Origin: Flavobacteriales bacterium
GTDB taxonomy: Bacteria > Bacteroidota > Bacteroidia > JACJYZ01
NCBI GenBank assembly: GCA_020435415.1
Contig: JAGQZQ010000007.1
Span: 1 to 62,161, forward strand
Direction of reading: 5' to 3'
DNA: 62,161 bases
Position numbers and translations under genes: made by a program. Below the pieces are notes generated by a model, which searched no databases, had not been told where the DNA came from, and saw only the letters and a program-made list of their open reading frames with translations. Shown one piece after another: positions 1-62,161 of this stretch (positions are counted from its first letter, which is position 1; each line of letters opens with the position of its first letter).

Positions 1-2501
1 ATCCCGTCGAACTCACCGAAGAGGAAGCTCCCAAAGTTGAAGCCAAAGAAACGGCAGCGCCGGAAGAAAAGCCCGAGCCTCCAAAAAAAGAAAAGAAAAC
101 CACCACCAAAGCAGAGAAGAAGCCTGAGCCCGAAGTAAAGCCAGAAGAGGAAACGAAGACAGAAGAAGTAGTGGCGGAAAAACCGGCTGAACCAACACCT
201 CCGGAACCGGAACCGGAAAAGCCCGCAGAAGTTGTAGAAACACCCGAAGCGGTAAAGGAAGAACCTGCTGAGCCAAAGGAAACCAAAACCGAGGAAGCGC
301 AAGCACCTCCCAAAGCAGAGGAGGATGCGGATGACGGTGTGATCAAAGCCAGGGTCAGTCGCCTTGAGGGTCCTACCATCGTGGGTAAGATTGATCTTCC
401 CGAACCACAGAAGAAACCCGTTGCTTCCTCGTCGGATTCTGAAATAGATAGCAAAGGTCGAAAGAGAAAAAGAAAAAGAATCGGTACGGAACCCGCCAAG
501 AAGGAAGGGGCCGGCCCACGCACCGGTGGTGGCCCTGGTGGTCCCGGTGGAGGCGGTGATAAGCGCGGAAGAAAAGGACGTGCGGTAAAGGAGGAACCCA
601 ATGAAGAGGAAATCCGCGCACAAATTAAAGATACCCTTGCACGTCTGAGTAGCTCGGGCGGTAAGTCCAAAAGTTCCAAATACCGCCGTCAGAAACGTCA
701 GGCGATAAGCGAACAGATGCAGCAGGACATGGAGCGTGCGGAATCGGAAAGCATGATCCTCAAGGTAACGGAATTTGTTTCAGCCAATGAACTGGCGAAG
801 ATGATGAACGTGCCGGTGAACGAGATCATTTCCGCCGGTATGGCCCTCGGCCTGTTCCTCTCCATCAACCAAAGACTGGACGCTGAAACGTTATCCATTA
901 TCGCCGAGGAATTCGGATATAAGATGGAGTTCGTCAGTGCCGATCTGCAGGAAACATTGAAAGAGGAAGAAGAGATAGAGGATGATGAAGCCACCCTTGT
1001 CCCGCGCCCGCCTATCGTTACTGTAATGGGACACGTCGACCACGGTAAAACGTCTTTGCTCGACTACGTCCGAAAGGCCAACGTGATCGCCGGTGAAGCA
1101 GGTGGTATTACACAGCATATCGGAGCATATGCGGTAGATCTGAAGGATGGTCGCAGGATCACCTTCCTGGATACACCCGGTCACGAAGCGTTTACCGCCA
1201 TGCGTGCCCGCGGTGCGCAGGTAACGGACGTAGCGATCATCGTGATTGCGGCGGATGATGACATCATGCCACAAACCGTGGAAGCGATCAATCATGCCCA
1301 GGCTGCCGGAGTACCCATCATCTTCGCGATCAACAAAGTGGATAAACCGAATGCCAATCCTGACAAGATCAAGGAAGCCCTGTCTGCCAGGAATTTCCTC
1401 GTGGAAGAATGGGGTGGTAAATATCAAAGTCATGACATCTCAGCCAAGAAAGGAACCGGTGTGGATGATCTTCTTGAGAAGGTGTTGCTCGAGGCAGAAC
1501 TTCTCGAACTGAAAGCCAATCCGGACAGAAGGGCGAACGGTACCATCATCGAAGCAACCCTGGACCGTGGCCGCGGTTATGTATGTACGTTGTTGGTTCA
1601 GGGTGGGACGCTTCGCGTCGGAGACATCATTCTGGCAGGATGTCATTACGGAAGGGTTAAGGCGCTGTTCAATGAAAGAGGCCAGGCGATTCCTGAAGCC
1701 GGACCGTCTACACCGGTGCAGATCCTCGGACTGAACGGTGCACCCCAGGCAGGTGATAAGTTCAATGTGCTGGAAGAAGAGCGCAAAGCCAAGGAAATCG
1801 CAAACAAACGGATGCAACTTCAACGTGAACAAGGCATACGTGCACAAAAACATATCACACTTGATGAGATCGGCAGACGTCTGGCCATAGGAGACTTCCA
1901 GGAACTGAACGTGATCGTGAAAGGTGACGTGGATGGTTCCGTGGAAGCACTTGCCGATTCATTGCTCAAATTGTCTACCGATAAAATTCAGGTGAACGTG
2001 ATCCACAAATCCGTAGGACAGATCACCGAAACGGATGTGTTGCTGGCCAGCGCATCCAACGCCATCATCGTGGGCTTCCAGATCCGCCCGAGCCTCAATG
2101 CACGGAAGCTGGCAGAGAAGGAAGAGATCGATATCCGACTGTATTCAGTGATCTACAATGCCATCAATGAGATCAAATCCGCGATGGAAGGAATGCTTGC
2201 ACCGGAGATGAAGGAAGAAGTGGTGAGCAATGTGGAGGTTCGCGAAGTATTCAAAATCTCCCGCGTTGGTACGATCGCAGGTTGTATGGTGATCGATGGA
2301 AAGATGACCAGAAATACACAGGTGCGCATCATCCGCGATGGTATCGTGATCTACACCGGTAAATTATCTTCCCTCAAACGCTTCAAGGATGATGTTAAGG
2401 AAGTGAGCAGTGGTTACGAGTGCGGATTATCCATTGAGAACTTCAATGATATCAAAGTAGGAGATATCGTGGAAGGATTTACCCAGGTACAGGTTAAGTA
2501 G
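1..2501 (+). CDS. infB: Translation initiation factor IF-2 (5' end outside window)
   Basis: This GTPase brings initiator fMet-tRNA to the 30S subunit and promotes subunit joining in the cytoplasm. The reading frame is open from base 3 to the stop at 2499-2501, so the gene begins upstream; the GTG at 171 is only an internal codon. The visible N-terminal part is a long Glu/Lys/Pro-rich linker with a Gly-rich patch, as usual in Bacteroidota IF-2. The IF2_N region follows, then the G domain with G1 GHVDHGKTS (near 1030), G3 DTPGHE (near 1170) and G4 NKVD (near 1330). Domains II, III and IV complete a full-length C-terminus ending at VQVK. In Bacteroidota the gene usually follows nusA. The assignment is secure. 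Confidence 0.98.
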
Positions 2502-2536
2502 AAGAAGTGCTTCCTTGTTGACCCCTGCGCCGTAAA

Positions 2537-2974
2537 TCACTCTTCCGGAATCGCAGACCAGCGGATGTCGTCTTTGACAATAAAACACGCCGGGAAAGTT
2601 TCGATGAGGTCCTTCTTGAGTTTTTCTGCAGCAAACCGGTTCCGGCAATCGCCGACCCTTACTTTATAGTTGGGGGCATCCCATTGTACATAAACCGATA
2701 GCTCGGGGTATTTAACGAGTACTTCCGATTTCACCTGGTTTGCTTTATTCTTGGCTTCTGTTCCTGAACCAAAATAGATTTGTACCCGGTAGCCCGCGAC
2801 CGTGCCCTTTTCCCTGCCCTCTTTTTCGTAAGCCTCCTGGAGGCGGTCGAGACGTTCATCGCTTTCGACCTTTACCGGATTGGTGCGTGTGATAGAATCG
2901 GTTGGTACCTGTGCGAGACTGATATTGACGGTAGCCATCATCGCGACTGCCAGTCCTGTCCATGTGTTTTTCAT
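2537..2974 (-). CDS. SPOR-like periplasmic/secreted protein
   Basis: A protein of about 145 residues. I place the start at the ATG at 2974 because it gives a clean signal peptide (MKNTW then a hydrophobic run ending NISLAQ); a longer frame would begin six codons upstream. The C-terminal half (GYRVQIYFGSG, then VYVQWDAPNYKVRVGDCRN) has the beta-alpha-beta layout of SPOR domains, which bind denuded peptidoglycan glycan strands. It lies on the opposite strand between infB and the act operon, and a SPOR protein at this place is common in Flavobacteriia. A cell-envelope role is likely; the exact function is unknown. It is convergent with infB, separated by 35 bp, and I saw no strong terminator in that gap. 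Confidence 0.75.
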   Translation of the reverse strand: MKNTWTGLAVAMMATVNISLAQVPTDSITRTNPVKVESDERLDRLQEAYEKEGREKGTVAGYRVQIYFGSGTEAKNKANQVKSEVLVKYPELSVYVQWDAPNYKVRVGDCRNRFAAEKLKKDLIETFPACFIVKDDIRWSAIPEE

Positions 2975-3204
2975 CGGGGGTGCAAGGTACATATTTCCGG
3001 TATTGTGTTCGCTTTATCGCAGTGATACTTCAGGAACGTTACGAATGGTTGTTCGGTATTTTTGTGCGCTCAATTTTTAGAAGTCATCTACCAAGATATC
3101 ATTTTTATAGACAGAGGTTTGAAACGGCTTCCAATACCTTATTTAGAATCATTATAAATTAATCATTTCTTAATTACCGATGAATGATAAAATGCGAATT
3201 GTTC

Positions 3205-3212
3205 TAAATTTG
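3205..3212 (+). promoter_or_regulatory. Bacteroidota-type -7 promoter element for the act-cox operon
   Basis: The octamer TAAATTTG fits the Bacteroidota sigma-factor -7 consensus TAnnTTTG and lies 41 bp upstream of the actA ATG in the divergent gap. No clear -33 TTTG box is visible. It is the best candidate start for transcription of the respiratory operon. Confidence 0.5.
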
Positions 3213-3253
3213 TCCACCGTAAAAAGTATTGTTTTCTACGCAAAATATCCAAT

Positions 3254-4531
3254 ATGCGCAACCTGTTTATGAGGGTTTCCAAGCTCAGATTGGCGCTACA
3301 TTTTCTACTGATCTTCGGAGTTGCCGCGGTGTCGTCCAGCCACGCGCAGAGCGGTAAAGATTTGTTCGAAGCGAACTGTAAAGCATGCCATTCGCCAGGC
3401 GATAAAGTAGTGATCGGGCCGGGTCTTGCCGGAATTGAAGACCGGGTGCCAAGTAAAGACTGGCTGTACCAATGGATACAGAATTCCAGATCGCTGATCG
3501 ATGCCGGAGATGCATATGCTGTTAAGGTTTTCAAGGAAAACAATGAAATAGACATGCCCGCCCAAGCGGTTTCAAAGGAAGAGATTGACGCCATCCTTAC
3601 TTATATTAAGGACTATAAGATACCGGAAGTAGTGGTTAAAGATCCTGAAGGCGGAACTCCTGGTGCGCCTGCAGGCGGAACTCCTGGTGCGCCTGCAGGC
3701 AATACCCTGCTTTATGCCCTGATCATTGCATGTATTACCCTGCTGCTTGTTATCTGGTTCCTGTCTTCCACCAAGAAGTCGCTGAAGGTTGCGGTAGCGG
3801 ATAAACTGGGTGAGCCTATTCCTGTGGACCGCGGTCTGTTCGGCAACCTCAAGCATTGGATGTCAAACAACAAACGCGCGGTTGCCGTGATCGTGTTGTT
3901 GATCGTTGCGCTCGGACTTCGTCAGGCCTGGTACAGCGTTATCTGGATAGGTGTACATCAGGGCTATGAGCCAACACAACCTATTGCTTTCCCGCATGAC
4001 CTGCACGCAGGAAAGAACGGTATCAACTGTGTATACTGTCACTCAAGCGCGGAAAAAGGCAAAACAGCCGGCATTCCATCCCTGAATGTGTGTATGAATT
4101 GTCACGTTTATGTGGCTGAAGGGGAACGCAGCGGATCGTCAGAGATCAACAAGATTTATGAATACCTTGACTACGATCCTGAAACCAAAACTTACGGAGA
4201 TAATCCGAAGCCCGTTAAATGGGTGCGCATTCACAACCTGCCTGATCTGGCCTACTTCAACCACTCACAACACGTGAAAGTGGGCGGCATTGCCTGTCAA
4301 ACCTGTCATGGCGCCGTTGAAGAGATGGATGTGTTGCACCAGGAATCAACCCTGACCATGGGATGGTGTGTTGATTGTCACCGCAACCAACCGGTGAAAA
4401 TGGAAGGCAACGGATACTATGATTACGTGCATAATAAGCTGAGCGAGGAACATAAGGCCAAGTTCATGAAGGACGGAAAGATCACTGTTGAAGAATTAGG
4501 CGGACTGGAATGTGCCCGCTGCCACTATTAA
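3254..4531 (+). CDS. actA: Alternative Complex III subunit A, multiheme cytochrome c with N-terminal monoheme domain
   Basis: Periplasmic multiheme electron carrier of ACIII, the quinol-oxidising complex that replaces bc1 in many Bacteroidota. The protein is 425 residues with a signal peptide (to about residue 31, ending SSHAQ). Six CxxCH heme motifs are visible: CKACH in an N-terminal class-I-like cytochrome c domain, then CVYCH, CMNCH, CQTCH, CVDCH and CARCH in the pentaheme part. Between them are two hydrophobic segments (about residues 150-165 and 210-225). The linker before the first segment contains an exact tandem duplication of a 24-bp unit (3650-3697) encoding GGTPGAPA twice. It is the first gene of the operon; a second in-frame ATG at 3269 would also give a signal peptide. 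Confidence 0.93.
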   Translation: MRNLFMRVSKLRLALHFLLIFGVAAVSSSHAQSGKDLFEANCKACHSPGDKVVIGPGLAGIEDRVPSKDWLYQWIQNSRSLIDAGDAYAVKVFKENNEIDMPAQAVSKEEIDAILTYIKDYKIPEVVVKDPEGGTPGAPAGGTPGAPAGNTLLYALIIACITLLLVIWFLSSTKKSLKVAVADKLGEPIPVDRGLFGNLKHWMSNNKRAVAVIVLLIVALGLRQAWYSVIWIGVHQGYEPTQPIAFPHDLHAGKNGINCVYCHSSAEKGKTAGIPSLNVCMNCHVYVAEGERSGSSEINKIYEYLDYDPETKTYGDNPKPVKWVRIHNLPDLAYFNHSQHVKVGGIACQTCHGAVEEMDVLHQESTLTMGWCVDCHRNQPVKMEGNGYYDYVHNKLSEEHKAKFMKDGKITVEELGGLECARCHY

Positions 4532-4557
4532 TCTGAACTGAAAAACCTTGTCTGGGA

Positions 4558-7500
4558 ATGACAACCATGAATAAGACTTACTGGAAAGGCATTGAAGAAC
4601 TCGAGCAGGATCCCTCCTTTATACAAGCAAGGGACAACGAGTTTGCGGAACACCTCCCTGTGGATGAATTCCTGTCCGGCGAACAGGTTCAGAAGGCACC
4701 CACAAGCCGCAGAGATTTTCTGAAATACCTCGGATTCGGTGTGACTGCCGCTACACTTGCTGCATGTGAAGCCCCCGTTAATAAGGCCATCCCTTATATC
4801 ATCAAACCAGAGGAGATCACCCCCGGTATCGCCAACTGGTATGCATCTTCTTATTTTGATGGCAACGACTATTGCAGTGTGCTGGTAAAGACACGTGAAG
4901 GTCGCCCCATCAAGATTGAAGGAAATAAGTCCTCATCCGTTACGGAAGGTTCGATCAACGCGCGTGTGCAGGCCGGTATCCTTTCTTTATACGATGAATC
5001 CAGACTGCGTAACCCGATGAAGGGTGGTCAGAACAGCGACTGGGCATCGGTGGATCAAGCCATCATCTCAAAACTAAAGGCTGCCAAGGCTGCCGGAAAG
5101 AAGGTGAGAATTCTTACTTCTTCTACGGCAAGCCCAAGCACATCCAAAGCCATACAAGCATTTCTGAATGTATATGGTGCAGGTACCAGCGATGATGGTA
5201 CGCAGGCCACCAACGAAGTGGTGACCTATGATGCCGTTTCACGCTATGGAATCATCGAGGCACATAGGAAAGCCTTTGGTCGCTCCGCTGTTCCGGCGTA
5301 TTCATTTGACAAAGCCGACGTGGTGGTGAGTATCGGTGCGGATTTCCTGGCCAACTGGGTATCCCCCGTTGAGTTCATGAAACAGTACGGTAAGAAAAGG
5401 AACCTGAAGGAAAACAAGACGATCTCCAAACATATCCAGTTTGAAACACATCTGTCGCTGACCGGTTCCAACGCCGATGAGCGCATCCCGATGAAACCAT
5501 CTCAACAGGGACAAACTGTACTTGCGCTCTATAATGCTGTTGCATCAGGCACGGGCAATACCCCTGGAGGTAGTGCTTCACTTCCTTTTGATGAAAAGAT
5601 CAAAAGTGCGGCGTCTCATCTTCTCAAGAATCCCGGAAAGTCTCTCGTGGTCTGTGGAAGTAATGACCCCAATGTTCAATTGCTCGTGACTGGTATCAAC
5701 AATATGCTTGGTAACTATGGCAAGACACTTGACATTGAAAGACCAAGCCTGCTCTTCCAGAGTGATGATGCAGCCGTTGACAATCTTATAAAGGACATGC
5801 AAAGTGGCCAGGTTGGCGCTCTGTTGATTTACAATACCAACCCGGTTTATAGCTTGCCCGATGGTGAAGCGTTCAAGGCCGCCCTGAAAAAGGTGGACCT
5901 GACGGTTTCTTTTGCACCGTCTCTTGATGAAACAGCCGCTTCGGTTGAGTTTGTTTGCCCGGATTCACATTTCCTGGAATCATGGAATGACCATAGCCCG
6001 AGGAATGGCGAGTATAGCGTTTGCCAGCCAACCATCAGTCCGCTGTTCAAAACAAGACAGTATCAGGAAAGTCTCCTTGCATGGGCAGGTCAGCCAACGT
6101 CGTTTCATGATTTTATCAGAAAGCAGTGGGAAGCAGATCAGTTTACCAGACAAAGCGGTGAGTTGATGTTCGACGCTTTCTGGAACAACAGCTTGCACAA
6201 AGGTTGTTTGTCTCTTGCTCCAACTGCTCTGATTCCTGCCGTAGGTATAGCGACGGATCTTTCTGCAGCCGCTTCTGCCGTTGCAAATTCTGTACCTAAG
6301 GGTGGTGCTTATGAACTCGTGCTGTATGAAAAAACAGGCGTAGGTAACGGGATGCATGCCAACAACCCATGGTTGCAGGAACTCCCCGATCCGATCTCCA
6401 AAATTTGCTGGGACAACTACGTGACCATGAACCCGGTTCATATGAAGGAACTTGGATTCAACACCGTTCTGGGTCAGCAACAGGAGGCGGATGTCATTAC
6501 CCTCACTGTCGGAAAGGCCACGCTGAATGCACCTGTATATCCTCAACCCGGACAGGCGAAGGGAACTATCGGACTGGCGCTCGGATATGGCCGCACCACC
6601 GTTGGAAAAGCGGGTAAAGACGTTGGTGTGAATGCATATAAACTTGCTACACGCGATGGCAATGGAATCGTATACTATGCTGCCAATTGCAGTATCAGCG
6701 GTTCCGTTGGAAAAATGCACCTGGCCACTACACAGACCCACCACACCCTGATGGGACGTGATAGTGAGGAGACCGGTATCGTTAAGGAAACCACCCTTGC
6801 TGCTTATATGAACGATGCTTCATCCGGCAACAAGCAGGTGACTGTCGCTACGGTTGATCATAAACATGAGACACCGGATAAGGTGGACTTGTGGAAATCG
6901 CATACCAAGGATGCCATTCACTGGAACCTGTCTGTCGACCTGACATCCTGCATAGGTTGCGGGGCTTGCGCCGTGAGCTGTATCTCAGAGAACAATATCG
7001 CTGTCGTTGGTAAGGATGAGGTGAGAAGGTCCAGGGAAATGCACTGGATCCGGATCGACCGCTACTACAGCTCTGACTACAGCAAGGCGAAAGCCAAGGA
7101 AGAGGGTGTAGGAAAGATCGAAATGTATCACCGCTTGGAAGAGCCTTCTGAAAATCCTCAGGTGGTTTTCCAACCAGTAATGTGTCAGCACTGTAACCAT
7201 GCACCGTGTGAAACGGTTTGTCCGGTGGCTGCCACTTCCCATAGCAACGAAGGTTTGAATATGATGACCTATAACCGTTGCGTGGGTACAAAATACTGCC
7301 AGAACAACTGTCCGTATAAAGTACGTCGCTTCAACTGGTATAGCTATCCGAGGGATTCCAAGTTCACAGACATTAACCCATCGCAGAATGAGCTGGGTCG
7401 TCTTGTACTGAACCCTGATGTGGTGGTACGTTCCCGTGGGGTGATGGAAAAATGCAGCATGTGTGTACAACGTCTGCAAGAAGGTAAACTGGAAGCGAAG

Positions 7501-7713
7501 AAGGAAGGTAGACCTATTAAAGACGGTGAAGTTCAGACTGCATGTAGTGCCGTTTGTCCTACACATGCCATCCGTTTCGGAAACGTGGCAGATGAGAATT
7601 CCGAGGTCCGGAAGTTGTCCGAAGATCCCAGAACCTATTACCTGCTGGAAGAATTGAATGTGAAACCTTCGGTGCAGTACATGACCAAGGTGAGAAATAC
7701 AGATAAAGCTTAA
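4558..7713 (+). CDS. actB: Alternative Complex III subunit B, molybdopterin oxidoreductase-like iron-sulfur protein
   Basis: 1051 residues. Large peripheral subunit of ACIII that relays electrons through Fe-S clusters. Near residue 50 there is a Tat-like motif SRRDFLK followed by a short hydrophobic stretch, the 'TAT-variant-translocated' type. The middle is the molybdopterin-oxidoreductase-like domain; family members of this complex are thought to carry no Mo cofactor. From about residue 798 comes a ferredoxin-like B domain with four Cys groups: CIGCGACAVSC, CQHCNHAPCETVCP, CVGTKYCQNNCP, and CSMCVQRL paired with CSAVCP. A fusion of Mo-like and Fe-S parts in one chain is standard for ActB. 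It starts 26 bp after actA. Confidence 0.94.
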   Translation: MTTMNKTYWKGIEELEQDPSFIQARDNEFAEHLPVDEFLSGEQVQKAPTSRRDFLKYLGFGVTAATLAACEAPVNKAIPYIIKPEEITPGIANWYASSYFDGNDYCSVLVKTREGRPIKIEGNKSSSVTEGSINARVQAGILSLYDESRLRNPMKGGQNSDWASVDQAIISKLKAAKAAGKKVRILTSSTASPSTSKAIQAFLNVYGAGTSDDGTQATNEVVTYDAVSRYGIIEAHRKAFGRSAVPAYSFDKADVVVSIGADFLANWVSPVEFMKQYGKKRNLKENKTISKHIQFETHLSLTGSNADERIPMKPSQQGQTVLALYNAVASGTGNTPGGSASLPFDEKIKSAASHLLKNPGKSLVVCGSNDPNVQLLVTGINNMLGNYGKTLDIERPSLLFQSDDAAVDNLIKDMQSGQVGALLIYNTNPVYSLPDGEAFKAALKKVDLTVSFAPSLDETAASVEFVCPDSHFLESWNDHSPRNGEYSVCQPTISPLFKTRQYQESLLAWAGQPTSFHDFIRKQWEADQFTRQSGELMFDAFWNNSLHKGCLSLAPTALIPAVGIATDLSAAASAVANSVPKGGAYELVLYEKTGVGNGMHANNPWLQELPDPISKICWDNYVTMNPVHMKELGFNTVLGQQQEADVITLTVGKATLNAPVYPQPGQAKGTIGLALGYGRTTVGKAGKDVGVNAYKLATRDGNGIVYYAANCSISGSVGKMHLATTQTHHTLMGRDSEETGIVKETTLAAYMNDASSGNKQVTVATVDHKHETPDKVDLWKSHTKDAIHWNLSVDLTSCIGCGACAVSCISENNIAVVGKDEVRRSREMHWIRIDRYYSSDYSKAKAKEEGVGKIEMYHRLEEPSENPQVVFQPVMCQHCNHAPCETVCPVAATSHSNEGLNMMTYNRCVGTKYCQNNCPYKVRRFNWYSYPRDSKFTDINPSQNELGRLVLNPDVVVRSRGVMEKCSMCVQRLQEGKLEAKKEGRPIKDGEVQTACSAVCPTHAIRFGNVADENSEVRKLSEDPRTYYLLEELNVKPSVQYMTKVRNTDKA

Positions 7714-7732
7714 TTAACAGATCATTTACGCT

Positions 7733-9112
7733 ATGAGCGAAGCAGTACAGACCATTCGTCAGCCGCTGATCAAAGGCAGTAAAGACCTGCATCAGATCAC
7801 TGAGGATGTGGCCAGATCCGTAGAAGGAAAGGCCAGCCGCCTTTGGTACATCGTATTTACCGTGGCGGTGGTGGCTGCTCTTTGGGGCATCGGTTGCATT
7901 ATGTATACCATCGGCCGGGGGATCGGCACCTGGGGAGTTAACAAAACCGTTGGTTGGGCATGGGATATCACCAACTTCGTTTGGTGGATCGGTATCGGTC
8001 ACGCCGGTACCCTGATCTCAGCCGTACTTTTGTTGTTCCGCTCCCGCTGGCGTATGGCGATCAACCGCTCCGCAGAAGCGATGACCATCTTCGCGGTGAT
8101 CATGGCGGCGCAGTTCCCGCTGATTCACATGGGAAGACCGTGGCTGGCGTTTTATGCGCTGCCATTGCCAAACCAACTGGGTTCGCTGTGGGTGAACTTC
8201 AACTCCCCGCTGTTGTGGGACGTATTCGCGATCTCGACCTACTTCTCCGTTTCGCTGGTATTCTGGTACATCGGACTGTTGCCTGACTTCGCCATGATCC
8301 GCGACCGGGCCATCAAACCGATGACCAAAAAGATTTATGCCCTCCTCAGCTTCGGATGGAGCGGACGCGCAAAAGACTGGCAACGTTTTGAGGAAGTATC
8401 ACTGGTATTGGCTGGATTGGCTACACCACTGGTATTCTCGGTACACTCCATTGTAAGTATGGACTTTGCCACTGCGGTGCTTCCCGGTTGGCATACCACC
8501 ATCTTCCCGCCTTACTTTGTATTGGGTGCCCTGTTCTCCGGCTTTGCCATGGTATTGACCCTGTCTCTGATCATGCGGAAGGTGATGCATCTGGAAGATT
8601 ATATCACCATCTCCCACATCGAGTATATGAACAAGATCATCATGCTTACCGGTTCAATGGTGGGTGTGGCCTATATCACGGAGCTCTTTGTGTCGTGGTA
8701 CTCAGGTGTGGAATATGAAAGCTATGCCTTTATCAACCGTGCAACCGGCCCGTATTTCTGGGCCTATGCATCCATGATGACCTGCAACGTGGTGAGCCCG
8801 CAATTGTTCTGGGTAGGCAAATGGAGAAGGAACCTCACCTTTACTTTTGTTCTGTCCATCATCGTGAATATCGGTATGTGGTTCGAACGTTTTGTGATCA
8901 TCGTGACATCGCTGCACCGCGACTTCCTGCCAAGCAGCTGGACGATGTACCATCCGAGCTTTGTGGATATCGGTATTTACATCGGTACCATCGGTATATT
9001 CTTCGTCTTGTTCCTTCTATTCTCAAGGGTATTCCCGGTCATCGCACAAAGTGAGACCAAGTCTATCCTGAAAGGAACAGGTAACCAATATTTGAACGTG
9101 ATCTCTGAATAA
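7733..9112 (+). CDS. actC: Alternative Complex III subunit C, NrfD/PsrC-family quinol-binding membrane protein
   Basis: 459 residues, integral membrane protein with about ten hydrophobic helices. It belongs to the NrfD/PsrC family and provides a menaquinol-binding site beside the ActB Fe-S domain. Supporting features are the N-terminal amphipathic leader, the first helix near LWYIVFTVAVVAALWGIGC, and His/Trp-rich loops such as WWIGIGHAGT and VLPGWHTTIFPPYFVLGA. ActC and ActF are paralogous membrane subunits, and this one shows the more canonical NrfD pattern. It is spaced 19 bp from actB and 8 bp from actD, so translational coupling is likely. Confidence 0.93.
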   Translation: MSEAVQTIRQPLIKGSKDLHQITEDVARSVEGKASRLWYIVFTVAVVAALWGIGCIMYTIGRGIGTWGVNKTVGWAWDITNFVWWIGIGHAGTLISAVLLLFRSRWRMAINRSAEAMTIFAVIMAAQFPLIHMGRPWLAFYALPLPNQLGSLWVNFNSPLLWDVFAISTYFSVSLVFWYIGLLPDFAMIRDRAIKPMTKKIYALLSFGWSGRAKDWQRFEEVSLVLAGLATPLVFSVHSIVSMDFATAVLPGWHTTIFPPYFVLGALFSGFAMVLTLSLIMRKVMHLEDYITISHIEYMNKIIMLTGSMVGVAYITELFVSWYSGVEYESYAFINRATGPYFWAYASMMTCNVVSPQLFWVGKWRRNLTFTFVLSIIVNIGMWFERFVIIVTSLHRDFLPSSWTMYHPSFVDIGIYIGTIGIFFVLFLLFSRVFPVIAQSETKSILKGTGNQYLNVISE

Positions 9113-9120
9113 CAGACGCC

Positions 9121-9642
9121 ATGACGCATAAGAAAATATACGGTCTATTTGATGACGACCACGTATTGATAGACGCGGTGAAGGCCCTTCGTGCCAAAGG
9201 GTTTCATATTGAGGAAGTCTACACCCCTTACCCGGTTCACGGCTTGGATGCCGCAATGGGCCTCGAAAGGACCCGCCTGGCCATATGCTCATTCATCTAT
9301 GGTATGACCGGTGTGAGCCTGGCCCTTCTGATGAACTGGTACATGACCATTCAGGACTGGCCAATGGATATCGGTGGTAAGCCTAGCTTCTCTTTCAGAG
9401 AGAACCTGACATCGTTTATTCCCGTGACTTTTGAATCAGGTGTGTTGCTCGCAGCACATGGTATGTCCATCACCTTTTTGTTGAGAAGCTGGTTGCTGCC
9501 CGGTGTGAGTGCAAAGAACCCGGATCCCAGAACCACCGACGATAAATTCTGCATTGAACTCGAAGCCCATTCCGAGGAAGAGGTTTCTGCAATGACCAGC
9601 GCACTGAATGAATCAGGCGCTTTTGAAGTCAATACAAAATAA
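9121..9642 (+). CDS. actD: Alternative Complex III subunit D (DUF3341)
   Basis: 173 residues. Small membrane subunit of ACIII belonging to DUF3341. The N-terminal soluble part starts KIYGLFDDDHVLIDAVKALR, typical of the family. Two hydrophobic helices follow (about residues 58-75 and 100-125) with the conserved stretch GGKPSFSFRENLTSFIPVTFE between them. The C-terminal segment is a small alpha/beta tail. ActD probably stabilises the contact between ActC/ActF and the peripheral arm. It lies 8 bp after actC and 22 bp before the chosen actE start. Confidence 0.92.
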   Translation: MTHKKIYGLFDDDHVLIDAVKALRAKGFHIEEVYTPYPVHGLDAAMGLERTRLAICSFIYGMTGVSLALLMNWYMTIQDWPMDIGGKPSFSFRENLTSFIPVTFESGVLLAAHGMSITFLLRSWLLPGVSAKNPDPRTTDDKFCIELEAHSEEEVSAMTSALNESGAFEVNTK

Positions 9643-9664
9643 GCTCAGCGAATTAACATCGCCT

Positions 9665-10390
9665 ATGAACCGTTTGAAAGCACCGAAAACCGTAAATCAG
9701 ATCGCAACGCATGCCCTCCTTGGCGTAGTTGTCGTGATGGGTATGGCCTCATGCGGACAAGATCCCACGCGTAAGTACGACGAGAGTCAGAAGCATACCA
9801 CACCGCGCATTGAGTATACGGCGGCTATGGATATGTACAGATCACCGTCGTATGAGACCTACTCAACCAACCCGGTGTTTGCAGACAGTATGTCTGCACA
9901 AAAACCGGTAGCAGGTACAGTAGCACGGGGGCATCTGCCATACGCTTATCCCAATACAAAGGAAGGATATGAACTGGCCGGGCAACAACTGAAAAACCCG
10001 ATCCCTCTTTCCCCGAAAGTATTGGAAGAAGGCCAGGATCTTTTTGTCAAATACTGTTCTCATTGTCATGGAGCAACAGGAATGGGAGATGGTAAGATGA
10101 TTAAGAATGACCGGTTCCCACCGCCGCCGGCATACAGCTCGGAAGCATTGAAGAACCTGTCGGAAGGCAAGATGTACCATTCCATTACTTACGGAAAGAA
10201 CCTGATGCCGAACCACGCAACCCAGCTTTATCCGGAAGAACGGTGGAAGATCATTCACTTTATTCAAACCCTTCAGGGACCGAAAACAGCAGAGGTTCCG
10301 GCTGAAGGAGGCGCAACAGGAACACAGGAGGCAACCCCGGTTCCCGCTGAACAGGAAGCTGCACCTGCAGAATCAACGCAAAACGGTTAA
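9665..10390 (+). CDS. actE: Alternative Complex III subunit E, monoheme cytochrome c lipoprotein
   Basis: 241 residues from the ATG at 9665. An upstream in-frame ATG at 9608 lies inside actD and gives a poor leader, so I rejected it. The signal ends in a lipobox (VVVVMGMASC), so the mature protein should be anchored by lipid at Cys. One CSHCH heme motif is followed by a distal Met (NLMPNH), a class I cytochrome c. The tail is Ala/Pro/Glu-rich. In ACIII this subunit accepts electrons from ActA and may hand them to the adjacent cytochrome oxidase. Confidence 0.92.
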   Translation: MNRLKAPKTVNQIATHALLGVVVVMGMASCGQDPTRKYDESQKHTTPRIEYTAAMDMYRSPSYETYSTNPVFADSMSAQKPVAGTVARGHLPYAYPNTKEGYELAGQQLKNPIPLSPKVLEEGQDLFVKYCSHCHGATGMGDGKMIKNDRFPPPPAYSSEALKNLSEGKMYHSITYGKNLMPNHATQLYPEERWKIIHFIQTLQGPKTAEVPAEGGATGTQEATPVPAEQEAAPAESTQNG

Positions 10391-10402
10391 TTGGTCGTGA
10401 TT

Positions 10403-11575
10403 ATGGAGTATAATTTTACACAGAAGAGCAAGGTTTTCAGTTTTATACTGATGGCAATCGGACTGGTGTCCATCATTGCGGCTTTTGCATCAGACCCACA
10501 TCAGGCATGGGCCAACCTGCTGGTCGATAACTTTTTCTTTCTGGCCATCGCCCTGTTCGGTACTTTCTTTATTGCCTTCCAATACCTGACCGAAAGTGGC
10601 TGGTCTGCGGTGATCAAAAGAATCCCGGAGGCCATGGCCCAGTATCTTTATATAGGTGGCCCCCTTTTCCTCATTGTCATCTTTGCAGGAAATCATAACA
10701 TATTTCACTGGATGGACCACGAACTCTTCGAAGAGGGTTCCCCGCACTTTGATAAGATCATTGCCGGTAAAGAGGCCTTCCTTAATCCCGTTTTCTTTTA
10801 CGTCCGTTCCGTGATCTATATCGCCGGCTGGATTGTTGGTACCTATTTCCTCAGGAAATATTCTTTACAGGAAGACCTTCAGGGAGGACTGAAATGGCAC
10901 AAGAAAAGCATTAAGGCTTCCGCCGGTTTTGTGGTTTTCTTCGCCGTGAGTACTTCCATCGCAGCGTGGGACTGGATCATGTCCATTGATGCTCACTGGT
11001 TCAGTACCTTGTTCGGATGGTATGTGTTTCTGGGTTTCTGGGTCAGTGGAACAACGTTTGCGTTACTCTTCACGATCTACCTGAAACGCAAGGGATACCT
11101 CCAGGAGGTAAATGAGAATCACCTCCATGATATGGGCAAATGGATGTTTGCCACCAGCATGGTGTGGGCCTACCTATGGGTATCCCAGTTCCTGTTGATA
11201 TGGTATGCCAATATCCCTGAAGAGGTAACTTATTACCAGTTCCGGATTGAGGAATATGCCCTGCCATTCTTCGGTATGGTCATCGTTAACTTCTTCCTGC
11301 CATTCTTCGTGCTGATGAGCCGTGATGCCAAAAGGCATACCGGACTGCTGACAATGGTCGGAGGTATTATTTTCCTGGGACACTGGTATGATGTACAGAT
11401 GATGGTGATCCCTGGCATAGTACAGGAACACGGTCATATCGGTTTTGCCGAATGGGGTATGTTCCTCGGATTCCTGGGCCTGTTCCTTTTTGTAGTGCAG
11501 AATGCCCTGGCCAAGGCGCCCATGGTTGTGAAGAATCATCCCTTCCTCGAAGAGAGCCTTCACCATCATTATTAA
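10403..11575 (+). CDS. actF: Alternative Complex III subunit F, quinol-binding membrane protein
   Basis: 390 residues from the ATG at 10403; a TTG four codons upstream directly follows the actE stop and is less likely. It is an integral membrane protein with about ten helices, a divergent paralogue of ActC. Recognisable segments include WHKKSIKASAGFVVFFAVS, IAAWDWIMSIDAHWFSTLFG and the His-rich end HHHY. The WDWIMSxxxHWFST pattern is characteristic of ActF. It spans the cytoplasmic membrane and completes the membrane arm of ACIII. It precedes coxB by 48 bp. Confidence 0.92.
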   Translation: MEYNFTQKSKVFSFILMAIGLVSIIAAFASDPHQAWANLLVDNFFFLAIALFGTFFIAFQYLTESGWSAVIKRIPEAMAQYLYIGGPLFLIVIFAGNHNIFHWMDHELFEEGSPHFDKIIAGKEAFLNPVFFYVRSVIYIAGWIVGTYFLRKYSLQEDLQGGLKWHKKSIKASAGFVVFFAVSTSIAAWDWIMSIDAHWFSTLFGWYVFLGFWVSGTTFALLFTIYLKRKGYLQEVNENHLHDMGKWMFATSMVWAYLWVSQFLLIWYANIPEEVTYYQFRIEEYALPFFGMVIVNFFLPFFVLMSRDAKRHTGLLTMVGGIIFLGHWYDVQMMVIPGIVQEHGHIGFAEWGMFLGFLGLFLFVVQNALAKAPMVVKNHPFLEESLHHHY

Positions 11576-11623
11576 TAGGTCAGAGAACAACAGATTTAGG
11601 ATGCGGTTTTAAAATATCAACAC

Positions 11624-12661
11624 ATGATCGGTTTTTTCATATTTATCGGAATCATTTTGCTCGTCATCGCTGCCATTCAGTTGGTGAAGGTGTTGGATCT
11701 TGCGGCTGTGCTGCAAGGAAAGGGAGACGACAATGAGGTCACCACGGAAAGGGACAACCGTACCAACGGTATTCTCTACATCGTTTTCATGGTGATCTTC
11801 TTCGCCTTTGTGATAGGCCTCACCATGAAATATGCAGAATTCCAATTGCCTTCTCCTGCTTCCGAACACGGACAGGGTATTGATGATATGATGCACCTCA
11901 ACCTGGTGATCATCAGCGCCGTTTTCTTTCTGACCAATATTCTTCTTTTCTTCTTTGCCTTTAAATACCATGGAAGAAAGAACAGCAAGGCGACTTTCTA
12001 CCCACACAACAACAAATTGGAAATGGCATGGACCATTGCGCCCATGATCGTTCTGGCCGGCCTGATCACCTATGGTCTGACCATGTGGAACAGGGTGATG
12101 GATGCCAATAAATATGCTGAAGAAGATTACCTGCACATTGAATTATATGCCAAGCAGTTCGACTGGACCGCACGCTATGCCGGTGTAGATGGTAAATTCG
12201 GAAAGGCAAGCTTCCGCCTGATCGAAGGAACCAATGCCCTGGGATTGGATGTAAATGATCCGGCTGGTAGCGATGATAAAGTGGTGAAAGAACTCCACCT
12301 TCCGAAAGGCAAGCCGGTAAAGCTTTCTTTCCGTTCGCGCGACGTGATCCACAGTGCTTACCTACCCCACTTCAGGGTACAGATGAACTGTGTACCCGGT
12401 ATGACCACACAGTTTGCATTTACGCCGAGTAAGACAACCGCGGAAATGAGGGAAGATCCATACGTGATTAATAAGTATGCCAAGATCAACCAGCTCCGTA
12501 AGCAAAGAGGAGAAGCGGAAGATGCTGAATTCAATTACATTTTGTTGTGTAATAAAATTTGTGGAATGGCCCACAACAATATGCAAATGAAGGTGGTGGT
12601 TGAATCCGAAGAGGAATTCAATGCCTGGTTCGCCAAACAGAAAGCATTCGGTGAACAATAA
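11624..12661 (+). CDS. coxB: Cytochrome c oxidase subunit II (CuA)
   Basis: 345 residues. Membrane-anchored subunit II of a heme-copper oxidase, holding the binuclear CuA centre that takes electrons from cytochrome c or directly from ACIII. The extreme N-terminus is a hydrophobic helix (MIGFFIFIGIILLVIAAIQL), followed by further hydrophobic segments around residues 48-65 and 95-115. The C-terminal cupredoxin domain has the CuA ligands: His in HSAYLPHF and the CNKICGMAHNNM cluster with Cys, Cys, His and Met. The gene is immediately downstream of actF, consistent with an ACIII-oxidase supercomplex. Confidence 0.95.
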   Translation: MIGFFIFIGIILLVIAAIQLVKVLDLAAVLQGKGDDNEVTTERDNRTNGILYIVFMVIFFAFVIGLTMKYAEFQLPSPASEHGQGIDDMMHLNLVIISAVFFLTNILLFFFAFKYHGRKNSKATFYPHNNKLEMAWTIAPMIVLAGLITYGLTMWNRVMDANKYAEEDYLHIELYAKQFDWTARYAGVDGKFGKASFRLIEGTNALGLDVNDPAGSDDKVVKELHLPKGKPVKLSFRSRDVIHSAYLPHFRVQMNCVPGMTTQFAFTPSKTTAEMREDPYVINKYAKINQLRKQRGEAEDAEFNYILLCNKICGMAHNNMQMKVVVESEEEFNAWFAKQKAFGEQ

Positions 12662-12700
12662 AATTTAAGAACACAAAATCAATCCATATAATTGAACGCT

Positions 12701-14482
12701 ATGTCTGCAGAAAGCCACGCGCACTCGCATCATCACCATAAAGAACACTGGATTTCAAAGTATGTGTTCAGCATGGACCATAAAATGATCTCCAAGCAGT
12801 TTCTGGTCACCGCTATTGTCATGGCCGTTGTGGGTATGTTGATGTCTACCTTTTTCAGACTTCAACTCGCATACCCCGGAGAAAGCTTCGGAATTCTTAA
12901 CTTCTTTCTTGGTGACAAAGGTGCTCCGGGTGGAATCATGAAGCCCGAGATGTACCTCGGACTGGTAACCATCCACGGTACCATCATGGTGTTTATGGTA
13001 TTGACAGGCGGACTCTCCGGTACCTTCAGCAACCTGCTGATCCCCTTCCAGGTCGGTGCACGTGATATGGCTTCCGGCTTCCTGAACATGCTATCTTATT
13101 GGTTCTTTTTCATTTCAAGTGCGATCATGCTGATCTCATGCTTTGTGGAAACGGGTCCTGCATCATCAGGCTGGACCATTTATCCTCCACTGAGTGCCCT
13201 GGAGCAAGCCATCCCCGGTTCCGGACTGGGTATGACCCTCTGGCTGGTAAGTATGGCACTGTTTATCGTATCCGCACTTCTGGGTGGTCTGAACTACATC
13301 GTGACCGTTGTAAACCTGCGCACCAAGGGGATGAAGATGACCCGCCTGCCGCTAACAATCTGGGCATTCCTGGTAACAGCCATCCTGGGTGTACTTTCTT
13401 TCCCCGTGCTGCTATCCGCTGCCCTGCTGCTCATTTTTGACCGCAGTTTCGGAACCAGCTTCTATTTGTCAGACATTTTTATCCAGGGTGCACCCCTTCA
13501 TCATGAAGGTGGTAACCCCATCCTTTTCCAGCACTTGTTCTGGTTCCTCGGTCACCCTGAGGTTTATATCGTACTTCTACCGGCGCTCGGAATTGCCTCG
13601 GAGGTAATCGCAACCAACTCGCGTAAACCTATCTTCGGTTACCGCGCCATGATCGGTTCAATCCTCGTGATCGGCTTTTTGTCATTCATCGTTTGGGGTC
13701 ACCATATGTATGTGACCGGCATGAATCCGTTCCTCGGTTCGGTGTTCGTATTCACCACGCTGCTGATCGCGATTCCATCTGCAGTAAAGGTGTTTAACTA
13801 TATTACCACCCTGTGGAAAGGGAACCTGCAACTCACACCGGCCATGCTGTTCTCGATAGGTCTTGTCTCCACCTTTATCACGGGAGGGGTAACCGGTATC
13901 ATCCTAGCGGATTCGGCATTGGACATCAACGTTCATGATACTTATTTCGTGGTTGGTCACTTCCACATTGTGATGGGTATGTCCGCCATTTTTGGAATGT
14001 TCGCCGGAATATACCACTGGTTCCCCAGGATGTACGGGAAGATGATGAATAAGAAGCTGGGTTATCTCCACTTCTGGGTCACCATCGTATCTGTTTACGG
14101 TGTATTCTTCCCCATGCACTACTCCGGTTTGGCTGGATACCCCAGACGTTATTTCAACTACGATGCCTTTGCCATGTTCGAAGGTTTCAGGGATATGAAT
14201 CAACTGATCACTTTCTTCGCTGTGATGGGAGCGATTGCACAGGGCATCTTTATCTTCAACTTCTTCTACAGCATTTACCTGGGACGCAAAGCAAGCCAGA
14301 ATCCATGGAGATCCAACACCCTTGAATGGACCGCTCCGGTTGAACATGTACACGGTAACTGGCCCGGCGCTATTCCGGAAGTACATCGCTGGCCGTATGA
14401 TTACAGCAAGCCAGGAAAGGAAGAGGACTATGTACCACAAACGGTTCCCCTGGAATCCGGTGAGTACGATGAAGGTCATTGA
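12701..14482 (+). CDS. coxA: Cytochrome c oxidase subunit I
   Basis: 593 residues from the ATG at 12701; an in-frame TTG at 12692 is less likely. Catalytic subunit of the aa3-type oxidase with about 12 helices. The binuclear-centre motif GHPEVY carries the CuB His and the cross-linked Tyr. HHMYVTG supplies further CuB ligands, and HDTYFVVGHFHIVMG holds the heme ligands. The K-channel Lys is present in IPSAVKVFNY. The His-rich N-terminus (HAHSHHHH) is a plausible metal-binding leader. The operon ends here with a strong terminator; subunit III and heme A synthesis genes are not in this window. Confidence 0.96.
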   Translation: MSAESHAHSHHHHKEHWISKYVFSMDHKMISKQFLVTAIVMAVVGMLMSTFFRLQLAYPGESFGILNFFLGDKGAPGGIMKPEMYLGLVTIHGTIMVFMVLTGGLSGTFSNLLIPFQVGARDMASGFLNMLSYWFFFISSAIMLISCFVETGPASSGWTIYPPLSALEQAIPGSGLGMTLWLVSMALFIVSALLGGLNYIVTVVNLRTKGMKMTRLPLTIWAFLVTAILGVLSFPVLLSAALLLIFDRSFGTSFYLSDIFIQGAPLHHEGGNPILFQHLFWFLGHPEVYIVLLPALGIASEVIATNSRKPIFGYRAMIGSILVIGFLSFIVWGHHMYVTGMNPFLGSVFVFTTLLIAIPSAVKVFNYITTLWKGNLQLTPAMLFSIGLVSTFITGGVTGIILADSALDINVHDTYFVVGHFHIVMGMSAIFGMFAGIYHWFPRMYGKMMNKKLGYLHFWVTIVSVYGVFFPMHYSGLAGYPRRYFNYDAFAMFEGFRDMNQLITFFAVMGAIAQGIFIFNFFYSIYLGRKASQNPWRSNTLEWTAPVEHVHGNWPGAIPEVHRWPYDYSKPGKEEDYVPQTVPLESGEYDEGH

Positions 14483-14501
14483 CGCCTTTTAAAAAATGTT
14501 C

Positions 14502-14535
14502 ATCCCCCGCACCACCCCGGTACGGGGGATTTTTT
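14502..14535 (+). terminator. Rho-independent terminator after coxA
   Basis: A perfect 8-bp stem (ATCCCCCG at 14502-14509 with CGGGGGAT at 14523-14530), a 13-base loop and a following T run. It ends the act-cox operon just before ruvB. Confidence 0.85.
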
Positions 14536-14560
14536 GTTATTTTAGGTCAGGATCCCTGCC

Positions 14561-15592
14561 ATGAACGAAAATCTGAACCCCAACAAAGAGGAGCTGAAGC
14601 CCGTTGACAACGAGCTGGAGAAGGTATTACGCCCGAAATCCTTCGAGGATTTTACCGGACAGGAAGAAGTGGTGGATAACCTGCGGGTGTTCGTGGAAGC
14701 CGCCCGCCTTCGTGATGAGGCACTCGATCACATGTTGCTTCATGGCCCTCCCGGATTGGGGAAAACAACCCTGGCACACATCATTGCGAATGAGTTGGGG
14801 GTGAATGTAAAGATCACTTCCGGACCGGTGCTGGAAAAACCCGGCGACCTGGCAGGTTTGCTCACCAACCTCGAAACCAATGATGTTCTGTTTATTGATG
14901 AGATCCATCGCCTTAGCCCGGTGATTGAAGAGTATCTGTATTCGGCGATGGAAGATTATGTCATCGATATCATGATTGATACCGGCCCCAATGCACGTAC
15001 TGTGCAAATCGAGCTGAACCCGTTCACACTGATCGGTGCCACCACCCGCTCAGGATTGCTTACGTCACCCCTAAGGGCGCGATTCGGTATCACCAGCCGG
15101 CTGGCATACTATCAGACAGGACAACTCTCCGATATCATCAAACGATCGGCAGGAATCCTGCAGGTGAAGATTTATGAGGATGCCTCACAAGAGATCGCCA
15201 GAAGAAGCCGCGGTACCCCCCGTATCGCCAATGCACTCCTGAGACGTGTACGTGACTTTGCACAGGTGCGTGGCGATGGGAACATTGACCTGGATATTAC
15301 CACCACCAGCTTAAAAGCTTTGAAGGTGGATGCACATGGGCTGGATGAGATGGACAACAAGATCCTCACCACCATCATTGAAAAATTCAAGGGCGGACCG
15401 GTAGGTATCACCACCATTGCCACAGCAGTGAGCGAAGAGGCTGATACCCTGGAGGAAGTCTACGAACCCTTCCTGATCCAGGAGGGATACCTTGCCAGAA
15501 CGCCGCGCGGCCGCGTAGTAACGGAACGTGCATACAAGCACCTCGGACTGAAACCCGGAAGGGTACAGGGGGAGCTGTTTGATGGGGAGTAA
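14561..15592 (+). CDS. ruvB: Holliday junction branch-migration ATPase RuvB
   Basis: 343 residues. Hexameric AAA+ motor that drives branch migration of Holliday junctions with RuvA. Walker A is GPPGLGKTT (residues 62-70) and Walker B is FIDEIH (residues 111-116). The sensor region [10 protein letters not shown] and the ARFGITSRL segment follow. The C-terminal winged-helix domain ends with [17 protein letters not shown]. Length and domain order are normal. The stop codon shares one base with the queG start (TAATG), indicating translational coupling. Confidence 0.98.
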
Positions 15593-16515
15593 TGCCCAAT
15601 CCACACCATACAAGCTGGATCAAGCAAGAGGCCAAACGCCTTGGCTTTGACTATTGTGGCATTTCAAAAGCAGGTTTTTTAGAAGAAGAGGCTCCCCGGC
15701 TTGAGAAATGGCTGAAGGCAAACATGCACGGCCGGATGGACTATATGGCCAATCATTTTGATAAACGATTGGATCCTACGAAGCTGGTGGATGGGGCCAG
15801 GTCCGTGATATCCCTCTTGATCAATTATTATCCCGAACAACAACAAAACCCCGATGCACCCAGAATTTCCCGGTATGCATACGGTGCGGTTGATTATCAC
15901 CGCGTGATCAAGGATAAGTTGTTTATGTTGGTGGAAAGCATCCGGGAACATATCGGTGAGGTGAACGGCCGTGTGTTCGTAGACTCTGCCCCCGTGATGG
16001 ATAAAGCATGGGCAGCAAAATCCGGACTGGGCTGGATCGGAAAAAATGCCAACCTGATCCGGAAAGGGGAGGGATCATATTTCTTCATTGCGGAACTCAT
16101 CTGTGATCTTGAACTGGAAGAAGACCGTCCAGTTACTGACCATTGCGGCAGCTGTACACGATGCATGGATGCCTGTCCGACCGGAGCGATTGCCGCCCCT
16201 TATGTGGTGGATGGTAGCCGGTGTATCTCCTATTTCACCATTGAGTTAAAAGATGAGATCCCCACGAGCATGAAGGGCCAGTTCAATGATTGGGTCTTTG
16301 GTTGCGATGTATGCCAGGAAGTATGTCCATGGAATCGTTTTGCCGAATCAACCACCGATGCATCTTTCCGGCCGCCGGAAGGCATGCTGGACTGGGACAG
16401 GGAAGCGTGGACGGAGATCACGGAAGATGTGTTTAAAAAGGTGTTCGGGAAATCGGCTTTGCAAAGGCCCGGGTTTGAAGGATTCAAGAGAAATCTGAAG
16501 TTTGTGTGGGTTTAG
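15592..16515 (+). CDS. queG: Epoxyqueuosine reductase QueG
   Basis: 307 residues. Cobalamin-dependent enzyme that reduces epoxyqueuosine to queuosine in tRNA. The N-terminal part has the [13 protein letters not shown] signature and the catalytic [19 protein letters not shown] stretch. Two ferredoxin-like Cys groups follow: [16 protein letters not shown] and [13 protein letters not shown], binding two 4Fe-4S clusters. It overlaps the ruvB stop by one base. Its stop overlaps the stop of the converging gene at 16512. Like nrdJ at 37440-40100, it implies use of a cobalamin cofactor. Confidence 0.96.
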
Positions 16516-17096
16516 CAGGCCTTAAGACCCGAAATAAATGCTTTTACCTGATCTTTCATTGGTTCTAAGACAGAATCGATCGACAAGGTATAGCTACGGA
16601 TACTTTCAATGGATATTTTTTTCCCAAACAATTCATTGATAAGTTTGGTTGCCTTATTTAAATCCGACTTGTTCGAAGCTCTTCTACCAGTAGAATGTGC
16701 TCCAACGTTTTGTCTCATGATATTGATAAGCTCAATGATCTTGATATCATTCTCTTTACCATGTTTTATTAAACGCTTACTGTCTAATATCCCATAAAGA
16801 CGAATAACATAGTTCTGATTTAACCATACCGCAACGGTTCCCGCACTGTTCTTGAAAACTTCGGAATAAGCATCAAGAATTTTTACTTTGATGCATATTC
16901 CTCTTTCTTCATAAAATGGTGGACTTATATATTCTAAATCCTTTGGAAAATTTGAATTAAACACTGCACGCGTCAAGAGATGATATTCCCATTGTCGGTC
17001 AATCTCATCGGTCAATTCTGTTTTTGAAGCTTCATCGAGCATTAGTCGGATTGTGTTGAATGTAGCAACAAACATAAGGTTTTCATACACTAGCAT
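16512..17096 (-). CDS. Hypothetical protein with a HEPN-like Rx5H motif
   Basis: 194 residues, not matched to a named family by eye. The protein looks mostly helical. Near the middle is [12 protein letters not shown], where Arg128 and His134 are spaced as in the R-X(4-6)-H active site of HEPN ribonucleases, which are common in abortive-infection and toxin systems. The flanking helices ([10 protein letters not shown] and [12 protein letters not shown]) would fit a HEPN helical bundle, but this is only pattern-based. The stop overlaps queG by four bases in a tail-to-tail arrangement. It lies next to a decayed toxin-antitoxin pair, and the local sequence looks more AT-rich than the neighbours, hinting at acquired DNA. 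Confidence 0.55.
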
Positions 17097-17197
17097 GTAG
17101 ATTCTGTTCGGGTATGGTCATATCAAAACCTGGATTTTCCTCTAGAATGCAAATATGTACAACGCTGGTTAGCAGATGTGTGAATTAAAGACACGGA

Positions 17198-17350
17198 TTA
17201 CAAATCCGCGCTAGCCTGCGTTCCCTGAACAGGGTTTTCGGAAAGAGAGTCGAATAAAATCGCAAGGTCATTTTTGATTGACTTATACTTCTTTGCCAAT
17301 CTTTTAAGCTTGCGTTCAAAAGGTTCGGTGGCAATTACTTCAAAGCTCAT
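17198..17350 (-). pseudogene. Truncated RelE/ParE-family toxin
   Basis: A 50-residue frame starting MSFEVIATEPFERKLKRLAK, which matches the N-terminus of RelE/ParE-type toxins (strand, then two helices). Family members are about 100 residues and continue after the 'ENPVQGT' turn with the catalytic beta strands. Here the frame ends almost at once (QASADL, stop). The break falls at a short palindrome (17194-17208, CGGATT-ACA-AATCCG), so the 3' half seems to have been replaced by unrelated sequence. The start overlaps the antitoxin stop by 11 bases, the normal operon layout. It is almost certainly inactive. Confidence 0.6.
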
Positions 17351-17552
17351 CCATCAGGTCCTTGGCAGACTTCAACTTTTTCTTTCCCTGCTCATGAAGT
17401 TCAGCATCATTAAGGGCTTCTGCTAAATCCTGGATGGCCTGACTCTTGTGTTTATCCTTGATCTCTTTGACCACCTTTATGTAGTCAAGACTTTTTAGTA
17501 ATTCCATAAAGAAAGCACCTCTATTATCTTTTATGTCAAGAATAACCTTCAT
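17340..17552 (-). CDS. Type II antitoxin partner of the truncated RelE/ParE toxin
   Basis: 70 residues, starting MKVILDIKDNRGAFFMELLK. Small Bacteroidota antitoxins next to RelE/ParE toxins often start with this pattern. An N-terminal strand-helix could act in DNA binding or dimerisation; the charged helical tail (AELHEQGKKKLKSAKDLMDEL) would wrap the toxin. It has its own promoter at 17575-17582 and overlaps the toxin start. With the toxin truncated it may persist as an orphan antitoxin, possibly still repressing its promoter or neutralising a related toxin elsewhere. Confidence 0.65.
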   Translation of the reverse strand: MKVILDIKDNRGAFFMELLKSLDYIKVVKEIKDKHKSQAIQDLAEALNDAELHEQGKKKLKSAKDLMDEL

Positions 17553-17574
17553 TGTCTTACGTTTGGGTCAGTAA

Positions 17575-17582
17575 CAAAGATA
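17575..17582 (-). promoter_or_regulatory. -7 promoter element of the RelE/ParE-type operon
   Basis: Read on the minus strand this is TATCTTTG, a perfect TAnnTTTG match 22 bp upstream of the antitoxin ATG. Confidence 0.5.
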
Positions 17583-17869
17583 ACGAAAATCAAAGTGAAT
17601 AGTTTCTTGATGAGGCCCGGTTGATGATGACTCAAAGCAAAGGATCTTTGAATAGAAGAGTAGATCGCGAAGATGATAACGATGCCATCTAACCTATGAT
17701 ATCTGAAACTCCTGAAGTGATTAACGCATTACCTCCTTCGTCTCAACAAATCAGCAACTCACAGTTTTCAAGGATAAGCTCGTCTAACCGAACGGGTGAT
17801 GGTGATCATGAATGATGTGGCGCATTTTGATTTTTTATAATTTTGCTTCCGCAATAGTGCAGTGATGGT
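17583..17869 (+). promoter_or_regulatory. Gap with a -7 element for the 17870 gene
   Basis: Divergent gap between the antitoxin and the efflux region. The only signal I see is TAATTTTG at 17838-17845 (TAnnTTTG), 24 bp before the ATG at 17870. No RNA gene or repeat was noticed in the rest. Confidence 0.4.
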
Positions 17870-18265
17870 ATGTTAAAGGGTATTACAAAGATTTTACTTC
17901 CGGTCCTCGTTTTAACCGCTTTCCTTTTTTCGTTTGGAAAATCCGTTGTCAGCAACATTCAGGCAACGAACCAGCAAGTTTCCTTTTTCAATACATCCTA
18001 CTCACCGGATCAATCGGTAATCACCTCTCAAGACCATTCCCATCCTGTCTCATCCCCGTTCTGTATGATTCCTGGCGAACAACAGGACATGGAAGAAGAT
18101 GATGAATTCGTCAAAAAGAAGGTAAGATATTTTCCGGCCATCAACGTGCAACGGGAGTATTTGTCTTATCAGATCAATGCCCCGCCCTTTTCTGATCGCG
18201 GTCAACTGCACAACGATCACCCAGGTACCCCCCTGTATATCCTCTACGAGGTTTTCAGGCTTTGA
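17870..18265 (+). CDS. Hypothetical membrane-anchored or secreted small protein
   Basis: 131 residues. The N-terminus is a typical signal or anchor (KILLPVLVLTAFLFSFGK). The rest is polar, with a short His-containing stretch (SQDHSHPVSSPFC), one Cys and an acidic run (QQDMEEDDEFVKKK). I do not recognise the family. It is co-directional with the RND efflux operon, 209 bp upstream of the adaptor gene. It could be an accessory part of that operon, but that is only inferred from position. Confidence 0.55.
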   Translation: MLKGITKILLPVLVLTAFLFSFGKSVVSNIQATNQQVSFFNTSYSPDQSVITSQDHSHPVSSPFCMIPGEQQDMEEDDEFVKKKVRYFPAINVQREYLSYQINAPPFSDRGQLHNDHPGTPLYILYEVFRL

Positions 18266-18474
18266 TAATACCCCACCGCCCTTAAGGTCCTCCACGGTTA
18301 TCTTACAGGCATCGCATGATGCAGGCATATGCCTCGTCCTGCACATCCGCTGATTCATTTTTCTATCCCGCACACATGTCTTAAAAAGGATTATGTGTTC
18401 ACCACCCAGGGCATTGTCCTTTGGTGCAGAATGAGAACCATATACCAATTTGTTGAATTCAAATACCTCTCGTG

Positions 18475-19560
18475 ATGAATAATTTAAAAGTGCTGATAGG
18501 CCTTACCGCTATTGTGGCCTACTCAAGTTGTCAGACAGAACATCAGGAACACCATGAACAGGAAACAAAATTCCTGGTCACCAGCCCGATGCGAACCGAT
18601 ACCTCCGTCTCCCAGGACTATGTATGTCAGGTACGCTCGGCCCAACACATCGAACTAAGGGCCCTGGAAAGGGGATACATCGAAAACATCTTTGTGGATG
18701 AAGGACAACTTGTAAAGAAGGGACAAATCATGTTCACCATCATGCCCCTGATGTATAAGGCTGAACTCCAGAAGGCTCAGGCGGAAGCGGATTTCGCTCG
18801 CATCGAATACCAGAATACAAAGGCACTTGCCGACAGCAACATCGTTTCCCCGAATGAACTGGCACTTGCCAAGGCAGAACTTGACAAGGCTCAGGCAGAG
18901 CTTGCGCTGGCACAGGCACATCTCCAGTTCACCGAGATCAGGGCACCCTTTGACGGTTTGATGGATCATTTTCATGTCAGGCTGGGAAGCCTGGTGGATG
19001 AGGGTGAACTGCTGACAACCCTGTCCGATAACAGCAGCATGTGGGTATATTTCAATGTGCCCGAAGCTGAATACCTGGACTACCGCTCGGCAGTGAAAAA
19101 AGACAGCCTGATGACGGTACAGTTGCTGATGCCCAACAACAAGTTCTTTGATCACCAGGGCACCGTGACAACCATTGAAGCGGATTTTAATAATGAGACC
19201 GGCAACATCGCATTCAGGGCTACATTCCCAAACCCAGACAGACTACTCCGGCACGGAGAAACCGGAAGTATCCTCATGGGAAAACCGCTCAAACATGCCT
19301 TGCTCATTCCGCAGAAAGCCACGTTCGAAATTCTTGATAAGAAGTATGTATTCGTCATTGATAAAGACAACGTCGTGCGATCTCAACAGATCACCGTTGG
19401 CGAAGAAATGCCGCATTTGTATGAGGTGAAATCCGGACTGGCAGACGGAAGCAAGATCCTGCTTGAAGGCCTGCGAAAGGTGAGGGATAAGGACAAGATC
19501 GCCTATGAGTATCTGAAGCCCGAAGCGGCTTTGGCTCAACTGGAATTGTACACGGAGTAG
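18475..19560 (+). CDS. RND efflux periplasmic adaptor (membrane fusion lipoprotein)
   Basis: 361 residues. It links the inner-membrane pump to the outer-membrane channel. The lipobox (VAYSSC) near residue 19 suggests an acylated N-terminus. The lipoyl/barrel-sandwich halves are visible as ERGYIENIFVDEGQLVKKGQ and IRAPFDGLMDHFHVRLGSLV. A helical hairpin between them is rich in KAQAEADF and KAELDKAQAELALAQ heptads. A beta-barrel and membrane-proximal domain follow. A GTG three bases upstream is an alternative start. The permease begins 26 bp downstream. The substrate cannot be read from sequence. Confidence 0.93.
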   Translation: MNNLKVLIGLTAIVAYSSCQTEHQEHHEQETKFLVTSPMRTDTSVSQDYVCQVRSAQHIELRALERGYIENIFVDEGQLVKKGQIMFTIMPLMYKAELQKAQAEADFARIEYQNTKALADSNIVSPNELALAKAELDKAQAELALAQAHLQFTEIRAPFDGLMDHFHVRLGSLVDEGELLTTLSDNSSMWVYFNVPEAEYLDYRSAVKKDSLMTVQLLMPNNKFFDHQGTVTTIEADFNNETGNIAFRATFPNPDRLLRHGETGSILMGKPLKHALLIPQKATFEILDKKYVFVIDKDNVVRSQQITVGEEMPHLYEVKSGLADGSKILLEGLRKVRDKDKIAYEYLKPEAALAQLELYTE

Positions 19561-19586
19561 TGTAAGCACTTATAACAGCAAAGAAA

Positions 19587-22500
19587 ATGTTTAGTAAGAT
19601 TCTACACAGGCCCGTACTATCTATCGTAATTTCGCTTGTCATCATCTTTACCGGGACGCTGGCCATTTTCCAGCTTCCTATCTCCCAGTTTCCTCAGATC
19701 GCACCTACATCGGTGCATATCTTCATTGCTTATCCGGGTGCGAGTGCCAATGTACTTGTGAACTCTACCCTGATTCCACTGGAGAGATCAATAAACGGAG
19801 TGGAAGGTATGAGGTACATCTCATCGGATGCTACCAGTGCCGGTGAAGCGACAATACAGGTGATATTCGAGCCGGGCACCGACCCCAACCAGGCAGTGGT
19901 GCGGGTGAAAACACGCGTTGATCAGGTGATGCCACTGCTACCTGTATTGGTGCAACGAGAGGGTGTGGTGATCACACCCATACAGCCCAGTATGCTGATG
20001 TACGTTAGTCTTTACAGCAAAGACGAGCATGCCGATCAGAAGTTCCTTTATAACTATGCAAACGTACACATGGTCCCCGAACTGCAACGCATCAGGGGTA
20101 TGGCGCGTGCGCAGATCCTGGGAAGCCGCCAGTACGCTATGCGGATCTGGCTGAAACCCGACCGGATGCGAGCATACAACATCTCCGCCGAAGAAGTGAT
20201 GGAGGCCATGCAGGAGCAAAGCATTATCGGAAGACCGGGACGCCTTGGACAAAGCTCCGGGAAGTCCGCACAGTCGTTGGAGTATGTGCTGGTCTACCAG
20301 GACCGGTATAGCAAACCCGAACAGTACGAGAACATCATCATCAAAGCGAATGAAGAAGGGGAGATCATCCATCTTAGGGACCTGGCCACCGTTGAGCTGG
20401 GCCCCGAATTCTTCGACATCTACTCGAACCTTGACGGCTACCCGTCTGCAGCCATTGTTCTCAAGCAGTCATTCGGGAGCAATGCCAGTGATGTGATCAA
20501 AGAGGTGAAAGCCAAGCTCAAGGAAATGGAAGCGGACTTTCCGCCCGGCATGGATTATAAGATCAGCTATGATGTATCCCAGTTCCTGGATGCCTCCATT
20601 GAGCAGGTTACCCATACGCTACGGGATGCCTTCATCCTGGTGGCATTGGTGGTGTTCCTGTTTCTGGGCGACTGGCGTTCGACGCTGATCCCTATCCTCG
20701 CCGTTCCGGTGTCACTCGTCGGGGCATTCTTTGTGATGCAGATATTCGGACTGTCCATCAACCTCATCACGCTCTTTGCGCTCGTTCTGGCCATCGGTAT
20801 CGTGGTGGATAATGCCATCGTGGTGGTGGAGGCCGTGCATGCCAAGATGGAGGGCGATGGGAAACTTACGCCTTACAAAGCCACACAGCAGGTGCTCGGT
20901 GAGATCAGCGGAGCTATCATTGCCATTACATTGGTGATGACCGCCGTGTTCATTCCGATCGCATTTATGACCGGGCCGGTCGGTACGTTTTACCGGCAAT
21001 TCTCTATTACCATGGCCAGTGCCATCGTGATCTCGGGAATTGTTGCCCTCACGCTGACACCGGTACTTTGCGCGGTTCTGTTGAAGAATAATCATGGTAA
21101 GCCGAAGAAGAAATCTCCGGTCACCTGGTTCATCGACCGCTTTAACCGTTGGTTTGAAAAACTGACCGGAAGGTACACCAACATTCTGAAGCGTATCGTG
21201 AACAGACGGGTGGTCACTTTCGGTGTCCTGTTCTTATTCTGTGCCGGTATTTTTGGTGTGAACAAGGTGCTTCCCGCCGGATTTATTCCGGGTGAAGATC
21301 AGGGCACCATCTACGCCATCATCCAAACCCCGCCCGGTGCTACACTGGAAAGGACCAACCAGGTGGCAGAGCAATTGCAGAAGATCTGTGAAGAGGTGGA
21401 AGGCGTGGAATCCGTGTCCGCACTGGCCGGGTTTGAGATCATGACAGAAGGACGCGGTTCCAATGCCGGTACCTGTCTGATCAATCTCAAGAAATGGTCC
21501 GACCGGAAACATTCGGTACACGAGATCATGGAAGAGTTGGAAGAAAAGTCGAAAGACCTCGGTGGGGTGATCGAATACTTTGAACCTCCCGCAGTACCGG
21601 GATTCGGTTCATCGGGTGGTTTCTCCATGAGGCTGCTCGACAAAACCAATTCGACCGACTATCAGGAATTCGACAAGGTGAATAAGGACTTCATGGACGC
21701 TTTGGCCAAACGGAAAGAGCTGACCGGACTCTTTACCTTCTTCGCGGCGAACTATCCCCAATATGAATTGGAGATCGATAACAAGATCGCCATGCAGAAA
21801 GGGGTATCCATCGGTAAGGCCATGGAGAACCTCAACATTCTGATCGGTAGTACCTATGAGCAGGGCTTCATCCGCTTCGGTCGATTCTTTAAAGTGTATA
21901 CCCAGGCAGCCCCTGAATACCGGAGGTTCCCTTCGGACCTGAAGCGGTTGTTTGTGAAAAATGAAAGCGGGGAGATGGTGCCTTATTCTTCTTTCATGAG
22001 GATCAAGAAAACGCAGGGACCGAATGAAATATCCCGTTATAACATGTACAACTCAGCGGCCATTCGTGGACAGCCCGCTCCGGGATATACCACCGGCGAT
22101 GCCATCACGGCGATCCGGGAAGTGGCTGCCGAAACATTGCCGCGTGGACTCGACATCGCATGGGAGGGACTTTCCTTTGACGAGGCGAATCGCGGAAACG
22201 AAGCCCTTTATATCTTCATTGTGGTGATCGTCTTCGTCTACCTCGTTCTTGCCGCACAATATGAAAGTTTCGTTTTGCCGTTGGCCGTGATCCTGTCATT
22301 GCCGATCGGGGTCTTCGGTTCGTTCCTGTTGTTGAAGGTGATGGGACTGGCGAATGACATCTACGGTCAGGTAGGTCTGATCATGCTGGTGGGACTGCTC
22401 GGTAAGAATGCCGTGTTGATCGTGGAGTTTGCCGTCCAAAAACGTCGTCAGGGTGCCACGGTACTTGAGGCTGCCATTGAAGGTGCCAGGACCCGGTTCA

Positions 22501-22832
22501 GACCGATCCTCATGACGTCCTTCGCTTTTGTCGCAGGACTGATACCGCTCATCATGGCCACCGGCGCCGGGGCGATCGGGAACAGAACGATCGGAGGCTC
22601 ATCCCTTGGCGGTATGCTCGTCGGAACCATTTTCGGCGTACTCGTGATTCCCGGACTGTATTTTATTTTCGGTAAGCTCATCGAAGGTCGTCAGCTTATC
22701 AGGGATGAATATGATGAACCGTTGACAGAAGGATTTGTGAGTGCTTCGGAAGACAGGAACAAAGTCTCCGAAAATCTGCGACAGATCAACCGGGTGTTAA
22801 GAAGATTGCTGAGAAGAGAAGGGAAATCGTAA
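19587..22832 (+). CDS. RND efflux permease, HAE1 (AcrB-like) family
   Basis: 1081 residues, full length. Proton-driven inner-membrane trimeric pump exporting amphiphilic compounds. The first helix follows the usual MFSKILHRPVLSIVISL start. TM4 carries AIGIVVDNAIVVVEAVHAKM, where the usual Asp-Asp proton-relay pair of AcrB (D407/D408) appears as Asp-Asn. The second half starts near RRVVTFGVLFLFCAGIFG, and the TM10-12 region has MLVGLLGKNAVLIVEFA, with the conserved Lys. Two large periplasmic porter regions lie between. The gene sits between the adaptor and the outer-membrane factor in a classic tripartite operon. Confidence 0.95.
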   Translation: MFSKILHRPVLSIVISLVIIFTGTLAIFQLPISQFPQIAPTSVHIFIAYPGASANVLVNSTLIPLERSINGVEGMRYISSDATSAGEATIQVIFEPGTDPNQAVVRVKTRVDQVMPLLPVLVQREGVVITPIQPSMLMYVSLYSKDEHADQKFLYNYANVHMVPELQRIRGMARAQILGSRQYAMRIWLKPDRMRAYNISAEEVMEAMQEQSIIGRPGRLGQSSGKSAQSLEYVLVYQDRYSKPEQYENIIIKANEEGEIIHLRDLATVELGPEFFDIYSNLDGYPSAAIVLKQSFGSNASDVIKEVKAKLKEMEADFPPGMDYKISYDVSQFLDASIEQVTHTLRDAFILVALVVFLFLGDWRSTLIPILAVPVSLVGAFFVMQIFGLSINLITLFALVLAIGIVVDNAIVVVEAVHAKMEGDGKLTPYKATQQVLGEISGAIIAITLVMTAVFIPIAFMTGPVGTFYRQFSITMASAIVISGIVALTLTPVLCAVLLKNNHGKPKKKSPVTWFIDRFNRWFEKLTGRYTNILKRIVNRRVVTFGVLFLFCAGIFGVNKVLPAGFIPGEDQGTIYAIIQTPPGATLERTNQVAEQLQKICEEVEGVESVSALAGFEIMTEGRGSNAGTCLINLKKWSDRKHSVHEIMEELEEKSKDLGGVIEYFEPPAVPGFGSSGGFSMRLLDKTNSTDYQEFDKVNKDFMDALAKRKELTGLFTFFAANYPQYELEIDNKIAMQKGVSIGKAMENLNILIGSTYEQGFIRFGRFFKVYTQAAPEYRRFPSDLKRLFVKNESGEMVPYSSFMRIKKTQGPNEISRYNMYNSAAIRGQPAPGYTTGDAITAIREVAAETLPRGLDIAWEGLSFDEANRGNEALYIFIVVIVFVYLVLAAQYESFVLPLAVILSLPIGVFGSFLLLKVMGLANDIYGQVGLIMLVGLLGKNAVLIVEFAVQKRRQGATVLEAAIEGARTRFRPILMTSFAFVAGLIPLIMATGAGAIGNRTIGGSSLGGMLVGTIFGVLVIPGLYFIFGKLIEGRQLIRDEYDEPLTEGFVSASEDRNKVSENLRQINRVLRRLLRREGKS

Positions 22833-22849
22833 TTCAAATTTCGTTCACA

Positions 22850-24283
22850 ATGACTAAAAATAACATACATATATATCTGGTCATCGCATGCATGCCACTC
22901 ATCTTCCAGGCATGCACGATTCCGGATTCAACGCAGAGAAAAGCGAATACCGTTGTCCCGGAAAGTTATTCCGGGTCACGCGATTCCTCGAACATGGCCA
23001 GTATCAAATGGAAGGATTTTTTCAATGATCCATACCTGGCCGCACTTATTGATACGGCGTTGAACAACAACCAGGAGTTGAATATTGTACTTCAGGAGAT
23101 CAACATCGCACAGAATGAGGTGAGGGCGAGCAAGGGAGAATACCTTCCCTTCGTTCACCTGGGAGCCGAAGCAGGTGCGGACAAAGTGGGAAGCTATACC
23201 CGGGATGGTGCGGTGGAGCATAACCTTGAGATCAAACCCGGCGAGGAATTTCCTGAACCTTTGACTGACTTTCTGCTTGCAGCGAGGGTGTCATGGGAGC
23301 TGGATATCTGGAAGAAGTTGAGGAACGCAAAAAAAGCGGCCACATTCAGGTACCTGGCCTCCGTGGAAGGAAAGAATTTCATGGTTACCAACCTCGTGGC
23401 AGAGATCGCGAATTCGTATTATGAATTGCTGGCGCTTGATAACCAACTGACCCTTGTGACAAGGAATATTGAGATCCAGCAGAATGCCCTGAGGATTGTA
23501 AGGTTGCAGAAAGACGCTGCCCGGGTGACGGAACTGGCCGTCCGTAAATTTGAAGCGGAAGTGCTCAAGAACCAGAGCAGCCGGTTCTATATTCAGCAAC
23601 AGATCGTCGAGACGGAGAACAGGATCAATTTTCTTGTCGGTAGGTTACCGCAACCGGTGCAAAGAGATTCCCAGGTGTTTGATGACGCGATAAAAAATCC
23701 CGTTGCACCCGGTATTCCTTCCCAGTTGCTTCAAAAACGTCCGGACATCATGCAGGCCGAGATGGAGCTGAGCGCCGCGAAACTGGATGTGAAAGTCGCC
23801 AGGGCCAGGTTCTATCCTTCTCTGGATATCTCTGCAGGCATGGGTTATCAGGCGTTCAATCCGGCATTCCTCATCACCACACCCGAATCGATGATCTATA
23901 ATCTGGCGGGTGGATTGATGGTTCCCTTGATCAACAGGAATGAGATCAAGGCGGCATACAACAGCGCCAATGCAAAGCAGCTGCAAGCGGTGCATAATTA
24001 TGAGCGCAGTATTCTGAATGCGGTTGTTGAAGTCACGAACCAATTGTCGAAGATCGATAACCTGGGTAAAAGTTATGACCTGAAATCAAAACAGGTGCAG
24101 GCGTTGACCCAGTCGATCACCATTTCAACGAACCTCTTCAGATCGGCCAAGGCTGACTATATGGAGGTGCTTATGACTCAACGCGATGCACTGGAAGCAA
24201 AAATGGAATTGATCGAGACCAGAAAGGACCAACTGAATGCCCTGGTGAATATGTACCAGGCACTGGGGGGCGGCTGGAATTAG
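22850..24283 (+). CDS. Outer-membrane efflux channel (TolC/OprM, NodT family lipoprotein)
   Basis: 477 residues. A lipobox (PLIFQAC) ends the signal peptide, as in OprM-type channels. Two related helical halves follow; the repeats can be seen at NNQELNIVLQEINIAQNEVR and again at SAAKLDVKVARARFYPSLD. The signature LLQKRPDIMQAEMELSAA is typical of the NodT family. The C-terminal KADYMEVLMTQRDALEAKMEL helix is also characteristic. It lies 17 bp after the permease and completes the tripartite pump, which ends at a strong terminator. Confidence 0.93.
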   Translation: MTKNNIHIYLVIACMPLIFQACTIPDSTQRKANTVVPESYSGSRDSSNMASIKWKDFFNDPYLAALIDTALNNNQELNIVLQEINIAQNEVRASKGEYLPFVHLGAEAGADKVGSYTRDGAVEHNLEIKPGEEFPEPLTDFLLAARVSWELDIWKKLRNAKKAATFRYLASVEGKNFMVTNLVAEIANSYYELLALDNQLTLVTRNIEIQQNALRIVRLQKDAARVTELAVRKFEAEVLKNQSSRFYIQQQIVETENRINFLVGRLPQPVQRDSQVFDDAIKNPVAPGIPSQLLQKRPDIMQAEMELSAAKLDVKVARARFYPSLDISAGMGYQAFNPAFLITTPESMIYNLAGGLMVPLINRNEIKAAYNSANAKQLQAVHNYERSILNAVVEVTNQLSKIDNLGKSYDLKSKQVQALTQSITISTNLFRSAKADYMEVLMTQRDALEAKMELIETRKDQLNALVNMYQALGGGWN

Positions 24284-24291
24284 CGGGAGGA

Positions 24292-24337
24292 GAAGAACAG
24301 GCCCTGTCAGGGTTTTGAGTAACAGGGCTTGTTCTTC
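24292..24337. terminator. Bidirectional terminator between efflux operon and beta-helix gene
   Basis: A 16-bp stem with a single G-U type mismatch (24292-24307 with 24322-24337), a 14-base loop and T/A-rich flanks. It lies between two convergent genes and can serve both. Confidence 0.8.
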
Positions 24338-24339
24338 AT

Positions 24340-26169
24340 TTATTTTATGAAGATCAGTTTTTGGTAAGTGGTTGATTCGTTACCGGAGAACTCAATCACA
24401 TATATTCCTGCAGCTCCGCCGGCATTGTTCCACGTAATACGGTTCTGCCCAATACCTATGGATGTTTCAAAAACCATCTCGCCAACCGGATTGAATATGC
24501 GGATGACTCCCGCTGCATGTGACAGCAAAGTCACCGCTTCCGTTGCCGGGTTGGGGAATGCGATGAGACCGGTGATCACGAAGTCCCGGTGCACATCTCC
24601 TGTAGGTCCGTTATACTCATACGGTCCGATGTCCCATTGGGCTCCTCCTGTAAGGTCGCCGTCGAGGGGGCGAAGGGTGCCATCAAAATCGTTGTCACAT
24701 ATTCCGGTTGCGTCCGCGCCTTTGTCAACAGCCAGTGTACTTTGTGATGTCAGATGAAAGTCGATGGGGGCATTGACGAACATCGGATCGCCCTCCTGCC
24801 CCATGATCTCCTGTCCGCTATACTGGGCTGTGAATTGCGCCAGGTTGGCAAACGTGGTGTTGCTGATCTCCAACACATCACAGCCGCTGCAATGGTAGAG
24901 GTTGGCATCAAGTTCCGATGCATTGAGCGCATCGCTGCGCATGGACACCAATGGTGATTGTGTGTCTGACCGGTGGAAGATGTTGTTCTTGATGCGGCCG
25001 TTGGACAGGTTACTGTTGTCGATCATCACAGCATATTTATCCGTGATATTGTAAATGAGGTTGTTGTAGATATCAATGTGGTTGACCGGGTCATTGGTGA
25101 TGCCCAGGTAACCGGCATAGCCATCACCCAGACTGGTCACTGTTTGTGCCTGGTTCGTGTGGAGGATATTGTTCCGGATGATGAGTGTATCGATGCCGGT
25201 GAGTCCGCCGCCGCTTTGATCCTTGATGGTGATGCCGTCCACGGTATGATGGATGGTGTTGGATTCTATGAGGATGTTAGAAGAACCGTAGTCGCTGTCA
25301 CCACCTACGCTGATGGCAGTGAGGTAAAGGTCATGGAAGAGATTACCTCGGATGACGGCATTCCTGACTGTTCGTATTTTCAATGCACCCACGTGCCCGT
25401 TGAACTCGTTGCCTTCGACGTGGTAATTCTCGCCAAGTGCCAGGTATAGGTGCCAGTCGAACCAGGAATCCGGTTTTCCGTTATTCTCGAAATGATTCCC
25501 GGTGAGTGTCATATTGCTTCCCGAAACGAATACGCCCTGGCTGTGACCGGTCTCGGGGGATATGTTGTAGTTCTCCGAGATGTGGCAATGATGCATGGTG
25601 TGTCCCCAGGTATAAAGTACGGCTCCAATTGTTGTTCCGGACACATCCACACTATCAAACGTAATATGGTGGGGCTTGTAGGTATAGAACGATTCGTTTA
25701 CGTAGATGCCTCGCGGACGGCTACCCGGAGTGGCGTTGGTGGTGAGATACAGATCTTTGAAGACCAGGTATGCGCTTTCTTCTCCCTGTGTACCGGTCCC
25801 TCTGACCAGGATGATGTCTCCGGTGGATGTCTTGTTGAATACCGGTTTGCTTCCACTGCCATATGCACCGATCACAATGGGGTTGTTGATCAGTCCTGCG
25901 CAGGTGGACAGGGCCAGGGAAGCCGATGAGCCCGACCAGGTATCACCGCGCATGAACAGCACCGAGTCTCCCGGCACCGCCGTGTTGTTTAACAGGGTGT
26001 TGGCTGCACTGGTGGTTTGTTTCGGGCCGTTGCCATTGCTATCGGGGTAGGGCAGCATGCCGGACCAGCTGTCGTTGCCGGTGCTTTCCGAAAAATAGTA
26101 GGTGGTGGCGTTGGCGCAGAGTCCGCAAAGTAATATCAGGATAAGTACAAGAGTAGGGCGTATGTTCAT
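24340..26169 (-). CDS. Secreted right-handed beta-helix protein with T9SS sorting domain
   Basis: 609 residues from the ATG at 26169, chosen because it gives a clear signal peptide (MNIRPTLVLILILLCGLCANA); a longer frame upstream lacks one. The body shows parallel beta-helix repeats with N/D/H/G-rich turns (HHITFDSVDVSG, NVIESN-like and NAVIRGNLFHDLYL stretches). This is the fold of pectate-lyase-like and polysaccharide-active proteins, though no catalytic set was identified. The C-terminal 80 residues (AFPNPATEAVTLLS, then GIYVIEFSGNESTTYQKLIFIK) form a type A T9SS sorting domain, directing export through the outer membrane. The target could be a carbohydrate; this is uncertain. Confidence 0.88.
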   Translation of the reverse strand: MNIRPTLVLILILLCGLCANATTYYFSESTGNDSWSGMLPYPDSNGNGPKQTTSAANTLLNNTAVPGDSVLFMRGDTWSGSSASLALSTCAGLINNPIVIGAYGSGSKPVFNKTSTGDIILVRGTGTQGEESAYLVFKDLYLTTNATPGSRPRGIYVNESFYTYKPHHITFDSVDVSGTTIGAVLYTWGHTMHHCHISENYNISPETGHSQGVFVSGSNMTLTGNHFENNGKPDSWFDWHLYLALGENYHVEGNEFNGHVGALKIRTVRNAVIRGNLFHDLYLTAISVGGDSDYGSSNILIESNTIHHTVDGITIKDQSGGGLTGIDTLIIRNNILHTNQAQTVTSLGDGYAGYLGITNDPVNHIDIYNNLIYNITDKYAVMIDNSNLSNGRIKNNIFHRSDTQSPLVSMRSDALNASELDANLYHCSGCDVLEISNTTFANLAQFTAQYSGQEIMGQEGDPMFVNAPIDFHLTSQSTLAVDKGADATGICDNDFDGTLRPLDGDLTGGAQWDIGPYEYNGPTGDVHRDFVITGLIAFPNPATEAVTLLSHAAGVIRIFNPVGEMVFETSIGIGQNRITWNNAGGAAGIYVIEFSGNESTTYQKLIFIK

Positions 26170-26283
26170 CGGGAGATTGTTTGGTTGGTGTTGTCGTTTA
26201 CATGAAAGTACGTTATAATTTTCATGAATACACCATGGAGTTAAGGAAACACGGGACCTGACTAATGAATGGTTGTTAATGGT

Positions 26284-26466
26284 TAATCCCAAACTATGCA
26301 ATAGAAAATCTTCTATTGCATAACGATTAAGAAAATCAACCTTTCCGGCCCGTACTGCGTGCATCCGAAAAGTGATTTTCTATCCCGTAGGTACGGGAGG
26401 GATAACCCCAACTAAATACAGATAGTTCGGCTCGTTCCTCCACTCCTACTGCATAAGTTGGGTTAA
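26284..26466. repeat. Structured intergenic element, copy A
   Basis: An element of about 180 bp related to the one at 44290-44455. The hairpin ATGCAATAGAA (26296-26306) pairs with TTCTATTGCAT (26311-26321), a perfect 11-bp stem with a 4-base loop. A second perfect 9-bp pair joins AGAAAATCA (26330-26338) and TGATTTTCT (26373-26381). The outer ends also match in inverted orientation (CCCAAnnTATGCA against TGCATAnnTTGGG at 26450-26462). A further small hairpin (CCCGTA/TACGGG) lies near 26384-26397. The left end arm overlaps the first hairpin arm, so the two pairings compete. It may be a MITE-like mobile element or a structured RNA. It sits between the beta-helix gene and higBA. Confidence 0.7.
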
Positions 26467-26549
26467 TGTGATGCCCGGATCGTCACATGGGTGGGTGTCT
26501 TCGTCTGGCCATTCCGTGTCTTCTTACTAACATTTCCTATAACAGTATA

Positions 26550-26583
26550 GAGTAACCAATTTGGTAACTCTTTTGTATCTTTG
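26550..26583 (+). promoter_or_regulatory. higBA promoter and palindromic operator
   Basis: A near-perfect palindrome of 21 bases (26550-26570) has 10-base arms with one mismatch (A-A at 26554/26566) around a central T; the core is ACCAA-T-TTGGT. Five bases after it is TATCTTTG (26576-26583), a perfect Bacteroidota -7 element. The palindrome overlaps the expected -33 region, the place for an autorepressing antitoxin to bind. Confidence 0.65.
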
Positions 26584-26605
26584 TAGTATAATCTCCAGGA
26601 TAACA

Positions 26606-26923
26606 GTGAATATCTACAATCGGGGTTCCGTTACGGCATTTTACAGTAAGCATCCGGATTGCAAGGAAACGCTCGAGAAATGGTATCATGATGTTTTGTC
26701 GAAACGTTGGAAGAAACCGGGAGATTTGACAAGAGATTTCAATACGGCGCGGACGATTAAAAATAGCCGGGCCATTTTTAAGATCAACGGGAATGTGTAC
26801 CGGTTGATCGCTGAGGTCAATTATCAGAAGGGTTGGTTGTTTATAAAATTCATCGGTACACATGCTGCGTATGACAAGATCGATCCGGAAACAATTGATG
26901 CTTATAAACCGAAAAGGACATAA
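26606..26923 (+). CDS. higB: HigB-family mRNA interferase toxin
   Basis: About 105 residues from GTG at 26606; the frame extends upstream but an earlier start would fall inside the promoter. Family members cleave mRNA on the ribosome. The features fit HigB: YSKHPDCKETLEKWY at the N-terminus, the R/K-rich middle, then NGNVYRLIAEVNYQKGWLFIKFIGTHAAYDKID. The last stretch is the hallmark C-terminal strand with the FIGTHxxYDKID motif. It lies two bases upstream of higA and has a palindromic operator in front, so it appears complete and regulated. Confidence 0.85.
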   Translation: MNIYNRGSVTAFYSKHPDCKETLEKWYHDVLSKRWKKPGDLTRDFNTARTIKNSRAIFKINGNVYRLIAEVNYQKGWLFIKFIGTHAAYDKIDPETIDAYKPKRT

Positions 26924-26925
26924 AC

Positions 26926-27282
26926 ATGAAGCTCAAACGAATCAAAACCAAAAAGGATTACCGGGAAGCCCTTGGTCGCTTTGAGGAAATATTCCAGGCA
27001 AAACCGGGAACACCTGAGAGTGATGAAGCGGATGTGCTGGCATTGCTGATTGAGGATTATGAACATCGTCATTATGTGATAGAAGTTCCCGATCCCCTGG
27101 AGGCCATTAAGTATAGAATGGAAGAACAGGGTTTGACCAACAAGGATCTGGCGAATATTCTGGGATATAAAAGCAGGGTAACCGACATCTTCAAAAAGCA
27201 TCGTAAGTTGAATCTGAACATGGTGAGAAAGTTGCACCAGGTATTGAATATTCCGTTGGAAACGCTGGTGAAGGATTATTGA
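26926..27282 (+). CDS. higA: HigA-family antitoxin with XRE helix-turn-helix
   Basis: 118 residues. The N-terminal half is helical and acidic (FEEIFQAKPGTPESDEADVLA), the part expected to bind the toxin. The C-terminal half carries an XRE-type helix-turn-helix (GLTNKDLANILGYKSRVTDIFKKHRKL), which should bind the operator upstream of higB. The toxin-first order and very small gap are normal for higBA. Together with the palindrome at 26550-26570 this makes an intact, self-repressed module. Confidence 0.87.
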   Translation: MKLKRIKTKKDYREALGRFEEIFQAKPGTPESDEADVLALLIEDYEHRHYVIEVPDPLEAIKYRMEEQGLTNKDLANILGYKSRVTDIFKKHRKLNLNMVRKLHQVLNIPLETLVKDY

Positions 27283-27453
27283 ACTTTTACTGTACAGGAT
27301 ATGCTCTTCTGTTTTGTTAATGCCTCCGAACTCCAGATAGACTTTCCTCCTTAGATCACCCATTGCAAACCCCCAATCGACTGCCAAGTGATTTTTTATA
27401 CCTCCTTCAAACGTTTTTTCAACAACTAAATCTCGCTCCCTCCCATAAACCGG
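27283..27453 (-). other. Protein-like intergenic stretch, possible gene remnant
   Basis: On the minus strand the gap after higA reads as an open frame with a natural-looking sequence (FEGGIKNHLAVDWGFAMGD, then LRRKVYLEFGGINKTEEHIL), but no convincing start and no stop before it runs antisense into higA. I take it for a fragment of an old gene or a dispersed repeat. The rest of the gap, 27454-27799, shows nothing I can identify. Confidence 0.25.
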
Positions 27454-27799
27454 CTATACCTGCCGGATTGAATAACCCGCCATGACGGCCCCCTAAGTGC
27501 TGATATCCGGTAGTTTGCTTTGTTATTTTGTATTATTTATAGGTAAAATTTCGCCACTCGTCCGATTCCGGGTGTAACGATTGTCGCCCGGGTCTGCGTA
27601 TAATAAGGGATCGTTCTCCGATCACCTTCCCCCATGCAATGGCCGCAGTATCGCGTGAATCGGCACTGTTCAAAAGCTAAGAAATTCCGGTTTTTGAATT
27701 GCTTTCATGATGATTTTATGTCAAATTGTAATACAAGATTCCCAAGACCTTTTACCAGAAGGTTAAGTTTCTATAACTGGTGTTAACAAAAATTGAGGT

Positions 27800-29512
27800 A
27801 TGAACGCTATGAAAAACATCTACAAAGTATTATTCGGTATTTCACTATCCTGTGTCGTGACTGGCAGTGTGTTGGGGCAGGATGTGCAAAAACCCATGAA
27901 CATTGGATCGATCCCCGAAGTGGCCGGGATGTTCCTGCAACATGTAAACAAGAACGTATCCATGCAGTTGCCTTCCGGAAAGGCCATTGATGTAAAGATC
28001 ATTGACGATCAAACCACCAGCCAGGTGTTTCGCGTCTATGGTGAGGTACAGAATGCGAAAACATCCATCTTCCATATATATGGTACCGAACACAGCGTGA
28101 ACGGAAAGATCGTGATCGATAATAAGGAAGGTTATGAAGTGAGCACCGACGCCAAATCCGGTCAGGTGATCATTACCAAAGTGGATGTGGGTCAACTGAT
28201 CTGCATTTCCCCCGGAAAGGAAAATGTCACCGCCGTTAATAACCAACCACAAGCCAATAAGGTGCAGGCACAACCGGCGCTGAACAGCAACCCAAGTGCG
28301 CCTTTTGTGCTTTACCTCGATTTTGATGGTGAGTACGTCAACGACTCATACTGGAATAGCCAGATGGGCGGTGCAAAACAATGCAATGGCCCGAATTACT
28401 CCAATGCGTTTATCACGGATGTTTGGGCGGCTATCTCAGAAGACTATCGCCCATACAACATCAATGTATCTACAGAACGCGCTTCTTTTGATGCCAAATC
28501 CAAAGCAGCGCGTCACATGGTGGTTTATACCAATACCTGGGGTTCAGGTGGAGGTGTTGCCGATATCGGTTCTATAGCCAATAATGGAACGGATATCTGC
28601 TGGGTGTTCTTTAATCACCTTGAACAAACCGTGAGTGATATGGCGGTGACCGGTGCACACGAGTCAGGCCATGCCTTCGGTCTGCAACACGACGGAAGCA
28701 CTTCAGACGGAAACTATTGGGGTGGCCATGGTAACTACGGTGCCATCATGGGCAACAACTACCAGACCAGTGGTAGGGCTATCTGGCAGTGGAGCAAAGG
28801 CGAGTATGCCGGAGCCACCCACCATGGTGGTGGACAAAACTACCAGGACGATGTTGCCATCATCGCAGGTAACCCCGGCGTAGGTTACCGTACCGATGAA
28901 CACGGTGATGACATTAACAGCGCCACAGAGATTGACGTGGAGACCGATGGTACTGTCATGGGATCGAAAAATAACGGTATCATTACAAAGAGAACAGATA
29001 AAGATGTATTCTCCTTTATGACCAGCGGCGGCTCCGTAAGCTTTAACTTCCAAAGCGGAACCGGCGAATGGACCAACGAAGCCGACCTTGACATCCAGGC
29101 CAGGCTGCTCGATGCCAGTGGTACGGAAGTGACCAAGTCCAACCCGACTGGACTCCAGGCCAGCATCAGCACTACGTTGCAATCCGGTACTTACTATATT
29201 GAAATTGACGGCGTGGGATACGGCGACCCCGTGACCAACGGATATTCCGATTATGCATCCCTCGGCTACTTCGAGATCAGCGGGAACTACCCTCCCGGAA
29301 GTGCCGATGTGCCACCCACGATCGTATCCATTGATGCGGCCGACAACTGCGGTGAGTTCACTTTCGAAGGTGTGGTACAGAATGCCGTGGATACCTACCT
29401 GTGGGAGTTCGGTGACGGAGGTACATCTTCCAGCGCCGTTGCAACGCACAAGTATACCCAGTCCGGAACACACGGTGAAACTGACCGTTACCAATCAGTT
29501 CGGTTCGGATAA
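27800..29512 (+). CDS. Secreted metzincin-like zinc protease, N-terminal part of a frameshifted gene
   Basis: 570 residues before a frameshift. A signal peptide (KNIYKVLFGISLSCVVTGSVLG) starts it. The catalytic motif HESGHAFGLQHD (residues 287-298) has the HExxHxxGxxHD zinc-binding pattern of metzincins. After the protease domain is a PPC-like beta domain (DVFSFMTSGGSVSFNFQSG). Then comes the start of a PKD domain (VDTYLWEFGDGG) that is cut off when the frame ends in about 15 unrelated residues. The PKD strand continues in another frame downstream, so this is one gene with a break near 29468-29473, at an AC run. An alternative start is the ATG at 27809. Confidence 0.85.
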   Translation: MNAMKNIYKVLFGISLSCVVTGSVLGQDVQKPMNIGSIPEVAGMFLQHVNKNVSMQLPSGKAIDVKIIDDQTTSQVFRVYGEVQNAKTSIFHIYGTEHSVNGKIVIDNKEGYEVSTDAKSGQVIITKVDVGQLICISPGKENVTAVNNQPQANKVQAQPALNSNPSAPFVLYLDFDGEYVNDSYWNSQMGGAKQCNGPNYSNAFITDVWAAISEDYRPYNINVSTERASFDAKSKAARHMVVYTNTWGSGGGVADIGSIANNGTDICWVFFNHLEQTVSDMAVTGAHESGHAFGLQHDGSTSDGNYWGGHGNYGAIMGNNYQTSGRAIWQWSKGEYAGATHHGGGQNYQDDVAIIAGNPGVGYRTDEHGDDINSATEIDVETDGTVMGSKNNGIITKRTDKDVFSFMTSGGSVSFNFQSGTGEWTNEADLDIQARLLDASGTEVTKSNPTGLQASISTTLQSGTYYIEIDGVGYGDPVTNGYSDYASLGYFEISGNYPPGSADVPPTIVSIDAADNCGEFTFEGVVQNAVDTYLWEFGDGGTSSSAVATHKYTQSGTHGETDRYQSVRFG

Positions 29513-30482
29513 CACCACGCAGAATGTAACCGCCACCGTCCTGTCCGCACCTGTTGCGGTCGACGGAGAGCGCTGCGGATCAGGTGTGGTTAATTTGTCC
29601 GCCACCGCTTCTTCCGGCGGCGACCTGAACTGGTACGATGCAGCCACCGGTGGAACCCTGCTTCATACCGGAAGTACCTATTCACCCAACATCACCGCCA
29701 ATACCAACTTCTGGGTGGAAGAGTCAACTGCTCCGGCCCCTGCCAAAGGCGGACCCGCAACACCTGCTTCCGTCGGTGCCGGCGGCTACTTCGCAGATAA
29801 CGATATCCGGGGTATCTTCCTTGATGTGATCTCCGATGTGACCATCAAATCGGTACTCGTGGATGCCAATGGCGCAGGTACCAGAACAGTGGAACTGCTC
29901 GATGGTGACGGTGGCAATGTGATCGAGACCAAAGACATTGACATGGCTGATGGTCAGCAACGCATCACACTGGATTGGACTGTACCTGCAGGCACAGGCT
30001 ACTACATGAAGATCACCGGCTCCCTGGTGGACCTTTACCGCAATAATGCAGGTGCCAGCTATCCTTACGATGTGAGTGGACTCGTTTCTCTGACCGGAAA
30101 CAACTACACGGACCAGGGTTACTATTACTTTTTCTACGATTGGGAAGTACAAGGCCCAGGATGTGTCAGTGAAAGAACACAAGTTACCGGTGTAACAGAT
30201 GTATGCACAGGTCTCGATGACCCCTCTGCGCAAAACGTGATGCGTATTGCACCTAACCCTACCACCGGTGTGATCAACGTGAACCTGGGCCTCCCAAATG
30301 CCAACAGCGCAAACCTGATCGTGATGAACCTGATCGGCGAGGTGGTCTACCAGAAACAACTGGGTGCATCAAGCCTGACATCTACGTCAACGATTGATCT
30401 GCGCAATCAACCGAAAGGGGTATACCTCGTGCGTGTTCAGTCTGAACAGCATACAGCGACCCAGAGAATTGTGGTTGAATAA
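29475..30482 (+). CDS. C-terminal part of the frameshifted protease: PKD end, Ig-like domain and T9SS sorting domain
   Basis: About 335 residues in the frame that continues the upstream protease. The first residues (VKLTVTNQFGSDNTTQNVTA) complete the PKD strand. An Ig-like domain common in T9SS cargo follows (VVNLSATASSGGDLNWYDAA). A jelly-roll-like part comes next. The end is a type A T9SS sorting domain (MRIAPNPTTGVINVNLGLP, ending QRIVVE). The GTG at 29475 is the nearest start-like codon but probably is not used on its own. If the frameshift is real, the protease loses its secretion signal and would stay in the periplasm. Confidence 0.8.
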   Translation: MKLTVTNQFGSDNTTQNVTATVLSAPVAVDGERCGSGVVNLSATASSGGDLNWYDAATGGTLLHTGSTYSPNITANTNFWVEESTAPAPAKGGPATPASVGAGGYFADNDIRGIFLDVISDVTIKSVLVDANGAGTRTVELLDGDGGNVIETKDIDMADGQQRITLDWTVPAGTGYYMKITGSLVDLYRNNAGASYPYDVSGLVSLTGNNYTDQGYYYFFYDWEVQGPGCVSERTQVTGVTDVCTGLDDPSAQNVMRIAPNPTTGVINVNLGLPNANSANLIVMNLIGEVVYQKQLGASSLTSTSTIDLRNQPKGVYLVRVQSEQHTATQRIVVE

Positions 30483-30526
30483 TCGCTTTGAAGATGCCTC
30501 GAGCCATATGAGGTTTATTAGTTAGG

Positions 30527-30558
30527 AAAAACGGCCGCGCCTCTGTGCGGCCGTTTTT
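30527..30558 (+). terminator. Terminator after the protease gene
   Basis: Perfect 12-bp stem, AAAAACGGCCGC (30527-30538) with GCGGCCGTTTTT (30547-30558), then more T residues. Confidence 0.85.
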
Positions 30559-30571
30559 TTATGTTGCAGCA

Positions 30572-30630
30572 GCACACCATTACAGCAAGAGCACACCATT
30601 ACAGCAAGAGCATACAGCAACAGCATACAG
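30572..30630. repeat. Short tandem repeat of a 19-bp unit plus related units
   Basis: A 19-base unit beginning GCACACCATTACAG occurs twice in tandem (30572-30590, 30591-30609), followed by two shorter 'GCATACAGCAAC'-like units. The segment 30609-30630 is the reverse complement of part of the third 122-bp repeat copy (near 31180-31200), so the two ends of this region are partly inverted. Confidence 0.75.
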
Positions 30631-30701
30631 TGAGGCCGTACCGAAACATTGTGGAGTAGGTAATCATTTCGACGGTGGTTGTATGCTATGGTGCTGTTGA
30701 C

Positions 30702-30864
30702 AGATCCCTCGCTGCGCTTCGGGATGACAGAAATCATAAGGCTTGTGGAAAGGTGAAAGTGCGCGACTGACGTTTTCATATCCTGATGATTCAGTCGCAC
30801 ACTTTCACCTTTCTTCCCATTTAGACAAAACAGACTTGTCATCCCGAAGCGCAGCGAGGGATCT
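30702..30864. repeat. MITE-like element made of nested inverted repeats
   Basis: The ends are a perfect 27-bp inverted repeat (30702-30728 and 30838-30864), starting AGATCCCTCGCTGCGC. Inside lies a second inverted repeat of 23 bp with one mismatch (30748-30770 and 30791-30813). The whole could fold into one long hairpin. No coding frame is visible. The outer sequence resembles dispersed hairpin repeats reported in many bacterial genomes; that is from memory, not tested. Confidence 0.75.
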
Positions 30865-30900
30865 ATGGCGACATAAAGCTTTCTACGATGTCTAAAACGT

Positions 30901-31208
30901 CATACAGAAACACCGCAAAGCAAATCGCCACTCCCTGTATGCCGTATGCTCTTGCTGTATGCTGCTATTGTATGCTGTTCCGTCTAACCTCTGACCTCTT
31001 AAAGTCTGACGTTCCCCAATAACATACAGAAACACCACAATGTATATCGCCACTCCCTGTATGCTGTATGCTCTTGCTGTATGCTGCTATTGTATGCTGT
31101 TCCGTCTAACCTCTGACCTCTTATCGTCTGCCGTTCTCCAATAACATACTGAAACATCGCAATGTATACCGTCACTCCCTGTATGCTGTTGCTGTATGCT
31201 GCTATTGT
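30901..31208. repeat. 122-bp tandem repeat, about 2.5 copies
   Basis: Copies start at 30901, 31023 and 31145 (period 122), each beginning CATAC(A/T)GAAACA. They contain internal TGTATGCTG-type sub-repeats. The last copy is incomplete and ends inside the 3' end of the ubiX gene on the other strand. Copies differ by a handful of substitutions, so the expansion is not brand new. There is no spacer structure, so it is not a CRISPR array. Confidence 0.8.
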
Positions 31209-31768
31209 CTGCCCCACCTAAAACCGCCAGGCTCAAGACCTGCCAAAGCCAGCGCACGGTGGGTCACAGTAGATAAAAGTTGTTCGATGTTTTCCGGTTG
31301 GCTGTACAGGGATGGACTGGCTGGACAGATGATCCCACCCGCCAGGGTCACGGTTTCCATGTTCCGGATATGGATGAGGTTGTAGGGTGTTTCACGTGCA
31401 ACCAGGATCAGCTTTCGGCGTTCCTTCAGCATCACATCGGCGGCGCGTGTCATCAGGTCATTGGAAATTCCGGAAGCGATACGTCCGAGGGTGCCCATGG
31501 AACATGGACAAATGATCATCGCATCATAGCCCGCAGATCCGGAAGCGAAAGGTGCATGGAAGTTGTCTTTTGTATAGAGTGGGAAGGCAGTTTCTTTCGG
31601 AAAGGACTCACCCAGTTCTTCCTGCCACACCACCCTGGCGCTGTCTGATGCCACGATGCCTGCTGTTTCGATCTGGTCTTTCATTCCTTCCAGTTGTTGT
31701 AACAACAACCTGGCATACGCCGCGCCGCTGGCGCCGGTGATCCCGATCACGATCTTTTTCTTTCCCAT
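31202..31768 (-). CDS. ubiX: Flavin prenyltransferase UbiX
   Basis: 188 residues from ATG at 31768 (an upstream in-frame start adds 12 unlikely residues). UbiX makes prenylated FMN for UbiD-type decarboxylases. The N-terminus KKIVIGITGASGAAYARLLL is the FMN-binding Rossmann start. CPCSMGTLGRIASGISNDLMTRAADV and ERRKLILVARETPYNLIHIRNM are the family signatures. The final codons and the stop lie within the 122-bp tandem repeat, so the C-terminal tail (GGFRWGRQ) is set by repeat DNA. No ubiD is in the window. Confidence 0.93.
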   Translation of the reverse strand: MGKKKIVIGITGASGAAYARLLLQQLEGMKDQIETAGIVASDSARVVWQEELGESFPKETAFPLYTKDNFHAPFASGSAGYDAMIICPCSMGTLGRIASGISNDLMTRAADVMLKERRKLILVARETPYNLIHIRNMETVTLAGGIICPASPSLYSQPENIEQLLSTVTHRALALAGLEPGGFRWGRQ

Positions 31769-31923
31769 GATGGTAAAGGTAGAGAGGTGGGATGGAATCC
31801 GCAACTGTGGGTGTAGGTAGGAGGGCAGTCTTGAATGTTTGGCTTGCCACTTTGAAAATAGGTATGGCTTTGTATCGAGCCGTGATTTTATCCTATCTTC
31901 ATAAGTACAAAAAGTGATGAAGA

Positions 31924-32010
31924 ATGGTTACAATCATTAAAAGAGGAACCAGTGTGTCCAAGCAAATGGCCGAGGATTCCGATGCACGTATCAAAACACA
32001 TAAGCGATAA
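31924..32010 (+). pseudogene. N-terminal fragment resembling a small antitoxin
   Basis: A 28-residue frame (MVTIIKRGTSVSKQMAEDSD, ending KTHKR). Small Bacteroidota antitoxins often begin with 'MVTxIKRGTS', so this may be a relic. It lies upstream of the VapBC-like pair. Support is only the resemblance of the first ten residues. Confidence 0.3.
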
Positions 32011-32140
32011 TTTCCTGCGTCGGTTCGTATTCCTTCAATCCCACCTTCTGCATGGCAAGTACATACCGGCAAACATCTTCCGATATGCAACCAAGTAATT
32101 CAAAAACCGTAAATTTGTTAGGTAACCCACCGGAAAGCAT
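31991..32140 (-). CDS. Small hypothetical ORF, possible fragment
   Basis: 49 residues beginning MLSGGLPNKFTVFELLGCIS and ending EPTQEIIAYVF. The composition looks natural rather than random. It overlaps the end of the antitoxin-like fragment on the other strand, so at most one of the two is probably meaningful. I do not recognise a family. The remaining gap DNA from 31769 to 31923 shows nothing identifiable. Confidence 0.25.
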   Translation of the reverse strand: MLSGGLPNKFTVFELLGCISEDVCRYVLAMQKVGLKEYEPTQEIIAYVF

Positions 32141-32149
32141 AAAACGGCC

Positions 32150-32359
32150 ATGATACGAACGATAACCATTGATATCATTAATGAGAAAGCCATGAAACTC
32201 CTGAAAGATCTGGAGCTTTTAAAACTCATCCGTTTGCGGAGGGAGAAGGATCATACGCACACCGTCAATTGGGCACAACGACACAAGGGTACTATGTCTA
32301 AGCAATCGCTATCCGATATAGATAACCAACTTAATGAATTGCGTGGCGGATGGGAGTAA
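32150..32359 (+). CDS. Putative antitoxin of a VapBC-like pair
   Basis: 69 residues (MIRTITIDIINEKAMKLLKD at the start). The short N-terminal beta strand followed by helices suits a small DNA-binding antitoxin, and the C-terminal part (SLSDIDNQLNELRGGWE) would bind the toxin. The stop overlaps the PIN-domain toxin start by 10 bases. The pairing with a VapC-like gene is the main reason for the call; the antitoxin family itself is not certain. Confidence 0.65.
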   Translation: MIRTITIDIINEKAMKLLKDLELLKLIRLRREKDHTHTVNWAQRHKGTMSKQSLSDIDNQLNELRGGWE

Positions 32360-32744
32360 AACATATTTGGGATACCAACATTGCCATCTACTATCTGCAA
32401 CAGCAATTTCCGGAAAAAGCGGAAAGGTTTATTGATAACACCCTAAAGAAAGCACTGCCGTGCATTTCAGCTATTACGGAAATAGAATTGCTGTGCTGGA
32501 AGGCTGCAACAGAAAAGGATCTGGAAGCCATTCAGCTTTTTATCAATGACATTATTGTTATTGAATTAGAGCATGAAATAAAACTCAGAACAGCAAACAT
32601 TCGAAAGCAATACAAGATAAAGCTCCCGGATGCGATCATTGCCGCTACAGCTATTGTCCACGATCTTACTTTGATCACCCGCAATGTTACGACTTCAAAG
32701 CGATAAAAGACCTGGCCCTGGTAAACCCTTGGGATAAATCATAG
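32350..32744 (+). pseudogene. VapC-like PIN-domain toxin with a 3' frameshift
   Basis: The frame from 32350 gives 118 residues with PIN-domain features: an N-terminal WDTNIAIYYL (first catalytic Asp), a conserved acidic ISAITEIELL, and LPDAIIAATAIVHDLTLITRN near the end. The expected continuation after TRN is present in another frame: YDFKAIKDLALVNPWDKS with a stop at 32742-32744. One missing T in a short T run near 32686-32688 would explain the shift. The native toxin would be about 130 residues. As read, the last conserved Asp-containing strand is lost, so the toxin is probably inactive unless the base is a sequencing error. Confidence 0.65.
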
Positions 32745-32767
32745 AATGACCAGGGTAATGAGTCCCG

Positions 32768-32893
32768 TTATTGCCGCAGTGATTTAGCTCTATATTCCTG
32801 TAGATTGTCACCGAGTTCTTTTCTCTTTAACGCACCGGTAAGGTAGTATTGGTGGGTGTTTTTGTGTTTTGTAGCGAAGCGTTTATCGCTTTC
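32768..32893 (-). pseudogene. C-terminal fragment of an unknown protein
   Basis: Minus-strand frame of 41 residues ending in a stop, reading SDKRFATKHKNTHQYYLTG, then ALKRKELGDNLQEYRAKSLRQ. It has no start and is cut by a stop at 32894-32896, but a related sense frame continues to its right with a shift. It looks like the degraded 3' end of a gene next to the IS element. No family recognised. Confidence 0.3.
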
Positions 32894-32970
32894 TCAAACG
32901 ACCTTCGCGCTTTACGTTGCAAGTCCTCCATTGCCTGCCGTAGCCTTGGCGAAGGCAGGCTCGCTTTTAT

Positions 32971-34503
32971 CCTCAATTCCGCAAGTTCCCTCAATATAAC
33001 AACCTTTGGTGAGTCAGGTCAAAGAATGGGGTGACGACTCTGAATATTTTTTGATTTTTAGCTTACCTGTAGTGCTAGGGTAATGCAATTCCGTACTGTT
33101 TCGGGACTGTTTTTCAGGTCCGGGCGTAGTTATCCCTTTCCCGGGGTTTGTTACCGTCGGGTTGGATGGTTATGATTTGTTCAGGTATATCCCGGGGCGA
33201 ACTGCACGGTGATTTTCCGCGCATGCTTTGTGAGACGGAAGGGATGGATCACGTATCGGTAGATGAATTGTTTGAGTCTCCATTTGATCACATTTTTGCC
33301 GAACCTTTTTCTCAGGGTGGTTTTCAGATACTCAAAGACGATGGCACACCAGGCCATAGCTGCCATATACACCATGTTCATTTTCATGGATGAGAAGGGA
33401 AGATGATTCAGGTTAAAGTCGTTGCCCAGAAAATCAAAGTTTCGTTCGGCTGCGCCCCTGCCGTTGTAGTATTGGATGACTTGCTGCGGGGTCATGGCGG
33501 TATGATTGGTGATGATGCCCCGGTAGATATAGCTTTCCCCGGTGAAGATGTTGGTCTGCTCTCTGATATCCTGATTGCGTTCAACCACCAGGCGGAAGGG
33601 TTTTTTATAACCGGGATGTTTCCATTGCCCTTGGGCCACTTCTATCTCTCTTTGCCCGATAGTGACCTTCTCCCAATGAAGCTCCTGGCCTTGCAGATGA
33701 TGCAGCACATCGCTGCACCGGATGAAAAAAGAGCGACAATTGTTTTTCACTTCTTTGATCACCTTATACTGGCAACCAGCTGCATCGATCCGTAAGCGGT
33801 CCACCTGAATGTTCTCTTCCCGGAGTTTTGTAAAGCAATCTCTGAGCATCAAATGCATGCAGAAGGATGCATTGGTGTTGCCATTGCGCCCTTCAATGTA
33901 CAAGGGTATCCTGCCACTGAAGGCCATCATGGGTTGGTAGCCTACTGTTCCGGTATAGGTACCCTTTGCATCTTTCTTCCCGCACTCAAACACCTTGCCG
34001 TCCACATCCAGATCAATCACCTTCTTGATCATGCCCAGATTTTTGGCGGTGGATATCAGCAACCGGTTCAGTTTATTGTTGCGATTAAACAGATGACAGG
34101 ACCGCTCTGAGAGTACAAGATGATCTTCTACGGCCAGTTCCTTCAATGCATATGCTGCCGTATCCGGACTGCATATGCGCATGGGTAAGGCATCTTTGTG
34201 CGTCCTGCGCAGATACTGAAGGTCCTCCAGGCAACTGCCCCCGCCCAGGGTCATCCCCAGCAATGAACCAAACACTTCATAATGACTGTAGCAGGCATTA
34301 CCGGCGCGTTCTCCCACAACTGCGGTGAAAATGGTGGATAACTTTTTGGAAGAAATTCTATCCCATGCCTTGCGCAATCCACCGTAAACGAAGATATTTG
34401 ATTGTCTTGTCACATCACCAATATGGTGAAAGACACAAAACGCGGAACAACCTGTCTTTACAAGTTTTCCGCGTTTTTATTAACAGCACTTGCGGAATTG
34501 AGG
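32971..34503 (-). mobile_element. IS1380-family insertion sequence
   Basis: About 1.5 kb with one transposase gene read leftward. The proposed ends are a perfect 16-bp inverted repeat, CCTCAATTCCGCAAGT at 32971-32986 and its reverse complement at 34488-34503. No identical 4-bp target duplication is visible (TTAT on the left, TTTA on the right), so the insertion may be old or the ends may be slightly misplaced. About 200 bp separate the transposase stop from the left end, which is long. Confidence 0.65.
33181..34413 (-). CDS. IS1380-family DDE transposase
   Basis: 410 residues from GTG at 34413; no in-frame ATG was found nearby. The DDE catalytic residues can be placed at DLDVDGK (Asp136 or Asp138), LRIDAAG (Asp210) and the YNGRGAAERNFDF motif (Glu323), the last being the IS1380 signature. 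The protein is complete, though slightly shorter than some family members. It could still be active, but the target duplications are not clear. Confidence 0.9.
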   Translation of the reverse strand: MTRQSNIFVYGGLRKAWDRISSKKLSTIFTAVVGERAGNACYSHYEVFGSLLGMTLGGGSCLEDLQYLRRTHKDALPMRICSPDTAAYALKELAVEDHLVLSERSCHLFNRNNKLNRLLISTAKNLGMIKKVIDLDVDGKVFECGKKDAKGTYTGTVGYQPMMAFSGRIPLYIEGRNGNTNASFCMHLMLRDCFTKLREENIQVDRLRIDAAGCQYKVIKEVKNNCRSFFIRCSDVLHHLQGQELHWEKVTIGQREIEVAQGQWKHPGYKKPFRLVVERNQDIREQTNIFTGESYIYRGIITNHTAMTPQQVIQYYNGRGAAERNFDFLGNDFNLNHLPFSSMKMNMVYMAAMAWCAIVFEYLKTTLRKRFGKNVIKWRLKQFIYRYVIHPFRLTKHARKITVQFAPGYT

Positions 34504-34873
34504 TTTAAAGTACAGCAGTTTCTTTTTATCATCCAGCCTTATGGTCCGGCTGCTGTCCGGGCTTTCCACTGCAATCACGGCTATATTGCAAGTGTACCTG
34601 CTTCGTCGCTTTTTTTCTTCTTACTTTCTTTTCTCCTTGATGAGAAAAGAAACAAAAGAATCAAGAACGAACGATGCTATCCTCCCGCTCTGCAAGAATG
34701 CTAAAACAATACAAAAGTAGTGGGTGTTAACACCCAAAGGCAAGCCCCTTTTGTTTGTTTTTACGCATTCCTGCATTCACGCCTCCCCACGCCCGCCGTT
34801 CGTTCAGGCCTACGCACTTTTGCATCCGTCAAGAAGGAAGCTTCGCGCTTTGATTTATGAAAACAAAAAAGAA
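34504..34873. other. Intergenic stretch with a 16-bp palindrome, no gene
   Basis: No believable gene. It contains the perfect palindrome TGGGTGTTAACACCCA (34721-34736). Several parts read as the kind of dispersed intergenic sequence found in Bacteroidota, an impression that could not be tested. Confidence 0.4.
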
Positions 34874-34897
34874 GCGACCCCGAACATCCGGGGTCGC
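34874..34897 (-). terminator. Terminator downstream of the 34933 gene
   Basis: Perfect 9-bp GC-rich stem (GCGACCCCG, 34874-34882, with CGGGGTCGC, 34889-34897) and a 6-base loop. On the minus strand it is followed by a run of T (A-run at 34861-34870 on the plus strand). Confidence 0.7.
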
Positions 34898-34932
34898 CTT
34901 TGAAGTAGTTTAAACGATCAATGCCTGAAATC

Positions 34933-35391
34933 TTATTTGTTCTCCCCAACAACAGTGAAGGTTTTCGTTGCAATTACCCTCCTAGTCCCATTATAATCAG
35001 CAGTAACAGTTAGTGTATCTTCTCCCGAATGCTTGTTATTATATGAATACGACATAATATGTTTAGTCCCATCTTTAACTGAACGAAGTTTGTAACGAGT
35101 ATGTAATTCGAGTACAATGGGGTTTAAGGTTGATTCACAAAATATGTTCACCCCGCTTACATCCTCATCATAGATGATCCGGATTCCACACCATTGCTTT
35201 ATTTGTGTTTTATAAACAGGCTGTAATTTACTCGGGGAAAAAGTAACTGTATCTGTATGACAGTTAAAGTTTATCTGGACAGAGTCGTTATCCTGAAAGT
35301 GTGATATAGGATATTGTTTGGTCGGTATATTAAAACCGCCAATGCCGGAAAACATGTTAAACAGCAACGGAAGAAGAGGGTATATCACCAT
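34933..35391 (-). CDS. Hypothetical protein, possibly exported
   Basis: 152 residues starting MVIYPLLPLLFNMFSGIGG, a short hydrophobic start that could be a weak signal sequence. The rest is predicted beta-rich (VQINFNCHTDTVTFSPSKL, then YKLRSVKDGTKHIMSYSYNN), with three Cys. I recognise no family. It lies alone with its own terminator. It is 121 bp upstream of the subtilase stop, and both genes run leftward. Confidence 0.6.
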   Translation of the reverse strand: MVIYPLLPLLFNMFSGIGGFNIPTKQYPISHFQDNDSVQINFNCHTDTVTFSPSKLQPVYKTQIKQWCGIRIIYDEDVSGVNIFCESTLNPIVLELHTRYKLRSVKDGTKHIMSYSYNNKHSGEDTLTVTADYNGTRRVIATKTFTVVGENK

Positions 35392-35512
35392 GTTTTTTTC
35401 TCAATAATCTCCCGAGCAATAGCATTCACAAATACCACTTCCCTTCAAAACAATCCCATCCGGTCTCAGCTTTTTCGACTACGCCTTATCCCGGCTTCGT
35501 AAATTCAGACCC

Positions 35513-37276
35513 CTACCTCACAATCAGTTTCTCGTGAAATACGACGCCGTTTTCAGCCACGGCCTCCACAAAGTAGGTGCCTGATGCCAGTTCCAGTCCG
35601 TTGAGCGGAATGATGGCTCCGGGTTGGGGAAGCAGCGTTCGGATCTTTTGGCCATTCAGGGTGAAGATGTTCACCTCACGGATGGTTTGGTTGTTGCCCT
35701 GAATAAATAAGGTGGCGTGGTCAACCATCGGGTTGGGGTAGATGTGGGCCCGTGTGGTTTCATTCCCTTCCGTCTGGTGCACATCTGTGATAACCTTATT
35801 GACGGCAGCGAGTGCATCAATGCGTCCCCAACCAAAGGTGTTGTTGGGGATCTGGCTGCCGGAGACACCGCCACAGTTCTCTGTCGTGGTGAGCTGAACG
35901 GCGGTCGACTTGATGATGTTCTCGATGCTGTCTACCTGTCCGGCCAGTGCGGGATTGGCGGAGATGATCAGGGCAACCAAACCGGCCACGTGTGGTCCCG
36001 CCATACTGGTGCCGCTGAAAGTGCTGTAGCTTCCACCCCTGATGCAGGAACGGATCGATGAGCCCGGGGCGGAAATATCGGGTTTCATGAGATTGCTGCC
36101 ATCCACGGTGACATTGCCCCGGCTGCTGAAGCCTGAGATTTCATCCAGGTTGGTGGTGGAACCCACGGAAAAACTTTCGTCGAACATGGCAGGAGGATCC
36201 TGAACGGTGTTGCAGGCGGAACCGCTGTTTCCCGCAGAGGCGACCACAACGATCCCCGCAGCGCGGACATTGCCGATTATCGTGGCCATGGCGGAAAAAT
36301 TGCTGGAGTCACATCCCTCCGATGGCGGACAGCCCCAGGAGTTGTTGATGACATGTGGTGCTTTTGAAGGCATGGGGTTGGCATCATTTAAGTCGGTGGG
36401 TGCAATGAACCACTGGAAACATTCGGCATAGCTTGCGAAAGTTCCGGCACCAACATCCATATTGCGGCAGCCGATCCAGGTTGCTCCCGGCGCCATCCCG
36501 ATCTGGTTGGTGTTACCGTCATCCCCCACCATGGTGCCCATGGTATGGGTGCCGTGGTTATGGTCATCGCAGGGTTCAGTGGAGTTCAGGCCGCAATCGC
36601 CGCCGTTCCCTGTGTGGACGGCATCATGCCAGTTGTAGTTATGATTTGCGGCATTCCCGTTCCACCCCCGGTATTGAGCGAGGATGGCCGGGTGATCCCA
36701 TTCATAGCCTGTGTCCTGTCCGCCAACCACAGCGCCCTGCCCGGTGTGGCCCAAATCCCATACCTGGTCTGCTTTGGTCAGGGTAAGGCTCCACTCAATG
36801 GCTTCCATGGATTCAGTACCGGTGGATGCGGGTTGTGCTTCATTCACCGGCTTCAGCATTTCAAAGCGGGCGTTCGTGAATATCCGGGAGACCTCGGAGA
36901 ATTCCGCCAAGGCCTGTATAACACTCACATCCCCTTTGACCCAGATGCCATTGATGATGAAATAGGAACTGTACGGTGCATTCAATTCCTGTAGTTTGTT
37001 CCATAATGGGGGCTGTGTATGTGCCGCGAGGTCCTGCAGTTTATTGAAGACATAGGTTCCTTTTTCTTCCTTTGTCTTGAAGTGATAGGCATCGCTGACA
37101 TCGGCCTGCTGCTTCATCACTACGAAGAATTCCACCTCTCCGCCGGCTGAAGCTTTGGCCATGAGTTTGGAGTCAACTTTCAGCATCCATTCGGTGGAAG
37201 CATTCCGGGCAATGACGGTGGAAGAAATAAGGGCGCTTGCGATCAGTACGGCAAACCAGTGTCTGTGTGTGGACAT
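35513..37276 (-). CDS. Secreted subtilisin-like (S8) serine protease with T9SS sorting domain
   Basis: 587 residues. A signal peptide (WFAVLIASALISSTVIA) precedes an inhibitor-like propeptide (about residues 30-150). The S8 catalytic set is intact: Asp188 in GGQDTGYEWDHP, His241 in HNHGTHTMGT, oxyanion Asn312 in NNSWG and Ser424 in GTSMAGPHVAG. The last 80 residues (HIYPNPMVDHATLFIQGNN to EKLIVR) form a T9SS type A sorting domain. It is therefore probably a cell-surface or released endopeptidase for protein degradation. No obvious operon partner. Confidence 0.95.
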   Translation of the reverse strand: MSTHRHWFAVLIASALISSTVIARNASTEWMLKVDSKLMAKASAGGEVEFFVVMKQQADVSDAYHFKTKEEKGTYVFNKLQDLAAHTQPPLWNKLQELNAPYSSYFIINGIWVKGDVSVIQALAEFSEVSRIFTNARFEMLKPVNEAQPASTGTESMEAIEWSLTLTKADQVWDLGHTGQGAVVGGQDTGYEWDHPAILAQYRGWNGNAANHNYNWHDAVHTGNGGDCGLNSTEPCDDHNHGTHTMGTMVGDDGNTNQIGMAPGATWIGCRNMDVGAGTFASYAECFQWFIAPTDLNDANPMPSKAPHVINNSWGCPPSEGCDSSNFSAMATIIGNVRAAGIVVVASAGNSGSACNTVQDPPAMFDESFSVGSTTNLDEISGFSSRGNVTVDGSNLMKPDISAPGSSIRSCIRGGSYSTFSGTSMAGPHVAGLVALIISANPALAGQVDSIENIIKSTAVQLTTTENCGGVSGSQIPNNTFGWGRIDALAAVNKVITDVHQTEGNETTRAHIYPNPMVDHATLFIQGNNQTIREVNIFTLNGQKIRTLLPQPGAIIPLNGLELASGTYFVEAVAENGVVFHEKLIVR

Positions 37277-37385
37277 GCGATTGAAAATATGGTTGAAACT
37301 ATGTCTCTGTATGCGTTAGGGGGAAGTAGATAAAATTAGAAAAACCTATGCACAATCGCAAAGCGACGATCAGAATGAAGAAAAT

Positions 37386-37419
37386 AAAAAAGGCCGTCAT
37401 ATGTATGACAGCCTTTTTT
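37386..37419 (-). terminator. Terminator after nrdJ
   Basis: An inverted repeat between 37386 and 37419 (AAAAAAGGC ... GTCAT - ATGAC ... GCCTTTTTT) with a 4-base loop and one mismatch pair. On the minus strand the T run follows the stem, 20 bp after the nrdJ stop. Confidence 0.8.
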
Positions 37420-37439
37420 AAGGTTAGGGTTTGACCAGA

Positions 37440-40100
37440 TTATGCGCACTTGGTATGTCCGCAGCTTTTGCAGTTCAGGCAGCCTTCTTCATAAACCAGG
37501 GTGCCTTGTCCGCAGTCGGGGCATTCGTTATCCACGGGAGCGGTGCCGTCGGGAATGAATTTCTTCAGCGCCCGTACCACACCGTTCTTCCATGTGTTCA
37601 GATATTCATCATTCATGTTAAGGCCGGACACCATGTGCACCACGAATGGCAATGGCATGCCGTGGCGGAGTACGCCGGAGATCAGCTTGGCATAGTTCCA
37701 GTATTCCTGGTTGAAGGAACGTGATAGTCCTTCGAAGGTCACTTTGTAGCCTTCCTTGTCCTGGTACTGGAAGTCGTACCGGGATGTTCCGTCTTCCGTG
37801 CGGCTCTTGATCACCCAGCCTTTGTCTACCCAGGCAGGCAGGGTGAATACATCCTCGATGCGGCCGGTGAAGATCTCGTAAGGCTTGTTGTTAAGCAAAC
37901 CCACCACGGCCATCCATTTTTCGTTGTTGTTCTGGAACCTCACAACGGCAGCTTCCAGGGTTTTAGGTCTTTTCGGTGCCTTGGATTCGCTGACCAGACC
38001 GGGTTCATCCTTCTTGTCTTTCTTTTTATCGTCATTCACCAGGACGCCTGAGCGGGAACCGTCGCGGTAAACAGTGATGCCTTTGCAACCGCTTTCCCAG
38101 CCGGTGCGGTAGATGTTGGCCACGAGTTCTTCATTCACATCCTTCGGTACGTTCACGGTAACGCTGATGGAATGGTCCACCCATTTTTGCACGGCGCCCT
38201 GGAGTTTCACCTTGGCGACCCAGTCTACATCATTGGCAGTGGCTTTGTAATAAGGCGATTGTTTCTTCAGTTCTTCCAGTTCCTCGTCGGACATCTTCTT
38301 GACCTGATCTTCGGTATAGCCATTGGCTTTGAACCAGGTGATGAAGTGATGATGAAAAACGTGGTATTCTTCCCAGGCATCTCCCACTTCATCCACAAAG
38401 TCAACCCTTACATTCTTGTCGTTCGGATTTACTTTGCGGCGTCTTTTGTAAGACTCCATGAACACAGGCTCGATGCCTGAGGTGGTTTGGGACATGAGGC
38501 TGGTGGTACCGGTAGGGGCGATCGTCAGCAGGGAGATATTGCGGCGTCCGTATTTCACCATGTCGTCATAAAGGGCGGGGTCGGCGTGTTTGATGCGGCC
38601 GATGAACGGATTCTTTTCTTCCCGGACAGGATCATAGATCGGGAAGGATCCGCGGTCTTTGGCCATGTCTACGGATGAGCGGTAAGCTTCCAGTGCAATG
38701 GTCTTGTGGATTCTTTCAGAGAACTTGATGGAGTCATCCGATCCGTAGAGGATATTCAGAGCGGCCAGCATATCACCTTCCGCTGTGATGCCTACACCGG
38801 TACGACGACCTTGCAGACATTTTTCCCTGATCTTCTTCCATAGATTACTTTCAACGCGTTTGATCTCTTCATCCTCCGGATCTTTTGCAATCTTCTCGAT
38901 GATGGCATCGATCTTTTCGAGTTCCAGATCGATGATGTCATCCATCATGCGCTGGGCCATCCGCACATGCTTGCGGAACAACGGAAAGTCAAAGGCGGCT
39001 TCCGGAGTGAATGGGTTCTTTACATAGCTGTAGAGGTTCACCGCGAGCAGCCGGCAGCTGTCGTAAGGGCACAATGGGATCTCACCGCAAGGATTGGTGG
39101 AAACGGTTCTGAAGCCGAGGTCTGCATAGCAGTCGGGCACGGATTCTTTGATGATGGTATCCCAGAACAGGATGCCGGGTTCGGCGGACTTCCATGCGTT
39201 GTGAATGATCTTTTTCCAGAGTGCTGAAGCATCGATCTCCTGCTTGTAAACAGGGTTGGCCGATTGGATAGGATATTGTTGTGTATACGTGGTGCCGGTG
39301 GTGGCCGCTTTCATAAAGGCATCATCCATTCTAACGGAAACATTGGCGCCGGTGACCTTGGTGCCGTCCAGTTTCGCATCGATGAACTTCTCAGCATCGG
39401 GATGCTGGATGGAGATGCTCAGCATCAGGGCGCCCCTTCTGCCGTCTTGCGCAACTTCCCGGGTAGAGTTGGAATAGCGTTCCATGAATGGTACGATGCC
39501 GGTAGAGGAGAGGGCGCTGTTCATCACAGGACTTCCTTTGGGACGAATGTGCGACAGGTCATGTCCTACCCCGCCGCGGCGTTTCATTAACTGTACCTGT
39601 TCCTGATCAATCTTCATGATGCCACCGTAAGAATCCGCATTGCTGTCATGTCCGATCACGAAGCAGTTGGAAAGGGATGCGATCTGAAAGTCGTTACCGA
39701 TGCCTGTCATCGGACCACCTTGCGGGATAATGTATTTGAAGTCTTTCAGGACATCGAAAATCTCTTCTTCCTTGAAAGGCTTCGGGTATTTGGCTTCAAT
39801 GCGCGCAATCTCGGAAGCCATTCTCCGGTGCATGTCATCGGGTGTGCGTTCAAAGATATTGCCTTCGGAATCCTTCAGGGCATATTTATTGATCCATACG
39901 TTGGCTGCCAGCTCGTCTCCCCGGAAGTAAGCGATGGATTGCTGAAGCACTTCTTCGAAGGGGAACGGACCTTCCAGGGCCTTCTTCGGTGTGGGTGTAG
40001 TGTTCATTTCAACAGTCGGACTCACGGGTTGCGCGGTGGCCTTTTCATCAAGATTGAGGTCGAGGGTCAGGGTCTGGTTTTGCTCTTTGATTTCGGACAT
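37440..40100 (-). CDS. nrdJ: Adenosylcobalamin-dependent ribonucleotide reductase (class II)
   Basis: 886 residues from ATG at 40100; an ATG at 40130 adds ten residues and is also possible. Class II RNR makes deoxyribonucleotides using coenzyme B12 and works with or without oxygen. The active-site motif NPCGEIPLCPYDSC is present, as are the GIGNDFQIASLSNCFV, VGHDLSHIRPKGSPV and IAPTGTTSLMSQTTSG stretches. The C-terminal CPDCGQGTLVYEEGCLNCKSCGH is a zinc-ribbon-like tail with redox Cys pairs. It has a long 5' leader and a clear terminator. No class I RNR is in the window. Confidence 0.95.
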   Translation of the reverse strand: MSEIKEQNQTLTLDLNLDEKATAQPVSPTVEMNTTPTPKKALEGPFPFEEVLQQSIAYFRGDELAANVWINKYALKDSEGNIFERTPDDMHRRMASEIARIEAKYPKPFKEEEIFDVLKDFKYIIPQGGPMTGIGNDFQIASLSNCFVIGHDSNADSYGGIMKIDQEQVQLMKRRGGVGHDLSHIRPKGSPVMNSALSSTGIVPFMERYSNSTREVAQDGRRGALMLSISIQHPDAEKFIDAKLDGTKVTGANVSVRMDDAFMKAATTGTTYTQQYPIQSANPVYKQEIDASALWKKIIHNAWKSAEPGILFWDTIIKESVPDCYADLGFRTVSTNPCGEIPLCPYDSCRLLAVNLYSYVKNPFTPEAAFDFPLFRKHVRMAQRMMDDIIDLELEKIDAIIEKIAKDPEDEEIKRVESNLWKKIREKCLQGRRTGVGITAEGDMLAALNILYGSDDSIKFSERIHKTIALEAYRSSVDMAKDRGSFPIYDPVREEKNPFIGRIKHADPALYDDMVKYGRRNISLLTIAPTGTTSLMSQTTSGIEPVFMESYKRRRKVNPNDKNVRVDFVDEVGDAWEEYHVFHHHFITWFKANGYTEDQVKKMSDEELEELKKQSPYYKATANDVDWVAKVKLQGAVQKWVDHSISVTVNVPKDVNEELVANIYRTGWESGCKGITVYRDGSRSGVLVNDDKKKDKKDEPGLVSESKAPKRPKTLEAAVVRFQNNNEKWMAVVGLLNNKPYEIFTGRIEDVFTLPAWVDKGWVIKSRTEDGTSRYDFQYQDKEGYKVTFEGLSRSFNQEYWNYAKLISGVLRHGMPLPFVVHMVSGLNMNDEYLNTWKNGVVRALKKFIPDGTAPVDNECPDCGQGTLVYEEGCLNCKSCGHTKCA

Positions 40101-40247
40101 CGCAGGTTTGTTTTTATCGGTTATGGGCATCAGTAATTCGTATTGTTGGGTGAACAAAAAAGAGGAAAGTTTCCCACCCTCAATTTTGGTAAAAATCAAG
40201 TAATTAATCTCATTTTAACAAAGACCGGTATGTTCGGCGACGGGCGC

Positions 40248-40314
40248 TCCGGGATTCACATCAATATCCCGGAATTCTCCTCGGATAATTTCGACTTTAC
40301 AAAAATCAAAAATA
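40248..40314 (-). promoter_or_regulatory. nrdJ promoter and leader hairpin
   Basis: On the minus strand TATTTTTG (40307-40314) matches TAnnTTTG, about 200 bp before the start. In the leader is a perfect 8-bp hairpin, TCCGGGAT with ATCCCGGA (40248-40255 and 40266-40273). I looked for a cobalamin riboswitch and found no obvious B12 box. Confidence 0.4.
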
Positions 40315-40512
40315 CCCCCTTATGTTTTCCATGCATCTCTTCATTTTTATAAACAAAATGTCTGTGAAAAAATAAAGTTGACACGCTATCCCTTACCCGC
40401 TGCGAAAAATGTTGTCCGCTAATTTTTTTTAACGGTTTTGGCACGGCTGTTTTATTAACACGAAATTCACAGTTACTTATTTTTTGTTACGTATTCAAAA
40501 GGTGATGTGATG

Positions 40513-40773
40513 ATGTGCTGATGCGGTGATGTGCTAATGTGTTGATATAATGGTACGGTGAAGCAAAAATTGCGAGGATGCCCTAAACATGATGTCATTA
40601 ACTACGGCTTCCATGTATAGAATTACTGTTCTAACCAGCTCTCCTTTTTTAGAGTACCCCCACTGCTAAATAATTCACATTCATCAGGTCAATTCCTGTA
40701 TCCCAGTGGCCTAAGCATCGGCTAGCAGGTCATCACATCATCAACGCATTAGCACATCACCGCATCAGCACAT
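40513..40773. repeat. Element flanked by 34-bp inverted repeats
   Basis: A 34-bp sequence (40513-40546) built from GATGTGCTGATG-like sub-repeats returns in inverted form at 40740-40773 with one mismatch, enclosing about 193 bp with no gene. Total about 261 bp. It lies in the 740-bp gap between nrdJ and the 40840 gene. The remaining parts of that gap show nothing else. It could be a non-autonomous mobile element. Confidence 0.65.
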
Positions 40774-40839
40774 TATGATAACCCTCCCCCGTATAATGCC
40801 GTACACCTCTTCGCGGATGATATATTATCTGCCGGGAAC

Positions 40840-41544
40840 ATGATATCACGACAAGAACAACTTGAGTTCTGCAAGCGTTGTACAAAACGTCAGCTGGATA
40901 TGAAGGAAGGTTTGCTGTGCAGCCTGACCGGACAGAAAGCTGCGTTTGAAAAATACTGCCCGGACTTTGAAGCGGATCCTGAAGTGGTGATCACACCATC
41001 CGACCAGCATGAAAGTGTTCTTCCGGAAAAGAAGACCTACGAAGCCATGCTCCGAGAACAGGACTTCGCACGGGCGGTCCTGTTTGGTGCGATTGCATCC
41101 ATCGTTGCCGCTGTGTTATGGGCCGTCATCACCATCGTTACAAATATGATGATCGGTTATGTAGCCGTGGCCATTGGTGCGGTGGTAGGCTTTACCATAC
41201 GTTGGGCCGGCAAGGGAGTGGAATCCAAGTTCGCAATACTTGGAGCCATCTATTCTCTGGTCGGTTGTTTTATCGGAAACCTGCTTTGCGTGGCCGGATT
41301 TTTAAGTGCAGGCAGTGGTATGAGTGTGCTGGATATCATCGATATGATCGATGTGACCTTTCTGTTTGATATGTATCAGGACTCCCTTGAACCCATGGAC
41401 TTCTTCTTTTATGCCATTGCCGTTTATGAAGGGTTCCGTTTTTCCACACTGCCTGCCGATAAGATTCCTCGGGAATCGGAATCAGTCATCAAAAATACCC
41501 GCTCCAGGATCAGAAACTCCGGCTGGAGGGCGAAACGCCGGTAA
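40840..41544 (+). CDS. Conserved membrane protein with N-terminal Cys-rich domain
   Basis: 234 residues. The N-terminus FCKRCTKRQ, later LLCSLTG and YCPDFEAD, forms a CxxC plus C...C pattern that could bind zinc. About four hydrophobic helices follow (near residues 80-100, 105-125, 135-160 and 185-200). The C-terminus is basic (RSRIRNSGWRAKRR). I do not know a characterised homologue. It stands upstream of the DEAD-box helicase gene in the same direction, with a 141-bp gap. Confidence 0.65.
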   Translation: MISRQEQLEFCKRCTKRQLDMKEGLLCSLTGQKAAFEKYCPDFEADPEVVITPSDQHESVLPEKKTYEAMLREQDFARAVLFGAIASIVAAVLWAVITIVTNMMIGYVAVAIGAVVGFTIRWAGKGVESKFAILGAIYSLVGCFIGNLLCVAGFLSAGSGMSVLDIIDMIDVTFLFDMYQDSLEPMDFFFYAIAVYEGFRFSTLPADKIPRESESVIKNTRSRIRNSGWRAKRR

Positions 41545-41632
41545 TTTCATTGCATACACCTTATTCTTTATTGATAAATATTCCGTTCCTTTGCACTGCT
41601 TTTGAACGAAGAAGGGTTATTCTACGCGGGCA

Positions 41633-41662
41633 GCCAGGGTGGCGCACGGTTGATCACCTGGC
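41633..41662 (+). promoter_or_regulatory. Possible leader hairpin before the DEAD-box gene
   Basis: GCCAGGGTG (41633-41641) can pair with CACCTGGC (41655-41662) with one bulge, leaving a 13-base loop, 23 bp before the helicase ATG. Leaders of DEAD-box helicase genes are often regulatory in other bacteria; a role here is only inferred. Confidence 0.3.
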
Positions 41663-41685
41663 CGTAAAACAAAAGTCCGCTTGCT

Positions 41686-43410
41686 ATGATCCCGTTTGAA
41701 GACATGGGTCTGGATGCCGGTATACTCCGGTCTATCGCTGATCTGGGCTTTCAACAGCCAACCCCCATCCAACAACTGACCATCCCGCATTTGCTGAATA
41801 CCAGGGAAGACCTGATCGCAACCGCACAAACCGGTACCGGAAAAACCGCTGGCTTCGGACTCCCTATCCTTCAGCAGCTCGACCTGCAAAGCAAGAATGC
41901 ACAAGCCATCATTCTTTGCCCCACCCGGGAACTTTGCATTCAGATCGCCCGTGACCTCGAAAGTTTTTCCAAGCACACCAAAGGGTTATATGTGACTCCG
42001 GTGTATGGTGGCGCCAGCATGGAAACCCAGGTACGGGCCTTGAAAAAAGGAAGTCATGTCGTAGTAGGTACCCCCGGACGTACCCTTGATTTGCTGAATA
42101 GAAAGGTCCTGAAACTGGAAAACATCCGGTGGCTTGTTCTTGATGAGGCGGATGAAATGCTATCCATGGGCTTCAAGGAAGAGCTTGATGCCATCATGGA
42201 GGCGGTGCCCACGGATGCGCAGTCACTGTTGTTCTCCGCCACCATGCCGGCCGGTGTGAAACGCCTGGCAAAATCCTATATGAAGGATGCGAAGGAGCTC
42301 AGTGTGGCGCATGCCCACATCAGCACCGGGAGCGTAAAGCATGGTTATTTTCTGGTTAGTGGAAGGGACCGCTTCCTGGCGCTGAAAAGGATTGCGGATA
42401 TGAATCCCAATATCTACGCCATCGTGTTTTGCCGCACACGAAGAGAGACCAAGGAGATCGCCGATAAGATGTCGGCAGAAGGATATGCGGTAGATGCCCT
42501 GCATGGTGATCTGAGCCAGGGGCAACGCGATTTCGTGATGGGACGTTTCCGGAATAAGCAGATCAGGATGCTGATTGCCACAGATGTGGCTGCACGGGGC
42601 CTGGATGTGAATGATCTTAGTCATGTGATCCATTATAATTTACCCGACGATGATGCCGCGTATGTTCATCGAAGCGGAAGAACAGGCAGGGGTGATAAAA
42701 CCGGTGTATCGCTGGCCATTGTTCATGTGTCAGAGAAGAAAAGGATCGCATACCTTGAGAAAGTGCTCGGCCGCCCCATCGAGCAGATGAAGGTGCCAAC
42801 CGGAAAAGAGATTTGTGAGAGGCAGCTGTTTCACCTCATCAATCGCATGGAGACCATCGAAGTGCACGAAGAACAGATCGGCGACTTCCTGCCGGTGATC
42901 TACAAAAAGCTGGAATGGATGAGTAAGGAAGACCTGATCACCCGGTTTGTATCCGTGGAGTTCAATCGCTTTCTTTCCTATTATAAAGATGCCAGGGATC
43001 TGAGTACCGTATCCGGCCGTGGCGATCGCAATGATCGTGGCGAACGAGGCGAACGCGGAGAACGCGGCGACGGAAAAAGAACAAGGGGAGAGAAAGATGG
43101 TAAGGGTTATACTTTCGGGAAGTTTGTCATCAACCTGGGTGTCAAACACCGCTTCAAGCCAAGCATTCTTTTCCAGATGATCAACCAGCAACTGGCTGCC
43201 CGTAACATCGAGATCGGTCGCATTGAGATCCAAAAGAATTTCACGGTATTCGAGTTGGATCAGGCCTATGAGAAAAAACTACTGAAGTCCTTCGGAAACG
43301 TTAAATACAAAGGATTGAAAGTGGTGGTTGAAGAATGGCCATCGGGAGATGATGACGGATGGAGGAAGGATCAGAGTCATAAAGGAAAGAAGAAACGGGG
43401 AAGAAAATAG
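41686..43410 (+). CDS. deaD: DEAD-box RNA helicase with C-terminal DbpA-type RNA-binding domain
   Basis: 574 residues. ATP-dependent RNA helicase for ribosome assembly or RNA turnover. The Q motif (FQQPTPIQ) precedes motif I AQTGTGKT (residues 47-54), PTREL, GTPGR, DEAD (residues 153-156) and SAT (184-186). Domain 2 shows DVAARGLDV and HRSGRTGRGDKTG. A linker rich in RGDR/RGER repeats follows (around residues 448-470). A DbpA/CsdA-type fold then spans roughly residues 480-560, and the tail is basic (HKGKKKRGRK). The ATG at 41686 is the only good start. The deaD name is by domain type. Confidence 0.93.
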   Translation: MIPFEDMGLDAGILRSIADLGFQQPTPIQQLTIPHLLNTREDLIATAQTGTGKTAGFGLPILQQLDLQSKNAQAIILCPTRELCIQIARDLESFSKHTKGLYVTPVYGGASMETQVRALKKGSHVVVGTPGRTLDLLNRKVLKLENIRWLVLDEADEMLSMGFKEELDAIMEAVPTDAQSLLFSATMPAGVKRLAKSYMKDAKELSVAHAHISTGSVKHGYFLVSGRDRFLALKRIADMNPNIYAIVFCRTRRETKEIADKMSAEGYAVDALHGDLSQGQRDFVMGRFRNKQIRMLIATDVAARGLDVNDLSHVIHYNLPDDDAAYVHRSGRTGRGDKTGVSLAIVHVSEKKRIAYLEKVLGRPIEQMKVPTGKEICERQLFHLINRMETIEVHEEQIGDFLPVIYKKLEWMSKEDLITRFVSVEFNRFLSYYKDARDLSTVSGRGDRNDRGERGERGERGDGKRTRGEKDGKGYTFGKFVINLGVKHRFKPSILFQMINQQLAARNIEIGRIEIQKNFTVFELDQAYEKKLLKSFGNVKYKGLKVVVEEWPSGDDDGWRKDQSHKGKKKRGRK

Positions 43411-43436
43411 CCAGGGGTTAACGTTCCACGCGAACC

Positions 43437-44171
43437 TTAATAAATCTCTTTTCGGATCTTCTTTTCGATCTCAATCGCGGCGGGCGTAAGTACCCGGTCT
43501 TCCACCCATTTGTGAATGGTGAGGTCCTTGATCAGTCCATGCAGATGCCGCACGGTCTTGTCGAATGAAGGCAATTGTTGAATCCGGTCGTCACATGATT
43601 CCAGCTTGTCCAGAACCAACTCCAGTTGCCTTTCGATATCGTCATGTTCGGTGGTGAATTTGCTGATGGCATTTTTTTCCATCAGCTCATATAATTCCAC
43701 CAGGTTGTATTCATTGTACCCGATGTTGTATAGATAAAGTATATACGGAAACAAGGATGCCTCTTCCAAAGCAATGTGTTCCAGTATTTCTTCTTTCACT
43801 TCGGTGAACTCCCGGTTGATCTCATCCAGCATGGCATGAGGTGCCATCAATTCGCGGATCAGGTCAAAAATATATTTTTCCGCTTCGGGAAGTCTGCGGT
43901 ACCGGTAGTACTGATGGGTTTTTTGGAGAAAGTCCAGCATCGTGGTCACCGGAAACTTCTTTAATTCCTGTTCAGGAAAAGCATCCGGGTTCTCATATGC
44001 ACCCAGCAGGGTAAGCAGGAAATCCGCGTTCAAACCAACCACGTTGCAAGCATCTACAATGGTGAGTCCGAACAGTCCCTGGTCAATATTAAATCTGCTG
44101 AGTACATCCTTGAGATAGGCATGCTGCTCAATCAGGTCTTTGATCCGGGCTTCTTTTGAAATGGTTACCAC
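43437..44171 (-). CDS. Hemerythrin-like cation-binding protein, ScdA/RIC-like
   Basis: 244 residues from GTG at 44171. The C-terminal part has the hemerythrin layout: His in KTHQYYRYRR, the HIALEEASLFPYI helix with the HxxxE pair, and His in TTEHDDIE and HLHGLIKDLTIHKWVED. Such proteins bind a di-iron centre. The N-terminal segment resembles the DUF542 domain of the iron-sulfur repair protein ScdA/YtfE but keeps only one Cys (IVDACNVVG) instead of the usual CC pair. A role in iron-sulfur repair or nitric-oxide stress is therefore uncertain. It is divergent from pdxH. Confidence 0.75.
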   Translation of the reverse strand: MVTISKEARIKDLIEQHAYLKDVLSRFNIDQGLFGLTIVDACNVVGLNADFLLTLLGAYENPDAFPEQELKKFPVTTMLDFLQKTHQYYRYRRLPEAEKYIFDLIRELMAPHAMLDEINREFTEVKEEILEHIALEEASLFPYILYLYNIGYNEYNLVELYELMEKNAISKFTTEHDDIERQLELVLDKLESCDDRIQQLPSFDKTVRHLHGLIKDLTIHKWVEDRVLTPAAIEIEKKIRKEIY

Positions 44172-44289
44172 TGTGATTTGTCTATCGTGAAACGGTCAAA
44201 TGCGTTTTCATGCCATGAAATTAGCGAATTTCCCGGCAAAACAACAAGAAAAAGGAAGCGGATGTTGATCATGACGATTCCCGCAGATC

Positions 44290-44455
44290 AACCCGAATCA
44301 TGCAATAGAAAAAAACTATTGCATGACGCATAAGAAAATCATAGGATACCGATTGTTTGCTTCGGAATAAATTCTTGATTTTCTAATGCGGGATAGCCCC
44401 AGCTAATACATATATAGTTCAGCGCGAAAGGCGCTTCCTAATGCATAATCTGGGA
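44290..44455. repeat. Structured intergenic element, copy B
   Basis: An element of about 165 bp related to 26284-26466. ATGCAATAG (44300-44308) pairs with CTATTGCAT (44316-44324), a perfect 9-bp stem with a 7-base loop. AGAAAATCA (44333-44341) pairs with TGATTTTCT (44376-44384), perfect 9 bp. The ends carry the related CCC..AT.ATGCA (44292-44304) and TGCATAATCTGGG (44442-44454). A small GCGC hairpin near 44422-44434 is specific to this copy. It lies between the divergent hemerythrin and pdxH genes and ends 11 bp before the pdxH promoter. Confidence 0.7.
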
Positions 44456-44465
44456 TCAAACTTTA

Positions 44466-44473
44466 TACCTTTG
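44466..44473 (+). promoter_or_regulatory. pdxH -7 promoter element
   Basis: TACCTTTG matches TAnnTTTG exactly, 15 bp before the pdxH ATG, so the leader would be very short. The structured repeat lies immediately upstream. Confidence 0.55.
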
Positions 44474-44488
44474 TAAAAAAGAAGAAAC

Positions 44489-45067
44489 ATGGAACCCAAT
44501 CCATTGGAATTATTCGGACAATGGTATGCGAAGGCGGAACAGGAAGTGAAGAACATGCCGGAGGCTGTTTGCCTCGCCACTGCAAGCAAATCCGGCCGCC
44601 CTTCGGCTCGAATGGTGCTTTTAAAAAGTTTTGATGAAAAGGGCTTTGTCTTTTTTACAAACTATGAAAGCCGAAAAGGCCATGAGCTGGAGGAGAACCC
44701 TCAAGCCTTTCTGTTGTTTTACTGGAAGGAACTAGGTCGGCAGGTGAGGGTGGAAGGCCAGGTGGAAAAAGTCAGCGCTGAAGAATCGGACGCTTATTTC
44801 GCCACCCGTCCCCGGCAGAGCCAGTTGGGTGCATGGGCATCCAAGCAAAGCCGGCCGATCAGTTCAAGGATTCAGTTGCTGCGTTCGGTGGCAAAAAGTG
44901 CCGCACAGTTTCTCAACAAACCGGTGGAGCGTCCGGACTACTGGGGTGGTTTCAGGATCATTCCTGATCGATATGAATTCTGGGAGGACCAACAATTTCG
45001 CCTGCACAACCGTTTTGATTATCAGTGGAAGGGTGATGCATGGGAGATAAAACGTCTTTCTCCTTAA
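44489..45067 (+). CDS. pdxH: Pyridoxamine 5'-phosphate oxidase
   Basis: 192 residues. FMN enzyme that oxidises pyridoxamine or pyridoxine phosphate to pyridoxal phosphate. Key stretches are AVCLATASKSGRPSARMVLLK, FFTNYESRKGHELEENP, RQVRVEGQVEKVS and RPRQSQLGAWASKQS, all typical. The C-terminus FEWQ-like segment reads GFRIIPDRYEFWE, then RLHNRFDYQW and IKRLSP. It is somewhat shorter at the N-terminus than E. coli PdxH. It serves the PLP-dependent enzymes, such as Kbl downstream. Confidence 0.96.
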   Translation: MEPNPLELFGQWYAKAEQEVKNMPEAVCLATASKSGRPSARMVLLKSFDEKGFVFFTNYESRKGHELEENPQAFLLFYWKELGRQVRVEGQVEKVSAEESDAYFATRPRQSQLGAWASKQSRPISSRIQLLRSVAKSAAQFLNKPVERPDYWGGFRIIPDRYEFWEDQQFRLHNRFDYQWKGDAWEIKRLSP

Positions 45068-45149
45068 GGAACCGGTTCATCGTTTCCTGATTCTGGCATA
45101 GTCTTTGCCTTTTTGTGCGGGTAAGAAATCTATAATCAAAATGTACATT

Positions 45150-45974
45150 ATGAAACCTCTGACCTCCGGAAAATCACTGTTGTTGATGGCAGCGGCATTA
45201 GGTATGGCTTTTGTCTCCTGTAAAAAAGAGCGGGACAATGACTATTCTGCAGCCAATGACAATGCGTTGGCCGAACGCAGCTTCAGCGATATAGAAAGCA
45301 TCTCTGATCAGGCTGCCGATGGCAATCTCACCAGCTATAAAGACGGACTTGATCAGTCAATCATGGGTAAATGCGCCACGATCACCCATGACACCACCAC
45401 CACACCACGTTCATTGGTGGTCGATTTCGGCACCGTGAACTGTCTGTGCAACGATGGCCGCAACCGTCGTGGAAAGATCAGGGTCAGTTATAACGGCATG
45501 TACCGGGATCCCGGATCTACCCATAGCATCACTCCTGAAGATTATTATGTGAATGACTATAAAATCGAAGGATTAAAATCTGTAACCAACATGGGCTACA
45601 ATTCCAGCAACCACCTTTACTATAACATCACGGTTGATGGAACGGTTACTGCTCCCGACGGGAAGTCAGCCACGTGGAAATCTGATCGTGTCAGAGAATG
45701 GGTGGAAGGTGAATCAACCCTGATCAATTGGTTGGATGATGTTTACCTGATCACCGGAACAGCCAGTGGAACGGGTGCAAATGGAAACGGGTACAATGCA
45801 GCGGTCAAGACCCCTTTGAGGGTGGAACTGAGCTGCCGGTGGATTACCAGCGGAAGCTTCGAACTGACCCCTGATGGCAAGGACCCCATCACCGGAGATT
45901 ATGGCAACGGAAATTGTGACAATCAAGCCACCGTTGTGTTTCGCGGTAAGACTTACAACGTGACCCTGAAATAG
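45150..45974 (+). CDS. Hypothetical lipoprotein
   Basis: About 274 residues from ATG at 45150; a second in-frame ATG at 45141 is possible. The signal ends with a lipobox (MAFVSC). The mature part is Asp/Asn/Thr-rich and probably beta-structured, with Cys pairs (TVNCLCNDGRNRRGKIRV, LSCRW and GNCDNQ). I do not recognise a family with known function. A terminator at 46009-46044 follows. Probably a cell-surface lipoprotein, as Bacteroidota export many. Confidence 0.7.
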   Translation: MKPLTSGKSLLLMAAALGMAFVSCKKERDNDYSAANDNALAERSFSDIESISDQAADGNLTSYKDGLDQSIMGKCATITHDTTTTPRSLVVDFGTVNCLCNDGRNRRGKIRVSYNGMYRDPGSTHSITPEDYYVNDYKIEGLKSVTNMGYNSSNHLYYNITVDGTVTAPDGKSATWKSDRVREWVEGESTLINWLDDVYLITGTASGTGANGNGYNAAVKTPLRVELSCRWITSGSFELTPDGKDPITGDYGNGNCDNQATVVFRGKTYNVTLK

Positions 45975-46008
45975 TGTAATGACGCATGGATCCGGCGATC
46001 CGGATACT

Positions 46009-46044
46009 AAAAAAGGCCTGATATTGTTCATCGGGCCTTTTTTT
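46009..46044 (+). terminator. Terminator after the lipoprotein gene
   Basis: AAAAAAGGCC (46009-46018) pairs with GGCCTTTTTT from 46034, with a 15-base loop and a T run. Confidence 0.75.
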
Positions 46045-46091
46045 ATGAGTTATAATTTTTCTAACATTGGGTGTTTTTACCTAACTACACA

Positions 46092-46850
46092 ATGGCTTAC
46101 GAGAGATTCGAGCCTTCGCAACAAGCGGCCGGTGCATTTGACGGCGGCAGGATTCAGGAACGGAAACCGATTGGTTTTCCCCAGGACGGCGGGAAGTTAT
46201 CCCCTATGTCCAATCTATTTTACTGGGCCCATGCCTGGAGCGATGAAGGTGGGTTGATCGGTGAGCATCCGCATCGTGGGTTTGAGATTGTGACCATCGT
46301 TCTCAAAGGAGAAATTCAACATTACGACAGCCAGTTAAAAGATTGGAAAACACTGCAGGCCGGTGATGCACAGATCATCAGGGCAGGCAATGGAATCACC
46401 CATGCCGAGCGTCTGCTTCCGCAGTCTGCCATTTTTCAGATTTGGTTCGATCCGGGACTTGAACAATCCCTCAGCCGTCCGGCATCCTATAATGATTACA
46501 AGTCTTCTGATTTTCCGGTGGAGGTATCCGATGGTGTCTCTGTGGTTTCGTTTTCAGGAGAAAAGGCACCCATGAAAATGGAAAGTCCGGAGGTGGTCAT
46601 GCAACAGGTAACTATGTCTGAAGGAAGTTCGTATTCAATGTCGCCATCCGGCCAGATCGTTGGTGCATTTGTACTTGATGGCGAAATTAACATTGATGGA
46701 AAGTCGGCCGTGACCGGAGATTTTATATTGATCAAAGATGAGGAAACTGCTTTGTTGACGGGAGCGAAGGATGCACGCGTTTTTGTGCTCTCCGTTCCTG
46801 AAAAAGTGAACTATCATTTGTACACTGATTTGGTTGGTCGTTCAAATTGA
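46092..46850 (+). CDS. Pirin family cupin protein
   Basis: 252 residues from ATG at 46092; GTG at 46071 is an upstream alternative. Pirins are bicupin metal proteins, some acting as quercetinases, others of unknown role. The metal site in the first cupin is visible as GEHPHRGFEIVTIVLKGEIQHYDS (two His, later His and Glu) and RAGNGITHAERL. The second cupin is degenerate, as usual. The substrate is unknown. The gene lies between two terminators and appears monocistronic. Confidence 0.88.
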   Translation: MAYERFEPSQQAAGAFDGGRIQERKPIGFPQDGGKLSPMSNLFYWAHAWSDEGGLIGEHPHRGFEIVTIVLKGEIQHYDSQLKDWKTLQAGDAQIIRAGNGITHAERLLPQSAIFQIWFDPGLEQSLSRPASYNDYKSSDFPVEVSDGVSVVSFSGEKAPMKMESPEVVMQQVTMSEGSSYSMSPSGQIVGAFVLDGEINIDGKSAVTGDFILIKDEETALLTGAKDARVFVLSVPEKVNYHLYTDLVGRSN

Positions 46851-46914
46851 TGGATAAGTCGATAAACCCAACATGATACATTTTCCATGTGTTACTACTG
46901 ATTTAAGTTTGTTT

Positions 46915-46922
46915 TATATTTG
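46915..46922 (+). promoter_or_regulatory. gdhA -7 promoter element
   Basis: TATATTTG matches TAnnTTTG, 55 bp before the gdhA ATG. Confidence 0.5.
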
Positions 46923-46956
46923 AAATATATCTACCAGCACTAAAACCAAATTTTGA

Positions 46957-48351
<1,395 letters not shown>

Positions 48352-48375
48352 GTCGTTCCGATTTCATTAATTTTG

Positions 48376-48410
48376 GACGGTGGTTCTCTGAGAGCCACCG
48401 TCTTTTTTTT
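48376..48410 (+). terminator. Terminator after gdhA
   Basis: GACGGTGG (48376-48383) pairs perfectly with CCACCGTC (48395-48402), and a further CTCT/AGAG pairing extends the stem. A long T run follows. Confidence 0.85.
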
Positions 48411-48454
48411 GTCCGTGATTTTCATTAGTCATTCATTAATATAGGGTAGAGTAT

Positions 48455-49648
48455 ATGTACGGTTCATTTCAAAAATTTCTGCAAGAGGAACTCCAGGGCA
48501 TTGAGCAAGCAGGCCTCTATAAAAAGGAGCGCATCATCACTACGCCGCAGGATGCGGTAATCAAAACCACCGATGGAAAGGAAGTGCTGAACTTCTGTGC
48601 CAACAATTATCTCGGACTTTCATCGCATCCGGAGGTGATCAAAGCAGCGTACGAAACACTCGACAGCCGCGGTTATGGTATGTCTTCAGTTCGCTTTATC
48701 TGCGGGACACAGGATATTCACAAACAGCTGGAAGAAAAGGTGTCGGCCTTCCTTGGTACTGAGGATACCATTCTTTATGCGGCATGCTTCGATGCAAACG
48801 GCGGCGTTTTTGAACCTCTGCTCGGTCCGGAGGATGCACTGATCTCGGATGAACTCAACCATGCTTCCATTATAGATGGTGTTCGCCTTTGCAAGGCCCA
48901 GCGGTACCGTTATAAGAACAGTGATATGGCGGATCTGGAAGCGAAACTTCAGGAGGCACAAGCCCAGCGGTTCAGGATGATCGTTACTGATGGCGTGTTT
49001 TCCATGGATGGATACATTGCCAAACTGGATCAGATCTGTGACCTGGCAGAAAAATATGATGCCCTTGTGATGGTGGATGATAGCCATGCAACGGGTTTTG
49101 TTGGCAAAACCGGTCGTGGAACCCATGAACATTGTGGTGTAATGGGAAGGGTGGATATCATTACCAGCACGCTTGGAAAGGCGCTGGGTGGTGCCATGGG
49201 TGGTTTTACGTCGGGCCGGAAGGAAGTGATTGATATGCTCAGACAGCGGTCACGCCCTTATTTGTTCTCAAACAGCCTTGCTCCGTCCATTACAGGTGCT
49301 GCAAGCCGTGTATTTGACTTGCTCACTGAAACGACGAACCTGAGAGATACCCTGATGGAGAATACGGCGTATTTCAGAAAGGGCATGACCGATGCCGGCT
49401 TTGATATAAAGGAAGGTGTTCATCCCATCGTGCCCATCATGTTGTATGATGCGAAAACGGCACAGGTCTTTGCAGACCATCTGTTAAAAGAAGGTATATA
49501 TGTGATCGGCTTTTTCTATCCTGTGGTGCCTAAAGATCAGGCCCGGATCAGGGTCCAGATATCGGCGGCCCATAAGAAGGAACACCTTGATCAGGCGATA
49601 AAGGCATTTATTAACGTTGGAAAACAACTGGGCGTTCTGGTAAATTAA
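48455..49648 (+). CDS. kbl: Glycine C-acetyltransferase (2-amino-3-ketobutyrate CoA ligase)
   Basis: 397 residues. PLP enzyme that splits 2-amino-3-ketobutyrate with CoA to glycine and acetyl-CoA in threonine breakdown. The start [44 protein letters not shown] and the PLP-lysine motif [14 protein letters not shown] all fit Kbl rather than other alpha-oxoamine synthases. The threonine dehydrogenase partner is not in the window. The ATG at 48455 gives the full family length. Confidence 0.94.
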
Positions 49649-49660
49649 ATGGTTCTGTGC

Positions 49661-49691
49661 TTGTGGCATTGAAAAAAAGGAACTATCTTCG
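49661..49691 (+). promoter_or_regulatory. Promoter of the rplM operon and leader
   Basis: TTG (49661-49663) and TATCTTCG (49684-49691) are 20 bp apart, close to the Bacteroidota -33/-7 layout. The 63-base leader contains GTATT-CGG-AATAC, a small stem that might take part in ribosomal-protein control. Confidence 0.5.
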
Positions 49692-49754
49692 CAGCCCATT
49701 TTGTGGATTTTACTGAGTTAAAACGTATTCGGAATACCTGAAATATAAGCAATA

Positions 49755-50210
49755 GTGGACACCTTAAGCAATAAAACGGTATCGCTGAACAAGGCGAATG
49801 CCAACAAAGAATGGTTTGTGGTGGATGCCGAGAACGAAGTTCTGGGAAGATTGTCTTCCAAAGTGGCTTTTGTTCTCCGTGGCAAACACAAAACCGGTTT
49901 CACACCTCACGCAGATTGCGGAGACAATGTGATCGTGATCAACGCGGATAAGGTTCGTTTGACCGGTACCAAGATGGAGGATAAGATCTACATCCGTCAC
50001 ACCGGCTATCCTGGCGGACAAAGGCAAGTCAAAGCCGCTGATCTTATTCAGAAAAAGCCTGCCCAGCTGATCGAAAAGGCGGTCAGAGGGATGCTCCCCA
50101 AGAATAAACTCGGAAATAAAATATTCGGAAACCTGCACGTTTATGCGGGCAACGAACATCAGCACGCCGGTCAAAACCCCCAACCACTCGCTCTCAGCAC
50201 AATCAAATAA
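49755..50210 (+). CDS. rplM: 50S ribosomal protein L13 (uL13)
   Basis: 151 residues from GTG at 49755 (MDTLSNKTVSLNKANANKEW), the family's normal N-terminus. The core VVDAENEVLGRLSSKVAFVLRGKHK and RAVRGMLPKNKLGNK-type motif (here EKAVRGMLPKNKLGNKIF) is present. It assembles early in 50S formation. rpsI follows three bases later, as in most bacteria, and then rpsB and tsf. Confidence 0.97.
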   Translation: MDTLSNKTVSLNKANANKEWFVVDAENEVLGRLSSKVAFVLRGKHKTGFTPHADCGDNVIVINADKVRLTGTKMEDKIYIRHTGYPGGQRQVKAADLIQKKPAQLIEKAVRGMLPKNKLGNKIFGNLHVYAGNEHQHAGQNPQPLALSTIK

Positions 50211-50213
50211 CCT

Positions 50214-50600
50214 ATGGAAGTCATCAATACCATTGGCAGAAGAAAAACATCCGTGGCCAGAATTTATCTGAGTGAAGGCAACGGTTCTGTCATTATCAAC
50301 CGCAGGGAAGAAAAAGACTACTTCACTGTTCCTGAACTCATCGAAAAGGTAAATCAGCCATTCATGCTGACTGACAATAAAGGCAAGTTCGATGTGACTG
50401 TGAATGTGCATGGTGGCGGTATCAAAGGCCAGGCCGAAGCTATTCGCCTTGCCATCAGTAAAGCATTGTGCCAGATCAATCCGGAGTACAGAACTGTGCT
50501 TAAGCCCGAAGGACTCCTTACCAGGGATTCCAGAATGGTGGAAAGAAAGAAATTTGGCAGAAGGAAAGCACGGAAGAGATTCCAATTCAGCAAACGTTAA
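50214..50600 (+). CDS. rpsI: 30S ribosomal protein S9 (uS9)
   Basis: 128 residues. The sequence begins EVINTIGRRKTSVARIYLSEG and ends with the conserved, basic tail RKKFGRRKARKRFQFSKR that reaches the decoding site. VHGGGIKGQAEAIRLAISKAL is the second signature. It immediately follows rplM and is followed by rpsB after 18 bp. Confidence 0.98.
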   Translation: MEVINTIGRRKTSVARIYLSEGNGSVIINRREEKDYFTVPELIEKVNQPFMLTDNKGKFDVTVNVHGGGIKGQAEAIRLAISKALCQINPEYRTVLKPEGLLTRDSRMVERKKFGRRKARKRFQFSKR

Positions 50601-50618
50601 GAAACCCGAACCTTTTTT

Positions 50619-51545
50619 ATGGCACAACTTACCCAAAAGGAACTTCTGGATGCGGGTGCACACTTTGGTCACCTCAAAAGGAAATGGAACCCCAAAATGG
50701 CTCCCTACATTTTCATGGAGAAAAACGGGATCCATATCATCGACCTGAACAAGACCATTGCCAAAACAGAGACTGCCAGAGCAGCCCTGAAGCAAATGGC
50801 CAAGTCCGGAAAAAAAATACTCTTCGTTGCGACCAAGAAACAAGCGAAGAACTCTGTTGCTGAGATCGTAAAAGGCGTGAATATGCCTTACGTGACCGAA
50901 AGATGGCCCGGCGGAATGCTGACCAACTTTGCGACAATCCGTAAATCGATCCGTAAAATGGCTTCCATCGAAAAGATGAAGACCGACGGGACTTACGATA
51001 ACATCTCTAAAAGAGAGCGTCTTCAGTTTGAAAGGCAAAAAGAGAAACTGGAAAAGGAACTCGGAAGTATCGCTGATCTGACACGCCTGCCCGCTGCACT
51101 TTTTGTGGTGGATATCATGCGTGAACATATCGCTATCAAAGAAGCCAAAAAGTTGAATATCCCTACTTTTGCAATCGTTGATACAAATTCCGATCCTACC
51201 CTTGTGGACTTCCCGATTCCAGCCAATGACGATGCAACTCGTTCTATCGCCGTGATCATGGAAAGTGTGATCTCCGGCGTAAAGGAAGGACTGGACGAAA
51301 GAAAGAAGGAAAAGGATAAAGAAGCAGCCATCGCTGAGAAAGAAGGTAAATCCACCGAAGCCAAAGGTGCTGCGAAATCCAAAGATGCAGAGGGTAAAAA
51401 GGGAAAAACCCCTACGGCCTCTAAATCTCCTCAGCCAAAGAAGGTGGAAGTGAAGGAAGAGAAAGCAGCCGATGCACCAACACAGGAAGCTTCTACCGAG
51501 GCGACTGCTGAAACTGCAGAGGACGTGAAGGCAGAGAAAGAATAA
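50619..51545 (+). CDS. rpsB: 30S ribosomal protein S2 (uS2) with long charged C-terminal tail
   Basis: 308 residues. The core is complete: [24 protein letters not shown], then [15 protein letters not shown] and the nearby [19 protein letters not shown] and [19 protein letters not shown] stretches. After about residue 225 comes an Ala/Lys/Glu-rich tail (to residue 308), low-complexity and likely disordered. This extension exceeds the length of many bacterial S2 proteins. It is adjacent to tsf, the normal gene pair. Confidence 0.97.
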
Positions 51546-51582
51546 AGTATAACACCATCTTTTATCAAATCATTTTAAGATC

Positions 51583-52419
51583 ATGGCCAATATTACCGCA
51601 GCCGATGTTAACAGCCTAAGGCAGAAGACCGGCGCTGGAATGATGGATTGTAAGAACGCGTTGACGGAAGCCAACGGCGATTTTGAAAAGGCAGTTGAGA
51701 TTCTTCGTAAGAAAGGACAAAAGATCGCAGACAAGCGTTCCGACCGTGAAGCCAATGAAGGTTATGTGGTTGCTAAAATCGCTTCGGATAATAAAAAAGG
51801 TATTTTGATCGCGCTGAACTGTGAGACGGACTTTGTTGCCAAGAACGATGATTTCATCAACCTGGCCAATCAAATTGCCGAAGCAGCGCTTACCAATAAC
51901 GTGTCTTCTATTGAAGAGCTGAAGTCCGTTGAAAATAACGGACGTACCATCGAGAACAACATCGTTGATGAGATGGGAAAGATTGGCGAGAAACTGGAAA
52001 TCACCGCCTTTGAAGTAATCAATTCCGAACGTGTGGTTGCTTATAACCACCCCGGTAATAAGTTGGCAACCCTGGTAGGTGTGAACATTTCCAACGGGGA
52101 AGTGATCGAACAGGTCGCCAAGGAAGTGGCCATGCAGGTAGCTGCCATGAACCCCGTAGCCCTTGATAAGGATGACGTGGATAGCGGAACGGTGGAAAAG
52201 GAACTGGATATCGCCAAAGAGCTGGCAAGAAAGGAAGGCAAGCCTGAAGACATGCTCGAAAAAATTGCCATGGGTAAGCTTAATAAATTCTACAAGGAAA
52301 GCACCCTGCTCAATCAGGACTTTGTGCGTGACGGTAAGAAAACCGTAAGACAATACCTCAGTGAGGTAGATAAAGATTTGAAAATCGAGGCATTCAGGCG
52401 CGTTGGCCTGGGTATCTGA
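51583..52419 (+). CDS. tsf: Elongation factor Ts
   Basis: 278 residues. Nucleotide exchange factor for EF-Tu. The N-terminal UBA-like domain begins ITAADVNSLRQKTGAGMMDC and includes KNALTEANGDFEKAVEILRKKG. The core shows VALNCETDFVAKNDDF (here LIALNCETDFVAKNDDF). The coiled region and the C-terminal LNQDFVRDGKKTVRQYLSE end it as usual. It follows rpsB by 37 bp and ends at a terminator. Confidence 0.98.
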   Translation: MANITAADVNSLRQKTGAGMMDCKNALTEANGDFEKAVEILRKKGQKIADKRSDREANEGYVVAKIASDNKKGILIALNCETDFVAKNDDFINLANQIAEAALTNNVSSIEELKSVENNGRTIENNIVDEMGKIGEKLEITAFEVINSERVVAYNHPGNKLATLVGVNISNGEVIEQVAKEVAMQVAAMNPVALDKDDVDSGTVEKELDIAKELARKEGKPEDMLEKIAMGKLNKFYKESTLLNQDFVRDGKKTVRQYLSEVDKDLKIEAFRRVGLGI

Positions 52420-52430
52420 TCAATATTCAA

Positions 52431-52460
52431 AAAGAGAGAAGTTATTCTCTCTTTTTTTTT
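52431..52460 (+). terminator. Terminator after tsf
   Basis: A 10-bp stem, AAAGAGAGAA (52431-52440) with TTCTCTCTTT (52445-52454), a four-base loop and a T run. Confidence 0.8.
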
Positions 52461-52504
52461 AGTCTAACTTTTAAAATGGAGCCGTACATCAACGGCAAGG
52501 TCAC

Positions 52505-53221
52505 ATGGGAGAGATCAAATACAAGCGGATCCTGCTGAAACTTAGCGGAGAATCATTGATGGGCGAAAAGGATTTCGGGATTGATAACAACCGGCTTACC
52601 CAATATGCCAACGAAATTGCAGCAGCCGTAAAAAAAGGTGTGGAAGTGGCTGTAGTTGTCGGTGGTGGAAATATTTTCAGAGGCATTGAGGCCTCAAAAG
52701 GTGGGATCGAAAGGGTTCATGCAGACTACATGGGCATGCTTGCAACCGTCATCAACGGCATGGCTTTGCAGTCCGCATTAGAATCTTTAGGCTTGCAAAC
52801 AAGACTCCTCTCTGCCATAAAAATGGAACAAATATGTGAACCTTTTATCAGAAGAAGAGCCGTAAGGCATCTGGAGAAAGGGCGTATCGTGATCTTCGGA
52901 GCCGGAACAGGAAACCCCTACTTTACTACGGACACTGCAGCTACATTAAGGGCCATAGAAATCGAAGCGGATGTTATTCTCAAAGGTACCAGGGTGGATG
53001 GGGTATACACTGCTGATCCGGAGAAGGACGCCACGGCAACCAAGTATGACCGGGTTTCTTTCAGTGAAGTGTATGAAAAGGCCTTGAATGTAATGGATAT
53101 GACCGCATTCACACTATGCAATGAGAATAAACTCCCTATCGTTGTTTTTGATGTAAATGTCGAAGGAAATCTGATGAGAATCCTTGAAGGGGAATCTGTC
53201 GGCACCCTTGTGGAATTTTGA
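52505..53221 (+). CDS. pyrH: UMP kinase
   Basis: 238 residues. Hexameric bacterial UMP kinase that makes UDP for RNA, DNA and cell-wall precursors. The N-terminal [14 protein letters not shown] phosphate-binding loop, [11 protein letters not shown], and the [16 protein letters not shown] motif are all present. [22 protein letters not shown] is the UMPK signature near the C-terminus. It is followed by frr, as is usual. Confidence 0.98.
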
Positions 53222-53292
53222 CCATTTTCGAGGAAATCAGTAACTTTCGCCATTGTTGAATCACACGATCCACATCGTAAAAGTAAGCTAGC

Positions 53293-53856
53293 ATGACGCC
53301 GGAACTACAAGCATGCATTGATCATGCAAAAACCCAAATGATGAAAGCCATTGACCATCTGGAAAATGAGATGGCCAAGATTAGAGCCGGAAGGGCAAAT
53401 CCTTCTATGCTGGATAACGTAGATGTGGATTATTACGGAAATAGTACCCCCCTCAGCCAGGTTGCCAATATCGGTGCACCGGACCCTAGAACACTGACCG
53501 TGCAACCCTGGGAGAAGTCCATGATCGAACCGATCGAAAAAGCGATCCGCGAATCCAATCTGGGATTCAATCCGCAGAACGACGGTACCCTGATCCGTAT
53601 CAACATACCACCGCTGACTGAGGAACGTAGACTTGAGCTGGTGAAGAAAACCAAGGGGGAGGCTGAGCATGGCAAGGTAAGCCTGAGAAATATTCGCAGG
53701 GAAGCCAACGAAAAAATCAAAGGATTGGTGAAAAACGGCCTGTCCGAAGACCTGGCCAAAGATGCTGAGAGTTCAATACAGCAGGTGACCGACCAATTTT
53801 CCGGTAAGATCGACGCACACCTTCAGTCCAAGGAAAAGGAGATCATGACCGTTTGA
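53293..53856 (+). CDS. frr: Ribosome recycling factor
   Basis: 187 residues. It splits post-termination ribosomes with EF-G. The start (HAKTQMMKAIDHLENEMAKI) and RAGRANPSMLDNVDVDYYG are standard. IRINIPPLTEERRLELVKK is the second signature, and the three-helix bundle closes with a long helix. It ends 11 bp from the converging radical SAM gene. Confidence 0.98.
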   Translation: MTPELQACIDHAKTQMMKAIDHLENEMAKIRAGRANPSMLDNVDVDYYGNSTPLSQVANIGAPDPRTLTVQPWEKSMIEPIEKAIRESNLGFNPQNDGTLIRINIPPLTEERRLELVKKTKGEAEHGKVSLRNIRREANEKIKGLVKNGLSEDLAKDAESSIQQVTDQFSGKIDAHLQSKEKEIMTV

Positions 53857-53867
53857 TCTAAACGGCT

Positions 53868-54896
53868 TCAACCCCATACCTTGGTGCCTTCTGAGCAATT
53901 GTTGCAAATGTCTATGGTAGACCTGGATTTCAGGAGTTGGCTCCGGAATGCGCGGTAAGCTTCGTTGTTCCACACTTCCCGAAAACTACGTTCATTCAGA
54001 TTGCCCATCTCGTGCGATGCATCTTTGTCAAAACAACATGGCACCACTTTGCCGTCCCAGGTAACCACACAGGATGTCCAGAGTTTCCAACAGTGATTGT
54101 CCAGCGAATTCTTAATGGTATAAGTTCCGTCCGGCATTTTCTTATAACGTGCAAACTGTTCCTGATCCGGGATTAGCTCGTGGCCATGTTTGAAGTCATA
54201 AACCTGAGCGGTTTTAAGCAACAGGCCATCCAAACCTAAACGGGTGGTCAGGTCTCTGGCTTCCGGAATCTGATGTTCGTTGGGTTTGACAACCAGGAAT
54301 TGAAACACGGTATACGGGGTGCGGGATTTCAGCTTTTTTTTCCAATAGACGATGCGTTCGGCACCCGCAAGTACCTTGTCAAGCTGCCCTTCTTTTCGAT
54401 AGGCCTCGTAGGTTTCCTGGGTGGTTCCGTCAAGGGATATGATCAGGCGGTCAAGACCTGACTCCACCGTTCGCCGTGCATTTTCGTCATTCAGGAAGTG
54501 GCCGTTGGTGGATGTTGCTGTATACATGGACTTGCTCCTGGCATATTCAACTATGTCCAAAAAGTCGGGATTGAGGTATGGTTCTCCCTGAAAATACAAG
54601 GTCAGGTAAAAGGTATATGGAGAAACTTCATCCAGTACACGTTTCACCAAAGGCATTGACAATCTGCCTGTAGGTCTGGTGAAAGATCTCAGACCTGAAG
54701 GGCACTCCGGACAGCGGAGATTGCACGCTGTTGTTGGTTCGATCGCCAGGCCAAGTGGAAATGCCGGATGATATGTTGAGCCAAGCATACGGGACTTATA
54801 AAAGCTGGTATAGACCCTGCCGGCATTGGCCAGCCTTTTTGGCGTGAGTTTGCCTGCAATGTTCAGGCGGTCCAGTATTTTGGAGGTAACGGACAT
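53868..54896 (-). CDS. Radical SAM / SPASM-domain protein
   Basis: 342 residues. The radical SAM 4Fe-4S motif is CNLRCPECPSG near residue 58 (Cx3Cx2C). SAM-binding features follow (FQGEPYLNP, then STNGHFL, then ISLDGTT). The C-terminal SPASM part has CWKLWTSCVVTWDGKVVPCC and CNNCSEG, able to hold auxiliary clusters. Such enzymes often modify peptides or mature metalloenzymes, but no precursor peptide or partner is visible here. Substrate unknown. Confidence 0.88.
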   Translation of the reverse strand: MSVTSKILDRLNIAGKLTPKRLANAGRVYTSFYKSRMLGSTYHPAFPLGLAIEPTTACNLRCPECPSGLRSFTRPTGRLSMPLVKRVLDEVSPYTFYLTLYFQGEPYLNPDFLDIVEYARSKSMYTATSTNGHFLNDENARRTVESGLDRLIISLDGTTQETYEAYRKEGQLDKVLAGAERIVYWKKKLKSRTPYTVFQFLVVKPNEHQIPEARDLTTRLGLDGLLLKTAQVYDFKHGHELIPDQEQFARYKKMPDGTYTIKNSLDNHCWKLWTSCVVTWDGKVVPCCFDKDASHEMGNLNERSFREVWNNEAYRAFRSQLLKSRSTIDICNNCSEGTKVWG

Positions 54897-54911
54897 CTTC
54901 TCAGAGCACTG

Positions 54912-56075
54912 TTAACGCAACAGACCTTTGTTTTTCCAGATAAGATCCTTCAACTGACCTTTCATGATATCCGCAGATTGCAGTATCAAATCCGCATCCG
55001 AAGGAAAAGGTACGGGCTTTCTCTTGGTCTTCTCCTGCGAAGCCTTACTTAATGCCCGTAAATCACCAATGGCGATAGCTGCTGCATGGTCAAACACAGA
55101 TTCAACGGAAATGGCTTCTGTTTTGATCAGCTGTCCGCTCAGCAGATTGGTGTAGTTTATAACTCCCGTAAGTATGGCAGCTTTCGACTGCTGCGTTTCA
55201 ATGACTTTGCATTGTATGTTCACATACTTATCTACCTTGATGTCATTTCCCAGACTGTCTTTTACTACATTGCCCTTTTCATCAAGTTTATACTCCCAGC
55301 CATCTTTCACAGTGGCTTTTTCATCGTAATGCACTTCTTTTACCCTTTCCGGTGACACTTCAATATGCTTGATCTCAAGGGCAATGCTGTAGTCATAGCC
55401 GATCTTTTGTTCGGATCGGACATGATAGGTGATCCATTCCGTGTTCAACTCTGAAAGCGCAATCCGCCGGATCTCTTCATCGAACGTCGCAGGAATCAGC
55501 ACCTGACTCTTGTTGCGGATCTCAAAAAACACATAGGACATTCCGAGTTCTTTGGCTTTCCGCATCAGATCGTCGGTATCCTTGTAGTCAGGAAAATAGG
55601 ATTTTACTTTGGCCAATTCGTACCAGGCAGCCCTTGCGTCTTCTTTCTCCTTGCTGTCAAGCAACCGAACGGCATGGGTATACAGGTACTCGGCGGCATT
55701 TTTCTTTGCCTCGATCAGTTCTGCATCGTAGTTGATCTGGCTGAAACCGATGGCGTCCTTGGTGTAACTGGGTAGCGTGGAAACGGTAGACTGCCTGGCC
55801 TTGAGCCGCTCATACAGAACGTACAAGTCATTCCAACGTTGGGGGTTGCCTTCCGCTTTGAGGAAATTCACCTTATCCATGTCTTTTTGATTGGCAATGC
55901 GATACGACTCGCGTAAAACATCGATCTCCTTCATTTTTTCGGGTTTCTTCCGCAGTTTCTTGACCGATTTATGGAGGGCCATCTCATATTGGCCACGGCT
56001 AAGATACTTCCGGGAAGAGGTGCAACTTCCAAGCAAAATGAGGGAGAGGCATATAATAAGGATCCGGTGTGTCAT
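54912..56075 (-). CDS. Hypothetical lipoprotein
   Basis: 387 residues. Lipobox LLGSC at about residue 18. The middle is helical and repeat-like (ALHKSVKKLRKKPEKMKEID, SKEKEDARAAWYELAKVKS). The C-terminal half is mixed (NVVKDSLGNDIKVDKYVNI). I recognise no characterised family. It lies 15 bp upstream of the radical SAM gene in the same direction and so may share a transcript. It is divergent from the giant SprB-repeat gene, with 274 bp between starts. Confidence 0.7.
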   Translation of the reverse strand: MTHRILIICLSLILLGSCTSSRKYLSRGQYEMALHKSVKKLRKKPEKMKEIDVLRESYRIANQKDMDKVNFLKAEGNPQRWNDLYVLYERLKARQSTVSTLPSYTKDAIGFSQINYDAELIEAKKNAAEYLYTHAVRLLDSKEKEDARAAWYELAKVKSYFPDYKDTDDLMRKAKELGMSYVFFEIRNKSQVLIPATFDEEIRRIALSELNTEWITYHVRSEQKIGYDYSIALEIKHIEVSPERVKEVHYDEKATVKDGWEYKLDEKGNVVKDSLGNDIKVDKYVNIQCKVIETQQSKAAILTGVINYTNLLSGQLIKTEAISVESVFDHAAAIAIGDLRALSKASQEKTKRKPVPFPSDADLILQSADIMKGQLKDLIWKNKGLLR

Positions 56076-56349
56076 TCAGAATTTCTTTATGAGAATGGGA
56101 TCAAAGATTGCGCCATTGTGATAATAAATTGAGCGCCAGACCAAAATTAGAAAAATATCGCCCGAATCCCGGAAAGAAATCAACAATTGGAAAGAGTAAT
56201 TAACAGCCAGGGGTGGTAACGTTGCTGCCAGCCTCATTTCTTGTTAACTTCGACAGTTAGTGTCCGTGTTTATGCTGTAACAAATTCTTCCATATCGAGT
56301 ATAAATGGAGAATTTTAGAATTGATGATATTGTGCATTATCCCAATCGG

Positions 56350-59300
56350 ATGTTTTTGAAGTACCGTTTCGCCCAGCGCCTGGCATGGAGCTTAGTGGGC
56401 GTATTTCTTTCTTCACAACTGTTTGCGGCCGATTTATATTGGGTGGGTGGCAGTGGTTCCTGGCACAATCGTACCTCATGGTCCTCGCAAAGTGGTGGAA
56501 AAGGAGGCACGGGCGTTCCTACCAGTAAGGATAATGTTCATTTTGATCAGAACTCCTTTGATTCCTATTCCGATAAAGTAACTGTTCAGGGGAGAGCCGA
56601 ATGCAGATCAATAGATTGGAGTTCACTTTCTTATAAAGTGATTTTCGCCTCTGACGTCAATAGTTCGCTGTATATATATGGTGATGCCCATTTTTCGGAT
56701 AAGATCATCAACAATTTTTACGGAAGTATTCATCTTCATTCGAATAACTGGAAAAAGATGGATATGGAGGCAAACGGGATGGCGTTTCAAGGACCTGTCC
56801 TGTTTGATACACCTTCCGCAGCCAGCCCGGGGCCATTGTCTCCGGACTCTGTTTGCCCGTTTACCATCGTTACTTCATCCACCGCCGTTAGCTGTAATGG
56901 CTTCTCGGATGGGATAGCACGGGTTGATTCTCTGATCGGGGAAACAGGTCCTATTACATATGTATGGCTGTTTAACGGTTCTACAGCCGATTCACTTACC
57001 GGTCTTGGTCCCGGAACGTATACGGTGCGTGTAACGGACGTAGGAACAGGCTGTGTTCACTTTAAGTCCCAGGCGGTTACGGAACCTGCAGAGTTGGTGA
57101 TATTCGCCACGCCTCCTCCTCAGGATGCCAGCTGTTTCTCTGTTTGTGATGGGGATGGTTCGGTCACGGCTATTGATGGAACCCCGCCCTATAGTTATAC
57201 GTGGAGTAACGGATGTACTCAATCGAATTGCACAGGCTTGTGTGTGGGTAACTACACGATCACCGTGACCGATATCAACGGTTGCCAGGATAATATATCC
57301 ATAACGATTGACGAACCGGGATTACTTGTAGCCAACGAAGGAAGTAGCAATGTGCAATGTAACGCTGCTTGCGATGGAACCGCCTATGTGGCGCCAAGTG
57401 GTGGTACGACACCTTATACTTATGTGTGGACCAATGCCAGTACGCAGGATACCCTGAAGAATCTTTGTCCGGGAGCATATAGTGTAACCATAACCGATAA
57501 GAACGGTTGTCAGGCATTTGCTACACTGAACATCACCGAACCTAACCCGATGGTGACTACGCCGGCGGAGTACCATATTTCATGCGGTGGTCTTTGTGAC
57601 GGAGAAGTAGCAGTGGATGTAACGGGAGGTACCACGCCATATTCCTATTTGTGGGCACCGGGAGGTGAAACGACAGATTCATTATCTAACCTGTGTTCGG
57701 GACCGTACAGTGTTACCGTTACAGATGCTAACGGATGTACCTCTGTTGAGAATTATACCATCAACGAACCGGTTGTACTCACCTCCTCAATTACAGATAC
57801 GACCCATGTGCTTTGTAATGGCAGTTGTACAGGTGTAGCTATTGTTACTCCGGCAGGAGGTACCACGCCTTTTACTTATTTATGGAGTAATGCCCAAACG
57901 GATTCCACAGCAACAGGTTTGTGTAACGGGGCATTTGGTGTGACCATTACGGATGCCAATGGTTGTACAACAAATTCTTCGGTGACCATTACTCAGCCAA
58001 ATGCACTCTCTCAGACATTAACTCTAACAAACGCCACCTGTAACGGGGTGTGTGACGGAACCATTCTTTCATCCCCGGCCGGTGGTACCACACCTTATTC
58101 TTATTTGTGGAATAACGGCCAAACCAATGCAACAGCAACCGGGTTATGCGCCGGTGCATATTCTGTAACCGTCACCGATGCCAACGGGTGTACCATCAAC
58201 GGTGGATCCGGAATTGCGCAGCCTACGGCATTTACCGGAAGTATAACGGGCAGTTCGAATGTAACTTGTGGCGGAAGCTGTAACGGAAGTGCGACAATCG
58301 CCGTTTCCGGCGGAACCGCGTCTTACACCTATTTATGGAATGACGGCCAAACCACCCCAACAGCTACCGGATTATGTGCGGGAAATTATACGGTTACAAG
58401 TACAGATGCCAATGGATGTACGGTTAATGATGCCATTGTGATCACCGAACCACTTACACTGGTTTCAAGTATCACTGGAAGTACCAACCTGGATTGTTAT
58501 GCTGTTTGTACAGGATCTGCTACGGTTACCGCATCAGACGGAACAGCACCTTATACCTACCTTTGGAATAGCGGTCAAACTACAACAACGGCAACCGGCC
58601 TGTGCTCCGGCGCCGCATCCGTTACGGTGACCGATGCACTGGGTTGTACAAGTACATCGTCCACCAACCTGACCGAGCCTGCAACTTACAGCCTGGCTAT
58701 GAGTAAAACCGATCCTGGTTGCGGAGGCGCATGTGATGCAACGGCTACCGTAACCCCATCCGGCGGTACACCCGGTTATACCTATCTGTGGAGTAACGGT
58801 TGTACCCAGATCACCTGTATAACACTTTGCGCAGGACAGTACACCGTGACCGTAACCGATGTAAAGGCATGTACGCTGGTAGACAGCGTCACCATTCCTG
58901 TAACACCCATTCCGGCCATTGATTCCAGCACGGTTAGTGTTACCTGTAACGGGGTATGCGATGGTTCCGGAACATTCACGGCTTCTTCAGGCACACCACC
59001 TTATTCATACACATGGAATACAGGATGTACCACAGGTACCTGTACCGGATTATGTGCGGGTGCATACACCGTTACTGTCAGCGACAACACAGGGTGTACG
59101 ACTTCGGCAACATTAACTGTTCCGGGTTTTGACATAATTACAGCCAATGAAGCAATTACCGATGCTCAATGTAATGCTATTTGTGATGGAGCTGTAACGC
59201 TTGCTCCAACGGGCGGACTTGCACCTTATACTTACCTGTGGAGTGACGGATGTACTTCTATAAGTTGCTCAGGTTTCTGTCCGGGAAATGTTTCAGTTAC

Positions 59301-62161
59301 AGTTACCGATCAGAATGGTTGTACGACAACTCCAACATTTACCATTAATGTAACCAATCCGGTCGTTGTTAATACATCTTCCAATCCTGTTCAGTGCTTT
59401 GGTCAATGTGACGGAGATATCACAGCTACTCCTTCCGGTGGTTCTGCACCTTATACCTATGCGTGGACTACCGGATGTACCACGCAAACATGCACCGGTA
59501 TCTGTGTTGGAAATTATACAGTTACTGTGACCGGAAGCGGTGGATGTTTCAATACTCAAACCATCTCCGTATCTGAGCCCACGGTACTCAGTACTTCTTT
59601 CACAAGCTCTAATAACGCAACTTGTTTCGGTCAGTGTGATGGCGCTGGAACTGCAGCTGGAGCGGGTGGTACAACACCTTATTCCTATACATGGGATAAC
59701 GGGGCCACGGTAGCAGTTCTAACCGGATTATGTGCCGGTAATTATAATCTTACCGTAACAGATGCACATGGTTGTGAGGTCACAGATCTTCTGGCCATTA
59801 CCGAACCCGCGGATCTGTTAGCCAATGAATCTGCAAACAGTTCTACCTGCGGGAATGCGGATGGCGACCTCATCTCTGTCCCAACAGGCGGAACTTCTCC
59901 CTATACTTATGTATGGGATAATGGTTGTACACAGGCTACATGTAATGGCGTGGGTGCCGGATCCTATAACCTCACTGTAACAGATGCTAGTGGTTGTTCT
60001 GTTACTGCCAATGTGTTGTTGTCTGATCTTGGCGGACCTACAGGAGAAACGTTCATCAATACGCCTGCCAGTTGTAACGGTGTTTGCGATGGCACTTCCA
60101 TGGTGACCCCAATCGGAGGTGTTGCCCCTTTTACCTATGTGTGGACCGGTGGACAGACAAATGCAACGGCTACCGGCCTTTGTGCCGGTTCTTACAATGT
60201 AACCGTAACTGATAACAATGGATGCAAAAAAATAGGTGTGTCCACTGTTACTGAACCTATAGCCATATCGGCAAACCTGACCGATACCACGATGATATCA
60301 TGTAATTCTTTGTGTGATGGCACTGTGATCGTTACACCTTCAGGTGGATCGGTCCCTTACACGTATGCCTGGAGTGATGGTCAAACGGATTCAACGGCCA
60401 CGGGTTTGTGCGTCGGTTTGTACAATGTGACGGTTACTGACCTAAACGGTTGTAACACCACAGCAACTATCACAATGACTGAACCAACCGTTCTTACAGC
60501 TGACATAACGGATACCACGCATGTATCGTGTGCTGGTCAATGTACCGGTCAGACAATCGTTACACCGGGTGGAGGTACGCCACCCTTCACCTATCTCTGG
60601 GATGACGGTCAAACGGATAGTACCGCCACAGCGCTTTGTGCAGGAAATTATTCCGTTACCGTGACGGATGCAGGAACCTGCCAGACAATAGCGGCAGTTA
60701 CAATCTCCGAGCCGGTGCTGTTGACTGCCCTTGCCACGATCACCGGAGATGCCAGCTGTAACGGTGTTTGTGATGGTACAGCAACCGGAGATGGCATAGG
60801 TGGTACCAGTCCGTACACCTACCTCTGGAGCAACGGACAAACCACCAAGAATGCCAGTGGTTTTTGCGCGGGTAATATCACTGTTACGGTAACAGATGCC
60901 AACGGATGTACCGCCACAAATACAGCGGTGGTTTCCGAACCCGTGATTTTGGGATCATCCATCACCAACTCGGTGAATAATGTTTGTTTCGGGGATTGTG
61001 CCGGAATTGCATCAGTAACGCCAACCGGCGGTACTATTCCTTATAGTTATTTGTGGAGTAACGGTCAGACGGACTCGACCTCTACAGGCCTTTGTTCCGG
61101 AACATCTCTGGTAACCATTACGGATGCCAATAGCTGTACTAAACTGGATTCCGTTATCATTACCGAGCCTACAGAACTTGTGGCGGATTCCGGTGTGGTG
61201 AATTCCGCATGTGGATCCTGTAATGGTATTGGAATAGCAGTGCCAGGTGGGGGTACAGGCCCTTATACCTATCTATGGTCAAGTGGATGTACCTCGGGAA
61301 CGTGTTTCAGCCTGTGCGCCGGCGCCTACGATCTGACCGTAACGGATGCCAACGGTTGTACAGCAACAAATACGGTTCTGGTGTCCAATACCGGCGGACC
61401 TACCAATGGTAATGCAGTATTAACTGCAGCATCGTGTAATGGAGTATGTGATGGGATGGCAGTTCTAAGTCCGACAGGTGGTACCGGGCCTTATACCTAC
61501 ATGTGGAATGACGCTTCCGGTCAGACTACCGCAACCGCAACCGGCCTTTGTGCGGGCAATTATATTGTTAGTATTACTGATAGCAAAGGTTGTTTGCTTC
61601 CCGTGTCCGTTACGATTAATCAACCAGGAACACTGGCCTCTTCTTTCACGGATTCATTGTATGTGGATTGTAATGGGAATTGTACGGGCTTAGCAGTACT
61701 GACCCCAAGCGGAGGCACATCCCCGTATGCCTTTGTATGGGATGATGGCCAGACCGACAGCACGGCAACAGGTCTTTGTGCAGGTGTGATAGGTGTAACA
61801 GTAACAGATGCCAACGGCTGCCAGACGACCAACAGCATAACGATCACCGAACCGGCCAGCCTGATCCCAAGTATCGCATCAAGTGTGAACCTGTCTTGTA
61901 ATGGAGTATGTGTTGGTACCGCAGAAGCAGCAGGCGCAGGCGGTACCTTGCCATACAGCTATGTTTGGAGTGACGGTCAGACCGATAGCGTGGCAACCGG
62001 CCTGTGTGCAGGAAACTATGATGTGACACTGACCGATGCTAACGGATGTGCTGCCCAGACCTCTGTTACAATTACTGAACCGAATTCACTGGCAGGAAAC
62101 AGTTCAACTGTAGCCTCTACGTGCGGTGTGTGTGACGGAAGTGTATCCGTGGCGCCAAGTG
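56350..62161 (+). CDS. Giant SprB-repeat surface protein (3' end outside window)
   Basis: At least 1937 residues, still open at the right edge. ATG at 56350 gives a signal peptide (KYRFAQRLAWSLVG, then FLSSQLFAA); an ATG at 56305 would add 15 residues. The mature start ADLYWVGGSGSWHN is typical of gliding-type adhesins. From about 56900 come roughly 23 SprB-type repeats of about 75 residues, each with a TxxYxW core, 'GLCAGNYTVTVTDANGC' near the end and a 'CNGxCDG' pair at the start. SprB-like proteins are exported by T9SS and moved along the surface in gliding bacteria. Whether this one has the C-terminal sorting domain lies outside the window. Confidence 0.9.
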   Translation, partial: MFLKYRFAQRLAWSLVGVFLSSQLFAADLYWVGGSGSWHNRTSWSSQSGGKGGTGVPTSKDNVHFDQNSFDSYSDKVTVQGRAECRSIDWSSLSYKVIFASDVNSSLYIYGDAHFSDKIINNFYGSIHLHSNNWKKMDMEANGMAFQGPVLFDTPSAASPGPLSPDSVCPFTIVTSSTAVSCNGFSDGIARVDSLIGETGPITYVWLFNGSTADSLTGLGPGTYTVRVTDVGTGCVHFKSQAVTEPAELVIFATPPPQDASCFSVCDGDGSVTAIDGTPPYSYTWSNGCTQSNCTGLCVGNYTITVTDINGCQDNISITIDEPGLLVANEGSSNVQCNAACDGTAYVAPSGGTTPYTYVWTNASTQDTLKNLCPGAYSVTITDKNGCQAFATLNITEPNPMVTTPAEYHISCGGLCDGEVAVDVTGGTTPYSYLWAPGGETTDSLSNLCSGPYSVTVTDANGCTSVENYTINEPVVLTSSITDTTHVLCNGSCTGVAIVTPAGGTTPFTYLWSNAQTDSTATGLCNGAFGVTITDANGCTTNSSVTITQPNALSQTLTLTNATCNGVCDGTILSSPAGGTTPYSYLWNNGQTNATATGLCAGAYSVTVTDANGCTINGGSGIAQPTAFTGSITGSSNVTCGGSCNGSATIAVSGGTASYTYLWNDGQTTPTATGLCAGNYTVTSTDANGCTVNDAIVITEPLTLVSSITGSTNLDCYAVCTGSATVTASDGTAPYTYLWNSGQTTTTATGLCSGAASVTVTDALGCTSTSSTNLTEPATYSLAMSKTDPGCGGACDATATVTPSGGTPGYTYLWSNGCTQITCITLCAGQYTVTVTDVKACTLVDSVTIPVTPIPAIDSSTVSVTCNGVCDGSGTFTASSGTPPYSYTWNTGCTTGTCTGLCAGAYTVTVSDNTGCTTSATLTVPGFDIITANEAITDAQCNAICDGAVTLAPTGGLAPYTYLWSDGCTSISCSGFCPGNVSVTVTDQNGCTTTPTFTINVTNPVVVNTSSNPVQCFGQCDGDITATPSGGSAPYTYAWTTGCTTQTCTGICVGNYTVTVTGSGGCFNTQTISVSEPTVLSTSFTSSNNATCFGQCDGAGTAAGAGGTTPYSYTWDNGATVAVLTGLCAGNYNLTVTDAHGCEVTDLLAITEPADLLANESANSSTCGNADGDLISVPTGGTSPYTYVWDNGCTQATCNGVGAGSYNLTVTDASGCSVTANVLLSDLGGPTGETFINTPASCNGVCDGTSMVTPIGGVAPFTYVWTGGQTNATATGLCAGSYNVTVTDNNGCKKIGVSTVTEPIAISANLTDTTMISCNSLCDGTVIVTPSGGSVPYTYAWSDGQTDSTATGLCVGLYNVTVTDLNGCNTTATITMTEPTVLTADITDTTHVSCAGQCTGQTIVTPGGGTPPFTYLWDDGQTDSTATALCAGNYSVTVTDAGTCQTIAAVTISEPVLLTALATITGDASCNGVCDGTATGDGIGGTSPYTYLWSNGQTTKNASGFCAGNITVTVTDANGCTATNTAVVSEPVILGSSITNSVNNVCFGDCAGIASVTPTGGTIPYSYLWSNGQTDSTSTGLCSGTSLVTITDANSCTKLDSVIITEPTELVADSGVVNSACGSCNGIGIAVPGGGTGPYTYLWSSGCTSGTCFSLCAGAYDLTVTDANGCTATNTVLVSNTGGPTNGNAVLTAASCNGVCDGMAVLSPTGGTGPYTYMWNDASGQTTATATGLCAGNYIVSITDSKGCLLPVSVTINQPGTLASSFTDSLYVDCNGNCTGLAVLTPSGGTSPYAFVWDDGQTDSTATGLCAGVIGVTVTDANGCQTTNSITITEPASLIPSIASSVNLSCNGVCVGTAEAAGAGGTLPYSYVWSDGQTDSVATGLCAGNYDVTLTDANGCAAQTSVTITEPNSLAGNSSTVASTCGVCDGSVSVAPS
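56900..62161 (+). repeat. Array of about 23 SprB repeats, period about 227 bp
   Basis: Successive Trp codons of the repeat core occur near 56970, 57195, 57425, 57650, 57885, 58110 and so on to about 61970, with a mean spacing of about 227 bp. Nucleotide copies have diverged although the amino-acid motif is kept. Two forms are visible: one with an extra Cys pair (W-x-x-G-C-T-x3-C) and one with G-Q-T in that place. Confidence 0.85.

Follow-up and report, generated by a model that had tools for sequence, protein, structure and literature searches.

Hairpin-bearing MITEs with IS1380-type ends in Bacteroidota

Introduction

Gene-less, non-autonomous DNA transposons (MITEs) usually evolve so quickly that they cannot be recognised much outside the lineage of their host. 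In the Bacteroidota, MITEs have been linked to IS5 (PMC4596501) and to IS982 (PMC9769881). BrickBuilt of Porphyromonas gingivalis, which has IS5-type ends, and the IS982-linked Cardinium MITE are short, multicopy elements with inverted ends and no genes; each has been described in one species or strain, and the word 'hairpin' is not found in the text of either paper. Hairpins formed by inverted, end-like units and carrying compensatory changes are known from REPINs (PMC3116915), which are doublets of REP sequences associated with RAYT transposases. Within the IS1380 family, 5-bp repeats have been reported for IS1247 (PMC3281130), and eukaryotic piggyBac, together with its non-autonomous derivatives, has CCC ends and TTAA-like targets (PMC10813416).

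Here, we describe an element that occurs twice in the window, by which we mean the whole stretch of 62,161 nucleotides that was analysed, taken from the genome of a Flavobacteriales bacterium (the own genome, G000). It resembles BrickBuilt and the Cardinium MITE in size, lack of genes, inverted ends and copy number, but has a different parental IS family and spans many families of the class. Like the REPINs, it forms hairpins with compensatory changes from inverted, end-like units; unlike them, it has DDE-type (IS1380) ends, three hairpins and 5-bp target duplications, whereas REPINs are recognised by having no target-site duplication. It shares CCC ends and TTAA-like targets with piggyBac, but is bacterial and duplicates 5 rather than 4 bp. 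The openly accessible papers searched describe no IS1380-linked MITE, and neither Rfam nor these papers contain a named family that fits the element, in keeping with the initial annotation of this DNA, which knew of none.

We consider both copies to be a MITE moved in trans by an IS1380-family transposase, with a probability of about 0.83, and the best reading of the data as a whole is a new family of MITEs with structured hairpins, mobilised by the piggyBac-like IS1380. The copy number, duplications, shared ends, covariation and spread reported below are observations; from them we infer mobilisation by IS1380 itself. On this reading, IS1380, a bacterial relative of piggyBac, would gain a widespread gene-less passenger. 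The element is recognisable across Bacteroidota families because compensatory changes preserve its hairpins even as the sequence itself is replaced. The element makes it testable whether palindromes in mobile DNA are kept by selection on structure or by template-switch mutation, and it illustrates that covariation alone is no proof of a functional RNA.

Copies and target duplications

Copy A is a 175-bp element (CCCAAAC...GTTGGG) on the forward strand at 26288-26462, flanked by the target-site duplication TTAAT at 26283-26287 and 26463-26467, as read from the sequence and from the duplication statistics given below. The terminal inverted repeats of the MITE are CCCAAACTATGCAATAG and CCCAACTTATGCAGTAG; in copy A, the left one (CCCAAACTATGCAATAG, 26288-26304) has one mismatch to the left end of IS1380, CCCAAATTATGCAATAG. 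Hairpin H1 (26295-26322; TATGCAATAGAA/TTCTATTGCATA) consists of the left end and its own inverted copy, and is followed by hairpin H2 (26330-26381, inner stem included; AGAAAATCA/TGATTTTCT), by an accessory palindrome, TCCCGTAGGTACGGGA (26383-26398), which is found in a minority of copies, and by a core linker, ATAAC (26402-26406), which lies between GGG and CCC and fits the target consensus. The right module (26407-26462; CCCAACT...GTTGGG) holds hairpin P5, in which an internal end copy is paired with the right terminal repeat; a solo copy of this module exists elsewhere.

Copy B, 163 bp on the same strand at 44292-44454, is flanked by ATCAA at 44287-44291 and 44455-44459. It contains H1 at 44298-44326 (TCATGCAATAG/CTATTGCATGA), H2 at 44327-44390 (CGCATAAGAAAATCA/TGATTTTCTAATGCG), the core linker ATAGC at 44393-44397 and a right module at 44398-44454 (CCCAGCTAATACAT...ATGCATAATCTGGG), where P5 encloses a further stem, H4 (AGCGC/GCGCT). 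The shared blocks, the pair of hairpins in each copy and the relatedness of the right ends are all found where the initial annotation placed them, and the first bases that it included turn out to be part of the target duplication. Copy A folds far more stably than its shuffles, with z-scores of -6.7 for RNA and -5.6 for single-stranded DNA, and copy B has a z-score of -5.0 for RNA. Copy A lies upstream of a gene pair resembling a HigB toxin and an HTH antitoxin, and copy B upstream of a pyridoxamine-phosphate oxidase gene. The toxin gene (PF09907) and the HTH antitoxin-like gene after it occupy 26561-27282, directly downstream of copy A.

The initial annotation counted two copies and suggested a covariance-model search with a check for compensatory changes. 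A search with a covariance model yielded 37 matches in the own genome (3.48 Mb, 194 contigs), about 26 of them near full length, and BLAST with copy A likewise returned dozens of matches. An end-pair scan found 30 units, of which one was a spurious overlap and three were mini-copies of 41-42 bp, consisting of two ends back to back; one of these (C53:21562-21602) has GTTAA on both flanks. Most copies of the MITE measure 143-175 bp, and the intact long copies in the own genome, at 160-175 bp, are too short to hold a transposase gene.

Exact 5-bp duplications flank 15 of 25 copies in the own genome, the other 10 matching at four of five positions, against a mean of 1.8 and a maximum of 6 exact matches in 2000 permuted pairings. 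In other genomes, the count is 37 of 61 copies, with a permuted maximum of 20. The target consensus is W-T-N-A-W. Together with the many copies and the ends held in common with IS1380-family IS, these duplications bear out one of the two alternatives first proposed, a MITE with subterminal repeats. The flanking ORF is interrupted at none of 24 sites (crude ORF check), and the search for plasmid hits returned none. No exact empty site was found in relatives; at one locus, congeners have no element downstream of the matching gene, and the right flank is not syntenic there.

Architecture and covariation

The aligned representatives share one architecture, CCC - H1 - H2 - GGG followed by the linker RTNAN and by P5. 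H2 is the long central hairpin. In P5, the internal end copy CCCAACTAATGCAG pairs with the right end CTGCATAAGTTGGG and closes H4; the far end of the element thus pairs with an internal copy (CCCAACTAA). The arms of H1 differ widely in sequence and still pair, as in TATGCAATAG/CTATTGCATA in the own genome, TTACGCATT/AATGCGTAA in genome G103, TAGGCAGTTG/CAACTGCCTA in G028 and TTTATTCATTTGG/CCAAATGAATAAA at locus L172, and P5 in G028 has the arms CCGTACTAAGACAG/CTGTCTAATTACGG. H1 is 94% paired over 25 copies, with compensatory outer pairs.

Over 27 diverse copies, the 43 pairs of the structure are 89% paired, a figure favoured by the structure having been read partly off the same alignment, and 30 of the 43 have changed on both sides. 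Stronger evidence comes from the double-changed cells, which number 161, compared with 51.8 ± 5.6 after shuffling and no more than 46 in the slid controls. The three hairpins, H1, H2 and P5, are kept by paired mutations despite large sequence divergence.

Such covariation could be a mutational by-product. Template switching in quasi-palindromes, a mechanism known in bacteria (PMC7202029), copies one arm onto the other without any selection for the hairpin and is compatible with a MITE. Watson-Crick pairs dominate, G.U and A.C being few, as this explanation would have it, and copy A contains an insert, TATCCCG, that is the reverse complement of the core CGGGATA and points to template switching at least sometimes. 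However, H1, H2 and P5 persist across many families with widely diverged sequence, where drift alone would be expected to erode them, and REPINs with similar compensatory changes have been argued to be selected (PMC3116915). We give template switching as the source of the covariation somewhat less than even odds. A tentative idea, and one that we hold to be on the doubtful side, is that each transposon end lies in a hairpin whose pairing, and not its sequence alone, is needed if the element is to transpose or to be tolerated by its host. Were this so, a MITE of a DDE transposase would make use of ends folded as single strands or cruciforms, and would have converged on REPINs.

An extra palindrome, of the TCCCG..CGGGA or CCGAAGCTTCGG type, lies between H2 and the core in the window (26383-26398) and at loci L101, L122, L157 and L182. 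Its presence at one place in several unrelated lineages is perhaps the result of repeated template switching.

Relationship to IS1380

A search of the own genome with PF13701 located transposase pieces at two contig ends, an N-terminal one on C56, named IS1380 by NCBIfam NF033539, and a C-terminal one on C50, which the same model also detects. The pieces lie directly inside the ends CCCAAATTATGCAATAG and CCCAGATTATGCAGTAG, with the transposase stop codon within the right repeat, and the own IS1380 is known from these two ends, at contig breaks. The nearest MITE ends differ from them at one or two of 17 bases. The contig breaks show five left and five right ends of the IS, and in three left/right pairs both ends share an exact 5-bp flank (TTCAT, TTAAA and ATGAT), so that the own IS, too, duplicates 5 bp of its target. 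Further points of likeness between IS and MITE are the CCC ends and the TTAA-like targets; unlike the IS, the MITE has no transposase gene, and most IS ends lack an inverted copy of the kind seen in H1. Of 16 IS1380 ends tested, a perfect one was present only in genome G138 (L196), where a 10-bp inverted copy of the left end lies about 37 bp into the element.

Elsewhere in the class, IS1380 ends vary as the MITE ends do. Genome G099 has the IS1380 ends CCCAAATTACGCAATAG/CCCAGATTACGCATTAG, and most of the MITE copies read in G103 begin with CCCAGATTACGCATTAG as their left end. Genome G068 belongs to the same genus as G103, and its IS1380 ends are CCCAAATTACGCAGTTG/CCCAAATTCCGCAGTTG with a TTTAA duplication. 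The resident IS1380 of G114, with TATGCA ends, mismatches the MITE ends of that genome (AACAGACAG). A full IS1380 gene is present in 3 of the 12 MITE carriers among 149 relatives, versus 17 of the 149 overall. Three further carriers, G070, G337 and G373, have fragments that belong to the wider PF13701 family, those of G337 and G070 lying near the ends CCCAAATTATGCATTAG. Outside the own genome, the link is therefore circumstantial and statistically weak; draft MAGs lose multicopy IS.

The MITE could be genuine and yet be moved in most hosts by a transposase other than IS1380. Most host drafts are without IS1380, including those of G103 and G041, which have many copies, but ends and 5-bp duplications match IS1380 in the own genome and in G068 and G099, and among the fetched loci, no alternative autonomous element turned up between matching ends. 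We regard a different transposase as improbable.

If IS1380 is the driver, its DDE transposase would recognise the CCCAAATTATGCAATAG-like terminal repeats, cut and paste the element in trans and insert it at W-T-N-A-W, giving the 5-bp duplication. Each transposon end stands beside its own inverted copy, so forming H1 and P5 around H2. We propose that one hairpin mini-element inserted next to another and that the two, with the 5-mer between them retained, were afterwards mobile as a single unit. The sequence between GGG and the internal CCC is RTNAN-like (ATTAA, ATAAC, ATAAA and others) in about 100 of 105 copies, a count biased by a regular expression in which positions 2 and 4 had to be T and A, although alignments agree. 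Solo modules of 41-42 and 54 bp occur, and the right module stands alone on C91 with the flanks TTTAA/TTGAA. At C31:27753-28088 of the own genome, two full copies of different subfamilies form a recent tandem, separated by a shared ATAAT, apparently one copy inserted in the target duplication of the other. From the target-like linker, the solo modules and this tandem, we infer an origin by fusion of two hairpin mini-elements across a target-site-like 5-mer.

Two candidates for a parent were set aside. The window itself contains a second IS1380-family IS at 32979-34495, whose 410-aa transposase (33181-34413, minus strand) scores 179.7 bits with NF033539 against a cut-off of 180; its candidate 16-bp ends, CCGCAAGTTCCCTCAA/CCGCAAGTGCTGTTAA, are alike at 12 of 16 positions, with a 4-bp AATT repeat. 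The candidate ends, CCGCAAGT..., differ from the MITE ends. The other candidates were several segments at the fetched loci, 0.7-4.4 kb long and bounded by end-like sequences; the three with ORFs listed contain nothing transposase-like.

The IS1380 loci L191, L192, L193 and L196 carry small subterminal palindromes, e.g. CTAATGCTTAGCGTTAG or CTACTGCGTAGCAGTAG, about 25-50 bp inside one end. They are built of end-like motifs and are possibly a second transposase site or an operator. At C84:10778-10944 of the own genome, an element of 167 bp combines similar ends (CCCAAATTATGCATTAG...ACATAATATGGG) with an unrelated interior, and perhaps represents another IS1380-type MITE family.

RNA switch or DNA element

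The other alternative of the initial annotation was the logic of a switch, in which the left arm TATGCA pairs either with the right arm of H1 or with the far end. On paper both pairings can be drawn, but only the first is kept over the 25 copies. Pairing in the end-to-end stem amounts to 82.8%, the same as the mean of its shuffles, and positions 5-8 lack a partner in 10 to 15 of the 25 copies. A switch operating through pairing of the left and right ends was rejected, there being no covariation in that stem.

More broadly, the element could be a structured cis-regulatory or trans-acting RNA, riboswitch-like and only incidentally mobile, with its structure selected in the transcript; the strong covariation across families and the conserved unpaired motifs TAGTTCG and CGGGRTNA would suit such an RNA. 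A selected RNA strand should show more G.U pairs than A.C mismatches on that strand, but the plus strand, to which the test applies (RNA from the minus strand being outside its reach), has 17 versus 26 of 1121 cells. Over 105 copies, the G.U/A.C counts are 9/16 in H1, 6/8 in H2 and 2/28 in P5, uncorrected for shared ancestry, the P5 excess consisting largely of inherited sites. Orientation relative to flanking genes is not fixed: by a crude ORF call, 13 copies lie between codirectional genes, 9 between divergent and 1 between convergent ones, and among the codirectional cases 5 copies run the same way as the genes and 8 the opposite way. Rfam gave no match to the element at gathering or relaxed thresholds. 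We consider a selected RNA very improbable. A Rho-independent terminator was also rejected, 1 of 23 classifiable copies lying between convergent genes.

Given the lack of a G.U excess, the mixed orientation and the absence of an Rfam match, the constraint looks to be at the level of DNA, and the hairpins would be kept there either by selection for cruciforms or for folded single strands, or by template switching that corrects the palindromes.

Distribution

A first covariance model, R1, built from the own copies only, matched 12 of 149 relatives. The second, R2, matched 20 of 395 genomes of the class, in 15 genera. When the sample was phylum-wide and included the own genome, R2 matched 6 of 395, of which four lie outside the class and have weaker scores. 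A pattern scan of one genome per species (84,980 species) returned 62 stretches, all in MAG records named Bacteroidota or subgroups thereof, Chitinophaga, Flavobacteriia and Bacteroidales among them. Some carriers have many copies, with at least 19 in G103.
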